Shown in pieces: positions 1 through 64,000 of a stretch of DNA of 64,000 nt. A program made the translations under genes and the position numbers. Location of the stretch: positions 4,157,899 to 4,221,898 of the forward strand of contig NC_087377.1 in the NCBI RefSeq assembly GCF_963675165.1, read 5' to 3'. The stretch comes from Halichondria panicea (taxonomy: Eukaryota > Porifera > Demospongiae > Suberitida > Halichondriidae). Below the pieces are notes generated by a model, which ran no database searches, was not told the DNA's origin, and saw only the letters and a program-made list of their open reading frames with translations. Each line of letters starts with the position of its first letter. Position 1 is the stretch's first letter.

Positions 1-2
1 TT

Positions 3-215
3 AGATCAATAGGCACATCAGGAGCTTCATTCTGTAGCAAGAGACAGTGTTCCTCGCAAAACCCCTTATTGCGAATTGGAGAGTTTGTACATGCAGTCAC
101 ACAAAAAAAGTTCGCCCAAGAAGGAGATGGAAAGGATGAAAAGAGCATTGAATTATTATTTGAGATGAGCCTGCATGGCTGCAATGTGCATGTGGCTCTC
201 CCTGCATGTCCGTAG
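3..215 (+). other. Open frame at left edge, possible 3' exon
   Basis: The frame beginning at base 3 stays open for 70 codons to a TAG at 213-215, with no ATG in view. It may be the 3' end of an exon that starts left of the window. The translation is mixed and hydrophilic (for example GEFVHAVTQKKFAQEGDGKD) and ends in a short Cys-containing tail. I do not recognise a family. The last 40 bases already belong to the duplicated unit that recurs at 48,322, so the end of the frame is shared with repeat sequence. Low confidence that it is expressed. Confidence 0.2.
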
Positions 216-1370
216 TTCAGTGTACGAATATATAATTATGCTTTGAAGCCGACTTTCTTTAAAATAAATATCAACGTGTATCACATGACAACAAGGCGAG
301 GTTGCTGACTTCAATCTTGACTGACTGCCCTTGCTATAATATTTGTATAATATTATATTGTCTACCAGTGTCTAGTGTCATTGAAAAAGTGCAGGCAGTG
401 ACAAGGACAGTGAAATTATATTGTATAATATAATATAAAATATAATATTTATGGGCAGTCCCATTACAGTGCTCAATGAAACTGGAAAGTCGAGATGTGC
501 TCTCTCCCTCGATCATATTATATAGGGCCACTGTATCGTCCTATGTAAATTTTATAGAAAGATCAGCAAAATCTACACTTCCGTATGTGATCGACTATCC
601 ATTCCTGAAGGAATGTCCAAGTAGAGCAAAGCAACTCCTCTAGACCTGCAGGAGACATAATTATACAATGGTGCTAAAGTCAGCAAGAGATCTCGTGTTC
701 CTATATATCAGCACCCTACGTCACTACCAACTTTAATGTGGGCAAGAATAAAAATCAAAACAGCTATTTATAAAAAATAATCGGGTGCTTATTGTTATTG
801 GCCACCCGCACCTCCCCCACGTCGTCCCGAGGAAGGCAAAGAAAGAATAGTTAATATCTACCATGGACAAGTGAACTTTTAGAATGATAGATGAACAGTG
901 TATTTATTGTTATTGTCTTTAAATTTATAACATTTCAAAAGTCTGTGGAGAACCACTGGGACTCCCTCCACAGTCCACAGTGTGGAAGAATTTACGAAGG
1001 CAAAGCAACTTGCAGAGCTCTTGTAAAACTAATCCAGATTACCAAAAACATTGGAATCGAGGTTCGCGAAACATGTTTATACCCTCGAAATAATTATGAC
1101 CCACTATACACAGTATACAGTACATGCATGTGTGTATAGTGTGACTGCAGCTGTTAGTTGGCATGCATAGCAGGGATATGCCCACACTGGTACGTGGTGG
1201 TGGTGGTTGGTACTGACCACCTTTAGACAAAAACTCATATGGTAAAAGAGGCAAATTTTGTGTGATGATCATTGATCTGAAATAGCCAGCACTTAGGAAA
1301 GTTGTAGTAAGTGTGTGGTGTTGCACGTATATATCATACTTTTGCCATCGATTCTACTCCTTCTTTGCAG

Positions 1371-1531
1371 CCTCCACTCGCCTAATATGGATGCCCCACC
1401 CTATCCCTATGATATAGCCATCTCAGTGTTGGGCTCCATTGCTGTGGTGATCATCATCGTTATTGTAGTGTTAATACTATATCTTCTCTTCGATCACTAC
1501 TTTGTGTGCCACCGCCGCTCCTCCATGGCCG
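1371..1531 (+). CDS. Exon encoding a small one-pass membrane peptide (copy A)
   Basis: A pyrimidine-rich acceptor ending TTTGCAG precedes base 1371, and a GTAAAA donor follows base 1531. From the ATG at 1387 the exon encodes 48 residues: a short Pro/Tyr-rich head (MDAPPYPYD), then about 25 hydrophobic residues rich in Val, Ile and Leu, then a basic end (HRRSSMAG). The topology suggests a single membrane span with a short outer N-terminus and a cut-off cytoplasmic tail continuing in a downstream exon that I cannot identify. The same exon lies at 49,369-49,524 with a Gly-to-Asp change and loss of two residues. The length change is in frame, which suggests either retained coding constraint or very recent duplication. 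No family recognised. Confidence 0.45.
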
Positions 1532-1728
1532 GTAAAATATTCATACTATAATTTATTATTCGTAATACCATAATTATAGCGCGAAATTTTCAAAGCACAA
1601 TAAATTTTATTTCAAAGCACTTAAATTTATAACATTTCAAAAGCCTGGAAACGTCTGTGGAGAACCACTGGGACTCCCTCCACAGTGTGGAAGAATTTAC
1701 GCAGGCAAAGTAAACCTGAGGCTGCAAC

Positions 1729-1920
1729 TTGCAGAGCTCTTGTAAAACTAATCCAGATTACCAAAAACATTGGGATCGAGGTAAAACTGAAGCATATGGA
1801 TTGCATATGAGTGCTTTATGTTTGATTCTGTGCTTTGTACTGGCTCAGCATTTTTACCCTTATCCATTAAGACCTCAAATGGAAGAAACTGTGCGTCGAT
1901 CCCATCGTTGCAGAGGGTAA
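1729..1920 (+). other. Exon-like open frame (copy A), unrecognised
   Basis: A 63-codon open frame, repeated at 49,673-49,864 with two conservative differences. The second half (about QHFYPYPLRP) is preceded by a plausible acceptor (CTGGCTCAG at about 1,847-1,855), so only that half may be exonic. A hydrophobic stretch (LCLILCFVLA) in the middle could be a signal or membrane segment, or translated intron. The same bases also give an 85-codon open frame from 1,818 in another phase. Function unknown. Confidence 0.2.
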
Positions 1921-2340
1921 TTGTTTTCGGAAGTGACGATGTATTCGAACAGCCGCTCAAGTCGAATATTGTATATCATACACTAACAAAATTGTGTTTT
2001 GTTGTCACGCTTTTCGACTTTGCTGAGATCTGGAGGGACATTTTTTCGCTTGTTTGTATAAAAGCTAGCTATTAGTAACAAACCTGCCTAACCCTAAAGG
2101 TTCAAAGAAGATCGAAATTCGATTGATATAAAAACTCTGAGTAAATATGACATCAAGGCAATTACATAATTATTCAGGAATGTTCTTGATCTCATTGTAT
2201 ACCTAAATAAGCTGCATGCATGTAGGTTCGTCACTTTATGTGTTACTCAGAGCATCATCCTAAATACTATTTAGGACCATCTTGCATAATAATTAGTGTT
2301 CCCTTGGGAGTCAATCTCGTTGTGATACAATTATTTTTCA

Positions 2341-2497
2341 GTCTGTCTTCTATAGGTTGTTGGCAAACATCAAGAGTGAGACACGTCCGCATTGGAAATC
2401 GGTAATTTAGTTGCTGTTTACAGGGAGGAGACCCAGAGTCTGCATGAGCCTTGGATAGGTAGACTGGAAGGTGTTAACAACGTAATGGTGGATGTTG
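2341..2497 (+). pseudogene. Truncated SH3-like barrel exon (copy A)
   Basis: This matches the start of the exon at 50,268-50,514. It lacks the segment coding for PVQDTSA (a small deletion after 'gtgagac') and then breaks off at about 2,497, where sequence equivalent to 52,389 begins. The conserved part still encodes IGNLVAVYREETQSLHEPW. Since both the 5' part and the C-terminal part are damaged, this copy is unlikely to make the protein found in the second copy. Confidence 0.5.
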
Positions 2498-2589
2498 TTC
2501 GATTGTCGTAACTTGGGACGTGGATGTTCAGAGTGCCTAGCGTCTTAAGTGCATGAGCATGCATACAAATTAATGGCAAAGCTATTATA

Positions 2590-3080
2590 ACTGCATGGGT
2601 GCCCGTCTATGATGTCATAGCTGAGCACAGATTCCATTGATTGTGACTGACACAAGCCACAAAAGAGTTCGTATTTTTGCCACTTTCGACAGCCTGGAAA
2701 TGCTCACTCCCTGCTGCCAGTTTTTACCCGACACCCGAATGGCCATATAGCTGAAGTGGCAGAGAACTAAAGGTTGCATTAATGTTCAACCAACAGGAAG
2801 TCTACCCTTTGTGAAAACATTATTTTCCGTGTAAAAGTCGGCATTCCTGCATCTGTTTTGACAGGTTTCGGATATCGCTATTCTAATCGGGAGCGTCCCG
2901 TACAACCTGCCACCATGCCTAGACGACATTATTACATGACATTGTTATATAATTTATATATGCGGCAACCTCCGCTTATAAAAGAGTCGCGTCCAAAGGG
3001 TGAAATAATTCATGCAGGCGAAGTAACACTGAGGCTGCAATTTGCAAAGTTCTTGTGAAAAACTAATCCTTATAATTATT
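2590..3080. repeat. Repeat unit D, copy 1
   Basis: It begins 'aactgcatgggtgcccg' and is homologous to 7,106-7,800 and 56,262-56,880. It contains several copies of a short motif, 'ttcggatatcgctattt' followed by 'gagcgtcccgta', in tandem. Copies 2 and 3 have more of these motifs, so the number varies between units. It ends in a conserved block, 'gaggctgcaacttgcagag'-like, that also occurs at 1,720 and 49,665. I see no convincing coding function. Confidence 0.7.
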
Positions 3081-3182
3081 GCAGGTGAGACTTACTGACA
3101 CTAAATCCTTGCTAGTGGAGATGGATTCGGAAACTCACAGTAATACCAGTACCTGCCTCCACGGCAAGGTCGAGGGGCCATG

Positions 3183-3840
3183 GAAACAAAAGTGTTGACG
3201 TAAGTATTGAAGTTCTATAGTGTTAATTGTTTGAACCTTCCATAATTTCCTCTGCAGATGGAAGAAGTGATGTTATCCTAACGATGGATGCCTAACAGTT
3301 ACCTGTTATCTAAACTTTTCCCCATCGCTCCTATAATAATTATAAGCACCAAATTAATATAAGATTATGATAAATATTCAATCAGTAACAATCAATCAAG
3401 GAAAGTTAGTTATAAATCAGAAGAAGTACAGTTAGCATAGTTTTAGTTGAGGATTGTCTTGTTAATTCCATGTACCTACATTTTCTGTAATGTTCATGTT
3501 CTCAACGGAAGTTTATGGTATTAGGAATAATTTTGTATGTGCAGTAAATGTGAAGCTGCTGCTTTGTGAAGAAAAGAGATTAATTTGCTATTCTACGTAA
3601 CATCAATGTGATGTATAAAATAGATGTTGCTAAGCATTCCATGTATCCTGTAAAATCCTGTGTCAGTTGGCTATACCATGTGTACCATAGATAGACACTC
3701 CATATACGTATATACTCAGTCGATTGTGAAGAAGAGTTTAATCCATGAATCCATGAATGAAACTAGACAGTCTTTAGAGGAGCAGCTGGATTGTTGGATT
3801 GATACTGGATTGATACTCCTGTAGTTTTAGAGGACATTTT
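3183..3840. repeat. Dispersed repeat with 'ggaaacaaaagtgttta' head, copy 1
   Basis: The first 240 bases recur at 6,378-6,600, at 6,611-6,840 (partial) and at 40,995-41,160. Each copy has a GTAAGTATTGAAG donor-like block followed by 'cataatttcctc(t/c)gcagatgg', so it looks like a small intron flanked by exon ends. The same intron type is used in the Cys/Arg-rich gene at 54,403-54,454. The rest of the interval, to 3,840, has no recognisable gene. Confidence 0.55.
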
Positions 3841-4417
3841 AAAACAGCTAGTGGGAGTGACAAGTGAGCATAAAATTTAAGGAATTAAAGACATGCCTTA
3901 AAACACTAACTGAAAATGGCAACCTAGATATAGTCTTCTCGCGTAGTCTTCTTTGGCTTGTGGGGGTGGTGTTAATTATCAGGCATTATGCAAACTAATG
4001 GCGGATAAAGCGTGTCGTCTACTTAAATTCAAAGCATAATCTGCCAAAATAGTGTATATAAAAAAAAATTGTATCAGCATTGGAGTAGTTAGTGTAGGTC
4101 CATGGAGTTCGTCTGTACTAGCTATTAGGAATAGTGTAAGTAGTATAGCCATCTTGATCGAGATAGGAGTACTTCGAAGATGAGTAGTCATTTATGTTGA
4201 CCACCTGTATACATGTGCACATGAGTGTTTATGCATACGCGTATGTGAACATGGGTGCATTGACAACCTTTGAAGTTTCTATGTGAATGGGGAAAATTCG
4301 CAAGCACTATATAAAGCAGTTCCCAATGCTGTTTTCATCTCAACAAAGCTTAAAACGTACGGTAAGTGATTTTTGTGTGGTTGCTTTGCTTACCAGTTTG
4401 TATAACTGTGATACAGA

Positions 4418-5261
4418 ATGGCAACTCCTGAAGAAACACGTACGCGTACACCTCCGCGTCCAGCCCGGACCCCTGTTCTTACAGCAGTCACTCCTTCTCC
4501 AATTCCAAGGCCTGAACTCCCTCCTCCCAGTGATCATGCAGTGAGAGGTATTAAAGTACTTCCTCTCTCCATATCACTTTAACTGAGACTGAATCCTTTC
4601 CCAGTTGAGACAATTCTGATGAAGAATACAACGAAAGTGATGAAGACTACGTTCCTCCAGCTCTTGCTCCACAGCGTGGTAGAGGCAGGGGCCGTGCATG
4701 GTGCGGGTGGTGCAGGTGCGAGTATGATTGAATGAGTGAAGAAGAGTCCAGTTATTCCTATCTCTCACATCTGTTAAACTGTTTATCGTATGAGGACTTC
4801 CACACAACAAGTAGGGAAGGTGAGGTGGGAGTGCTCCTAGGCCACTTCTGGCTACTTGCAGTACAGTTGAGCATCAGGTGCCTAATGGGCAATTTAATTA
4901 GATTGTTATGAGTGCACTTGATAAAACCTGGCAGGAGGCAGAAGTGTCTATGTAAGTATATTAATAGTGTTGTTTGAACTTTGCATAATTTCCTCCATCT
5001 GTAGATATTCAATCCGTCAATGCAAAGACAATTACTATGAAAAGTATCTTTCTTCTGAAGGGGAGAGATGGCAGCATTGTTGCCAAAGGAACTTTGATTC
5101 AGGGTGAACGTAACACAATTCATGGAAAAACGTGTCGGAACGATTGTAAGGTAGAGGAAAAAAAACGTGACGAGATCAAATTAGAAAAACAGCTAAAAAA
5201 GATTGAAAGTATTCCTGCGTTTTGCGTCTTCAATCACTGTTGTGTCCACCTACCTTCGTGA
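4418..5261 (+). pseudogene. Cys/Arg-rich acidic protein gene, damaged copy A
   Basis: This is the counterpart of the three-exon gene at 54,075-54,627. Exon 1 (4,418-4,547) encodes a Thr/Pro-rich segment with RPARTPVLTAVTPSP. Exon 2 starts at 4,605 after CCCAG but lacks one base in 'gacaattctgat' (gacagattctgat in copy B). This shifts the frame before the acidic DSDEEY region. Exon 2 is further split by 4,716-4,934, which has good GT-AG ends. The last exon starts after CTGTAG at about 5,003 and encodes LLKGRDGSIVAKGTLIQG, then a Lys/Glu-rich tail ending at 5,261. With the frameshift the protein cannot be complete. Copy B remains open, so decay here followed the duplication. Confidence 0.45.
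4716..4934 (+). other. Intron-like 219-bp segment present only in copy A
   Basis: The segment starts GTGCGAGT directly after TGCAG and ends CCTGGCAG directly before GAGGCAGAAG, so it has canonical splice ends. Removing it joins CGWC to RRQKC codons in phase. Copy B (about 54,375) reads straight through at this point, with six extra bases (GTGCAG). Either an intron was gained or captured in A, or B lost it by a deletion using short flanking identity. Confidence 0.5.
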
Positions 5262-5997
5262 GCTCGGACACGGGGAGCTAGCTGACAACCTCAGAGCTCA
5301 CTCTAATCTGATTGGTTGTTTCTGTTTGAATGCGCAGACTTAGAAAGGTGTTCACATGGTACAAGGAAAATGTGTTAAAATTACGAGACTCTAATAATTA
5401 TTGTGAATACGATATCACAGTGCTCCTTTAGCTGTTCACTAGGTTTATGCTTATGACTAACAGCTAGTGATCGACACATCAAGTCCTACAGCATCACGAC
5501 GTGGCAGGGCACATTCCATTACAGTGTCCCAGTATTTGAGGAGATAACAGAAGATCCCGGTCTGTGCATGTATTAAAGTAAAGAGAGCATGCATGTCATT
5601 GCAAAGAAGCTACACAGCATATTGCTCAAAGAGCCATATGTACATCCCGAGTTTTTACTGATTGGAAGCAGAGAGTATAATTATATTCATTGATCACTGA
5701 ATCTTCGTTGATCCTATATATATAGCTATTAATTGTTAGACGGATGGGTGAGGTGTTCTGCCACCGCCGTTGAGTCTTTCCAGGAAGCAACTACAATACG
5801 ACCAGCTAAACAATCCCTTGGCAATTCATAATTATAATAGGTCGAGGGGCCATGGTGCTGTGCAAATTTGTACAACCGTGCAATTCCTTCTTGGTAGACG
5901 TGTGCATGCACAACAGTTACCGTAGATTACGAGTGTTAATATTCAGTATCTGAACATCAACAAGAAATCATTGGCGTTATCAGCACATTATTAGCAG

Positions 5998-6201
5998 GTG
6001 GTACTTCTCGAGAACTGCGATGTTCAGTATAATAAGTTTACGAAGAAGCTGGAAGTTATTGTAAAGCGATACACGAAAATTGATGTCTCGTCTCGTACGT
6101 TTCCAGTTGCTGATGTTGATAGCATTGGTGCAAAGTCGATAAGTCTGGAGGAATTGAGAAGTATGCAAGAGTTTGAGCGACTAAATGTTCGTGTGCCATA
6201 A
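5998..6201 (+). CDS. OB-fold-like terminal exon
   Basis: An acceptor ending TTAGCAG sits immediately before base 5998. The frame stays open for 67 codons to TAA at 6199-6201. The translation alternates short beta-type segments (LENCDVQYNKFTKKLEVIV, then KRYTKIDVSS) with a helix-like SLEELRSMQEFERLNVRV. This resembles, from memory, OB-fold (RPA-like) segments in transposon-associated proteins of sponges and cnidarians; that match is unverified. No upstream exon is visible within the repeat. It has no copy in the other duplicated block, where 55,882-56,100 is unrelated. It may be the 3' end of a decayed element. Confidence 0.4.
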   Translation: MVLLENCDVQYNKFTKKLEVIVKRYTKIDVSSRTFPVADVDSIGAKSISLEELRSMQEFERLNVRVP

Positions 6202-6377
6202 ATATAAAGAAGACTCAATAATTATGTAGGGAACAATAAATTTTAATTATAACAGCTACTAAATGCATCTTTTAGTTTTGAAAATATTAAATAATAAACA
6301 AGAAATTGTGATTGCTGATTCAACGAACAATTGTATCTAACACTTTGGGAAGATGACATTGACACCCTTGAACTAGA

Positions 6378-6840
6378 TGGAAACAAAAGTGTTTACGTAA
6401 GTATTGAAGTTTTATAGTGTTGTTTGAACCTTCCATAATTTCCTCCGCAGATGGAAGAAGTGATGTTATCCTAACAATGGATGCTAACAGTTATCTGTTA
6501 TCCCATCGCTCCTATATATATATACCAAATTAAATTATGACATTATAAAAGATAAATATAGTCAATATTTCAGTAACAGACAAAGTAATTATAAATCAGG
6601 AGGATTAGAAGGTGGAAACAAAAGTGTATATGTAAGTATTGAAGTTTTAAGAAGAAGTGATGTTGTCCTACAAATAACCAACGATGGATGCCTAACAGTT
6701 ATCTAAAGTTTTCCCCATCGCTCCTATATATATATAAGCACCGAATTAAATATAAGACATTATAAAAGATAATAGAGTCAAATGCCCAGGTAACAGACAA
6801 AGTAATTATAAATCAGGAGAAGAAGTATAGTTAGCTTACT
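6378..6840. repeat. Two further copies of the 3,183 repeat, in tandem
   Basis: Copy one (about 6,378-6,600) and copy two (about 6,611-6,840) both contain 'ggaaacaaaagtgt' and 'aacagttatct', and both end in 'cagtaacagacaaagtaattataaatcagg'-type sequence. They are arranged head to tail. Copy two lacks the intron-like middle. No coding potential seen. Confidence 0.6.
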
Positions 6841-7000
6841 CTCGGCAGAAGTCTTACGATCACCGCATTACCGAGAATATGCATGGTGACACCGACTGAT
6901 GATGACTAAACTGTATGGCAACATGGCAGACGGCGACCAAATTGGTTATAATAGATATAGATGGGTGCTATATATAGTGGGAAGGGCTCTCCCCCTCTGC
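6838..7000. repeat. Segment shared with 51,363-51,510
   Basis: Both begin 'actctcggcagaagtcttacgatcaccgc' within one or two changes and run through 'atggcaacatggcagacgg'. In the second block the segment lies inside the 1.95-kb piece deleted from A1, so its position relative to neighbours differs between the blocks. The internal difference 'gaatatgcatggtg' versus 'gaataattatggtg' is one of the TAATTA-motif differences noted under findings. Confidence 0.75.
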
Positions 7001-7105
7001 GTATACTTAATCAGTGTTCATATCATTATAATAATTACCAACATGACATGATGACTATAAATTATGTGTCTTGCTATATAATTATATTTTCTGACAATAC
7101 AATTA

Positions 7106-7800
7106 TAAATTATAACTGCATGGGTGCCCGCCTATGATGTCATAGCTGAGCACAGATTCCACTTTCACACAAAAGAGTTCGTATTTTGGCCACTCACTTC
7201 GATAGCCTGAACATTTCCGTCGATCCCACTGAGATTCAATCCTGCTGAACAAGTCAGTTTTAACCGACACCCGAATGGCTATAGCCGAATGCTTGTCCCT
7301 GTGGCAGAGAACTAAACCAACAGGAAGGGGGAAAAGTCGACCCTCTGTGTAGAAGTCAGCAATCCTGGATATCGCCATTACAACCGAGAGCGTCCCATAT
7401 GACCTATACCCTCATGCATCTGGTTTCGGATATCACTATTTCAATTGAGAGCGTCCCGTACGACCTACCCCAATGCCCAGACGACACTATTACATGACAT
7501 TATAATTTATACATGCGGCAACCTCCACTTAAAAGAGTCGCGTCCAAAGGGTGAAGGAATTTATGCAGGCAAAGTAACACTGTGAGGCTGCAACTTACAA
7601 AGCTCTTGTACTGTGCTAGGATCAGGAAACTCAAAGCAATAGCATTTGAAATGGCTGCTGAATCCCAACCACCTTCCTTACAACCAATTTATTATCTGGA
7701 CTTAATGAATTATCTGGAATTAAAGAATCCAAATGTGAAACTAATCCTTATAATTATTGTATGCTCGAAGGTTCCAAGAAGATCGAACCCTAAGAAGAGT
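7106..7800. repeat. Repeat unit D, copy 2
   Basis: Homologous to 2,590-3,080 and, more closely, to 56,262-56,880. It contains two tandem copies of the 'ttcggatatc(g/a)ctatt...gagcgtccc' motif, while 56,262-56,880 has three. Compared with 56,8xx it also has about 130 extra bases (about 7,605-7,740) before 'aactaatccttataattatt'. An open frame at 7,582-7,872 runs through it but has no family resemblance. Confidence 0.7.
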
Positions 7801-8040
7801 AAATATGACATTGCTAGTAAAGTATTCAAACATTGCCCGAGAATGGTACGCACTGTACAGAGCCTGTCATAGATGATACAGGCAGTCATGGTCACCCCTT
7901 CCCATCCTCTGCAGGCTGACGAGACCGTGTGGTTTACGCCAGAATGGGAGAGATAATTCAGCTGTAATTAGAAAATTTTGATCTAAACAAAACTAAACTA
8001 TTATGAACCTAATACTATTGCTAGTAGTTCTACGGTTAGA

Positions 8041-8330
8041 CCTGCACTCAAGGCCAAAGTGGCCACTCCCAAGATGCTTCCAAGGGCTGGCAAGAAAGAC
8101 CTACTTACTTGTGATCTGTGTGTTGGTACCATTGGAATCTCTGAAGATGTACTCAGGTGTGAAGGTCCTTGCAAGCAGCATATGCACAGGTATTGTGCTA
8201 GCTGGAGTAACCAGAAGTTTCTATCATGATCTCTCTACTAGCAGTACTCCTTTTACTTGCCATGTCTGCACTCAAAAGCTGCATAAAGCATCAACCGAAT
8301 GTTATATGACACTGTGAATGAGCTGAAGGA
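8041..8330 (+). pseudogene. PHD-type zinc finger plus coiled-coil start (copy A)
   Basis: The frame entering 8,041 encodes a basic linker and then the first half of a PHD finger: CDLC at about 8,110, then LRCEGPCKQHMHRYCA. It stops four bases later in phase terms. The +1 frame from about 8,200 continues with the expected second half (SFYHDLSTSSTPFTCHVC). The natural reading needs removal of four bases near 'tgctagctggag'. C-terminal to the finger the sequence suggests a helical segment (NELKEQVAELK). PHD plus coiled coil is typical of ORF1 of some non-LTR retrotransposons, and also of chromatin proteins; I cannot decide between them. Copy B is at 57,300-57,710. Confidence 0.55.
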
Positions 8331-9165
8331 ACAAGTGGCTGAACTTAAGGTCCAGTTGTCGTCTGCCATGGCCAGAATCAGCACCGATTGTTCCTGTATT
8401 GACATAACCAACAGTCTCAAGAGTTTATAGATACTATAGTATAATCCCAGTGTGACTAGCTGGTCCAGCCAGATACTGCGCACTTAACTATATATATAGA
8501 TATACTCCATTCATCCTTGTTGTCTTTTCTCTGGCCATATATACACATTTTATAATGCATCCATTTCTCCTTCTAAGTAATAGATCAGAAAAGCAGATTG
8601 GGGGTGGTTGGCACCGTGTCCCAACAGCCTGTGGCATGCGCATGTATTAAAGTGTATAATTCTGTCATTGCAAAGAAGTTACACAACATATTGCTCTGAG
8701 CAATAATTATGCATATCCATAACCGGGAATTTTTATATAGCTTCATGATTGGCTGCAGAGAGTATAATTATCTTTTCATTTATCATGAATCTTCATCAAA
8801 TTCTTAATTGATCCAAATTCTCAACTGATCCTCTCACATGGCTGTTAATTGTTACTGATGGCTGGTCGAGGTGTTCTACCACCGCCGTTGTGTCTTCTCA
8901 GGAAGCAACTAGAATACGACCTGCTAAAATCACGAAGATAAGTACAATATTTGGCAATGCACAATTATAATGCTGATAGCAGACATGGTATATTCTTTCT
9001 GTCTAGACAAGAAGATGGTTGTGTCAGTGCTTCAAATTGTACTGTCTCCCCTGCTACATGCAGGCGGTGGGAAATATATATGTTACGGAAGTATATACCT
9101 AATTAGATAATAATTTTTAATTGCGAATATTGTGCCTCGATAGTTAATAATAATTATACCGTAAG

Positions 9166-9207
9166 ATGAAGCACTTTATAGCAGCGTGTCTGAGCAGTAG
9201 CATGCAG
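9166..9207 (+). other. Mini-exon MKHFIAACLSSSMQ
   Basis: An ATG at 9166 is followed by 14 codons and then a GTACGA donor-like site at 9208. The start of this peptide (MKHFIA.CL) is shared with a full signal peptide at 43,189-43,296, and with mini-exons at about 58,815 and 62,125. I read these as decayed copies of one signal-peptide exon. No downstream coding exon in phase can be demonstrated. Confidence 0.3.
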
Positions 9208-9327
9208 GTACGAAATCTACTTTTCGCAATAATTATAGTGACCCGCTATTGAGAAAAGTATTCAAACATTGCCAGAGAATGGTAAGCATGCACTATTATT
9301 ATAATTATTATCCTGGATGCCACATAG

Positions 9328-9458
9328 CTATGGAAGAGTATCAGAGGGAGATACGGAGGTTGAGATCGTGCAACGCAGTTCTCATGAGGCATATTAGAGA
9401 ATGCCATGAAGTGATCGAGTGCCTGGGAGATTTATTGGCGATCATTTATCAAGTGATG
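9328..9458 (+). CDS. Coiled-coil exon (copy 1)
   Basis: The exon lies between a CACATAG acceptor and a GTAAGG donor and is 131 bases long. It encodes MEEYQREIRRLRSC then about 28 more residues, rich in Arg, Glu and Leu with hydrophobic spacing typical of a coiled coil. Copy 3 at 62,464-62,594 is the same length with one residue change (Gln to Arg near the end). In copy 2 (about 59,085) the exon is largely deleted. Preserved length and splice sites in two copies suggest a real exon of a repeated gene or element. Function unknown. Confidence 0.45.
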
Positions 9459-9929
9459 GTAAGGACATAATTTGACATAAACTTTCACCTGTAGCGCATT
9501 ATGAGCCTGTAAAATCCCAATAAAAATTGAGTTCTGCGCTTCAGTGTTTGCCAAAACATGTTGTCATGTAAAGTCATAGACATTATTTTTTGGACCAAAT
9601 CACACCAGCTCCGAAAGATCCTGCTATATACTAACCATACATAACCAAGATGCATGTCTGAATCAACTCCATCAGAAACGACTCAAACATTACACATGCC
9701 TATCAGCAACACATGGGTATTTAGTGAGATAACGGAAGAGCCCAGGAAGTTTTTCGAAAAAATGTGGCAAATGGAAAGCCATTTATACTAGTCTTATAAC
9801 ACTACTTGAAAACACACAGCAGAGAGATAGCAATGATCTGCTTTATAACTATATATATTTCACACAAGAGTCGGTTGCACATGTGCATAATTTTAATTTT
9901 GGTTCTGTATTAGAAAATTTAATCATGCT

Positions 9930-10965
9930 CCTCAAGAACGAAAAAACATAAATCTATATAATATATATAGGTGTTGGCATTGTTTGAAGTGGTACAAGTC
10001 CATCAAGGGTGGGTGGGTTGTTCAGATTGCACGGTCCTCGAGGGGAGAGGTGTCCTGATCATACAGCACTAATCCATGTATTGTATGGCGTATGATATTC
10101 TGTAGTTAGAATACCTATACTACAACTTGTGGGCTGGGCTTTAGGCAAAAAATACAGCTCTGAAACCCTTAGGCGTAACAGAAATATCGAAGACCACTAA
10201 CTAGTCTGACATGCTTCAATTATGACTGTTTCAATTATGACTATAGTTGCAAAGTTAAATATTTCTGCACTATTAATTAACATACAATTACGAATTGAAA
10301 TGTCATTCCAGCTGTAATAAACATTAAGAACCTAGTTTGGGGCAGCCGGTACTGCATGGCCAGTATATATACGGAATAGCAAGTGGCCGCATTTCAGGGT
10401 GAGTTTTGTGCAGTAAAAAAATTAGCTAGCAACCTAAATGGCCAGTATATAATTATAAAAGTGGCCGTACTTAGTTAGAGAGCTGGAATAGCGAGAGTTT
10501 ATACTGAGAATGATGCTCTATGCATAGATCATTCACCCCGTGCGTTGGTTGAGCTTCATTGTGCAAGAAAATCACAGCTGGAGCAAATCATATGATGAAT
10601 GCCGGCTCTCACTGTCATGGTCAACGCTTGAGAATAGAAGAAATATATATCCTCTCCTGCTGCCAAACATAAAATATTCCACAAGATGGACTGCTTGCGT
10701 CACACCACCTGTCACTACTCTGCAAGCGCTAGGATAAACTGCTACAGATATACTCATACTATGCTAATATTTAATTTTTTTGGCTTTCATTATTTTAACC
10801 ATCATCTTTAAATGATTATAACCCCTCTCATTTATAACTCCCTCTCATTTATAACTCTATAATAGCTAATAACTTTGGTTTTTGTGTTCAATGTTCAATG
10901 TAATTATAACGATGTTAATTTGCAAAAACTACAATGAGGTCACTGCACTTTTAAATTAGTCTCTC
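9930..10965. other. No gene seen
   Basis: AT-rich sequence with ATAATTATA-type motifs. The first about 130 bases extend the similarity to 59,650-59,730 ('catgctcctcaagaac'). Two copies of 'ggccagtatata' occur near 10,358 and 10,440. No coding frame, RNA gene or clear repeat boundary could be supported. Confidence 0.5.
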
Positions 10966-10969
10966 TTCC

Positions 10970-11440
10970 TCACACCTACAAAGTCACTTCTATTTTAACC
11001 GCTTACCAAAACTATGGAACAAGCTACCTCCTATTGACTTAACTCTATCATCAAAATGTATAAAACACCTCATATTTAAATTTCTCTGGTCTCATTTCAT
11101 AAAAAACTTGACATCTGCCATCACCCGTCGACGCTGCACTCTTTTCAGCCTGAATTGTTCCTGCAGTACTAAATGCGGTGAGTTACTGTTACATATATCA
11201 GCACCTAGAGTCCATAATAAAATGTAAAAAGCTGTTTCCAGTGGAATGCTTTACCCTCAAACATTGTAAGCTGCACTACCTTGACCTCATTTAAGTCAGC
11301 ACTTAGACGTCACCTCATGTAAAACAATTTATTTTATATTTCTGTGTTTTTATTTTTGTGCAACGGGGAGCACCTCGAGAGGCTGTAAAGCGTGACCCTT
11401 TCCCATCTGGATAAAATCTCATTGATTGATTGATTCTTCG
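10970..11440 (+). mobile_element. LINE 3' fragment (reverse-transcriptase C-terminus)
   Basis: From about 10,992 the plus strand reads YFNRLPKLWNKLPPIDLTLS, followed by LIFKFLWSHFI and NCSCSTKCG. This is the conserved C-terminal signature of CR1/L2/jockey-type LINE reverse-transcriptase ORFs (R.P.LWN.LP, then a Cys-rich end). The 3' part has 'tctggataaaatctcattgattgattgatt', a short simple-repeat tail typical of such elements. The 5' part is missing, as usual for target-primed reverse transcription. The family call rests on motif memory only. Confidence 0.7.
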
Positions 11441-11721
11441 ATATTTACATGCATGCACCATGTAATAAAACCCTCTAGGCAGAATATTCGGAGATAGACC
11501 AGTACACTCAGGAGCCAACCACCAGTGAGGGGATAGATACCACCACCAGAGAAGGCCACTGATGAATATGGATGTTGTTGAAATGGCTGGGGATTATGAT
11601 TCGCCAAAAAGCTGTTTCACCGCTAGGACTACCGTCACCATTAACTACGTTTAACCTTACATTTAGCCACTTCTTTACTAGTACAAGAATCCTTGACAAT
11701 TTGAGTAGAACAAGTTTTGAG

Positions 11722-12316
11722 TTGCCAACGAATTAGAAAAAAAAAACCAACAAGATTTGGAAGATAAGGAACTCCTAGACCAATTAAGAGCAGGAATACG
11801 ATGTAAGTGTAATGTTCTGTATGTACATGTATGACACTGTACTGTCTCGTACGAAGATGCTGAAATTAACTGAATATTGACGTTAATATTTACTATATTC
11901 CCACGTTAGTGTAGAGTTCATGAATGGAGTTTATGAACTCTCGACCAATGTGTCTGGTGCAGCACACAAATTTTGCATGCCTGGGGCTGTATATGTTATT
12001 TTCTGTGTATCGTACAGCTGTTGAATAATGATGTAGTGACGTAAGTGTGGTGCGATGATAGAACGTACAAGTTGTTAATAAAATACTCCATTGAATTTGC
12101 GTTGTAAGAACTAGCTGTCATTCCACTTAAAGATATACATGTGTGTTAAAAGTTTCTTATTATATTGTTATGTTTGCAGATCATGTGTATCGAAAGTTTT
12201 TGACCAAACCAGAATGTAAACTCGAGCTATATTCAGATAGAGAAAACAAGAAGTGGACGAGCGCTCTGAAGAAGCGCTCAGCGCTTTTATTTGTTACAAA
12301 AAAATTATTTTATTGA
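11722..12316 (+). CDS. Candidate two-exon gene end, unrecognised
   Basis: Exon a (about 11,722-11,802) encodes VANELEKKNQQDLEDKELL followed by DQLRAGIR, and ends at a GTAAGT donor. Exon b begins after TTTGCAG at 12,180, in matching phase. It encodes HVYRKFLTKPECKLELYS, DRENKKWTSALKKRSALL and stops at 12,314-12,316. The matching phase and good sites support splicing. The intron (377 bp) is long for this window. The product is charged and has no signature I recognise. It could belong with the exon at 12,603, but the stop codon here argues for separate transcripts or alternative splicing. Confidence 0.3.
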
Positions 12317-12602
12317 CTGCGCAGACACTAGTAACCAGGCCTAGTTTTGCCTAACCGGACCATGACCATCTGAGCCCTTCTGTGAGCAACCTTAACCAAC
12401 ACTCTTCGACTCTTGACTGAGGTACGAACTTCAAATAAACCAAGACAGGGATATTGATCCCAGAAGGCTCCTGACAGATGGCTGAGTGTATTTATTTAGC
12501 TTGTTCATTATAATTATAGGTACGTGTATAGATTATTGCTATTGGAGGGCCTACCTGATAATTATAGCTTTAAAGTGTATTGTATGTTTGTACTCCTTGT
12601 AG

Positions 12603-13103
12603 GTCACCGACTTCTTCGGGTTCAGGATTATGAAGGCCCTTAATTATATTTTAAGCGAATACGGCTACAACCTCATTGTGGAACAAGTAACTGCAGAAAG
12701 TCCATACTCCCTAACTGCGGAAAGTCCATACTCCCTAACTGCAGAAAGTCCATTCTCCGTTCAGTATCAAATTGAGGCATATCCTGCGGGAATGAAAAAA
12801 ACAAGTTCTCGAGTTTTAAAGTGCAAATTTTGTGGGTTCCCTGATTTTGTTTTGAGGTCAGGCCACAGGAGACGTATGGCTGACGTCCAGAGAATTCGAG
12901 CGGTTGGGGAGACCCAATCCAAGCCCGGTATACACAGTGTCCAGGATGCAATTGCCCAGGCCGGTATCTATGCCACTGGGGTGCTGACTGCCTCTGAGCC
13001 AGGTCACCCTCTGACGAAACTAGTAACCATTGAGAAATATTTTTGCGTTGCTGTTCGTAAATCGGTACAACGATCAAAATCGATCAAGCATGGCTTAAAT
13101 TGA
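12603..13103 (+). CDS. Terminal exon with an 8-residue coding repeat
   Basis: A TTGTAG acceptor ends at 12,602. The frame then runs 166 codons to a stop at 13,101-13,103. The N-terminal part (VTDFFGFRIMKALNYILSEY) looks like an ordered domain. It is followed at 12,691-12,763 by three tandem 24-base units encoding TAESPYSL, TAESPYSL and TAESPFSV, then a CKFC pair, an Arg-rich patch (SGHRRRMADVQRIR) and an Ala/Gly/Thr-rich tail. The minisatellite is in frame. No family recognised. Upstream exons were not identified, but the exon is open and has normal codon usage. It may be a genuine host gene. Confidence 0.4.
   Translation, partial: VTDFFGFRIMKALNYILSEYGYNLIVEQVTAESPYSLTAESPYSLTAESPFSVQYQIEAYPAGMKKTSSRVLKCKFCGFPDFVLRSGHRRRMADVQRIRAVGETQSKPGIHSVQDAIAQAGIYATGVLTASEPGHPLTKLVTIEKYFCVAVRKSVQRSKSIKHGLN
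12691..12763 (+). repeat. 24-bp coding minisatellite, three units
   Basis: Three tandem units read 'actgc(a/g)gaaagtccat(a/t)ctcc', with the last more diverged. Each encodes eight residues, so changes in copy number leave the frame intact. Confidence 0.8.
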
Positions 13104-13153
13104 TCATCAAAACATAATTATGTTTTCCAATCTCACGTCATTATGAGAAATAT

Positions 13154-13489
13154 TCATCTGGCGCAATTTTCAGCTATGTTTGCAAGTAGTTCTTTCAAAC
13201 ATTTTTTTGCATCAATTCGTTTTAAAGGACCGTGCGGAAAATAACTATAAACATAGCATACGGGTTGAGGATCAACGTTTAACATTAATCTCCGCATTGA
13301 AAGAGCTTGGAATTCTACATTACTCATCAAATCCTTAATATTATTGACTTCAACTTGGCAATATAAAAGTTTGATAACCTCATGTTTGTTTGTCACAACT
13401 ATGTGTGTAGCAGAAGATATTTGCTCATAATCACGTCCAAAAGCACTTAAATCTGTGGGGGATAATGTCATCATATGTTCCTTTGGCAT
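13154..13489 (-). CDS. Uncharacterised 111-residue ORF
   Basis: A single uninterrupted frame runs from an ATG at 13,489 to a TGA at 13,154-13,156. The protein has a globular composition with several Cys (one each near residues 44, 78, 95 and 109), hydrophobic segments and a C-terminal helix (KKCLKELLANIAENCAR). I recognise no domain. It is not duplicated elsewhere in the window. It may be a small gene or one exon of a decayed transposon gene. Confidence 0.35.
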   Translation of the reverse strand: MPKEHMMTLSPTDLSAFGRDYEQISSATHIVVTNKHEVIKLLYCQVEVNNIKDLMSNVEFQALSMRRLMLNVDPQPVCYVYSYFPHGPLKRIDAKKCLKELLANIAENCAR

Positions 13490-13499
13490 AATTATAGTA

Positions 13500-14540
13500 G
13501 CTAGCTAGATCTGATTTCGTGCGTGCAGCTAAACCGCGCCGCATTAGATGTGCAATCAATATAATTATAACTGTACGCGACATTTCGCACTAAAATTACG
13601 AACCTCTCCTAAACAACACAAAGCTCTAACAATAACCCTTCAGTATGATCGGCTAGCGGCGATAATTTTCAACTTCTATACAAAAAATCCATGCAATTCA
13701 ATCAACAATAAAGTGTGTGCCATGAAAAATATACACCCGTATAAATTAATTAACGCTGTGGGTACGCGAATAGCACACATTCGTGCGTTTTCTTATAGAT
13801 GGGTAAAATTAGTGTTGCTGGCTATTTATATAATGGTATAATCAAATTATCTCTTCAACATCAGTTGTTAAAATTCTGTGAACAGATCTATCTCGCATGT
13901 GTATCTCGCATGTGTATAGAGTGTATGTATGGAAATTTGGTACGACCTTGTAGTGAAAGTATTTTATAGAAATTCAATCAAGTCAACCATGTATACGCAC
14001 TCATTATAATAATTATCATTCTTATGCAGCTGTTGTGTCAAGAGTGGGGAGTGGTCTAGAGTTCATGAACTCTAACACGGACCTTATCACTTTTGTTTTT
14101 TGTTATCTTTCATTATCATAAATCATATATTATCATCATCATTCCGTTTCCAATCCCTTCCTTTTCTATCTATGCAATCTGCAATCACCAATCCACCATA
14201 AAGCCTATACATATACCCCCACGGTGGTGCTAGAGTCAGCTGAGAAAAGAATCTCAATTTAATTAACCCCCCCATTTCAGACTATAAGCCGTGTGATCTA
14301 AAAGCTGCTGTCCACTGTAAAGCTTCTAAAAGAGCTAAAAGAGAAATACATATTTATAATCCTGTGCAGATAGATCTTAGCCAAGAAGAAGTATAAGTGC
14401 TTAATAAAAGAGATTTAAAGCACAACAAGATCGAAAAGTTCGTCCCACCCAGAAACGAAGCCCAAAATTTCGCAACCAAAACACAAGGTACGTACAATAC
14501 ATGCGTATTATGATTGTATATAAGACCACATACTTAATTC
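13500..14540. other. No convincing gene
   Basis: An open frame of 97 codons (13,548-13,841, plus) lacks support. Notable simple features are 'gtgtatctcgcatgtgtatctcgcatgtgtat'-like tandem words at about 13,895 and a 'gttcatgaactct' palindrome at about 14,061, related to 'gttcatgaatggagtttatgaactc' near 11,910. No RNA gene seen. Confidence 0.4.
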
Positions 14541-14553
14541 TCTTTTATATAGC

Positions 14554-14813
14554 CACAACAAGTTGAGCTTGTGGAGGGGTATGGAGTATTCAAGTCAAGG
14601 AGGCAGTTGGACGAGGCTGTTGACCATGCAGAGCTGCAAATCTCCCACCCGATTAATGAGAAATTTATTGAATGTTTTTTCTCTCCGAGTATTCTGGCAT
14701 CATCCTCCTTGTTACGGAACAAGAAATATTATAAAGCACTCACCTCCTCTACTGAGTGTCTCTTGATAATGAATAATTTTGCCCTCGTGCTTGTGCATGC
14801 TCTGCGTAGTTAA
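14554..14813 (+). CDS. Candidate terminal exon, unrecognised
   Basis: An acceptor ending TTATATAG precedes 'ccacaacaagttgag'. The frame then encodes PQQVELVEGYGVFKSRRQLD, EAVDHAELQISHPINEKFIE and a further 42 residues to the TAA at 14,811-14,813. It has balanced composition and looks like coding sequence. A possible upstream exon ends at a GTACGT donor at about 14,487, but its open phases do not join convincingly. Function unknown. Confidence 0.3.
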
Positions 14814-14819
14814 GGCCCG

Positions 14820-17705
14820 GGTCTGGCTGTAAATACCAAAATTTAACACTATGTTCATACTGCTGTATTATTTGCAATATACAGTGTATGCTGCATCAAA
14901 ATGATCCAAAATGAAGCTCAATGTTTTCTTTTTCCAAAAAACTAATTAGCTTAATTCAATTATGCTAATTAGCCCCAAAAATGGTGATGACGTCATGCCA
15001 AGAAGAACTACAAATGCGGCCATAAAGATAAGATCAAGCTTCAAAAACAAGGCTAGATGAACTTATCATTGCTAGGTACTAATATCCGGCGGGGGAAGAG
15101 TAGGAGTTACTGTATTCTTGAGATACACAGCATAGCCTACCTCTAGAGTGGCTGTCAGAGCTAAAGAAGCCAGTATAGCTAAGGCAGTTTTGCTCATATT
15201 GACTTCCCCCGCTGGAAATATAATCATGACAACCTACTCTATCTTTTGAGGGCCTAAACAACTAGTCTTACCTTGTGCAAGTCCACCGCATTTGTTGCTA
15301 AAGATTCTGTACAATAGTTCCAGCAGCTAGCTAAGCAAGTACCTTGACTTCTTCTTGACACTTGACATCAATTGCAATGAATAACATTAATAATGGTTAT
15401 GAATCTCATTAACACTACATAATCTACATCATCTACATTAAATGTTGGTAATGAATAAAATTAATCTTATCAGTGCCTGACCCAGGCCTTAACTACACAG
15501 AGTGTGTTTTAACGTACAATAACAACTTATTCCAATCAAGAATTCCTCCGATCAATTATTGTAAGATCTGTAATAACTTTTGACGCTATGGCATATAACT
15601 ATTTGAAAGAAAAAAACGATTACAGATAACATTTCATTTGCGTCATGAAACATCCTTAACTAATCAAAACAACCCCACGCTCCGACCTACACACACAGGG
15701 CAATACATCCACTAAATAATGAACCTACTATGTACAGTACATTACACACGTGTGTAACTATTAGAACTATTATCAGCCCTAGCTCTCACTTGGCAAAAAC
15801 CCACGATAATGTGACCCATGGCCTGAAAGTCGAATGTTTCATCGCAGTTGAAGACAAGTACAAAGCGTCCTAGATAATTTTGCATATTATACGTATCTCA
15901 ACAGCACAAAATAACCTAGAAAAGAAAATATGGACACCTTATTGTAGGTGCTGGTCTAACATAATATACATAATCGTATAAAAATAAATGTTTTCGCAAC
16001 AGTTTATGGACAGGAAAAGGCTCAAAACCAGGGGCTAGCAGTATCCATGGCAAAGTATCAACATACTGGAGGGCCAGATATAACCAGATCCTTCTTTTTC
16101 ATTCCATAGAGAGAGACTTCAATTTGATGGCATATTTGTTACGAACAGCTTGGCTAGATTTTTTCTTCAGCGTGACTAGCTTCTCTACCTTGGCCTACTC
16201 ATAGTTAGAAGAGGAATGCCTACGAACTGTCTGCCATGCCTGCACATAATTATAACCTTCGTTTCTCCAGTTTCTAACGTTTATCTCTGGCTCTTGTTGA
16301 ATAGTAGAAATCTGCCCACATATTTTTTTTCTTTCATTTTCTGCTTAAATTAAATCCCAGGGGGGCAAAATACGCAACCCTGACAGATACTGAACGCAGT
16401 TTGTGCATAATAATTGTACATACAAACATATATTATATATCATAATTATATTGTAGAAAGAAGTTGGTGATGCTAAGTAATGGTGATGCTAAGTAATGAA
16501 GTATGTTTTCCGTCTTTTCTGTACAAGACGTAACTATATTATAATAATATAGGAAGCTGATGAACCTTTTCTCAAGAATTTACTTGGATTCCAAATAATA
16601 CTGGGTGAAGGTCTAATTGGCCCTGTCTATCCAAGGCCGCACTCCGCATTGAATCTCTTCTGATTATCAGTGTACCTACTACTTCCCATCCCAGTGCATC
16701 CGGCCAGAAATTTGAGAAAAAAAGAAATTATTCAGTAAGTGCTCATCACGTACTGCATGCACGTTACCGTACTTACAAGCCAATTAATCACCCACACTAC
16801 GTTGAATTCCCCTCCCCCACAGAATGGCCGAACCCGTTAGTACAAATATTTGTTCCTTTAATTAGAGCCAATCAATTATCGGAGGAAATATCTCCTACAC
16901 AAGAGCTGGAAAACAGAAATGGTCCCTCAGACAATGGCCAAGGGCAACAACTTTCTGGAAAAGGATCCAGTGCAAACCTTCTTGTCTATAATCAACTGTC
17001 TACTATAATAATGTATAATTATTGCTTGGGTAACACCTTGGCTACAAGTGGCAGTTTCAATTGACCTCTTGCTTTTTTGAGATGTACGGCAATCCTGGGA
17101 TTGCTTAATATCGAAATAAAGTCTGCAATGGATTTGTTGAAGGGGTGCTATAGGGTAGAACAGATCACAGACAAGGTAATACCCACTGTTACAGCAGTTT
17201 GTGTCGACATTTTCAGTTGTAATAGTATCCATTGAAAACCAATTATAAATCTAGAATGCGCCCTCATGCAGGGAATACATAGAACTGCCCTCGGGTAAAC
17301 AAATTCAATGGCTGCCTTGTAACGGCTATACAAAAAAAATTTCAGATAATAAGTTAGAGGAGATATTGAAGTTACTTCTTATGAAAGAAAACCAAAATCC
17401 TAAAATATTTTACTTTGTAGTGTACTGAACATTATTAGTTTGCTCCATAAGGGTTGTTTTCCTAGGCCCTGTCACATATAGTGATGGTTTTGCAAGGCCC
17501 TGAAATCACTTGGAAACTTTCTAAACAGTGTCTAAACATTTAGGATCATGGCAGTGGTGAGTGAGTATATAATTAGATCTATCTAAATTAGATTAGAAAA
17601 TTATGTAGCAAAGAAAATCATGTAGCAAAAATGTTGATAAGAACAGAACTAGACAGGTGAGGTTAAGCGATCTAGCTACGTACGTACCTAGCTAAGTACA
17701 TAGAT
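14820..17705. other. Long gene-poor stretch
   Basis: I find no supported gene. There is an imperfect inverted pair of about 18 bases at 15,082-15,099 ('atatccggcgggggaag') and 15,205-15,223 ('cttcccccgctggaaatat'), enclosing about 105 bases. It may be a small foldback element. A 35-base stretch, 'gggaatacatagaactgcc' followed by 'ctcgggtaaacaaat', at 17,269-17,306 recurs at 18,074-18,108. The remainder is AT-rich with dispersed TAATTA motifs. Confidence 0.4.
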
Positions 17706-17711
17706 TTGAAA

Positions 17712-17984
17712 ATGAGGATTTCTATACATCTATTCCTGGCATTAGCTATAGCAGTGGCTACTATAGTTTGTGTTACTACATTTGGTAACACTAGAGCTAC
17801 ATCGGTATTAAACAATCAAGAGAACACTATTGATCAAGTTTATCTTCACTCGAGTCTCACAACTACAACAACGCCTAATGTTCTCCAGATACAACCTCTC
17901 GTAAGATTATCACTTGAGGAGAGCATTTCTGAAGACATTGCATTTCAGTGCTCCATGTCTTTATTCAGTTATATAAGGCGCTGA
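17712..17984 (+). CDS. Candidate secreted-peptide first exon
   Basis: From the ATG at 17,712 the frame encodes 90 residues. The first 20 or so (MRISIHLFLALAIAVATIVC) have the make-up of a signal peptide: a basic N-terminus, a long hydrophobic core and a small-residue end. The following part is Thr/Asn/Gln-rich. A GTAAGA donor follows QPL at about 17,901, so the true exon may end there and the rest could be intron. No mature-domain signature is seen. The stretch sits between two copies of a 35-base repeat (17,269 and 18,074). Confidence 0.35.
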   Translation: MRISIHLFLALAIAVATIVCVTTFGNTRATSVLNNQENTIDQVYLHSSLTTTTTPNVLQIQPLVRLSLEESISEDIAFQCSMSLFSYIRR

Positions 17985-18572
17985 AAAATGAGAAACAACT
18001 TCAACTAAGCTTTACATCATCTGATTCTGAGGCTGATATAGACGAACCACAACAAACACAACAAAAAGCGAGGGAATACATAGAACTGCCCTCGGGTAAA
18101 CAAATCTATACACACGTATAAAAAAATACTTTATTTTCTGTCGTTTTAGTTCCATTATATACACAGCAGGCCCACTTAGGAAACAATCATGCAGGAGAAG
18201 CACTATGCAGGTAGAATCTTGAACCAGGCCGTGTTAGAAAAGTATATATGACATTTAAAGCTCTTTTAAGCACACTGATCAATCTTACCACTTTGAGTCT
18301 CAGAATTGGTCTGTTCGCATGCAGTGTCAGTTGTTGGGGCAAGTATTAATTTCTAATTGCGGGTCGCGGGTACTCGGATGCTTATTATTATAGCATAACT
18401 ACATCTGTCTCTACACACTTGCCTCCCAATAGCATGCAAGACAACTATCACAGCCAATGCTTTCACTTGTAGATAAATCAGTGAGGACCTTTTTGCAACA
18501 GTGTGAATGAAAGTGTACCATGCTACTGCTATTGACTCATAACGTCCTCGAAGGTTTACTGCCAATGGGTCT
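17985..18572. other. No gene seen
   Basis: It contains the second copy of the 35-base direct repeat (18,074-18,108). No supported coding or RNA feature. Confidence 0.4.
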
Positions 18573-19520
18573 TAGTCGGTTGCACATGCGCATAATTTTA
18601 ATTTTGGTTCTGTATTAGAAAATTGATAAGTAATTGACCCCCCCCCCCCAACCACATACGTGCTTAATGTTAAACTATCTCAAAACCTAATCGCAGTCAC
18701 GTTAGCCCTGACCTCTAGTGCGACAGAGTCCGTGGGGCACATGACACCAGCATAGATTGCCAAAAATTATTTGCGTTGATATCCCTTTAACATTAAATTT
18801 AATGTTATAATAATATCCGTACATCGGATATGACACTCTAGTGACCGTAGTTAATGTGATACACTGTACATGAGAGGTTTTATAATTATGCAGTGGGGTG
18901 GGTGAATTTCCCTTGCTAGCTGACATGGAAGGGAAAATAATGAGCCAACAGTTTTTTAATTAACCTTCTCCTCCAAACACTTTAGCGTCCCCCCTTTACT
19001 TATATTTCAAAAGCTAGATGGCATCAATGTTTTCATTCTGAAAAGCTAAACAAAAACAATCTCCCAAGAGGACCCTCTTATAATTATAATGCTTAATTCA
19101 TATTTCCTCCAAACAATCAATTCTATAGACAGTATACACTTTGCCCACTTATTTTATGTGTATATTCCTAATTTATGTATATTCCTAATTTAACATAATT
19201 ATAATTATGTATGGGCAAAGTGTAATACCTGTTTCACCTTATAATTATCACAGTGCTCAGGCAATGGTAAAGAGATGGACACACCAGACTTGAGTTTCAT
19301 TCATGATTTTCTGTCACAGATCTTGATCCTTTGATATCGTAGAAAGGGACTTGCAAGCGGCAGTATTATTATCCATCAGTCTGCAGATGTGCACTGGGAA
19401 TAATTACACACTATTCAAAGTGATAAGGACAGTGTTCAATGTGTTAACAAAGCAGCTATTGTGTGGTGCACTAATTGCCCAACAGCAAAACCACAATAGA
19501 TAATAATTTCTAAAGCCTAA
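18573..19520. repeat. Segment repeated at 63,023-63,990
   Basis: Both copies begin 'cggttgcacatgcgcataattttaattttgg', share a C-run near the start (11 C here, about 20 in the second copy) and then stay closely similar to the end of the window. The first 50 bases also occur at 9,870-9,920. No coding sequence was recognised in either copy, so any role is structural or ancestral. Confidence 0.9.
19136..19223. repeat. Small foldback element with 12-bp inverted ends
   Basis: 'acactttgccca' at 19,136-19,147 is repeated in inverse at 19,212-19,223. The copy at 63,612-63,671 has the same ends but a shorter middle, because one 'tgtatattcctaattt' unit is missing. It may be a miniature inverted-repeat element or a regulatory hairpin. 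The flanks contain 'TA' on both sides. Confidence 0.5.
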
Positions 19521-22457
19521 AACTTCCAAGCAAGAGTACTCTCTCTTGCACGTGTGTATAGAACAACCTCTCAACAAATCAAAGGCAACAACTGTATACA
19601 GTGTAATGGCCAAAACATCACTCCCCAAGAGGGGTTCCACTGTCACTGTCTATGTAACATGTAGAAAGCAAACTGAACTGATGAACTAATAAACGTGTTC
19701 AGGAGCAGACTCTCCTCTATAGGCATGGGCTTGCCCTCTCCCTCTAAAAAATTACATGTACAGTCAGTCAAATCGTTGCAAGCATTCTTGTTACAGTATT
19801 TCATCCAGATAGTTACATGTACATACAATAAGCTTTTCAACACTCGTATCTATTTCAGTTTGGCCCCAAGAGCATTTTACATTGTACATGTAAGGCTATA
19901 GAGCAAGGCCACTATACAGCCATGCAATCTAATTAACTGTATAGGAGTATAGACAGTCTCTGCACAAAACCCACAAGTGTGTGACCTGTGGCAATAACAG
20001 TTACTACAGGGTAAACCACAGACATAAGACACTACCTACTTATCACAACTCCAAATAGGTTATAACAAGATTGCATCCCAATCAGTTACTGACAGTTAGT
20101 ACTGTAGAGTTAAAATGGGGGAAATCGCTAGAAAAGAGGACTTGCAAGCCTCAGTCTGTACCACAACTGAATGCTGCTTTATAGGCTGAATGTCTAGAGA
20201 TTCTAATGTCTACTTAGCTTGCAGCATCACAAAACAAGCAAGCTGGTCCGACTTCTACTACTGGAATACACTCCAAGTAACGAGTTATTTATTCACATGT
20301 AAAAAAACCTGCCCGACTCAGCAATATTAATTATATGCTCACGTGATGTGATGTTGTGGGGAGGGGCCTGCTTGGGGTAACTGGAGTCTTGTGTACACTC
20401 TTAGCAGCTGGGAGAAAAAAAGTGGGAGGATATATAGTCACTTAAATTAATCATAAGGATGTTCCCTCACTTGAGAGCTTGTGCTTCCAACATTACTGAT
20501 CACTATTAATAGTGCGAATCATAGATACTATATAAGGACAGGCGATGAACCTAACAGCACAAAATCGCTTGCGCTTATTAGGCTTTTAGTTACAATAATT
20601 ATGCTTATGTTTATTGCATTATTATAGTACAAAACAATCAACTTTACCAGTTGCTCGGGTTCAGACACTAACATCTCCTCACTCTGTGTGTTTCTTTGTC
20701 CCCACGAGGTTGTGTCTACTACGCATGTGCAGAAAGAGTGAGCCCCACCCCCCTCATTTTGTGCAAATTGTCAATTTTCCAGGAAAGTGGGTGTTTTCAA
20801 AGCAGGCAGAGCTATCTTTGATTGCATAACTTGAGTTGTGAACGTCCAATTTCTCTTTACTTACTAGATTTAGACTACCTTATTATAGCAGTGTGGCTAC
20901 ATCAGTGTTATGCAATCCAGGGTAATGGCTGTAAATATATCCTAGCTGCTTAGACCAGAGGAGGTCCACCAACCATGCGAAGTAATTGTGCAGATGCAGC
21001 ACATGCATGCATGGGGAGCAAAAGGACAATAATTATGGTCCTATCTACATGTATAAGCCTCTTCACAGGCCTTAGCCTTGGATTGAAGAGAGAAGCATCC
21101 TGCCATGGGATTGAGGCTAAGATCTCTAACAGAACATGAGACTCAAGAAAAGCACACATAGAACCAAACTATGAACTATAGAATATTATTTGTCTGATCA
21201 AACTTATTAATTCATCACACTATCAAGCTAGCATTTCAATTATGTGCAACACCAGGTTTTAAATTGCTGATTGTCTTCATGCACTTTAGCCAATGATCAG
21301 TGGCACACTTTTCTAATAATTATTACATCTCTGTGGTGTGGCCAATTTATATAGCAAGCACTCCATAATTGATCCTAATTTTTTCAAAATGTTCACCCCG
21401 CCCTTATTAATTTATATTCATAGTACAAGCTTTCCCTTTTTCTTATTAAGTATGGCTCTCCAATTAATATTTAACTTGCTCAATATTTAGTTACGTACAT
21501 GCAGTGAACATACAAGTCATGACAGCAAGCAACTGCGTGTGCATCACAAGCAAAAAGGGATAATCTTACTGAACATGAGTTTACACACGCAAACATTCTG
21601 AGAGTTATATTTTGACAAAGAACTCAATATAGTAGCAGTAGTAAGCTATGACCATCCATAGCCCTGTGCCCACGAGGTTAGCGGAGAGGAAGATGAAGTG
21701 TGTGTCTGCTTGGTGAGGCCAGCTGAAGGGGAAGTAATCCTGGAACACCTCGATCGTGACTCACGTACACTAGAATGGAGTTCATGCCTGCAGGGAGGAA
21801 GAGGGAGTGGTCAGGTGTGTGTGTGTGGGGGGGGTGGGGTTCAGGTGTGTGTTGGGTGGGTGGGGTCGGGTGTGTGTGTGTGTTGATATTAAGACACATG
21901 AGAGAACAGGTACAGCACCTCTAATAGAGATAATTATCTCTAGACATCAAGGGTACATGAATACTAAAGTTAAATCATTCTTGCAACGTTGGTTACTATT
22001 TATGCCAGCCATCATTGAGTATGGTATAGCAACAGCTTCAAAAAGGATGTAAAAGACGCAGCTACAAACTTGGATATTCAACATGTAAGTCTGTTTCTAA
22101 GTCAGTTTATGCCTCGAATAGCCGTATATATTCAAGATGTGTGTGTGTATGCATGTGTGTCCGTCCAGCTGTAACTGATTGCAACGAAAACTATATAGGT
22201 TAGATTTTAACTGCAAACTAAAGCTAACTAGTTTACTTACAGTGAAGGTCTTTTCAGAACTGTTCCTTTAGTATTATTATCATATCATCTCGCACAAAGA
22301 TTCTATTCATTCAAGTTATGAGTCGAGTTAGTCTTGCACTAAGGCGGCTATAGCTATTAATTTTGTTAGCTATACAAGAGTCTGCTGCAAAGCTGTACTG
22401 TATACTGCATTGGCTATATGTGAACTCTGACCTCTTTTGTACATGCAGATCCACCCC
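19521..22457. other. Gene-poor stretch
   Basis: No supported coding region. Open frames here are short and lack signatures. Features seen are a G/T-rich simple repeat at 21,813-21,883 and ATAATTATA-type motifs. Nothing else could be supported. Confidence 0.4.
21813..21883 (+). repeat. G/T-rich microsatellite with G-run cluster
   Basis: 'gtgtgtgtgtg' blocks alternate with G-runs. 21,854-21,870 reads gggtgggtggggtcggg, which fits the four-G-run rule for a quadruplex with one- to two-base loops. Confidence 0.75.
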
Positions 22458-22812
22458 TAGCCTCGATTCAAGGCCGATTAAAATACGGCCTGGTGCCTAT
22501 TGCAGGGGTGATAGTGCGCATGCGCTTCAAATTACCCAGAATATGGGTAATCGTACTACGAACGTAAAACCTTAGTAAATTACACAGGAAATTAGTCCGT
22601 TTACTAAAAATATGTTCGTAATACTTTATCTCTATGACTGAGTTCTGTAAAGCTGTGGCTTATGCCGTCTATTGCGTTGGTCTTGTGTAATTTACTAAGG
22701 TTTTACGTTCGTAGTACGATTACCCATATTCTGGGTAATTTGAAGCGCATGCGCACTATCACCCCTGCAATAGGTACCCGGCCGTATTTTAATCGGCCTT
22801 GAATCGAGGCTA
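22458..22812. mobile_element. Foldback (MITE-like) element with about 128-bp inverted arms
   Basis: Left arm 22,458-22,586 and right arm 22,685-22,812 are near-perfect inverted copies that start TAGCCTCGATTCAAGGCC and meet across a loop of about 98 bases. There is no coding capacity. No target duplication is obvious; the flanks share only the TA that forms the end of each arm. A 39-bp miniature with the same ends lies at 33,313-33,351. Confidence 0.8.
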
Positions 22813-23216
22813 TTACCGTATTATGCTCGATCAGAGGCCACTCTTGTATAAACGCCACTCTCAAATAGTAGTCTCAGTGAACTTGACTCTATAGCTAACT
22901 ATACATGTACGTATATAGCTGCTATAGGTAGGTAGCAGCTTGTTAGTGCTTCATAAAGCCGACTTTCTCATGGCAGAGTTCAAGTTTATGCAGGTGAAAA
23001 GAACTTTTGATGGCTATTGAAATGACGCTCTTGAATAGTGGCCTCTCTCTCGAATTTGTAGCCTCCTCTTCCAGCAAAATGTAGCCGCGGGTCCTGATCA
23101 AGCATAATTATACGGTATACATAATTACCTCCTCTATATAAGCGAAGCAAAACATGCCGAGAAGCATTAGCATTGCGCCAGCTTGAATATTCATTTTGTA
23201 ATGCCACTCTTTTTAG
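22813..23216. repeat. Dispersed repeat 'taccgtat..atgctcgatcagaggcc'
   Basis: 22,815-22,875 contains 'taccgtattatgctcgatca'. An inverted relative lies at about 23,035-23,125 ('gatcaagcataattatacgg'), and another direct copy lies at 45,045-45,110 with 'caaatagtagcctccct'. The pair at 22,815 and 23,125 could form a foldback. I take these as a MITE family. No gene is present before the exon at 23,217. Confidence 0.5.
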
Positions 23217-23628
23217 GTGACAAAAGTCGTCATGCCGCTTGTCTAAAGGTCCTGTGCAACTCACTGTCGGGAACTAAGCACTATGATGTTCTCTATAAAG
23301 AGTACAAGGTGAATTTCTAAACCAATGGAGGTCTCGCTATAGTAAATTTTAAGTGCAACTTAATTAATTACAGATGACTGACAAACCAGAAGATGTGTGC
23401 CATTCTAAATACAATGCTCCAAGAATACCAGCATTTGTGTCAGCTGAGTCAACACAGTATTACATATTTGTAGAGCAAGGAGTGTTGTGTGAAGTGCCTT
23501 CTCTCGAGATTGCTATTTTTTTGTTCTTCAGTTCATTTTATGTTTTTCATTTGGCATATCCCAAGGAACTGAAAAATGTACTGTTCTTCTTACAAGACTA
23601 CATTCTAGAGCAACCAGACTCGCAGTAG
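23217..23628 (+). CDS. Two-exon gene end, SAMD3-like C-terminal segment (tentative)
   Basis: Exon a (23,217-23,308) follows TTTTTAG and encodes DKSRHAACLKVLCNSLSGTK then HYDVLYKEYK, ending at a GTGAAT donor. After a 65-bp intron, exon b (23,374-23,628) follows ATTACAG and runs to a TAG. Exon b encodes a His/Ser-rich start, IPAFVSAESTQYYIFVEQG, a hydrophobic segment and FYVFHLAYPKELKNVLFFLQ. The pattern of a beta segment, then Y.VFHLAYP..LKN...FLQ, resembles from memory the C-terminal part of SAMD3-like proteins, which are expanded and often transposon-linked in aquatic animals. The phases join in frame. Upstream exons are missing or unrecognised. Confidence 0.5.
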
Positions 23629-24981
23629 AGGCCTGGAACATATTTGGCTGTGGCAGCAGATATTAAACGATTTTCCAAGCAGCAAGCAACAAGTAGCGTC
23701 GAATAGACTAAAACAAACTTGAAACTCAATGCAGGTTTGTTGACTCTTTTCCCCATTCTCTTCATTTTAATATGTGTATGCATTGTAACACTTCATTCAG
23801 TTGGAGTAACCTTTAAATCACATACTTATTTTAACTATATCATATATACGAGTTATAATTACATATTTTTCTTCAGGTGGGAGTAACAAATATTTTAGTT
23901 GTATTAACTAAAATCAGAAGTATCAATTCAACTACATTAAAGTATTTTTAACCATCAAGTTCAATGGTTAATTTGAGGGTTAAGGATGTCATCTATAGTG
24001 AACCGAGATTTGGGTCACCTGAGTTGCAACCATTTCAACCCATTTTTGAGGGCAAAAATATTTTTCAGTGTACATATGCAACATAACCTTTATTTTTATT
24101 GTCTAAGTATACGTACGTATGCAGCCTTTATTACCTATACGCATGTACAGATTCTACGAGCACTGACAGGTTGTCGAAGTTGTATGTCGAACAATTAGCT
24201 GATGTTCCGTCTGAAAGGTATACTTACAGTGGTCGTCAACCAGCAACGGACCAATGCGAACTCAGCAAACCCTAATGAAAGTACACTTGGCCAAGGTCGT
24301 GACTAATGTTCAGAGACAGCAAGAACATCTTACATTGAAGCAAGACCAGATTTTATCGCGGTGCGTACTTGAGTCAATCAAAGACACCATTGAGCAGTCC
24401 GATGACACCTGGCCTGCATCTCAATTCAACCTTCGTTTCCACATCACCAAGCCATCACACATTTCAGTCGCCACCCTCAGTACCTTTTCAGGGGTTGTCA
24501 CCACCGACTCCTCTCAATCGTTGCTACTCGTTTAGAGCCTGATGACATACCGTCCTTTTGCGAATCAATATCAGAAGTGTCATTCGTAGGTGGAAATTCC
24601 GAAATTGCTATCCAATCGACAGGCACAATGTAGTAAATTGCCAGATTTGCAATACCTAGAGGACTATTTAAGTGAAAATCAAGTATCTTTAAGTGGTGGA
24701 AAACCCTCTGACATAGCCTCTTACTGACAGAGACGTAATTTATCTCAGTGGTGGACAATCATATCCTCCTGCAAAGCAAGTGTCGACACCTTTCGGTAGC
24801 GGACATCCCTCAGCATCTAATAATTTGTACACCCGGCCATTATCATAAATGATACTATGTACGTGTATACTGATCGAAGATGGGCAACAACAATCAAGCT
24901 AAATCAAAGTTGCAGAGTTATTTCAGCTCAAAATCTGTGCAGATATATGCTAGGTATGTTCACTGTTTGTTGCTATAAAAA
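23629..24981. other. Mostly non-coding; one weak open frame
   Basis: A 93-codon plus frame at 24,254-24,535 (for example RQQEHLTLKQDQILSRCVLE, Gln-rich and helical) has no family signature. It is followed by an 86-codon minus frame at 24,498-24,758 with none either. They may be decayed element sequence upstream of the Penelope-like element. Confidence 0.35.
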
Positions 24982-25132
24982 AAATTATGTACTTTATGTC
25001 TTTTACCACTGCCGCGCCATATCCATAGTGTACGTATCTTCTCCCCATGCATGTTAAAGGATTCTGATGGACACTTCGGCTTCACAGGGTGATGGATCTC
25101 CTCCTCTTAGAAGAATTGACGGACAATTCGGC
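24982..25132 (+). repeat. Left pseudo-LTR of the Penelope-like element
   Basis: It is similar to 27,213-27,361 along its whole length, starting 'aaattatgtactttatgtc' and ending 'ggacaattcggc'. It includes an ATG and the first codons of the element ORF. Differences between the two repeats are a few substitutions and three small indels, so the insertion is old. Confidence 0.8.
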
Positions 25133-25844
25133 TAAAGTCACTATTAAACCAGCGGATAAAAACCTAGGTATCGTAATTATGGACACTGATGACTACTTAC
25201 AAATCTGTGCGTCCCAATCAGCTGACACAAACACATACACACAAAGTTAGCATGCAGCTTCCCAAACACAGAAATCCACAAAACCCTTCAAAAAACATTA
25301 GCAGAATACTCCACGACACTAAAACCGCATAAAAATCTATTTATTACCACAACCGAGTAAGACACAAACGCCTAGATTTTACGGCATCCCAAAAATCCAC
25401 AAAAGTTTACTGTCTTCCCTCCCTCCAGTTCGCCCAATCGTGTCTCACTCTAATTCCCTCTTAGCTCCGACGGCCAAACTAATAGATCATGTACTCCAGC
25501 CTCTAGCTCGATCATACCAGGATTTCCTCCTCAATTCCACCTATCTTCTCCACACACTGCAAGACTTATGCTCCAGATAATGCAATCCTGGTAACAATAC
25601 GTAGAAAGCCTATATCCGTCAATCCCACAGAAAGAGTGCTTAGATATCATTTACGAACAATGTTGGCTAGAAAACACCTGATCTTATTCAACCCAAACCT
25701 AATAATTAAATTATTGCACACAAATGTTATGAGTTTGGTCCTCTTATATTAATTTTAAACAAATAAAAAGAACTGCAATGGGAGCTGCATTCTCGCTAAC
25801 CATTTCAAACATTTTCCTATCTACAATACTAGAAAAATTTGTCT
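25090..25844 (+). pseudogene. Penelope-like reverse transcriptase, N-terminal half
   Basis: The plus-strand pieces show VTIKPADKNLGIVIMD at about 25,137, RPIVSHSNSLLAPTAKLID at about 25,430 and TAMGAAFSLTISNIFL at about 25,775. These are characteristic segments of this RT family. Several frameshifts and stops break it. The homology ends abruptly at 25,838-25,844 (TTTGTCT), the left breakpoint of the inversion. Confidence 0.75.
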
Positions 25845-26634
25845 GGTTTTAGTTGAAAAAACTTTTGGCTGCAGAGTTGGTAGTATGCTAGGCTGCACGG
25901 TGTGCTGTTGAAGCTGGGGGTGTCTTTCCTGGTGGTGAGTATGATATCAATGAACTGCTCGTCCGTTTGACATATTTTTGCTCTAATTATGTCTTGACTG
26001 CATGAGCGTCTTGTGTTGAAATGGGATGAATCTGGGTCTCGGTGCGAATCTCTGGATCATGTGATAGTTTTGGAGCACGATTGCTTTCAGAGCCGTGTAG
26101 TGTGGAGGTGGTAGACACTTAAAAGTTGGTTTTAATTTGGGCAAATTGAAGAAAACTGGTTCCTTTAGATATTTGTGTCTATATATTCGTATTTAATTTT
26201 ATTGGTGGTTTTGTTGACTAGAGTCCGAGGGTATTTTCTATTGTATAACCTCTGTTTAAACTGTTGTAGGATCGCAAGATAGCTGTCTTTTGATGAATTT
26301 GTACGGATATATCGAATACATTCTCCAATTATTATATTTAAACGTTGCCGGTGGATGGCATGATTGAAACTGCAGGTACTGATACAGGTTTTGGGCTTTT
26401 TGAAACGTTCTGGTGTCTAGCACGTTTGTTACTTGAAAGGGAAGGCCTTTGAAGATTGTTACGTCCAGGTAGTCTACCGAAGTTTGGGAGAATGTCCAGG
26501 TGTATTTTAGGGATGTGTGGAACTTGTTTAGTGCTGATTAGGAACTTCAATAACTCTTCTAAGGAGTGTTGCCATACTAGGAAAATATCGTCAATGTATC
26601 TTTTTAAGAAGAGTGGTTGTTTGGGCTGAGACAA
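25845..26634 (-). pseudogene. Penelope-like reverse transcriptase, catalytic half (inverted segment)
   Basis: Read on the minus strand from 26,634, it encodes QPKQPLFLKRYIDDIFLVW, then EELLKFL, with the YIDD active-site motif. It is followed by decayed thumb sequence (IIGECIRYIRTNSSKD) and by IIRAKICQTDEQ at the far end (about 25,960). This is exactly the part missing from the plus-strand copy between 25,844 and 26,629. It therefore belongs to the same element, turned around in place. Confidence 0.75.
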
Positions 26635-27068
26635 ACATCGTAACGTACTGTGCTACCTGCCAATACCTCAAGCGTGACAAGCACTTCCGCAGTACCAGCA
26701 ACGGAAGAACATACCCCATCAGACATTCCTTCTCATGTACATCCGCCCACATTGTATATCTAATTACATGTAAAAAATGTAAAAAACAATATGTCGGTCT
26801 AACAACTAAGCAATTAAATTACCGCATCAGCAGACACAGATCGAACATCACCACTCATCAAAACATCTACATCAGCATACATTTCAACTTTAAAGATCAC
26901 AATATACACCACCTCTCAGTACAAGCAATTGATACGGCCACCACCCTAGAGGAACTTAAGAAATTAAAACGATATTGGATTCTTACATTAGAAACCTTTA
27001 TCCCAAAAGGGTTTAAATGCTACTATTGGTTTCTCCTCTTAAGTCGTTTGTTCAATTGTTATCACTAA
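26613..27068 (+). pseudogene. Penelope-like GIY-YIG endonuclease domain
   Basis: The plus-strand frame encodes a Cys-containing linker (TYCATCQYLKR) and then HIVYLITCKKCKKQYVGLTT with LNYRISRHRSNI. This is the Y-Y core, CCHH-like insertion and R-x3-H block of the endonuclease of this element class. The first seven codons or so belong to the inverted piece. The C-terminal LKKLKRYWILTLETFIPKGF is typical of the family's end. Open for 151 codons to TAA. Confidence 0.8.
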
Positions 27069-27165
27069 TGTGTGTGTTGCCACTTATAATCATGTTTCTG
27101 CTGTAAAAATGAAGGCTGTCAAACAATGCACAGGTTATATATACACTTGCAACACCAGAAAATGC

Positions 27166-27200
27166 GAGATGGGTCCCCACCAAAGTGGGGGACCCATCTC
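27166..27200 (+). repeat. 15-bp hairpin upstream of the right pseudo-LTR
   Basis: 'gagatgggtccccac' is followed by a 4-base loop and 'gtgggggacccatctc'. One extra G makes the only bulge. It lies in the 3' part of the Penelope-like element and has no counterpart at the left repeat, so it belongs to the element's 3' region. Its stem could act at the RNA level. Confidence 0.7.
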
Positions 27201-27212
27201 TATCTGGGTTAT

Positions 27213-27361
27213 AAATTATGTACTTTATGTCTTTTACCACTGCCGCGCCATATCCATAGGGTATGTATCTCCTCCCCATGTTAAAGGATTCTGATGGACA
27301 CTTTGGCTCTTCACAGGGTGATGGATCTCCTCCTCTTAGAAGAATTGAAGGACAATTCGGC
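27213..27361 (+). repeat. Right pseudo-LTR of the Penelope-like element
   Basis: Counterpart of 24,982-25,132. It again carries 'gtgatggatctcctcctct' and the start of the ORF, as expected when tandem copies of such an element share a boundary. Confidence 0.8.
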
Positions 27362-27439
27362 CCTACAGAGGAATGTGCGAATGACAGTAAGTTATCTGCT
27401 GCAACGTACGTACGTATGTAACATTGTCTCTGTGTTTCC

Positions 27440-27582
27440 AATGATGAGGTACACTCTCTCACCGTTTCGACTGATGGATCGCAACGGCGGCAACCAACTC
27501 CCTCACCGTTTCGACTGGTGGTGGATCTCCCATCTGTGCAACGACGGCAAAAGTATACAAATGAACTTCTGCTCCTCTAGAG
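27440..27582 (+). mobile_element. LINE fragment, piece 1 of 3 (5' of the insertions)
   Basis: The frame ending WISHLCNDGKSIQMNFCSS at 27,580 continues at 33,559 as EPATSLINKDLG once the inserted element and one copy of the 8-base duplication are removed. This gives a continuous non-LTR reverse-transcriptase C-terminal segment. It contains two 'accgtttcgactg(a/g)tgg' words 50 bases apart, also present at 36,490 at the start of a second LINE fragment. Confidence 0.6.
27575..27582. repeat. Target-site duplication, left copy
   Basis: CTCTAGAG, identical to 33,553-33,560. It fits the nTnnnnAn pattern seen with hAT-type 8-bp duplications. Because the octamer is its own reverse complement, the inverted repeats appear eight bases longer (76 bp) if it is counted with them. 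Confidence 0.8.
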
Positions 27583-27650
27583 TAGACTCGCAAGCCGCCA
27601 CTGTTGCACGCGAACAGTAGACTGGTCAAACTCCGTGTAGAGACTCGTGT
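27583..27650 (+). repeat. Left terminal inverted repeat
   Basis: 68 bases, exact inverse of 33,485-33,552. The 100 bases between it and the helicase ATG (27,651-27,749) presumably hold the helicase promoter. No TATA box is evident. Confidence 0.9.
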
Positions 27651-27749
27651 TGCACAGTCAGCATATCAGATAAGATGCTAAGTATGTGATAAGTGGCTGC
27701 GGCTTTCGTGACGTTTATTTATTATCGTGACGCAAAGTATAAGCAAAAG

Positions 27750-29128
27750 ATGGCGGAGTGTAAGCTACTCACAATAAGTAAAGCTATTGAAGAAAGTGCA
27801 AAGTGTATTGGATTTTCATACCTCAAAAAAGAACAGCAAGAAGCTATGGAACACTTTGTGAATGGAAAAGACACGTTTGTTTCATTACCCACTGGCTACG
27901 GAAAATCTGTTATTTATGCTGCTCTCCCTGGAGCCTTTAATAGAATTAAAGGTATGTTTATTCAGAGCTAGCTAGCTGCATAAGTAATTTTCCTGTTCCA
28001 GGTTCAACAGGCAGCATTGTTGTGTGCATCAGCCCGCTCACTTCCTTGATGATGGACCAGGTGTCGAATTTTCAAGCTAGAGGCGTTAAAACAGATTTCA
28101 TTGGTGACAGTCAGACCGATCCATCTGTCAGAAAGAAAGTATTGCGTGGAGAGCTTGAACTTGTATATACAACCCCAGAAAGCCTAATCAACAATTGTGT
28201 TTACCGGGAAATGCTCATGTCACCTGTGTATAAAGAGAACTTACGGGGACTAGTGGTGGACGAGGCTCATTGCGTGAAAACATGGGGAGATGAATTTAGA
28301 ACTACATTTGCTGAAATTGGAACACTTCGAAGCTTAGTCTCAAGTAAAGTAAATGTTATGGCCCTCACAGCAACTGCAACAACAACCACATACCATATTG
28401 TTATTGAGCGATTGTCAATGGTTGATACTGTGCTGGTGGCACAAGTTCCTTTCAGAGATAATATCAGTTACCATGTTAAACGAAGAATAGACAGTGACAC
28501 GCTTTCAACATTATTTAGTCAAGAATTGAAGAAGCTTCGAAATTCATTTCCTAAAACTCTTATATATGTCAGGACATACACAGATTGCTACGGTTTGTAT
28601 ATGCTACTAAAGAAAAAGCTTGGTAGGCACTTCACAGAGCCAGAGGGTTATCCAAATATGTATGGTTATCGGCTTATAGACATGTTTAATCGAGCTATGA
28701 CTCCTGCTAAAAAAGAAGAAGTTGTTAAGTGTTTCTGTGAAAGAGACACTACTCTACGTGTCGTTATTGCAACTACTGCGTTTGGCCTAGGAATTGATTG
28801 CCCAGATATCCGGCAGGTGATTCATTGGGGAATTCCTGTATCTCTAGAAGAGTATGTACAAGAAAGTGGACAATGTGGTCGTGATGGAAAACAGTCTAAA
28901 TCCATTTTATATCTCGGAAAGACTACAGTACATGCTTCTAAGGCAGTCCTAAACTATCTGTCAAACTCTGATAAATGTAGACGTAGGTTACTATTCAGAG
29001 AATTTTTACTGTACAAGGAGGATAATGTTAAAGCAAGAGGTTGTGAATGTTGTGATGTTTGTGCACTTTCATGTTTTTGTTCCAATTGTTTGTCACTCAA
29101 TGATGTAACAGATGATGATTATGATTGA
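27750..29128 (+). CDS. RecQ-like DEAH-box DNA helicase of the transposon
   Basis: An ATP-dependent 3'-5' DNA unwinding enzyme by family. Exons 27,750-27,951 and 28,002-29,128 join across a 50-bp intron (GTATGT...TTCCAG) to give 442 residues. Motifs in order: I LPTGYGKS (46-53), Ia SPLTSLMMDQV, II DEAHC (154-158), III ALTATAT, IV KTLIYVRTYTD, V VIATTAFGLGID, VI ESGQCGRDGK. The C-terminus has CRRRLLFREF then CECCDVC, equivalent to the RecQ zinc-binding subdomain. No winged-helix RQC or HRDC domain follows, so it is a core-only RecQ. Motif VI has Cys where cellular enzymes usually have Ala (QCGRDG), but the second Arg is kept. The ATG chosen is the first in frame; the open frame extends upstream without another ATG. 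It is convergent with the DUF6589 gene, with stops 28 bases apart. It probably assists transposition or repair of the donor site. Confidence 0.85.
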
Positions 29129-29156
29129 AATTATAATTGAAATGCCAAAAGAATTT

Positions 29157-32100
29157 TCACATACCAGAAAAAGTTGTTTTAATTTTATCAATAAGTTCAT
29201 TGGTTGTAATTCTTTCAAGAATACCTCTTTTCTTCTTGAAAGATACGTACCTCTCTATTCGATGTGGGTTGTAAGTGAATGTTTTTACTTCTCTTAGTAC
29301 CTTTACAACATGTGTAAGGTCGTCCCCAAAACTGCGGAAATTATGTCGACCAGACTGTACGTGCCCTACTGTCTGCTTCTCAAAAACATTGCACACGTGG
29401 TGTAATGTTGCAATTGCCTTTCCGGCTTTGACTATTTTAGAAGAGCTGACATTGGCACCCATATTTCTAATACAAGTCTTCAAACGTCGATTGAGGTGCT
29501 CCATATGTAAATCACATGGTATATTGGCACCAGGAACTCCTTGCGTATTTATGCATCGACTCCACAACAGCTGTGTCTTCTGCCTCTCTGAAAATGTGCG
29601 ATAATACTGATCGAGTACTATAATAGCCTCTTTGGCATAGTTTCTATGGCCTGTTACTTTAAAAATAATAAGCAATAATTTCCAATAGCGAAGAATCCTT
29701 TTACCGTCACCTTCTTTAACTGCGTCATGGAACCCATGCCATATCAAACCAATTGTTAAGAGATCCGTTCCGTAAAGGTACACGTTATCATTGCATTCGC
29801 TTGGCAATTTAGACAAGGACTCTAGATCTGGTATCCGAAGAAATGTTGAGATTATTCTTGATGTGAGTTCGGAGATATCTTTTGTTTGAGACAGTTGTTG
29901 GAGAGTATTGGCAGCCTCGACAACGTGTGAGTGTACCAGTAGCAACATAAAATCTTCACATGAATTCATGTTTTTTTGTGGATCTGATGGTACATTTGTC
30001 CTATGTATCACATTTCTGAGATTGTACATAGTGCCTTTCTCTCCCGATGATTTAGTATCATAGAATGCTCCCCAGATAACCTGTACATGTGGATGCATGT
30101 GTATATAGCAAGAACGTATACATAGGGGACGTACAATATCATGCATTCATATAATAATTATACCAATTTAAGGTGACTACCGTAGAGCGGACATTTTCGA
30201 AGGGCTTAATTAGCTGTTTATTTCGTGGGTTTATAGCAATCCTACGTACACAAAAATTATAATAATAATATACACGATAATTGTTCTTTAATTAGAATTA
30301 TTTGCTAAAAACATGCTAAGAAAAGGCGTGACTTCCATGAATGTTTTTAGAGGCCTTGCAATCTTAATGTGCCTGGAAAGTTTCGCTTTATACAGTATCT
30401 AACAATACGCGGAAACTTCTTGATAATTATATATACGTCATTATGTTTTGTGTATAATACATTATAATTTACGGAACAGTTTTTCTCTTAGGAACGTACC
30501 TTCATTAAAGTCATTCTGCTGTGCCAATCCTCAATTACCGGAGCAATTCCTTCAAACCTGTCTGCAGGGTCACTATGTGTGTCTCTGAGAGCTTGGGCCC
30601 CTCTAATCCGTGCTACTGTGAGCTGGTCTCCTCCAAACAAAGTTTTCAAAAACATCGTGTTATTCACTAAAACTGCATCGCCATTAGGTAGTGTCATCAA
30701 ACCCTCTGACGCCTCTGTCGGGACTCTATCCATGTAAGTGTCCAAGATCTGACTCATCTCATCCAACTTGTTCTCGTTTAGAAGAAGCACTCCAAATGGT
30801 ACCTAAAATGGTGACAACATAATTTATACGGTATAATTAATATATATAACTCTGTACTCTTCATTTACATAATACTCACTGTTTTGGACTTAGACGACAT
30901 CTCCTTTTTGTATTCGCTGGCTATATGTCTTGAAATGTGTTTGGCATCATTCTTAAATTCTCCCAAGTAGCACACAATGATACTGAAGATTAATTATAAT
31001 AATACAACCACGCAATGAAATATTTCGATCTTACCGAGAAACAAGAATCCCAAGTTCTTCTTTCAGCTGCTGCACCTCTTCTTGGGAAAGTTTAAAGTCA
31101 TTGTAATCAGGATCACGTTCAGTAGGGGGGATATCGGATACTTTTGACATGTCTACACGATCAAGTGCTGCATACCCATGAAAATAATGTAGAGATTGAC
31201 CTTTATCGTTGTGTCGTTGATATCTAGGTCTTATATTTTTGTCGATGTTATCACCCACAAACTTAAATCCGGACCATGCTGTACAGTGAGAGTATTGGGT
31301 TGAATTATCATGCTGTGATGAGTGTTGGGATGAGATGGAATCATCATGTTGAGGATTTCGGCTGGAATCGTCTTGCTGTGAGTTGGTATCATTCTATAAT
31401 TATAGTGGACAACATTGGAGAGACAATACATTACCATTACCATTGACGAATCCTCTTCTGTCGTATGGTCATGAAAGTCATCTTCTGAGATCGGGCTAAA
31501 TGGAGGAGGTTCAATATCATCCTCTACTTCATCACCATCATTTCTGGTGGAATCTTGCTGTGATGATTGTTGGGTGTAATCATCTTGTTGTGGGTTTCGG
31601 CTGGAATCATCTTGCTGTGAGTTAGTATCATTCTATATAGAGGAATAATAATTATATATAGACATGCAGACAACACATTACCATTGACAATGTCGCATCG
31701 TCATAAAAGTCCTCTTCTGAGATCGGGCTAAATGGAGGAGGTTCAATATCATCTCCTATCTCATCTTCATCAAATGGTGTGAACACATACATTGGTTCAG
31801 GAAGAGCCTGTGTGAAACACTATGACACAGCACAAACTTAATACACAGTAACAGAACATACGTTAGCTGGACGTTGTATCAGAGGTCGTAGCTCATCACA
31901 CCATGTCTGGATCTCTATGTCATGGTCTTCAGTGATCGTTTCGATGATGTTCATTGTCCCTTGGTAGGACATGCATATCCTCAATGGACGAAAGTTGGAA
32001 AAAACCTAATGTGAGTATACATATATAAAGCAGATGGTTACACTGTATATAATTATGCTCACCTGTTTTGCTGTTCCATTCCCATACATCATCACAGATA

Positions 32101-33206
32101 TTGCCCTTTGTACTAGACACATTCGCTGGTGCCTGGCTTGCAAAAGCACAGATGCAACAAAACAGAGCATGGGAACTTTGTTAGTGGGTTTAGGGACAAT
32201 TTGTTTTAGGAGTGCCATCAAAGTGGGAACATTTTTTTGCAACTCAAGGCTAACAGTTTCCCAACTAAAATGCTTTACTGCTTCACAAGTATCTCTAAGG
32301 ATCGAGTCATGATTATCTGAGCATATTGTGGTGAGTTCCTGTTTTATTTTCCTGGACAACTGAGACAAAACATTCTTTAACTTCGAAGGCGAACGGATTA
32401 ACTGAGAAGAAATTGACGTGAAACTCTTGCGAGTAACATTTTTAATAACTCTCTTCCTTGATGGAGTGTTAACTTTGAATTTCCGTGTATATTTCTTATA
32501 TGCTACATGGACCTACGTACGTATATAAATACAAGTATAAATTAGTAGGCTGATCAACCAAATAGCTAACCTCAACATTCGGAGATGCTGATTGTTGGTT
32601 TCTGCAACTGGAACTGGATGTCTCTGATGTGGGCCCTTCACACCCAGACTGAGTTGAAATGCTTGCCTCATCACCCTGACACTCCTCCTGGATACAAAGT
32701 ACAACATCATAATTATGTTCATCACACTGTTAGCGCATGTACGCCTTTAAACTAATATAAACCTGCTGAAATGAATCTGACATCTGAATTTCGGTCTGCC
32801 CTGACTGACTACTTGACATCTGAGTGTTGGGATGGCTAGCTCCAAGCATAGCAGAGCAGACACTCTTGCTTCGGGGACCTCTTGCAGTTGAATGATCTAG
32901 AGTCCTTTTTGATCCAGGTCTAATCAAGGCTAGAGAAGACACTTTGTCCAATACTTCAGCTCTTAGAGACAGCAATATTTCCTCACAGTTTCTAATGTTT
33001 ACCAATATCTTATCGCAACTATGACAAATTAATGCTGATGGGTCGTTTGTTTCCTTAAAGCAACTGAGAGGGGCATCAGCAATATCTTGGATAACATCCC
33101 TGACAATTGTGCAGCCACTTCCATACAGTTTCTTCCTCCTGCGATGGTCTTTAGGAAGGAGTGACTTGCAGAGACAACATAGTGAGGTCGGTAGTTGAGG
33201 CTCCAT
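29157..33206 (-). CDS. DUF6589 protein, probable transposase of the element (10 exons)
   Basis: Exons on minus: 33206-32763, 32687-32571, 32512-32063, 32005-31862, 31807-31682, 31632-31441, 31393-31035, 30982-30880, 30802-30500, 30080-29157. All have GT-AG junctions and all phases agree, giving 1,053 residues. The N-terminus has C10-x2-C13 and C61-x2-C64, a zinc-finger-like pair likely used for DNA binding. The middle (exons 5-7) is Asp/Glu/Ser/Gln-rich and internally repeated. The C-terminal half is the DUF6589 domain: VGDNID (about 537-542), LFGGDQLT with its Asp near 704, then RIRGAQALRDTHSDPADR, IEDWHSRM and, in the last exon, YWKLLLIIFKVTGHRNYAKE and DLHMEHLNRRLK. The conserved acidic residues in VGDNID and GGDQLT are good candidates for catalysis; this is inference. 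The ATG at 33,206 is the first in frame. 278 bases lie between it and the right TIR. Confidence 0.85.
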
Positions 33207-33312
33207 CTGAGGCCTTCTTTGTTAATAGGTCTTAGACTAAACTGCAGTATACTATCTGATAATAGCGATGCGAGTTCAAGTACGACTTGACAACTGTTAA
33301 TTGGTAGCTAAG

Positions 33313-33351
33313 TAGCCTCGATTCCAGGTAATCGGCCTTGAATCGAGGCTA
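33313..33351. mobile_element. 39-bp miniature foldback inserted in the transposon
   Basis: It starts TAGCCTCGATT and ends AATCGAGGCTA, the same ends as the 355-bp element at 22,458-22,812. It is flanked on both sides by GTAGCTAAG (33,304-33,312 and 33,352-33,360), a 9-base direct repeat that looks like a target duplication. It lies between the DUF6589 start codon and the right TIR, where the promoter of that gene should be. Confidence 0.7.
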
Positions 33352-33484
33352 GTAGCTAAGGTAATAATTATGCATCATGTGCCTTCTGACGTCACAATAT
33401 TACTATCCACAATCATGTGGCATGTTTGTGGTAACCGCATGCGGTCTAGCCACTTGAGTTGCCACAAATATCGTGGCAAACGTT

Positions 33485-33552
33485 ACACGAGTCTCTACAC
33501 GGAGTTTGACCAGTCTACTGTTCGCGTGCAACAGTGGCGGCTTGCGAGTCTA
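33485..33552 (-). repeat. Right terminal inverted repeat
   Basis: Exact inverse of 27,583-27,650 over 68 bases. Both arms carry ACTGTTGCACGCGAACAGT, an internal palindrome with arms ACTGTT and AACAGT that could serve as a transposase binding site. Confidence 0.9.
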
Positions 33553-33680
33553 CTCTAGAGAACCTGCCACATCTCTGATAAACAAAGATCTTGGACTTTT
33601 GGATCTGAAATGGGAGGCCCACTACAACTCTATATCAGCTAAAGCCTACAAGGTGTTAGGCCTTCTGCTTTTTCGTCTAC
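33553..33680 (+). mobile_element. LINE fragment, piece 2 of 3
   Basis: Encodes EPATSLINKDLGLLDLKWEA then HYNSISAKAYKVLGLL in frame with piece 1. This is the RT-to-C-terminal region of jockey/CR1-type LINEs (KDLGVL..S..W..H......KA...LGLL). It includes the second CTCTAGAG (33,553-33,560) and ends at the TA that flanks the Tc1-like element. Confidence 0.7.
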
Positions 33681-33815
33681 TACAGCTGTTTGCATAGACC
33701 TTGCAAATGCAAAATACACTGTGTATAATACACTGTGTATAACCACTAAGTAGTGACAAACCACAAAGATGAACCACAAAGAATCACATGAGCTCATGTA
33801 CAGGCCATGTGATGA

Positions 33816-34028
33816 ATGTTTGCTGAATCCATCCAGACTCTGCATCCAGATCACAAGAAATCAGAAATGGCCTACTCCTATCCTTACACTCATCCAAGCC
33901 TGAATTATGTGTATCCACAGGCAGCTCCTCATCCAGGTTTTGCTGTTGGAGCAATGAATCCTGTAACTACAGGTGTTGCTGCTACAACCAACCAGTCAGC
34001 ACAATCTGTTGGCATATCATATCCGTGA
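33816..34028 (+). CDS. Possible first exon of the accessory gene
   Basis: An ATG-started open frame of 70 codons encodes a Tyr/Pro-rich, low-complexity stretch (YSYPYTHPSLNYVYPQAA) and then a Thr/Ala/Gln-rich part. A GTAAGT donor at 34,052 lies beyond its stop, so joining to the 34,162 exon would need a different phase. Treat as tentative. Confidence 0.25.
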   Translation: MFAESIQTLHPDHKKSEMAYSYPYTHPSLNYVYPQAAPHPGFAVGAMNPVTTGVAATTNQSAQSVGISYP

Positions 34029-34167
34029 ATATCAACCGCCCTGACTCTCCAGTAAGTGCTAGTCATCAGGCACGCAGTGTATTAAAACATATTGTACTGT
34101 GTGTGTACCTACATACATACATGCACACATTAGTATAAAGCAGACATGTTTATTTGTGCAGATCGAT

Positions 34168-34947
34168 ATGAAATACTTTGTCCGTATCATCCCTGTCAAG
34201 AAAACAGAAGCAATAACTCTCGAATGGAATGGTGAACATAGCTTATTTACGTCGCCAACAATACTCAAGATGAAGCTAATGGATTTCTACAAGGAAAAGC
34301 TGCCCTCAAATCCTGACTTGTTCGTTCTTGGTTATATAGTGAAACGAGGTGGGAAAAGGGGCATTGAAAAGGAACTAGATCTTGCCTCTATGTATACTCA
34401 GTTTGATAAAGGAGACCCTATAACACTTTACTGCGAAATAAAAGCTATAATTTCTGTACCAAAACGAAAACGAAAGACAATTACTGATTCAGATTCAGAT
34501 GTAGAAGACCACGAGAGTGAAGTCAAAAAAGCAGCAGACAAACTAAAAGAGAAACATCAAGAAAATTATGACAAAAGGCAGTTGACCCTTTGGGGTCGTA
34601 TGATAGTCAATAAACAATGGATTTCTTACGATGATCCTCCTGATGTACCTCTTATAACTGGTGGACTATGGAAATTTCCACGGAAAGAAACTATCTCTGA
34701 AGCCATCACTGGTGCAGCGCTGGCTTTTGCAAAAGCTATTTCTCCTCAAACTAACCAACAATCATCAAAAACCCCAATACAGAGTGGTGTATCCCCAATG
34801 AGCAAAGCCCGGGTTAGTAGTGAATACATAACGCAGTTAAAATTGCTACAACAGCTGCGTGATTGTGGTGTACTCAGTGATGATGAATTCATGGAACAAA
34901 AGTCAATCGCTTTAGACAACATTAGGAGCATAAATGCAAGAAACTGA
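34168..34947 (+). CDS. Accessory protein of the Tc1-like element, SHOCT-like C-terminus
   Basis: An acceptor ending TTTGTGCAG lies just upstream of the ATG at 34,168. 259 residues follow without a stop. The N-terminal 95 residues (MKYFVRIIPVKKTEAITLEW onward) look like a compact alpha/beta domain. Then come a basic patch (PKRKRK), an acidic Ser/Asp run (TDSDSDVEDHESE), a helical Lys/Glu segment and a Gly/Pro region. The C-terminus (ITQLKLLQQLRDCGVLSDDE, then FMEQK) matches the short helix-turn-helix SHOCT pattern (LK.L...G.I..EEFE..K). The basic patch could be a nuclear localisation signal. It is transcribed opposite to the transposase. Its open state next to a broken transposase suggests either selection or chance. 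Function unknown; a DNA-binding or assembly factor is a guess. Confidence 0.55.
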   Translation: MKYFVRIIPVKKTEAITLEWNGEHSLFTSPTILKMKLMDFYKEKLPSNPDLFVLGYIVKRGGKRGIEKELDLASMYTQFDKGDPITLYCEIKAIISVPKRKRKTITDSDSDVEDHESEVKKAADKLKEKHQENYDKRQLTLWGRMIVNKQWISYDDPPDVPLITGGLWKFPRKETISEAITGAALAFAKAISPQTNQQSSKTPIQSGVSPMSKARVSSEYITQLKLLQQLRDCGVLSDDEFMEQKSIALDNIRSINARN

Positions 34948-35025
34948 AACTTTGAACATGTACTGTATATAATATGTGCAGTGTGCATTAATTGTAATGA
35001 ATATAAAAAAAATACATAAATTTAT

Positions 35026-35980
35026 TCAACCAACATATCCTGCATGATTGAACCACCCAAAGCAGTCATCAGCTGTCACTAAAGAGAATGCTGCTTGTAC
35101 AATGTCAGTGGCACATGCCGCTCCAATCCGTCCAATAGCTTCATCACTTTCTTTCAAAACAGCTTTAATCTTGGAAAATAATTCTTCAATGGGATTTAGA
35201 TCGGGTGAATAAGGGGGTAGAAAATGTACTAGCGCACCAACACTCTGAATTAGACTAACTGCACAGGAAACATGATGGATGGATGCGTTGTCAAGAAATA
35301 CAATGCTTCTAGGATTTCTACCATTGAATGGGAGTAGTTGAGGTATTAGAGATCGCTCCACAAAGTCACAAAACACGTTACCATTTACACTTCCTGTAAT
35401 ACTGTCAACACAATAACTCCATTCATATCCATTGCTGCCACAGAATTTACCCTTTTCCCTCTACATAGCATCCTTCTTGAGGTAGCACGTTGTCCTTGCA
35501 AGGCATACCCAAATTTCCTCATCGAATCTCTAGCATCACTTCCTGTTTCATCTACAAACACACCATCATTTCCGGTGTATAGATTTCACAATCACAAATA
35601 AATGATATTCTAAGATGTTCATTTTGCTGTTTGGCAACCATGTGCAACTTTTTCCTTGAAAAATTGTTGCGCTTAAGGAACCTGCAGATGGCTGACTTGC
35701 TCACTGTACTACCGGTCTTGACCAACAACTCTGAACATATTTCGCGTAGATAAGCAGCAGGTTTCTCCAAAACAATCTGTAAAATGACAAACTTTTGTGA
35801 CTCTGTCAGTGTTTGAGGTCCTTTGCAGTACTTTGTATTTACAGTTCCTTCAGCCTGAAACTTCTTCACTGCTCTCCATACAGTGGACGTGTCTACACAT
35901 AGATTAGTAGCTATCTGCTGGTATGAAAGTCCCAGCATAAGGCGTTGGTAGACCATTCTCCACTTTAGGTCCTCACCATA
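35026..35980 (-). pseudogene. Tc1/mariner-type DDE transposase, frameshifted
   Basis: The N-terminal part (35,552-35,980) has two helix-turn-helix units (LSYQQIATNLCVDTSTVWRA and STVSKSAICRFLKRN). The catalytic core follows: VDETG in a shifted frame at about 35,545, LDNASIHH and LPPYSPDLNPIEELF. Asp (LDN) to Glu (PIE) is spaced by 34 residues, as in DD34E enzymes. Two indels break the reading: an extra GT in a GTGTG run near 35,555, and a one-base change near 35,410. The enzyme is thus inactive in this copy, while its substrate ends are intact. Confidence 0.8.
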
Positions 35981-36135
35981 TGCCTTGGTTCTACATACTA
36001 AAAGACATCTTTAAATTCTCCTTTTTGAATTTACATGTACATGTAATACTATTTGTTTGCATAGCTACAATATGGTGGTTTTGTGGTAATGTAGTGAATG
36101 GTTTAGTATTTTGCAAGGTCTATGCAAACAGCTGT

Positions 36136-36476
36136 AACTCGATCAAAGCTAAGAAACAACTCTACCTTTCCTTAGTGAGATCTCAGCTATCATATGGATC
36201 TCAACTCTGGTGACCAATGCTGCTCAGACATATTGTCATTAGAAAATACAAAGGAGAGCCACAAATCAACCTAAACATTCTCCCACTCATGTACCACCTT
36301 GAGCTACAAAAATCCTTCAAGCAGATCTGGTAGTCCCCGTAGCAACTGTATTATGTGTTAGTATTATTATGGTAACCTGTCTCTACAGGCTTGCCATCAG
36401 CATTACAAAGTCAGTGTTACATTTCTGTCCTTATGCTGAAAAAAAAATCAATTGAATTGAATTGAATTGAATTGAA
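36136..36476 (+). mobile_element. LINE fragment, piece 3 of 3, with (ATTGA)n tail
   Basis: It continues the reverse-transcriptase C-terminus right after the Tc1-like element: KKQLYLSLVRSQLSYGSQLW, then, in broken frames, NILPLMYHLELQ. It ends with a poly(A)-like run and (ATTGA)5 at 36,451-36,476, a typical LINE 3' tail. Pieces 1-3 together are one LINE 3' region split by two DNA transposons. Confidence 0.75.
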
Positions 36477-36479
36477 CTA

Positions 36480-37200
36480 ACTCTCTTACTGTTTCGACTG
36501 GTGGTGACCGATTAATAAAATACTATGGAAGATCACCAAAGGCTTGAAGATGACAATCAGTGATTGGTGTAAGCAGTGGAACTTAGCCCTATAAACCCCA
36601 CCAAATGCAGTGCAATTCAGTTCTCCACCCAAACTTCTTCATCTCAAGAATTGGCCCCTTACACCATTGGCCAGAGTGATATTCCCTTTGTAAATTCACA
36701 GAAAGACCTAGGTGTCAAATAGCCTATCGTGGAGCGAGCATTTTACTATATCTCTCACTGGTGAGATCCCAAATATCTTACCGCTGTCAACTGTGGCAGC
36801 CGCAACTTATAAAAGTCTAGAAAGAATACAGCGTAAAGCAACAAAGTATATCCTGAATGACTACTCAAATAACTATAAATCTCGACTTCTTGAGCTTAGG
36901 ACTCTACCGCTCACGTACTGGCTTGAAATTCGACTTACACAAGTATATTAAGTTTGCTAACAACAGGACAAGAGCAAAATAATGGTGTCAAACTTGAGCA
37001 CAAATTTGTGAGGCTAACAACTACGCGAAACTTCTTTTTCATCCGTATATAGTCCGGCTCTGGAATGCTCTCCCAAGAGGTGTTTTGGATCTAGAGTCAT
37101 CATTGAACACAAACAAAACACACCTTACAAAATACCTGTGGAAACATTAATTTTTTATCGAGAACTTCGACCCGAACAATCTTTCGGCTAACCTTCTGTA
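36480..37200 (+). pseudogene. Second LINE reverse-transcriptase C-terminal fragment
   Basis: Broken frames show SDWCKQWNLAL, PTKCSAIQFST, NSQKDLGVK, AATYKSLERIQRKATKYIL, LRTLPLTYWLEIR and, near the end, RLWNALPRGVLD. These are successive landmarks of the RT C-terminus in jockey/CR1-type LINEs. Stops and shifts between them show decay. It begins with the 'actgtttcgactggtggtg' word shared with 27,445-27,520, so it belongs to a related family, head to tail with the first fragment. Confidence 0.7.
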
Positions 37201-37204
37201 TTTA

Positions 37205-38268
37205 ACGCCACTACTAGTGGCCATCAAATGTGCCATTATGCTGTAAAAAATCAGCACTTGCCTCTTCTATATAATCTAACACCATTATGGATTGCTCCAA
37301 ACTTTTTTGTTTTAACATAATAATCCTGATCTGCATTTGCAAAAGTGGATTCATCATGAAAGTAAAATGGGAGTGATACATCTACTATCTAACTCAGTTA
37401 ATTTATCGAGAAATTGTTTTCTATATGCTACCTTTCCCTTTTGATGGTTCACCTGCTTAAACCCCAATATATGTAACCATTTCCTAGCCGTTTCTCGAGT
37501 TATAATACATTCATGTTCATTTTCGATCCACACACGAAATATTTCAACTGTTAAATTAGGTACACCTAACAAATTTCCTTGCACTGACACAGAATTCCTC
37601 ATTTTTAATCAAGCTGTACGGCTTTTTGATACTCTTACCCCGACTAGATGCCAGAATGGTCTCAATTACTGCAATTACAGATGGATCTACATTAACTAGT
37701 GAAAGATAATAATGAGCTGCCCACTTGCGTACCGTTTCAGCATTAACACCACTTATGTCAGCTGCCCTTTTAGACGCATCAACTATACCGTCCCCCACAT
37801 CTTTACTGCTACACTAAAAACCTTGAGGGCAGTTGCCTTGTGAAGCTCAGGGCTTATGTTTCGCTCAACGTAGTCCTCAATACTATCGCTGCCCTGGTCA
37901 AAAACGTCTGGGCACTGCTTGAGCATTTTCTCTGGCAATGTCCAGGTGTATCTATTATTACAACCAAAAATGCTGTCCCCTCTTGGTCGCTTGACATCAG
38001 AGGTCTTTCTCAGGTTATCTTCGGCTTGTCTCTTACTCTCCCTAGGTTGGGTTAATGGGATTTGATTAGATATGTCCCCTAGAATACTAGCGATCCCTCT
38101 CCTTTGCCGGAGTACTGGTGAGATAGTTGCTGGTGAGGAAGTTGCAGTTGCTGGTGAGGTGGATGTAGTTGCTGGTGAGATAGGTGCAGGTGAGGTAGTT
38201 GCTGGTGCTTGTGGATGTGGTTGGTTCCGTTTGGAGTAGCTCCTGGAAAATCCATTGATAGTTAGCAC
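37205..38268 (-). pseudogene. Decayed transposase with HDES motif
   Basis: On minus, an N-terminal Pro/Thr/Ser-rich repeat (PATTSPAPISPATTSTS) precedes a basic region (KRQAEDNLRKTSDVKRPRGD) and SIEDYVERNISPELHKATAL. Then in other frames come SKRAADISGVNAETVRKWA (helix-turn-helix-like), FRVWIENEHECIITRETARK, WLHILGFKQVNHQKGK and finally YFHDESTFANADQDYY and SIMVLDYIEEASADFLQHNG. HDES and the Asp in VLDYI are candidate catalytic residues. The order resembles a widespread fungal and animal DDE transposase type whose name I cannot give with certainty. At least two frameshifts and truncation by the LINE make it inactive. Confidence 0.6.
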
Positions 38269-38299
38269 AGTTGAGTTGAATCGCTTTGAAATCTTGGAA

Positions 38300-38880
38300 G
38301 GACGTTGAAATCTGCAGCTGCAAAAGAAGCGCGGGCTATTTATATAGGTCGGAGTACAATATGTGTCACAGGGCGTGGCAATTATTTTACATTAATACGT
38401 CACAAAAAGCAGGAAAATCAGCCAAAATCGCCGTTTTTGACAAGAAGGGCCGCCTCTAGCCAAGACAAAACTCTTCCAGCTCCTGGTGCATATGAAAAGT
38501 ATACTATTGTAGTACATGCTCCCCAAAAATCAGACATTAACTAGCACAAACTCGAAAAATCAATGCCTAATTAGAACCTCCCAGTAGCCTGCACTTCCGC
38601 TGGAGCTCAAAAGATGTGCAAGGTAATGAAGTACTTACATAACAAATTTCAGATCTTAACTCAAACATTATAAGAGTTTCATGCCTCCAATGTACACATA
38701 TTCTAGCAGCGAGTGATGATGCCATATGAGTGATGATGTCATATGAGGTAACAGGTAGTGGGGTGAGGCTAAATACAGGATCTAGTGTTAGAATATCCAT
38801 AGATAATACTATTATCTATGGAATATCAGATATGCAGAATATCGAATTATTTTGAGACGACGACGAAGAAATCATCAGAC
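38300..38880. other. No gene; small hairpin
   Basis: 38,791-38,826 is a near-perfect palindrome ('atatccatagataat', loop 'act', 'attatctatggaatat'). The rest, including 38,330-38,540 which may be the 5' end of the decayed transposon, shows no supported gene. Confidence 0.5.
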
Positions 38881-40660
38881 AGCTAGCTATGGGGTAAGTG
38901 TAACTTTTCTTGCCCTAGAGTCCTCAACACAAAATACACAAAATACACAAAAAAATAGTCAAAAACATTTGGACCAGTTGAAGGAAGGTCTGTACATCCT
39001 GCAGGGACTACGTTGGCAGCTAGCTACGGTTATAATAGACACTTCATATTTTTTATGTGACTGTTAGATCGAGACTGTCAGACTGCCGGTGTTCTAACAG
39101 AACTATATCTACTACATTGTGTAGTAATTCACACGCACTGTTATGGACTCTATATTGAAGAGCTAGGGGAATTGAATGTGACTGTGGAAAGTGCACATGT
39201 AGATACTGTCAGGTAAGGGACAGCTTAGTGATGTAGCGTATAAAGGTGATGACTATGATAATTATAGTGTTGATGAGATACGTTGAAGCTTAATCTTATG
39301 GCCGCATTCCTTAATTGAATGTACTTTTTTTACATAGTTAAATACAGCAGTATGAATTATTTATTGTTGTTTCAGGGTTCTGGAGATTCATCGCCTTAGA
39401 CAGGAGAACAAAGAGCTTCAAGAACTATTTGACAGTCGGGACACAACTGTATTTATACTGAGGAACCATTGAGGTTATGTTACCGGCATGCATGGCAATG
39501 TTATAAGGCAACCTCCTCTTGAATTCAATTGATCCTCAGACGACGAAGAAATCATCAGACAGCTAGCTAGCTATGGAGTAAGTGTAACTTTTCTTGCCCT
39601 AGATAAAGTCTTCGGTCATGGACAATTTCATGGGTATGCGAACAAAAGCAGTTCTCAACACACAAAAACATTTGGACCAGTTGAAGGAAGGTCGGGACAC
39701 AACTGTATATATACTGAGGAACCATACCGGCATGCATGGCATTGTTATAAGGCAACCTCCTCTTGAATTCAATTGATCCTCAGACGACGAAGAAATCATC
39801 AGACAGCTAGCTATGGCAGTGTCAGTCATACAGACCATCACTGTCAATTTAATAAACATGTCGAGTGTGAGAATATCACCTACCGCAGAAGTGGCGAGTG
39901 AGCACATGTAAAACAGGTACTCTTGTTTTCCTTTTGAGCTTTGGTGCTGGGCCATCTAAAATTCTTGTGTTATAAAATAAATTTTTCCTTTCAAAATTGG
40001 GGTAAGTGTAACTTTTCTTGCCCTAGAGTCCTCAACACAAAATACACAAAATACACAAAAAAATAATCAAAAACATTTGGACCAGTTGAAGGAAGGTCTG
40101 TACATCCTGCAGGGACTACGTTGGCAGCTAGCTACGGTTATAATAGACACTTCATATTTTTTATGTGACTGTTAGATCGAGACTGTCAGACTGCCGGTGT
40201 TCTAACAGAACTATATCTACTACATTGTGTAGTAATTCACACGCAGCAGCACGGCTACTGTTATGGACTCTATATTGAAGAGCTAGGGGAATTGAATGTG
40301 ACTGTGGAAAGTGCACATGTAGATACTGTCAGGTAAGGGACAGCTTAGTGATGTAGCGTATAAAATTCATTGTGATGACTATGATAATTATAGTGTTGAT
40401 GAGATACGTTGAAGCTTAATCTTATGGTTAATTGAATGTACTTTTTTTACATAGTTAAATACAGCAGTATGAATTATTTATTGTTGTTTCAGGCGGTTCT
40501 GGAGATTCATCGCCTTAGACGGAGAACAAAGAGCTTCAAGAACTATTGGACAGTCGGGACACAACTGTATTTATACTGAGGAACCATTGAGGTTGTGTTA
40601 CCGGCATGCATGGCATTGTTATAAGGCAACCTCCTCTTGAATTCAATTGATCCTCCGCCA
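38880..40660. repeat. Large direct repeats of about 620 bp, with a partial third copy between
   Basis: 38,890-39,540 recurs at 39,998-40,660, in the same orientation, 1,108 bases apart. Landmarks are 'gtaagtgtaacttttcttgc', 'ctgcagggactacgttggca' and 'gaggaaccattgaggtt'. A shortened copy lies at 39,535-39,830. Differences are small indels, for example 'agcagcacggctactg' only in copy 2. Inside, a coding-like word (VLEIHRLRQENKELQELFDS, about 39,376-39,435) suggests a leucine-zipper exon preceded by TTTCAG. Copy 2 has a small insertion and a deletion in that stretch. Confidence 0.85.
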
Positions 40661-40800
40661 GCTCCTTCTCGATCTCCTCCAGCGGCAGAAGTTCGAACGC
40701 CTCCTGTGCAAGGTAAGCACTTCCTGTCTCCATCTCACGCTGAATCCTTCCTAGTGCTAGTTGAGACGGATTCGGGATCCGAAAGTTAATACCAGTATAC
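40653..40800 (+). pseudogene. Fragment related to the Cys/Arg-rich acidic gene
   Basis: The plus strand encodes PPPAPSRSPPAAEVRTPPVQ and then GTAAGC (donor). The following about 45 bases resemble the intron of the 54,075 gene ('acttcctgtctccatctcac'), and TGCTAG then joins VETDSGS-like codons. The layout therefore matches exon 1/intron 1/exon 2 of that gene, but it breaks off at about 40,800 in the 'aataccagtata' repeat also found at 3,140. Confidence 0.45.
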
Positions 40801-40994
40801 AAGTGATGAGGAGTACCTGCCTCCACGGTGAGGTCGAGGGGTGTCTGTAAACAGAGGCTCTGGTCTGTAAATAGTCATGGACGGGAAGAAGACCAAGAAA
40901 CGTTTGGAAGAAGATTATCTGGTAAGGTATAGTGAAGTAGACCCGAGTTTTAGTGGTGCATGAGACATACACTGTGGAGGGACCATGGTGCACG

Positions 40995-41740
40995 TGGAAA
41001 CAAAAGTGTTTACGTAAGTATTGAAGTTTTATAGTGTCGCCATAATTTCCTCTGCAAAGATGGAAAAAGTGATGTTGTCCTAGACAAAATAACCGAAGAT
41101 GGATGCCTAACAGTTATGTGTTATAAATCAATCAGCACATGCGATTTTCTCAGCGTAAGTTCATTAAAACAAGAATTTAAGAATTTAAAATTAAGGAATT
41201 AAAGCCTGCCTTAAAACGAAAATGGCACTCCTTCTATAGTATTATCAGTTATTGAGGAGCCGCTTGCAACTGTACGAGGAAACGTAAAGTATGCAAACTT
41301 GAACGGCGGATAAAGCGTGCTGTCTATATACTTGATCAAAACATAATACGTGTGGTCTGCCAAAAATATAACTAAAACTTACATCAGCATGATGGTGAAC
41401 GTTTTTGGCTTATTGCATTAGATCGCAGTGCTCATCTTTCTCTCAGCTCAAGACTAGCTAGTTTGTACACGCTATATAAATTCAAGCAAGTGTCATTTCC
41501 CACTCCTCCTGAGGGAGCATCAGTTGAGCTTGTCCGAGCCTAATGTAACGGAGCTCTAAGCAAGACGATCTGTCACTTAAAAACAAAAACGGACGTTACA
41601 TTTGCAATGTATTTTCAGCCCAAACACAGCGACTGGCATAGTCCACCATTTTTCACCCAAAACTTCAAGATGGGCCTTATTAGGTACCTTTTTATATGTA
41701 GTAATATGTAAATAAGGCTGACCCCACTATAAGACGTAAT
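40995..41740. repeat. Copy of the 3,183 repeat plus unassigned sequence
   Basis: 40,995-41,160 is the fourth copy of the 'ggaaacaaaagtgttta' repeat. 41,160-41,400 resembles 3,850-4,080 from unit E. The rest, to 41,740, has no supported feature. Confidence 0.55.
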
Positions 41741-41743
41741 TAT

Positions 41744-42330
41744 TAATATAACATTTTCATTTTGAAAGTAAGATACAATTACGTGGTCAATCCCAACGTA
41801 TTTATGTTGGGGGAGAGCACATTCAATTCCTTGAGCAAAAAAACCCTAATAAAAATAATGATTTGGAAAACGTGTATTCCTGCGTTTTGTGTCTTCAATC
41901 ACTGTTGTGTCCACCCACCTTCGTGAGCTCGGACACGGGGAGCTAGCTCACAACCTCAGAGCAAAGTTCACTCTTATCAGATTGATATGAATGAAAATTA
42001 GCGCGGACTTAAAAGGGTGTTAAAATTATTAACATAACATTGTCATTTTGAAGTACGTGGTCAATCCCAACGTATTTATTTTGTTGCCCATTCAATTTCT
42101 TGAGCATAAAAACCCCTAATAAAATGATTTGGAAAAAACGTGAAAGAGGTTGAAAGTATTCCTGCATTTTGTGTCTTCATCACTGTTGTGTCCACCCACC
42201 TTCACACGGGGAGCTAGCTGAGAACTTCAGAGCAAACATCGACTCTTATCAGATTGAGAATATAATTATATGCTGTTTGAATGAAAATTAGCGCAGACTT
42301 GGAAGGGTGCTCTGTTTATGAGTATAATTA
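41744..42330. repeat. Tandem pair of about 285 bp
   Basis: 41,744-42,028 and 42,030-42,330 are head-to-tail copies sharing 'gtggtcaatcccaacgtatt' and 'cactgttgtgtccaccca'. The second half of the unit is also present in unit E (5,215-5,300 and 55,108-55,200). Confidence 0.75.
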
Positions 42331-42547
42331 TAATATCCTGAGTGAAAATTTAGAGAGAGGGCGTATTAAGGTTATACGTCGTGCGTCCATTTAGTTTGAG
42401 GATCGAGTTATTACTAGACTGTTCGACTAACCACTTGAAATAGCTAGTAAACTTCAAGGACGAAATCTTTGGCTAGTACGGTAAGTTGAAAGTTAATTAT
42501 CAATTGAAATAATTATGATCCTACCTCAAATATAAATTTTTTGACCC

Positions 42548-42607
42548 ATTTTTGGCAAAATACCATGGGCTATATATATACATAGCCCATGGTATTTTGC
42601 CAAAAAT
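42548..42607. repeat. Perfect 26-bp hairpin
   Basis: Arms 42,548-42,573 and 42,582-42,607 are exact inverse copies around the 8-base loop 'atatatac'. The core is 'ttggcaaaataccatggg'. No target duplication is evident. It may be a miniature element or a DNA hairpin-prone site. Confidence 0.85.
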
Positions 42608-42609
42608 TA

Positions 42610-43188
42610 GGAAATCACAGAACACCTTACGGAACTGTCACATTCCCTCAAATTAAAACAGGGTCTATTCACTAAAAACTTTTATTGATTTTATTGATTG
42701 GGTACATTAAACCAAGGAAAAGTGTGTTGACTCATCGAACTGCAATCATTAATCATCAATTCATTTTCTTTACAATTGCAACTAAATTTTCCTTAATGTG
42801 GCCGAAAGTGCTGGGGCCATTATGCTTATGATTATGACTAACAGCTAGTGACACATCCAGTCCTACAGCATCATGACGAGGCAGGGCACATTCCACTACA
42901 GTGTCCCAATATTATTATGCAAAGTATTTATATTGTGGATATTTCAAAGCTCAAATGCTGGAGGCTGGGACCGGGCACTATATACCACAATGCTGCATGT
43001 GAATATAATTATATACAAATCAATTTGTATAACTATATATAATTATAGCCGTTTATAGATACATCACCAGCTTCTTTCCACTTTCTACTTTGCGTATGCG
43101 CATATGTCATTGCTAAGAAGCTACACAGCATATGGCTCCAAGAGTGATATATGTATATATCCAAGAGTCCTGGTATATCCTGTTCAAG
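42610..43188. other. Repeat-derived sequence, no gene
   Basis: Parts (42,840-42,930 and 43,100-43,200) resemble the 5,460-5,640 and 9,160 regions of the duplicated units ('acagctagtgacacatc', 'gctacacagcata'). No other support. Confidence 0.4.
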
Positions 43189-43296
43189 ATGAAGCACTTT
43201 ATAGCAGTGTGTCTGGTCCTCTCCGCTATACTGTCATGCATGCATGGATACACATTTATAGCTGTGCCAGTCCATGTGCTTTGTCTCTACTGTTAA
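43189..43296 (+). CDS. Signal-peptide ORF, 35 residues
   Basis: ATG at 43,189 to TAA at 43,294-43,296. MKHFIAVCLVLSAILSCMHG is a clear signal-peptide pattern (basic start, hydrophobic core, small residues). It is followed by 15 more residues ending in CLYC. The same first residues start the mini-exons at 9,166, about 58,815 and 62,125, where the core is degraded. It could be the intact first exon of a secreted peptide gene whose rest has been lost, or a very small secreted peptide. Confidence 0.4.
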   Translation: MKHFIAVCLVLSAILSCMHGYTFIAVPVHVLCLYC

Positions 43297-43689
43297 TGCA
43301 TTTTCTCTGAACGTTAACTGTCAATGGGGGGGGAGATGCCATTGCTGAGACCACCATAATGAGATTTGGTGAGCAGCTATAGACAAGTACACACAATACA
43401 TGTACTCGCTAGCTGTCCTATACTGTGTGTGCTAATTACTCTAGCCAACAAAGCTGACAAAGGAAGTTGAAAAGGAATGGCCGTACAGATAGTTCTCATT
43501 GTCATGGTCACATAATAATGTCTCTTTTTGCTGCAGATCTGTGGTTCAAGTGGGAGTAAGAACCTCTACTCAGAGATAACCAATCGAACAAGTTGCCAGA
43601 ACATTGGATACACAACTGCATGACGATCGTAAATATAATTATGGTGTCAACTGACAAGTATAGCCACAGGAGTGAAAGTATCTCTGTGC

Positions 43690-44135
43690 AATGTGCATGT
43701 GGCTCTCCCTGTCCGTAGTTCAGTTCCCATGCATGTGTGATGATCCATGCACACAGCTATAGCTACTGTTGACGAATATAATTATATGCTATGTAATAAT
43801 TATAAAATATAATATTTATGGGCAGTCCCATTACAGTGCTCAATGAAACTGGAAAGTCGAGATTTGCTCTCTCAGTATCGTCCTATGCAAATTTTATATG
43901 TGATCGACTATCCATTGCTGAAGGAATGTCCAAGTATAGAGCAAAACAACTCTTCTAGACCAGCAGGAGACATATACAATGGTGCTAAAGTCAGCAAGGG
44001 ATCTCGTGTTCCTATATTACGTCACTACCAACTTTAATGTGGGCAGTGATGAGAGGCAAGAGACGATACAATTGCTCAAATAATGAGACGAACATTGTGC
44101 TTATTGTTATTGACCATGCACCCGCACCTCCCCCA
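43690..44135. repeat. Third, diverged copy of duplicated unit A1 start
   Basis: It matches 178-830 and 48,322-48,820 through landmarks 'aatgtgcatgtggctctccc', 'catgcatgtgtgatgatcca' and 'ctaaagtcagcaag'. Several indels set it apart, including absence of the 'attata' insert in 'gacata(attata)caatgg'. Confidence 0.8.
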
Positions 44136-44334
44136 CGCCTTGGTTACCAGGCCTTCCTCTAGTGAGAGGGACTGGTGGTCCATTTTCCTCACTCTCTTCA
44201 GTCACAGCAGCTGCATATAGCGAGAGTATAGCTGTATTGAACCACACTGTACATATCAACTTTGTGTTGCTCTATAGTTCCTTCACCACACCCAGCTTGC
44301 CACACGGACTTGCTGCACATAGTAACTTTTCCTC

Positions 44335-45300
44335 GTGCATACTCCATCCACAGCCACGGTTGATCAGGTAGAGGGCAACATCCACACGGCCTTCTTCTTC
44401 ATTATCGCACTCATGATAATGAGCTTTATTGCAGGTGCAACTCCTGACGAAAGTGTGTCGGCAGCCTCACGTTGGGTGAATAGAGTTGCACAGAACGCTC
44501 TCGGTATGATAGGTGCCTGGCTAAGAATGAGCATGGTACACAAATCACACCAGGCTTGTATCTTGCTGGGTTAAACTGTCATCAGGTAAGTGTCTTGTGA
44601 ACTTCAGGGGTCGCTTCCAATATATGTAAGGTCTTAGGGATTATTGTACTCCTTATTTTATCGCATGTTCTTTTCCTTTGGCAGGTTGGCCAATTAATAA
44701 GCTACCTCAACAGGTATACCACGTGGAAGCTAAAATACCAGGCAGCCAACATTTCCTTAGGATTACTTGTTGCCGTCACGGGAAGTGAAATTTGCAGTGG
44801 GACCTTTTATTAACTATTAACACTCGGCCTTGAAGGTGACACTGGGTGCTGTAGAATGTCAATACAATGTAAAAATTAATGTTTAATAGAAAATTTTTTT
44901 TAATTCATCCGTCCGTCAAATGTTAACTAGGGGGGGTGCACATGAATGGTGCAATCCTCTCAGTCCATCTGATTGGTTCATTAGGTGTTGATCCTTTATG
45001 GCGTGGGGGCGTGTCAATACCATAAGTACATTGTACCATACTTACCGTATATGCTCGATCAGAGGCCGCACTCAAATAGTAGCCTCCCTTGCTAGCAAAA
45101 CGAAACATTTAATAGCTGATCCTTTCCTTGTAAAACTCCGGAATGAAGGTGCGATAAAATTCAGATCATTATAGTAAAATCCCATGCATTAGTGTATAGA
45201 AAATCTCATGACCTATGTTCTAAACTTATCTTTTTTTTGTAGGTACGCTTGATGATGTGGAGGCATTTTACCAGCAGCTGACCAACTATAATGATCTCTG
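44335..45300 (+). CDS. Candidate multi-exon gene fragment
   Basis: Open pieces with fair splice signals. 44,335-44,574 encodes a segment with one hydrophobic stretch (AFFFIIALMIMSFIAGA). 44,686 onward follows TTTGGCAG and is open to about 44,815 in one phase (SYLNRYTTWKLKYQAANIS). 45,242-45,300 follows a T-rich acceptor TTTGTAG and encodes TLDDVEAFYQQLTNYNDL then stop. Phases between the three pieces were not established. No family recognised. It might be one host gene with a membrane span, but the model is weak. Confidence 0.25.
45045..45110. repeat. Copy of the 'ccgtatatgctcgatcagaggcc' repeat
   Basis: Matches 22,817-22,875 with 'caaatagtag' in common. See the entry at 22,813. Confidence 0.55.
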
Positions 45301-47040
45301 ACTATTTGACTACCCACAGTAACTTATAGATGTTTAGATTTTATTCAAGAGAATGTATTGTTTTAGAATTATTATATTGTTTTAATTCAAGAGAATATGT
45401 TTGCACATTGCACAGTTTGTCAAGTGTACGTATCCCTCTACGTTCACCTTACTTCAAGAAATGTCATACACAGCTTTGTCCAGTGGTAACTGTAACTCAT
45501 CCTCATCTTCTTCATCAAAACCCTCCTCATCGCTCCACATATAGTCCCGTTTGTCCACTTTCCATTCATTGACAGGCATTTCTAAAACACCCCAGAGTAC
45601 TCAATCTGTCTAATTTCAAAAGCCTGGAAATGTCCGTGAAACCACTGGGACAGTATAGCAATGGTTGATTAGCGTAACCAAGTACAACGTGTTATAAGCA
45701 CATGGCTCAGGCAAATATCACATGCATTTGGAAGCACATGGTTTATAATTAGGTGGAGTACGAAACAAAACAGCTGAGGTGCAAGTACTTCCAGTGAACG
45801 TGCTAACATTTAAAATAGAACACAGACAACTTTTTTAATTTAGTGTACAATTTTGTACCCTGAAACAATATAATAATTATTATGTAACGCAAGGCATGAG
45901 CAATAAGTACAACCGGACCAACAGACTACAACTTCAATTAAAAATTCTCTACTATAGTTCAAACAATTTGATTTGTCATAGCTCCTGCCATCCCTGCCAT
46001 ATGTTAAACTACAATTTGTTCAACCACCGGCCAATTACGTATACCCAGCCCTAGTTGGCGAAAATAAAGTTATTTACACACGTGTAAATTTTTCGGCAAC
46101 TACAAAAATAGTAGTTGTGTATGACAGTTCAAGGGACGCACAATGTAGCAGTGAAAGTGCTCATCGAAATCGGTGGTTATAAAGGTCAGCAAGGGATCTC
46201 GGAAGGTCAGCAAGGAACCTGGAAGTATAAGTGGGAACTTTCACTCTGACACAGCTCCGCCCTACTATCCACCTCCATATTGTTACGAGGAATACATAAT
46301 ATGGTGTCCAAATAGAACGATGTGTGAAGAGGCGATATAAGAATTTCTGATTCCTAAGAGTAGAAAAGAAAGAATAATCCACTTTGCTGAGGTAAGGGGT
46401 AAAAGAGTTGGCATCAATGCTCCTTTCCTTATTGTGTGCCAGGGATCACAATGCACATCACTGTGGAACAAGAGCAGTTGCAATGCTTTAGGAGTGCATT
46501 AACTTTTTGGCGTCATAATTATTTTATATAATTTATGACATAAGTTACCCAAAATAATTTAAAAGCCTATTCAACATCATAATTATTTTGAGTATTCAAG
46601 ATAACCAAAAGGAACCAACCAATATAGTAGAATTGATTACCTTCCTCTGAGTAATGGACCGTACTTTCTGAACAAATTTAGCTTTTAACGTATAGTTAGT
46701 TTAATCTTTAATGTTTTTGTACTATTTGCTCATATTAATTGTTATTTGATTAATGCATGCATGGAACAAAGCAGCATACTTACACCTTTATGCGTCTATA
46801 TTTACACCATAGAGGGGGAAAGTATCCACTTGTTGTTTACACACCTGGGGTAGAGCGTATGCAGTACCCATAAATGGGTGTAATATTACACCCCACTTCT
46901 AACAGTGAAGTAATATGTAAGTACTGTAAATAAGACTATAAGAGCAAATAGTATGGGAGCTGTTAGCTTCTTGCGTTATAAAATGATTATTAACATAACA
47001 TTTTCATTTTGAAAGATACAATATCGTAGTCATTTTGAAA
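45301..47040. other. No supported gene
   Basis: AT-rich sequence. Short open frames only. 46,185-46,215 has 'ggtcagcaaggga' twice in near-tandem. 46,860-46,910 has 'cccataaatgggtgtaata' (small palindrome). Nothing else supported. Confidence 0.4.
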
Positions 47041-47077
47041 GATACATTTAAGGGGTAGTGGTGGTGGTTTTGGTAGC

Positions 47078-47955
47078 GTGTTGTTCTTGTTTTATTTAAC
47101 CCTCACAGCTTTGCACCTAGGGTCCATGCCAGCTTCCCGGGTGCTGGGAGCTATGGGTGTCAGTACTATGGCCAGCCTTGCAGACACCAGCTGCTCGGCA
47201 TCGGCGATGGCCAGCCCTCTTATGTCGCTCGTGGCATCGGCAGTGGTGTCCAGCAAGGCCCCGGACACCATTGTGGTGCTGCCGGGGATCCCACCTCTCA
47301 GGCGGTCGGTGGTGGAGACCATTCAATCGGGGGCTTTTCTGGACTTTGCGGAGCTGCCTCCGGCGAAGGGGTTGTCGAAGCCGAAGCCGGTGTCACGCCT
47401 AATCCCGGACTTCACCACCTGGGTGCAATGCTTTGCTATGTATGCAGCAGTCCTTATTGCCAAGGCACCTGAGCGATCCCCTTCTCTCCTCAGTTACATG
47501 GCTACTATGGCTCAATTCAGTAAGCGGTATACAGGTTCCCTTCGTGGCTTTTATACGACCAAAAGTTCCGGGGCGAGGCAGCCGAATCCGGCAGGACTGA
47601 CTTGGATGGGGGCTTCCACTCGTATTGTTTTATTGGGGACGGTCCCCCGTGGTGTGGTCCGTGTCGGTCCCTTGATCACTCTGCGGCCTCGTGCCCCGAG
47701 CGGGCTCAGGACTCTCCACCCCCCTCAGTGGGTTCGAAGCGTCCCTTCTCGTCCTCCTTCTCGACCTCCAACAAGCAGTCTCTAAGAGGAGGCCTCCTCC
47801 GGCGTCAATCTTGGAGCCCTGTCGACGATGGAACCGACCGGGAGAGCCGGACTGCCCGTTTGGGGATTGCATCTATTTGCATGTGTGTGCAACACGCAAA
47901 GGAGACCACCCAGAGTCAGGGTGCCCGAAGCGGCCCCGCAGACGTCCTGCTTAAG
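47078..47955 (+). pseudogene. Gag-like gene of a retroelement, frameshifted
   Basis: A GC-rich island in AT-rich surroundings. The first frame (47,078 to about 47,600) encodes an Ala/Ser-rich start, then VVLPGIPPLRRSVVETIQSG, FLDFAELPPA and FTTWVQCFAMYAAVLIAKAP. This is a recurrent pattern in the first ORF of coral and sponge retroelements, as I remember it. Downstream in a second frame is CGPCRSLDHSAASC (47,657 on), a CCHC zinc knuckle. In a third frame follow CRRWNRPGEPDCPFGDC and HVCATRKGDHPESGCP. At least two frameshifts separate these parts, so no complete product is made. No pol-like sequence or flanking long repeat follows; 47,960 onward is unrelated. The class (DIRS-like or LTR) cannot be fixed. 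Confidence 0.6.
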
Positions 47956-47959
47956 GTGT

Positions 47960-48321
47960 CGATCAAATCTGAACAATTCCGAACAGTGTGGATATACGTG
48001 CACTCAAAGAGTGATACGTATATCCATTTTTATATACATTGATCCTGAATCTTCATTGATCCAAGTTCTCAACTGATCCTCTCACCTATAGCTGTTAATT
48101 GTTAGTGATGGCTGGGCGAGATGTCCATTGTGTCTATACGACTAACAGCTAGTGACACATCAAGTCCTCCTACAGCATCATGACGTGGCAGACATTAACT
48201 TCATGCAGGTTGCTAACAAGTTGCCAGAACATTGGCTCAGAAGAAATACACAACTGACGATCGTAAATATATGGCGTCAACTGACAAGCACATTTTGTAG
48301 CCACAGGAGAGAAAGTGTCTC
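47960..48321. other. Repeat-derived junction
   Basis: 48,030-48,110 resembles 8,790-8,850 ('gatcctctcacctatagctg') and 48,130-48,200 resembles 42,838-42,900. No gene. It marks the left edge of the second duplicated block. Confidence 0.45.
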
Positions 48322-49368
48322 TGTGCAATGTGCATGTGGCTCTCCCTGCATGTCCGTAGTTCAGTTACCATGCATGTGTGATGATCCATGCACACAGCTA
48401 GCTACTGTTGTACAAATATATAATTATGCTTTGTATATATAAAATATAATATTTATGGGCAGTCCCATTACAGTGCTCAATGAAACTGGAAAGTCGAGAT
48501 GTGCTCTCTCACTCGATCAAATTATATAGGGCCACTGTATCGTCCTATGCAAATTTTATAGAAAGATCAGCAAAATCTACACTTCCGTATGTGATCGACT
48601 ATCCATTGCTGAAGGAATGTCCAAGTAGAGCAAAGCAACTCCTCTAGACCTGCAGGAGACATAATTATACAATGGTGCTAAAGTCAGCAAGAGATCTCGT
48701 GTTCCTATATATCAGCACCCTACATACTTTAATGTGGGCAAGAATAAAAATCAAAACAGCTATTTATAAAAAATAATCGGGTGCTTATTGTTATTGGCCA
48801 CCCGCACCTCCCCCACGTCGTCCCGAGGAAGGCAAAGAAAGAATAGTTAATATCTACCATGGACAAGTGAACTTTTAGAATGATAGATGAACAGTGTATT
48901 TATTGTTATTGTCTTTAAATTTATAACATTTCAAAAGTCTGTGGAGAACCACTGGGACTCCCTTCACAGTCCACAGTGTGGAAGAATTTACGAAGGCAAA
49001 GCAACTTGCAGAGCTCTTGTAAAACTAATCCAGATTACCAAAAACATTGGAATCGAGGTTCGCGAAACATGTTTATACCCTCGAAATAATTATGACCCAC
49101 TATACACGGTATACAGTACATGCATGTGTGACTGCAGCTGTTAGTTGGCATGCATAGCAGGGATATGCCCACACTGGTACGTGGTGGTGGTGGTTGGTAC
49201 TGACCACCTTTAGACAAAAACTCATATGGTAAAAGAGGCAAATTTTGTGTGATGATCATTGATCTGAAATAGCCAGCACTTAGGAAAGTTGTAGTAAGTG
49301 TGTAGTAAGTGTGTGGTGTTGCACGTATATATCATACTTTTGCTATCAATTCTACTCCTTCTTTGCAG

Positions 49369-49524
49369 CCTCCACTCCGTGTAATATGGATGCCCCACCC
49401 TATCCCTATGATATAGCCATCTCAGTGTTGGACTCCATTGCTGTGGTGATCATCATCGTTATTGTAGTGTTAATACTATATCTTCTCTTCGATCACTACT
49501 TTGTGTGCCGCTCCTCCATGGCCG
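49369..49524 (+). CDS. Exon encoding a small one-pass membrane peptide (copy B)
   Basis: Same exon as 1,371-1,531, with CTTTGCAG before and GTAAAA after. The ATG is at 49,386. Differences are Gly to Asp in the 'SVLDSIA' part and a six-base loss removing two codons of the basic end. The single long hydrophobic segment (VVIIIVIVVLILYLLF) is unchanged. Confidence 0.45.
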
Positions 49525-49672
49525 GTAAAATATTCATACTATAATTTATTATTCGTAATACCACTTAAATTTATAACATTTCAAAAGCCTGGAAACGTCT
49601 GTGGAGAACCACTGGGACTCCCTCCACAGTGTGGAAGAATTTACGAAGGCAAAGTAACCCTGAGGCTGCAAC

Positions 49673-49864
49673 TTGCAGAGCTCTTGTAAAACTAATCCAG
49701 ATTACCAAAAACATTGGGATCGAGGTAAAACTGAAGCCTATGGATTGCATATGAGTACTTTATGTTTGATTCTGTGCTTTGTACTGGCTCAGCATTTTTA
49801 CCCTTATCCATTAAGACCTCGAATGGAAGAAACTGTGCGTCGATCCCATCGTTGCAGAGGGTAA
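49673..49864 (+). other. Exon-like open frame (copy B), unrecognised
   Basis: Copy of 1,729-1,920 with the same phase and acceptor-like CTGGCTCAG. Two residue changes (Ala to Thr, Gln to Arg). Function unknown. Confidence 0.2.
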
Positions 49865-50267
49865 TTGTTTTCGGAAGTGACGATGTATTCGCAAGTCAAA
49901 TATTGTATATCATACACTAACAAAATTGTGTTTTGTTGTCACGCTTTTCGACTTTGCTGAGATCTGGAGGGACATTGTTTCGCTTGTTTGTATAAAAGCT
50001 AGCTATTAGTAACAAACCTGCCTAACCCTAAAGGTTTAAAGAAGATTGAAATTCGATTGATATAAACTCCGAGTAAATATGACATCAAGGCAATTACATA
50101 ATTATACAGGAATGTTCTTGATCTCATTGTATACCTAAATAAGCTGAATGCATGTAGGTTCGTCACTTTATGTGTTACGCATCATCCTAAATACTATTTA
50201 GGACCTCTTGCATAATAATTAGTGTTCCCTTGGGAGTCAATTTCGTTGTGATACAATTATTTTTCAG

Positions 50268-50514
50268 TCTGTCTTCTATAGGTTGTTGGCAAACATCAAG
50301 AGTGAGACCAGTGCAAGACACGTCCGCATTGGAAATCGGTAATTTAGTTGCTGTTTACAGGGAGGAGACCCAGAGTCTGCATGAGCCTTGGACGGGTAGA
50401 CTGGAAAGTGTTAACAACGTAATGGTGGATGTTGGCTGGTTGAAAGGGTCTTACAATGGAAGGAAGCAAAGTGCAAGACCCCACCCCGTAAACAGGCGAA
50501 AGAAGATGGAGTAA
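50268..50514 (+). CDS. Exon with a small beta-barrel (SH3/tudor-like) segment
   Basis: A TTTTTCAG acceptor ends at 50,267. The frame runs to a TAA at 50,512-50,514. After a hydrophobic start it encodes ALEIGNLVAVYREETQSLHE, PWTGRLESVNNVMVDVGWLK and a basic end (NRRKKME). The pattern of I-G-(D/N)-L-V-A-V, an acidic loop, P-W-x-G and V-x-V-x-W is that of small barrels that bind peptides or nucleic acid in many transposon-derived and chromatin proteins. Identification is tentative. It is the complete version of the broken exon at 2,341. Confidence 0.45.
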
Positions 50515-52596
50515 AAAAACACAGTTCTGAAAAACTCCATCAATTTTGAGCTCACGTCTACAAGGAATCTAAAGGGATTATGTTGTGTCTTTTCACTTCC
50601 GACACACCCACACTATTCCAACTGCAGATCCTAATGAACTATTGGCATGAGCATCTCACCATGTCCTCTTCCCGTATTGCACTGATCGACACAACCTCGC
50701 TCTGGCGCCAGTTATCGAGGGGAGTATCGTGTCCATCGTATTCCCCCAATTGATGTAGCTCACTTCCTCCAAATGATTCTGATAAGATCCCTCTCTTGGA
50801 ATAGAGTGTGTATGGCCACAATATAATCTCAAAAAAGCTATGACAAAATGAGAGAGCCGATAATTAAATCGAAGTTGTTGTTTCTAAAAGGAGATTCACT
50901 AGCTACTCACACATTTTGAGTGTATATAATTATGTTTGTGTTATATAGTTGATGGTCTACTCAACACATTTTGAGATTTTGTTGTATATAAGTATGTGAA
51001 CAGAGGTTCACTGCAGAGGAGGCTGGAACCTTAGAAGTCACTTTTCTAACAGAATGAATACATTTCTTGATAACATAGAGCAGAATCTTCGCAATACATG
51101 CGTTCTCGTACTGTAACCACAAACTATAATCGGAACTTTTAGAACTTTTAGGACACACTGTGTTTATAGCGTTATCAGATTCATTAGCCACAATATTCAA
51201 AAGATAAGTCAGAAACAGAGGAAAAGGCCTAGCTTGTTTAGTATACTCTCATTAGTAAAAAGAATAAAATTTTTTTGTGAGATCTTGAATGCGTTTTCTA
51301 AAACTAGGCAAAAAAACACTCATGTGTATAATTATTCAAGAGTATATACAATGGCGCAAGTTTACTCTCGGCAGAAGTCTTACGATCACCGCGTTACCGA
51401 GAATAATTATGGTGACACTGACTGATGATGACCAAACTGTATGGCAACATGGCAGACGGTGACCAAATTGGTTATATATAATAGAGCACCTATCTATAGT
51501 GGGAAGGAAAGTTGGGCTGCTGGTGCTGCAAACAGGGCTCATTTTACCTACATAATCTACCAGAAAAAAAAGCCTCAAGCTATATGGCTAGTTTTGTACG
51601 TCGGATGATTGTACTTTGAAATATAATTATAAATTGGCGATGTAAGTCCTACAACTGCTTTACTTGTACACAAACTTGTCTCTCATGATTCAAGTTCAAC
51701 AGCTTGTCCTTGACACTGGCAGAAAAGGTTGGCCATTAATGGATTAAAGGAAGGGAGACATGTCCACTGGCCATAACCAAAGACTCACTTGCTTCCCAGA
51801 AACCTAACAGGGTAACAGGGATGTACGATGTACAAGATTGTGTTCTTCGATGCACAATTTCATCAGTAGTAAACACTTATCCACTTTATAATAATTATAC
51901 ACTCCAAAATTTGAGGAATTGAGTAAGAACTTTATTAAGTCTGTTTAAGTAATTTGTACGTAGCATCTTAATTACAATTAGTGCACGTGCCTCAATGGTT
52001 AATAATAAGTATACTGTATTAAAGATGAAGACCGTGCTACTGTAATCAGGAGGCGGTCCAAGCTATTATAAGGAGATGTCCTGTTAAAACGACCAGGCAA
52101 TTTAAAGCCAGTGTCGTCCCTGCTGTGGTCTAAATTTGTGGTGGTCAATGCGTCAGAGATGGCGGACTCTACTCGAGTCGTCTCGGATTTTAGTACATAT
52201 AATTATAGCTGACACATACCTCGACACGCGCTCGCATTCGTCCACATAATCTTATAGCTTTGAAATGTCGACACTCTCGTTAAAAAAATTCATTTCAAGA
52301 AGTAATTACTGTGATGGTGGTGTAGCAGTACGTACTGTTGGTCTGTTGTGTGACACTGCTGAGTGGGTGGTTGACGCCATTCACGTTGTTCGATTGTCGT
52401 AACTTGGGAAGTGGATGTTCAGAGTGCCTAGCGTCTTAAGTGCATGAGCTAACTAAGGGATGTCCCCCAGGGCTTAAAACTGCTTACCTCAGCTTATTAT
52501 ATATCTGTATCCAATATTATTTTCAAATCCCAGGGGAGAGGGGACAAATTACACCTCCACCAGCCCAGATTGTGTTAAAAATATTCATCCTTTTAG
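50515..52596. other. Sequence missing from copy A, no supported gene
   Basis: 50,435-52,388 has no counterpart at the matching place in the first block, although 51,363-51,510 recurs at 6,838-7,000. Short open frames only. 52,389-52,450 again matches copy A (2,498-2,555). Confidence 0.5.
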
Positions 52597-53493
52597 GTGG
52601 TGGTTCTGTCGTATGAGGGGACGAAGGAGGAGTTCGAATTGGAAGATCTGACACGAACTATGACCTTTTTCAAAGATATGATTCAATTTTACCCAGATCG
52701 TTCCTTTGACTTGCCAATTGTTCGGGAACTGAAGACGAATCCATTTAATCTGATCAGGAGTGTAGTGGCACTATCAAACAATAGTCAGCATCCAATCCTT
52801 GATGCTATGACGTGTGTATATGTGTAATCCGGGCAGCAGACTTCTTAGGAGGCGACCAAGCCTTGTTAGTACTATCAAAGCGGCTGTGTTGCAGCTTGAG
52901 TTCTTGGCCAACACGACGTCTGTATCACGCCTGAGATTATATGTAAGGAACCGTTTTAGAATGACTAGTCACCTCTTCAAAAAGAAGGGTAACGGTGGCA
53001 TTTTTTGTATCTGCAATCAGTCCATGTACGAGGTTTTCCCGTCAATAACAACAAACGACATAATTGTCAAGTCCATGTGCTGCAAAAGAGAAATATACAT
53101 CAGGGATGTTATGTGGACTCGAAGACATGTCAGATGTGTGACAAAGAGCTTGCCTGCCTGCCCTGTGTGTTCTGTGGCAACAGACTCCATCATGAGGGAA
53201 CATTTTACCGGATGTATGAGACCTATGGCAAGAGCAGGTTTGTTAAGACATTCACTAAGCTACCTAATTTTTAACTTTTCTGTTCCAGACTGCCGTGCTG
53301 CAAAGCTGATGTGTGTGTTACCTGTGACGAGTGGGCACAATCGTGTCACTGTCCATGCTGTGATACCAAGATTACCAGATGGATGGTAGATACCACAACG
53401 AAAGTGACTTTTCAGGAAATGTCAATTAAAGAAAAAGAAAACAATATACGTAGAATGCTTAACATTGATTACAATGACCCATCTCCACCTTGA
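52597..53493 (+). CDS. RING-like Cys-rich protein gene (exon model partial)
   Basis: A CTTTTAG acceptor precedes 52,597. The first open piece encodes VVLSYEGTKEEFELEDLTRT, MTFFKDMIQFYPDRSFDLP and runs to about 52,812. A later piece (53,005-53,237) encodes KRNIHQGCYVDSKTCQMCDK then ELACLPCVFCGNRLHHEG. It is spliced across a 51-bp intron (53,238-53,288) to LPCCKADVCVTCDEWAQSCH then CPCCDTKITRW, ending at 53,491-53,493. The join is in phase. The spacing of CxxC and Cys/His pairs suggests two zinc sites, as in RING or RING-like fingers (a role in ubiquitin transfer is typical of the family). How the first piece links to the 53,005 frame is unclear. Absent from the first block. Confidence 0.5.
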
Positions 53494-54074
53494 TTTTCCC
53501 GTGTTTTTTGTGATTAATTCTTATTGCTTAACGACAAGTGAGCATAAAATTTAAGTAAAACACTAACTGAAAATGGCAACCTATATATAGTCTTCTCGCA
53601 TAGTCTTCTTTGGCTTGTGGGGGTGGTATTAATTATCAGGCATTATAATTCAGGCATTATAATTAATGCAAACTAACGGCGGATAAAGCGTGTCGTCTAC
53701 TTAAATTCAAAGCATAATCTGCCAAAATAATGTATAAAAAAATTGTATCAGCATTGGAGTAGTTAGTGTAGGTCCATGGAGTTCGTCTGTACTAGCTATA
53801 GGAATAGTGTAAGTAGTATAGCCATCTTGATCGAGATATGAGTACTTCGAAGATGAGTATAGTCATTTATGTTGACCACCTGTATACATGTGCACATGAG
53901 TATTTATGCATATGCGTATGTGAACATGGGTGCATTGACAACCTTTGAAGTTTCTATGTGAATGGGGAAAATTCGCAAGCACTATATAAAGCAGCTCCCA
54001 ATGCTGTTTTCATCTCAAAAAAGCACGGTAAGTGATTTTTTTGTGGTTGCTTTGCTTACCAGAATGTATACAGA

Positions 54075-54627
54075 ATGGTAACTCCTGACGAAACACGTAC
54101 ACCTCAGCGTCCAGCCCGGACCCCTGTTCTTACAGAAGTCACTCCTTCTCCAAGCCCAAGGCCTGAACTCCCTCCTCCCAGTGATCATGCAGTGCAAGGT
54201 ATTAAAGTACTTCCTCTCTCCATCTCACTCATCTCACTTTAACTGAGACTGAATCCTTTCCCAGTTGAGACAGATTCTGATGAAGAATACGACGAAAGTA
54301 GTGATGAAGACTACGTGCCTCCAGCTCCTGCTCCACAGCGTGGTAGAGGCAGGGGCCATGCATGGTGCGGGTGGTGCAGGTGCAGGAGGCAGAAGTGTCT
54401 ATGTAAGTATATTATAGTGTTGTTTAAACTTTCCATAATTTCCTTCATCTGTAGATATTCAATCCGTCAATGCCAAGACAAGTACTATGAAAAGTAGGTT
54501 TCTTCTGAAGGGGAGAGATGGCAGCATTGTTGCCAAAGGAACTTTGATTCAGGGTGAACGTAACACCATTCATGGAAAAACGTGGCTACTTCAGTGCGGG
54601 GTACTCTCTAAAGGTGACTGTGTGTGA
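54075..54627 (+). CDS. Cys/Arg-rich acidic protein, three exons (intact copy)
   Basis: Exons 54,075-54,198, 54,265-54,402 and 54,455-54,627 join in phase across introns of 66 and 52 bases with GT-AG ends, giving 144 residues. A further 5' exon ending at GTAAGT (54,027) may be non-coding. In order: a Thr/Pro-rich N-terminus (TPQRPARTPVLTEVTPSPSP), an acidic run (VETDSDEEYDESSDEDY), RGRGRG, a Cys/Arg cluster (CGWCRCRRQKC) and a C-terminal KGRDGSIVAKGTLIQGERN. The last about 14 codons lie in sequence not shared with copy A. The acidic start plus a Cys-rich, basic segment suggests a nuclear or transposon-linked protein. I recognise no named family. Confidence 0.5.
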
Positions 54628-54941
54628 TTAAGCTAGTCATACCAACTACTTCCATCCCCTGGCTGGTTGGCTGGCTGCAAGTGGGGGTCCAGCAGAATGG
54701 TTTTGAGAGTATACATGTCATTTTCATTTTCAGTTATAATTCTACAACTCTTTTTGTGTGTGGTTGGTGTTAACCTCCACCTTCTGTTAACCTATAGTGT
54801 GGGACAACACTTCACCACAGCATGACTTGCACCTTGAGTGTTAGTATTGTTCTGTGGTGTGAAAGCTCCACCTATGTGTCACACTTTTTTTTTATGCGCT
54901 TTTTTCTATCTCAATTATAGTCAATGCAATACTTCTAGTTT

Positions 54942-55037
54942 CAAGTCAGTATGAAGTACTAACGGGAAATTTACAGCTGTTACGTACCCAAAAGTTAGAC
55001 AGAACTGAATTTCCTGTTAGTACTTCATACTGACTTG
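54942..55037. repeat. 30-bp foldback at the end of the copy-B insertion
   Basis: Arms 54,942-54,971 and 55,008-55,037 are inverse copies with one mismatch (starting 'caagtcagtatgaagtacta'), loop 36 bases. It lies at the right end of the 54,582-55,045 insertion, next to the 'aacaggtagaggaaaaaa' where homology to copy A resumes. Confidence 0.8.
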
Positions 55038-57299
55038 TAACAGGTAGAGGAAAAAACGTGACAAGATCAAATTATAAGAACGGCTAAAAAAAGGTTGAAA
55101 TATTCCTGCGTTTTGCGTCTTCAATCACTGTTGTGTCCACCCACCTTCGTGAGCTCGGACACGGGGAGCTAGCTGACAACCTCAGAGCTCACTCTAATCT
55201 GATTGGTTGTTTCTGTTTGAATGAAAATTAGCGCAGACTTAGAAAGGTGTTCACATGGTACAAGGAAAATGTGTTAAAATTACGAGACTCTAATAATTAT
55301 TGTGAATACGATATCACAGTGCTCCTTTAGCTGTTCACTAGGTTTATGCTTATGACTAACAGCTAGTGATCGACACATCAAGTCCTACAGCATCACGACG
55401 TGGCAGGGCACATTCCATTACAGTGTCCCAGTATTTGCAGAGATAACGGAAGATCCCGGTCTGTGCATGTATTAAAGTAAAGAGAGCATGCATGTCATTG
55501 CAAAGAAGCTACACAGCATATTGCTCAAAGAGCCATATGTACATCCCGAGTTTTTACTGATTGGAAGCAGAGAGTATAATTATATTCATTGATCACTGAA
55601 TCTTCGTTGATCCAAGATCCCATCACCTATATATATAGCTATTAATTGTTAGACGGATGGGTGAGGTGTTCTGCCACCGCCGTTGAGTCTTTCCAGGAAG
55701 CAACTACAATATGACCGGCTAAACAATCCCTTAGTATTTGGCAATTCATAATTATAATAGGTCGAGGGGCCATGGTGCTGTGCAAATTTGTACAACCGTG
55801 CAATTCCTTCTTGGTAGACGTGTGCATGCACAACAGTTACCGTAGATTACGAGTGTTAATATTCAGTATCTGAACAATGACTGTTAGCTTTTGTTTTCAT
55901 CAACAAGAAACGACCAAATTGAAGACAAACGATAAATGAGAATCATGCATGCAAGTACTATGACTTATTAAGTTATTAAAGTAGCGTTCCAACAGTGAAA
56001 ATAATAATGAAAAGTGGTAACGCAAACGATAAATATGAGAATCAAGTACACTATACATGACACCTTTTACAAGGAGAGGCTGTGACTACAGCCCAAAATA
56101 TAGATAGAGCACCCATTTATATACAGTCGGAAGGGCTCTCCCCCTCTGCGTATACTTAATCAGTGTTCATATCATTATAATAATTTACCAACATGACATG
56201 ATGACTATAAATTATGTGTCTTGCTATATAATTATATTTTCTGACAATACAATTATAAATTATAACTGCATGGGTGCCCGCCTATGATGTCATAGCTGAG
56301 CACAGATTCCACTTTGACACAAAAGAGTTCGTATTTTGGCCACTCACTTCGATAGCCTGAACATTTCCGTCGATCCCACTGAGATTCAATCCTGCTGAAC
56401 AAGTCAGTTTTAACCGACAGCCGAATGCTTGTCCCTGTGGCAGAGAACTAAACCAACAGGAAGGGGAAAAAGTCGACCCTCTGTGTAGAAGTCAGCAATC
56501 CTGGATATCGCCATTACAACCGAGAGCGTCCCATATGACCTATATACCCTCATGCATCTGGTTTCGGATATCGCTATTTCAACCGAGAGCGTCCCATACG
56601 ACCTACACTCATGCATCTGGTTTCGGATATCGCTATTTCAATCGAGAGCGTCCCGTACGACCTACCACAATTCCCAGATGACACTATTACATGACATTAT
56701 AATTTATACATGCGGCAACCTCCACTTAAAAGAGTCGCGTCCAAAGGGTGAAATAATTCATGCAGGCGAAGTAACACTGAGGCTGCAAATTACAAAGTTC
56801 TTGTGAAACTAATCCTTATAATTATTGTATGCTCGAAGGTTCCAAGAAGATCGAACCCTAAGAAGAGGAAATATGACATTGCTAGTAAAGTATTCAAACA
56901 TTGCCCGAGAATGGTACGCACTGTACAGAGCCTGTCACATTATATCCTGAACATAATGACGCTCATTATTTTATCGAGTGATTGTATACTTAATAAAAAA
57001 AGCGTGGAAAAAAGAGCTAGAGTCTAACTATCTGAAAGAATGGCCCAGCCCCCACCTGCCTCGGAGCTAACAATCACTACGTCCCTCTTCCCGTCACACA
57101 CGTCACCACTGAGGAGATGATACAGGCAGTCATGGTCACCCCTTCCCATCCATCCTCTGCAGGCTGACGAGACCGTGTGGTTTACGCCAGAATGGGAGAG
57201 ATAATTTAGCTGTCATTGGAAAATTTTGATCTAAACAAAACTAAACTATTATGACTAAACTATTATGAACCTAATACTATTGCTAGTAGTTCTACGGTT

Positions 57300-57710
57300 A
57301 GACCTGCACCCAAGGCCAAAGTGGCCACTCCCAAGATGCTTCCAAGGGCTGGCAAGAAAGACCTATACTTACTTGTGATCTGTGTGTTGGTACCATTGGA
57401 ATCTCTGAAGATTACTCAAGTGTGAAGGTCCTTGCAAGCAGCATATGCACAGGTATTGTGCTAGCTGGAGTAACCAGAAGTTTCTATCATGATCTCTCTA
57501 CTAGCAGTACTCCTTTTACTTGCCTTGTCTGCACTCAAAAGCTGCATAAAGCAACAACCGAATGTTTATATGACACTGTGAATGAGCTGAAGGAACAAGT
57601 GGCTGCTGAACTGTTGTCGTCTGCCATGGCCAGAGTCAGCACCGATTGTTCCTGTATTGACATAACCAACAGTCTCAAGAGTGAAGTACAGCAGCTTCAA
57701 TAAGCAGTTG
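57300..57710 (+). pseudogene. PHD-type zinc finger plus coiled coil (copy B)
   Basis: Same layout as 8,041-8,330. CDLC at about 57,378 is followed by a one-base loss in 'gaagattactcaagtgtg' (gaagatgtactcaggtgtg in A) that breaks the finger. The second half is in the 57,422-57,703 frame (SFYHDLSTSSTPFTCLVC), then a helix with NELKEQVAAELLSSAMARV and a second Cys pair. The frame ends SLKSEVQQLQ and a TAA at 57,701-57,703. Since both copies share the four-base 'agct' shift near 57,460, that lesion predates duplication. Confidence 0.55.
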
Positions 57711-58109
57711 AAAGCCAATAACGCTTCATTTCAATAGGACGAAACTGAAACAGGCTCTGCCACCCCTGAACCTATAGGAGGTACACTGTAGAGGAAAGCG
57801 AAACAATTGCTCAGCACTTTTGGCGAATCCATGATGCAATTAAGAAGAGTAACAAAAGTTAGCGCAGACATTCACATGGTACATTAAATCAAGGAAAAAT
57901 ACAAGGGGCGACGAAAAGTGTGTTAAAATGACGAGACTCTAATAATTGTTCACTAGTGCTTATAATAATACTTGTCAGCTTAATTGTCATGGATGAATCG
58001 CTTGACTAACAGCTAGTGACACATCAAGTCCTATACAGCATCGCATGTTCAAAAGGTGTTAGTAGGTTACTTACTAGCTTTGTTAGTATTAGTTATATGG
58101 AAACAACCT

Positions 58110-58200
58110 CCTCCATTTATTTTCACAGTGAATTTCTTTAATGGAAAGATATTAGTATCGAATTCACTGGAAAAAAGGCAGCTAGGGCGCATGCCATAAA
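58110..58200 (+). pseudogene. Deleted copy of the 61,027 exon
   Basis: Starts 'cagtgaatttctttaatgg' and ends 'gcagctagggcgcatgccat' like 61,027-61,239, but the middle 144 bases are missing between two 'agta/cgta' words. The reading frame is kept across the loss (144 = 48 codons). Confidence 0.55.
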
Positions 58201-58463
58201 AGTGTCTTTTGCCGAGATAACAGAAGATGCCAGCCTGTGGCATGCGAATGTATTAAAGTGTATAATTCTGTCATTGCAAAGAAGCTACACAACATATTGC
58301 TCCGTGCAATAATTATGCATATCCATAACCGGGAATTTTTATATAGCTTCATGATTGGCTGCAGAGAGTATAATTATCTTTTCATTTATCATGAATCTTC
58401 ATCAAATTCTTAATTGATCCAAATTCTCAACTGATCCTCTCACCTAGCTGTTAATTGTTACTG

Positions 58464-58754
58464 ATGGCTGGTCGAGGTGTTCTACCACTGCCGTTGTGTC
58501 TTCTCAGAAAGCAACTAGAATACAACCGGCTAAACAATCACGAAGATAAGTACAATATTTGGCAATGCATAATTATAATGCTGATGGCAGACATGGTATA
58601 TTCTTTCTGTCTAGACAAGAAAATGGTTGTATCAGTGCTTCAACATATAAAGCGTCGGCAACCAAACGGCAAACTGTACTGTCTCCCCTGCTCTACATGC
58701 ATGCAGGCGGTGGGAAATGTTCCCGGAAGTATAATTAGACATACACCTAATTAG
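58464..58754 (+). CDS. 96-residue ORF of unit H (copy 2)
   Basis: From the ATG at 58,464 the frame encodes MAGRGVLPLPLCLLRKQLEY, NRLNNHEDKYNIWQC, a hydrophobic run, SFCLDKKMVVSVLQHIKRRQ, PNGKLYCLPCSTCMQAVG and stops at 58,752-58,754. The CLPCSTC cluster suggests a metal site. The copy at 61,788 has a small deletion that changes the frame, and the copy at 8,851 is truncated. Degenerate relatives are at 5,742 and 55,657. Family unknown; possibly an exon of a repeated gene rather than a full gene. Confidence 0.35.
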   Translation: MAGRGVLPLPLCLLRKQLEYNRLNNHEDKYNIWQCIIIMLMADMVYSFCLDKKMVVSVLQHIKRRQPNGKLYCLPCSTCMQAVGNVPGSIIRHTPN

Positions 58755-59734
58755 ATAATAATTTTTAATTGTGAATATTGTGCCTCGATAGTTAATAATA
58801 AGTATACCGTAAGATGAAGCACTTTATAGCAGCGTGTCTAAGCAACAGCATAAAGGTATGAAATCTACTTTTTGCAATAATTATATTGACCCGGTATTGA
58901 GAACTCTGAAATTTACAACTCTCATTTAGCTAATTAATGTCTAGCGAGCATTGCTTCTAGCAAGTATTCGCGAAAAAGGTTCCAAGAAGATCGAACCCTA
59001 AGAATAAGAAAATATGACATTGCTAGTAAAGTATTCAAACATTGCCAGAGAATGGTAAGCATGCACTATTATTATATTATCCTGAACATAATTATTGGCA
59101 ATCATTATTTTATTGAGTGATGGTTAAGACATAAACCTTCACCTGTAGCGCATTATATTATATGAACCCGTAAAATCCAAATAAAAAATTAACGATTATC
59201 GAGTTCTGCGCTTAACCAAAACACCTTATAATGTAAAGATCGTGCTACTAACCATACATAATCAAGATGCATGTCTGTCCATCAGAAACGACTGATGGTC
59301 TATGCTCGCTTAAGTTTAAGAAGTTAATTCAGTGTTTTCCTCTAGAATTTGAGCCATTGCTGATGTCTTCTAGAGAAACATGTTAAGTCAATACTAGAGG
59401 AACATCTGATACAACATTGCCCAATCTCAACAAGGCAGTGGGGCAAACATTATAGACATGCCTATATCAGCAACACATGGGTATTTAGAGAAATAACGGA
59501 AGAGCCCAGGAAGTTTTTCGAAAAAATATGGCTACTGGAAAGCCATTTATACTAGTCTCATAACACCAATTGAAAACACACAACAGAGAAATACCAATGA
59601 TCAAAATATGCCTGCTTACATGATTGTAACTGTTATAACTATACTATATTTCACACAAGAGTCATGCTCCTCAAGAACAAAAAAACATAAATCTATATAT
59701 AGGTATTGGCATTGTTTGAAATGGTGGTGTGACC

Positions 59735-60924
59735 TCAGCAGTCTCCACCACGTGTGTTTTGTCCTTAGCTAATGTGTTGTGTCATTGTGTGTTGCAATCG
59801 AATAAATGTCCAAAAAATCGTCCAACTGAGCTGCTGTGGTGTCTTGTTGAGCTAGCAGGTTTGTTAATTATCTGAACGCGAGTATACACCAGTAGTGATC
59901 TGTGACCTATATCCTTGCAAGTAAGTTGCTGTGACCTCCACAGAAAGTACTCTGATTCTTCATCTAACTGCAGGTTGAGTGATTGGTAGCAGTGCTATGA
60001 GAATGAAGCAGCTGCTGCAGGCGTGCCTGTGTGATTCCAGGCTCAAAAGGTCCTTTAAGATTACGTGTACTTATTGGGGGAATGTTCGAGGTATAAGCTG
60101 CCTCTTGCAGCTGTTTTTTTTTTTATTTCATGCTTTTAACGGTTATATAGTGTTAGCGTAAATGAGGAGAGTTGTATTAGCACTACATCTCCTTTCCTAC
60201 TTACATAATGTATGTTCTCTATCTCATTGTGATTGTTATTTCTGAAATGATAGAAATGTACTGTCAGTGCTTTTTTTTTTGCTATCTAATGAACAGTGTG
60301 GTGCAGGGTCTCTTCTCTTCTTTGCTGGTTTGGTGATTTGGTAAATATCGCCAATTCTATTATTGCTAGTTACACAATGTTTTACAGATAATCAAGTTTG
60401 CAAGTTCAGGATTCTCTCAAAGATAATCTTGTTCTATCCGATTCGTTCTCACCTTCTGGTTTCAACCTATCACAAGTTCTCAAGTTCTAAAGTTCGCTTA
60501 AGTTCTCCAACTTCTCAAAGTTCTAGTACTCGTTCTCATTAAATTAAATAATTCTTAAACTTCAAGTTCACTACAAACTTTCATTTATAATTACAATTAT
60601 ACAGGCTGTAGTGTCAACAACACTGGCCCACCTGTCTATAATGAGAAGGCAATATAGACGGCATGAGATAAAGTGCATGTCCAAAGGTCAGGAATGGAGT
60701 ATGTAATGATTTTCTAGTGTTCTTCCCATCCCAGTGCACTCCAGTGTACAAAATCGCAGCCGGTCATCGGCCAATTTCTGTGCAATTCACACAAATGACC
60801 TAGCAAAACAGCACATGGTCAGCCCTTGTGACCAAACAATCATTTGGGGTGTGGCTCAATTTATCCAAGCATGAGGAGAATAGTTAGCAATTAAACACAT
60901 GGCTAAAAGTTGCTAGTCTGTTTT
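59735..60924. other. No supported gene; degenerate 'aagttctc' repeats
   Basis: 60,465-60,545 contains many near-tandem 'aagttctc/aagttctaa' words. Elsewhere only short open frames. 'tcatcgcatgttcaaaaggt' at about 60,937 begins homology to 58,045-58,120. Confidence 0.4.
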
Positions 60925-61026
60925 TGTGTAGTCTCTCATCGCATGTTCAAAAGGTGTTAGTAGGTTACTTACTAGCTTTGTTAGTATTTAGTTATATGGA
61001 AACAACCTCCTCCATTTATTTTCACA

Positions 61027-61239
61027 GTGAATTTCTTTAATGGAAAGATATTAGTAGGGTGTGGCAAAGTTGTGCCCAGGTCGGAAAAACATGAACTTGC
61101 TGACAGTGAACATAATTATACTGAAACAGATCTACCAGAATTAACTGCAAAGGATACGCTACACCTCCTTATGCAGGGTGTTTCAAGCTTTTACGTATCG
61201 AATTCACTGGAAAAAAGGCAGCTAGGGCGCATGCCATAA
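61027..61239 (+). CDS. Exon-like ORF, unrecognised
   Basis: A T-rich acceptor (TTTTCACAG) precedes 61,028. The frame runs 70 codons to a TAA at 61,237-61,239 and encodes NFFNGKILVGCGKVVPRSEK, HELADSEHNYTETDLPELTA, KDTLHLLMQGVSSFYVSNSL then EKRQLGRMP. It reads like ordinary coding sequence and may be the last exon of an element-borne gene. The other copy (58,110) lost 48 codons in frame. No family recognised. Confidence 0.35.
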   Translation: MNFFNGKILVGCGKVVPRSEKHELADSEHNYTETDLPELTAKDTLHLLMQGVSSFYVSNSLEKRQLGRMP

Positions 61240-62463
61240 CAGTTGGCAGAGATAACAGAATTAATTCCTCAGAATTAATTCCTGGATTGGGGCCGTTACC
61301 TCACGATAGCATATTGCTGCCTCTTGGCATCTCTTATCTCTATACAGAAGTGACACTCCTCTCAGTATATATACTATAGTATAATCCCAGTGTGACTAGC
61401 TGGTCCAGCCAGATACTGCGCACTTACTATAGATATACTCCATTCATCCTTGTTGTCTTTTCTCCGGCCATATATACACATTTTATAATGCATCCATTTC
61501 TCCTTCTAAGTAATAGATCAGAAAAGCAGATTGGGGGTGGTTGGAGCAGGTCCCAACAGCCTGTGGCATGCGCATGTATTAAAGTATATAATTCTGTCAT
61601 TGCAAAGAACCTTCACAACATATTGCTCTAAGCAATAATTATGCATATCCATAACAAGGAATTTTTATATAGCTTCATGATTGGCTGCAGAGAGTATAAT
61701 TATCTTTTCATTTATCCTGAATCTTCATCAAATTCTTAATTGATCCAAATTCTCAACTGATCCTCTCACCTAGCTGTTAATTGTTACCGATGGCTGGTCG
61801 AGGTGTTCTACCACTGCCGTTGTGTCTTCTCAGGAAGCAACTAGAATACGACCGGCTAAACAATCACGAAGATAAGTACAATATTTGGCAATGCTAATGC
61901 TGATGGCAGACATGGTATATTCTTTCTGTCTAGACAAGATGGTTGTGTCAGTGCTTCAGTACATGAAGCGCCGGCGACCAAACGGCAAACTATACTGTCT
62001 CCCCTGCTATACATGCAGGCGGTGGGAAATGTTCCCGGAAGTATAATTAGATATACACCTAATTAGATAATAATTTTTAATTGCGAATATTGTGCCTCGA
62101 TAGTTAATAATAATTATACCGTAAGATGAAGCACTTTATAGCAGCATGTCTAAGCAACAGCATGCAGGTACGAAATCTACTTTTCGCAATAATTATAGTG
62201 ACCCGCTATTGAGAACTCTGAAATTTACAACTCTCATTCAGCCAATTAATGTGCATTGCTTCTAGCAAGTATTCGCGAGAAAGGTTCAAGAAGATTGAAC
62301 CCTAAGAATGAGTAAATATGACATTGCCTAATTAGCACTATAGGTACGAAATCTACTTTTCCCAATAATTATAGTGACCCGCTATTGAGAAAAGTATTCA
62401 AACATTGCCAGAGAATGGTAAGCATGCACTATTATTATAATTATTATCCTGGATGTCACATAG

Positions 62464-62594
62464 CTATGGAAGAGTATCAGAGGGAGATACGGAGGTTGAG
62501 ATCGTGCAACGCAGTTCTCATGAGGCATATTAGAGAATGCCATGAAGTGATTGAGTGCCTGGGAGATTTATTGGCGATCATTTATCGAGTGATG
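62464..62594 (+). CDS. Coiled-coil exon (copy 3)
   Basis: Same 131-base exon as 9,328-9,458, with acceptor CACATAG and donor GTAAGG. One residue differs (Arg for Gln in IIYRVM). Preceded, as in copy 1, by a mini-exon-like 'aaaagtattcaaacattgcc...agaatg' with its own GTAAGC donor at about 62,417. Confidence 0.45.
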
Positions 62595-63022
62595 GTAAGG
62601 ACATAATTTGACATAAACTTTCACCTGTAGCGCATTATGAGCCTGTAAAATCCCAATAAAAATCGAGTTCTGCGCTTCAGTGTTTGCCAAAACATGTTGT
62701 CATGTAAAGTCATAGACATTATTTTTTGAACCAAATCACACCAGCTCCGAAAGATCCTGCTACTAACCATACATAACCAAGATGCATGTCTGAATCAACT
62801 CCATCAGAAACGACTCAAACATTACACATGCCTATCAGCAACACACAACACATGGGTATTTAGTGAGATAACGGAAGAGCCCAGGAAGTTTTTCGAAAAA
62901 ATGTGGCAAATGGAAAGCCATTTATACTAGTCTTATAACACCACTTGAAAACACACAGCAGAGAGATAGCAATGATCAAAATGTGCCTAAACATGATTGC
63001 AACTGTTATAACTATATTTCAC

Positions 63023-64000
63023 ACAAGAGTCGGTTGCACATGCGCATAATTTTAATTTTGGTTCTGTATTAGAAAATTGATAAGTAATTGACCCCCCCCC
63101 CCCCCCCCCCAACCACATACGTGCTTAATGTTAAACTATCTCAAAACCTAATCGCAGTCACGTTAGCCCTGACCTCTAGTGCGACAGAGTCCATGGGCAT
63201 ATGACACCAGCATAGACTGCCAAAAATTATTTGCGTTGATATCCCTTTAACATTAAATTTTAATGTTATAATAATATCCGTGCATCGGATATGACACTCT
63301 AGTGACCGTAGTTAATGTGATACACTGTACATGAGAGGTTTTATAATTATGCAGTGGGGTGGGTGAATTTCCCTTGCTAGCTGACATGGAAGGGAAAATA
63401 ATGAGCCAACAGTTTTTTAATCAACCTTCTCCTCCAAACACTTTAGCGTCCCCCTTTACTTGTCTGTAAATTCTTAATTTTAAAAGCTAGATGGCATCAA
63501 GGCTTTCATTCTGAAAAGATAAACGAAAACAATCTCCCAAGAGGACCCTCTTATAATTATAATGCTTAATTCATATTTCCTCCAAACAATCAATTCTATA
63601 TAGACAGTCATACACTTTGCCCATTAATCTATGTGTATATTCCTAATTATAATTATGTATGGGCAAAGTGTAATACCTGTTTTAATTTGTTTCACCTTAT
63701 AATTATCACAGAGCTCAGACAATAGAGAGAGATGGACACACCAGACTTGAGTTCCATTCATGATTTTCTATCAGAGATCTTGATCCTTTGATACCCTGGA
63801 AAGGGACTTGCACCTCAGTGTATTACTAGTCTGCAGATGTGCATGTGGGAATAATTACAACCTGTGATAATTATAAATTAAGTGAAAATGGTCAAGCAGC
63901 TATTGTGGATTGCTAATTACCCAATAGCAAAACCACAATAGATAATAATGTATAAAACTTGCACCAAGCAAGAGTACAGTCATTTTAGTAAAACTTACTG
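63023..64000. repeat. Second copy of the 18,573-19,520 segment
   Basis: It starts 'cggttgcacatgcgcataat' directly after unit H and continues to the right edge of the window. The C-run (63,091-63,110) is about nine longer than at 18,639. It also contains the shorter copy of the 12-bp foldback (63,612-63,671). No coding sequence. Confidence 0.88.

Follow-up and report, generated by a model that had tools for sequence, protein, structure and literature searches.

Does the element at positions 27583-33552 of this 64,000-nt stretch of Halichondria panicea DNA (the window), in which a RecQ-like helicase gene is paired with a gene of the DUF6589 family, constitute an undescribed mobile system, as a first-pass annotation had proposed, or does it belong to a lineage that is already in print? 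Comparison of the element (5,970 bp; Table 1) with its relatives in the genome confirms that it is real, mobile and almost intact.

Table 1. Features of the element, numbered by position in the window.
Feature	Positions	Strand	Basis
Left target-site duplication CTCTAGAG, 8 bp, palindromic	27575-27582		Once in four paralogous empty sites, last base C
Left terminal inverted repeat, 68 bp, starts TAGACTCGC	27583-27650	+	Inverted-repeat comparison
RecQ-like helicase exon 1, Walker A LPTGYGKS	27750-27951	+	Gene model, Pfam, motif alignment
RecQ-like helicase exon 2: DEAH box, motifs III-VI, Cys-rich end	28002-29128	+	Gene model, Pfam, NCBIfam, PDB sequence search
CAA (Gln) codon at first Arg position of motif VI, GQCGRD	28871-28873	+	Motif alignment
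DUF6589 (putative transposase) exon 10, contains E946 in MEHLNR; acceptor 30080	29157-30080	-	Splice model, alignment
DUF6589 exon 9, contains D710 in GGDQLT and D743 in DWH	30500-30802	-	Splice model, alignment
DUF6589 exon 8	30880-30982	-	Splice model
DUF6589 exon 7, contains D545 in VGDNID	31035-31393	-	Splice model, alignment
DUF6589 exon 6, acidic linker, repeated segments common to exons 5 and 7	31435-31632	-	Splice model
DUF6589 exon 5, linker	31682-31819	-	Splice model
DUF6589 exon 4	31862-32005	-	Splice model
DUF6589 exon 3	32063-32512	-	Splice model; tblastn matches in several related loci
DUF6589 exon 2	32571-32687	-	Splice model
DUF6589 exon 1, paired CxxC motifs near the N terminus, resembling a zinc finger by eye only	32763-33206	-	Splice model
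Right terminal inverted repeat, 68 bp, exactly equal to left repeat	33485-33552	-	Inverted-repeat comparison
Right target-site duplication CTCTAGAG	33553-33560		Window sequence and empty-site comparison

Ends, target duplications and genomic copies

Terminal inverted repeats at both ends and a flanking 8-bp duplication delimit the element. An inverted-repeat computation gives 76 bp for the repeats in the window, versus a real length of 68 bp, since the flanking palindrome CTCTAGAG prolongs the repeat; it also renders repeat and duplication ambiguous when judged from the window copy alone. Assignment of CTCTAGAG to a 76-bp repeat was ruled out, since other genomic copies begin with TAG, fixing the end of the element at TAGACTCGC, and since the octamer is single in empty sites. 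The identical 68-bp repeats of the first-pass annotation are thus confirmed. For the empty-site check, six places of the flanking repeat were fetched, four of which (on contigs C1, C9, C3 and C2) are clean and carry the octamer once; L056 and L057 were left out of the comparison, their flanks lying hundreds of bases or more apart. The four empty sites read CTCCTCTAGACAACCTG, with one of them shorter by one base, and the eighth base of the octamer is C in all four and G in both window copies; based on this difference and the missing base, we regard them as paralogues and not as the exact ancestral site. The insertion in the window duplicated 8 bp, as had been annotated and as the single octamer of the empty sites bears out, but this is a minority outcome for the family, in which the duplication is usually 9 bp.

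The element sits within a dispersed repeat (flanks at window positions 27275-27574 and 33561-33860). The translated right flank resembles, by eye only, the C-terminal region of a reverse transcriptase protein of the LINE type, and 29 matches to this flank among those listed, 84-86% identical, are spread over ∼1.2 Mb of contig C7 (C7:1840647-3078599).

The search for further copies with the same ends, suggested at first pass, located the first 21 bases of the terminal repeat at 233 sites of the 131-Mb genome (≤1 mismatch), and the reversed control at none. Among the places listed, many ends are paired ∼290 bp apart, while others lie much closer together or form short arrays. In 20 short copies of 287-294 bp, which diverge on average by 2.5% from their majority sequence, 39 of the 40 ends read TAGACTCGCA and one reads TAAACTCGCA. 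Tabulation of target duplications, likewise suggested at first pass, yielded exactly 9 bp in 16 of the 18 independent short copies, 8 bp in one and none in one (two of the 20 were dropped, their duplication repeating that of another copy). These ∼290-bp copies would be deletion derivatives of a near relative of the window element that were moved in trans.

At the larger, helicase-type loci fetched for their ends (n = 14; L021-L033 and L037), exact 9-bp duplications are present in nine, whose ends begin with TAG. Helicase–DUF6589 pairs lying outside repeat-bounded units had been named beforehand as an argument against mobility: terminal repeats were found at ten of the 14 loci (at L030 without a duplication), but not at L023-L026, i.e., four of the 13 RecQ-matching loci that were fetched, where decayed ends, ends beyond the fetched stretch, or immobile pairs may be encountered. 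Base counts over 25 duplications are symmetrised by construction and stand without a control, and no target motif is claimed. Within a sister family, to which at least six of the DUF6589 and RecQ exon matches belong, copies L021 and L022 are 99.94% identical (5,349 bp, 3 mismatches) and occupy different targets, with the duplications TCCACAAAC and CTATGATAT, which argues for recent activity of that family; L027 and L028 (99.8% identical) also lie in different targets. Locus L037 (2851-6011) holds a 3.2-kb unit with part of a DUF6589 gene, TAGCCTCGA ends and a 9-bp duplication. No relatives were confirmed in viral and prokaryotic contigs, and PF20231 has a match in none of the 14 control genomes.

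The RecQ-like and DUF6589 genes

The RecQ-like gene has the two exons annotated at first pass and encodes 442 residues free of stops. Its product matches DEAD (2.1e-25) and Helicase_C (1.6e-13) in Pfam, and the RecQ family model TIGR00614 is matched by exon 2 on its own (1.3e-56), with 192.3 bits falling below the cut-off of 219.8; in a sequence search of the PDB, exon 2 matches WRN (5.4e-34) and other RecQ structures. The SF2 RecQ core motifs are present, and the helicase core resembles by sequence those of cellular RecQ proteins (WRN, BLM, RECQ1/5 and bacterial RecQ), from which the window protein differs in that Pfam detects neither RQC nor HRDC, that its RecQ_Zn_bind match is below cut-off (9.5e-4), and that its motif VI, GQCGRD, is deviant. 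At all 13 other loci the motif VI Arg is kept, with GRAGRD or GRSGRD at 12 and GRAGRG at one. A RecQ fragment 83% identical to that of the window is located at C4:3730409.

The Arg residues of motif VI contact the ATP γ-phosphate in RecQ and BLM. Because Gln takes the place of the usual first Arg of this motif in the window copy, its helicase may be weak or dead, and activity is not assured even with an open frame. Hence, the description of the element as apparently intact holds for its open frames and identical terminal repeats, but is to be qualified for the helicase.

The DUF6589 gene is convergent to the RecQ-like gene, the gene ends being 28 bp apart (29128 and 29157), and runs on the minus strand from 33206 to 29157. 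The ten exons and open frame annotated at first pass are retained, with GT-AG junctions throughout, and the length of the protein is corrected from 1,053 to 1,059 residues. Pfam, in which DUF6589 is a family of unknown function, assigns the domain at 2.4e-51; the scan employed a splice model in which introns 1 and 2 were incorrect, both lying away from the DUF6589 match. NCBIfam gave no match for exon 10, PDB sequence searches with DUF6589 gave no relevant match, and DUF6589 is named in no paper of the literature searched. Across exons 5-7 (window positions 31336-31772), segments of 82 and 63 nt are repeated at 88% and 90% likeness, 232-239 bp apart.

Alignment of nine helicase-type proteins and two proteins of a sibling type (see below) reveals that D545 (GDN), D710 (GDQ or GDY) and D743-W-H745 do not vary among the 11, and that E946 (MEHLNR) is invariant in nine of nine helicase-type proteins, the Glu being one column off in the two sibling-type ones. 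D545, D710 and E946 are putative DDD/E catalytic residues of the RNase-H-like fold that was proposed at first pass. The invariance of D545 and D710, along with the many copies exhibiting terminal repeats and target duplications, supports the first-pass proposal of DUF6589 as the likely transposase.

The window copy itself may nonetheless be dead or captured by the host, with an impaired helicase and no mobility, a state which we consider possible although unlikely, and which is compatible with the explanation of the lineage preferred below. The Gln in motif VI points in this direction, and so does the finding of only one full-length DUF6589 copy of the window family, the next best of the 65 candidates (65 scored) being 52-53% identical. 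Moreover, the fetched short copies differ from the window element at a fixed position of the terminal repeat, and the one short copy compared shares 132 and 127 bp with the ends of the element at only 88%. However, both frames are open, the terminal repeats are identical and the junctions are GT-AG, while a position inside a dispersed repeat does not suggest a host gene.

Pairing of helicase and DUF6589 and the proposed mechanism

With the final exon of the DUF6589 gene as query, 55 matches were obtained (65 of 65 candidates scored) and merged into 45 clusters; the RecQ exon yielded at least 128 matches (110 of 248 candidates scored), merged into 87 clusters. A RecQ match lies tail to tail within 5 kb in 30 of the 45 DUF6589 clusters, as compared with 0.3 expected under uniform placement; in 14 clusters a RecQ match is absent over this distance, and in one it is arranged differently. 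Pairs may have been missed, since 110 of the 248 RecQ candidates were scored. Ten aligned DUF6589 last exons range from 53% down to 32% identity to that of the window, and the convergent order is kept in families with helicases ∼29-58% identical to the window's in the aligned stretches. Helicase motifs I, V and VI align at 13 of 13 loci, and motifs II and III at 12 each. Because the pairing recurs across such diverged families, we take RecQ to be a regular component of the lineage and not accidental cargo.

The conserved order and motifs make it quite unlikely that the RecQ gene is a passenger without a role in transposition. The substituted motif VI of the window helicase would fit a passenger, as would the 57 of 87 RecQ clusters (from 110 of 248 candidates scored) that have no DUF6589 partner, and two repeat-bounded RecQ-like units without a DUF6589 match (L032:1260-3373, 2,114 bp; L033:2096-4189, 2,094 bp), which are 97% alike, are flanked by 9-bp duplications, and contain stops in the aligned stretches when read without introns modelled. 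The unpaired clusters may comprise host RecQ genes as well as helicase-only derivatives. Further unpaired RecQ matches with scores similar to those of L032 and L033 occur across the genome.

Taken together, we assign a probability of about 0.87 to the reading that the element is an autonomous-looking AcademH member of the Academ superfamily, with DUF6589 as its transposase and the RecQ-like gene as a standing part. We propose that the DUF6589 protein, as a DDE/D transposase, would bind the terminal repeats starting with TAG, excise the element and integrate it elsewhere, the stagger at the target being usually 9 bp (here 8 bp). The RecQ-like helicase would most likely work at the ends by DNA unwinding or remodelling, or act while donor and target gaps are repaired.

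A sibling type of DUF6589 element (L034, L040 and L041; C9 and C14) is present in the same 131-Mb genome. Five copies of this type, the ends of which are CAGT...ACTG, were seen via a subterminal sequence, and a single 1,732-aa open frame in L034 matches DUF6589 (1e-13). All three copies with both ends found carry 4-bp duplications (GAAC, TGAA and TAAT); in two of the five the right end was not found. With regard to a nuclease, Pfam and NCBIfam gave only DUF6589 and a CXC match below cut-off, and the PDB search gave no relevant match beyond a weak CXC one. An XPG-like nuclease could not be confirmed, blastp against an XPG_I-bearing frame giving E 0.68 at best. XPG_I itself is matched six times along ∼115 kb of a single contig, the open frames concerned being 588-601 aa long (L045 at C13:3752339; C13:3769611-3866203). 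Of the three copies of the sibling type with both ends found, two are located within ∼0.4 and 2.7 kb of a helicase-type RecQ–DUF6589 pair (C3:3626450-3635614; C14:4789923-4801114).

It may be speculated that the helicase helps to set the stagger, so that DUF6589 along with RecQ would yield 9 bp and the other type, without an internal RecQ match, 4 bp, though we hold this to be rather improbable. That an accessory enzyme is linked to duplication length was already suggested in the available portion of PMC10045372, while testing it with two types from a single genome is new here. If true, the helicase would belong to the strand-transfer machinery as an active component, and elements with a helicase alone would retain it since it is helpful to their own copying. 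A genome with both types and recently active sister copies represents a test bed for the role of transposon-encoded RecQ.

Comparison with known systems

The AcademH lineage of the Academ superfamily was reportedly described by Kojima in 2020 (Mob DNA 11:15). According to the available text of PMC10045372, AcademH encodes a helicase and generates duplications of 9 or 10 bp, AcademX encodes a nuclease and generates 3 or 4 bp, and helicase versus nuclease is related to duplication length. The accessible part of PMC10799480 attributes DEAD and Helicase_C to the helicases of AcademH, KolobokH or Helitron, and Academ is placed among the DDD/E superfamilies in those of PMC9587614 and PMC10294476; the accessible part of PMC3985635 makes no mention of Academ.

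Like AcademH as portrayed in these excerpts, the window element pairs a helicase with a transposase and belongs to a family with 9-bp duplications, the 8 bp of the window copy being a difference; the likeness is one of description, in that DUF6589 and a RecQ-type helicase were not met in the accessible accounts of AcademH. To AcademX it is linked by the DUF6589 common to it and the 4-bp sibling type, but it has a helicase and a long stagger, and neither the 3- or 4-bp duplication nor the nuclease in place of a helicase. We infer that DUF6589 is the Academ transposase mainly because the two types reproduce the duplication lengths of AcademH and AcademX, an assignment made by matching traits. 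A Pfam family without a name is thereby tied to a known transposon superfamily by anatomy, that is, by ends, duplications, helicase partner and sibling type.

The element might instead belong to a helicase-encoding lineage outside Academ, either an unnamed superfamily or one akin to Kolobok, in which RecQ was gained independently. In the portion of PMC9587614 available, KolobokH of fungi carries a RecQ helicase and a rhodophyte Kolobok likewise encodes RecQ, so that KolobokH resembles the window element as a DDD/E transposon with such a helicase; moreover, Academ membership was assigned by matching traits, for a family of unassigned function in Pfam that no paper of the literature searched names. 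However, Kolobok duplications are, in the same source, 4 bp long and TTAA-specific, while window-type elements duplicate 9 bp without a fixed sequence, a target-site difference on which Kolobok was rejected, and the printed duplication lengths of both AcademH and AcademX recur with the two DUF6589 types of this genome. An origin outside Academ is hence highly unlikely, and membership in AcademH is preferred. The first-pass claim of an undescribed system is not sustained: a helicase along with 9-10 bp duplications is the AcademH description in print (PMC10045372 and PMC10799480, as far as their available text extends), which excludes a wholly new system, and RecQ is, in the portion of PMC9587614 cited above, also a component of KolobokH. 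The window element is a new family of an already described lineage, not a new kind of mobile element.
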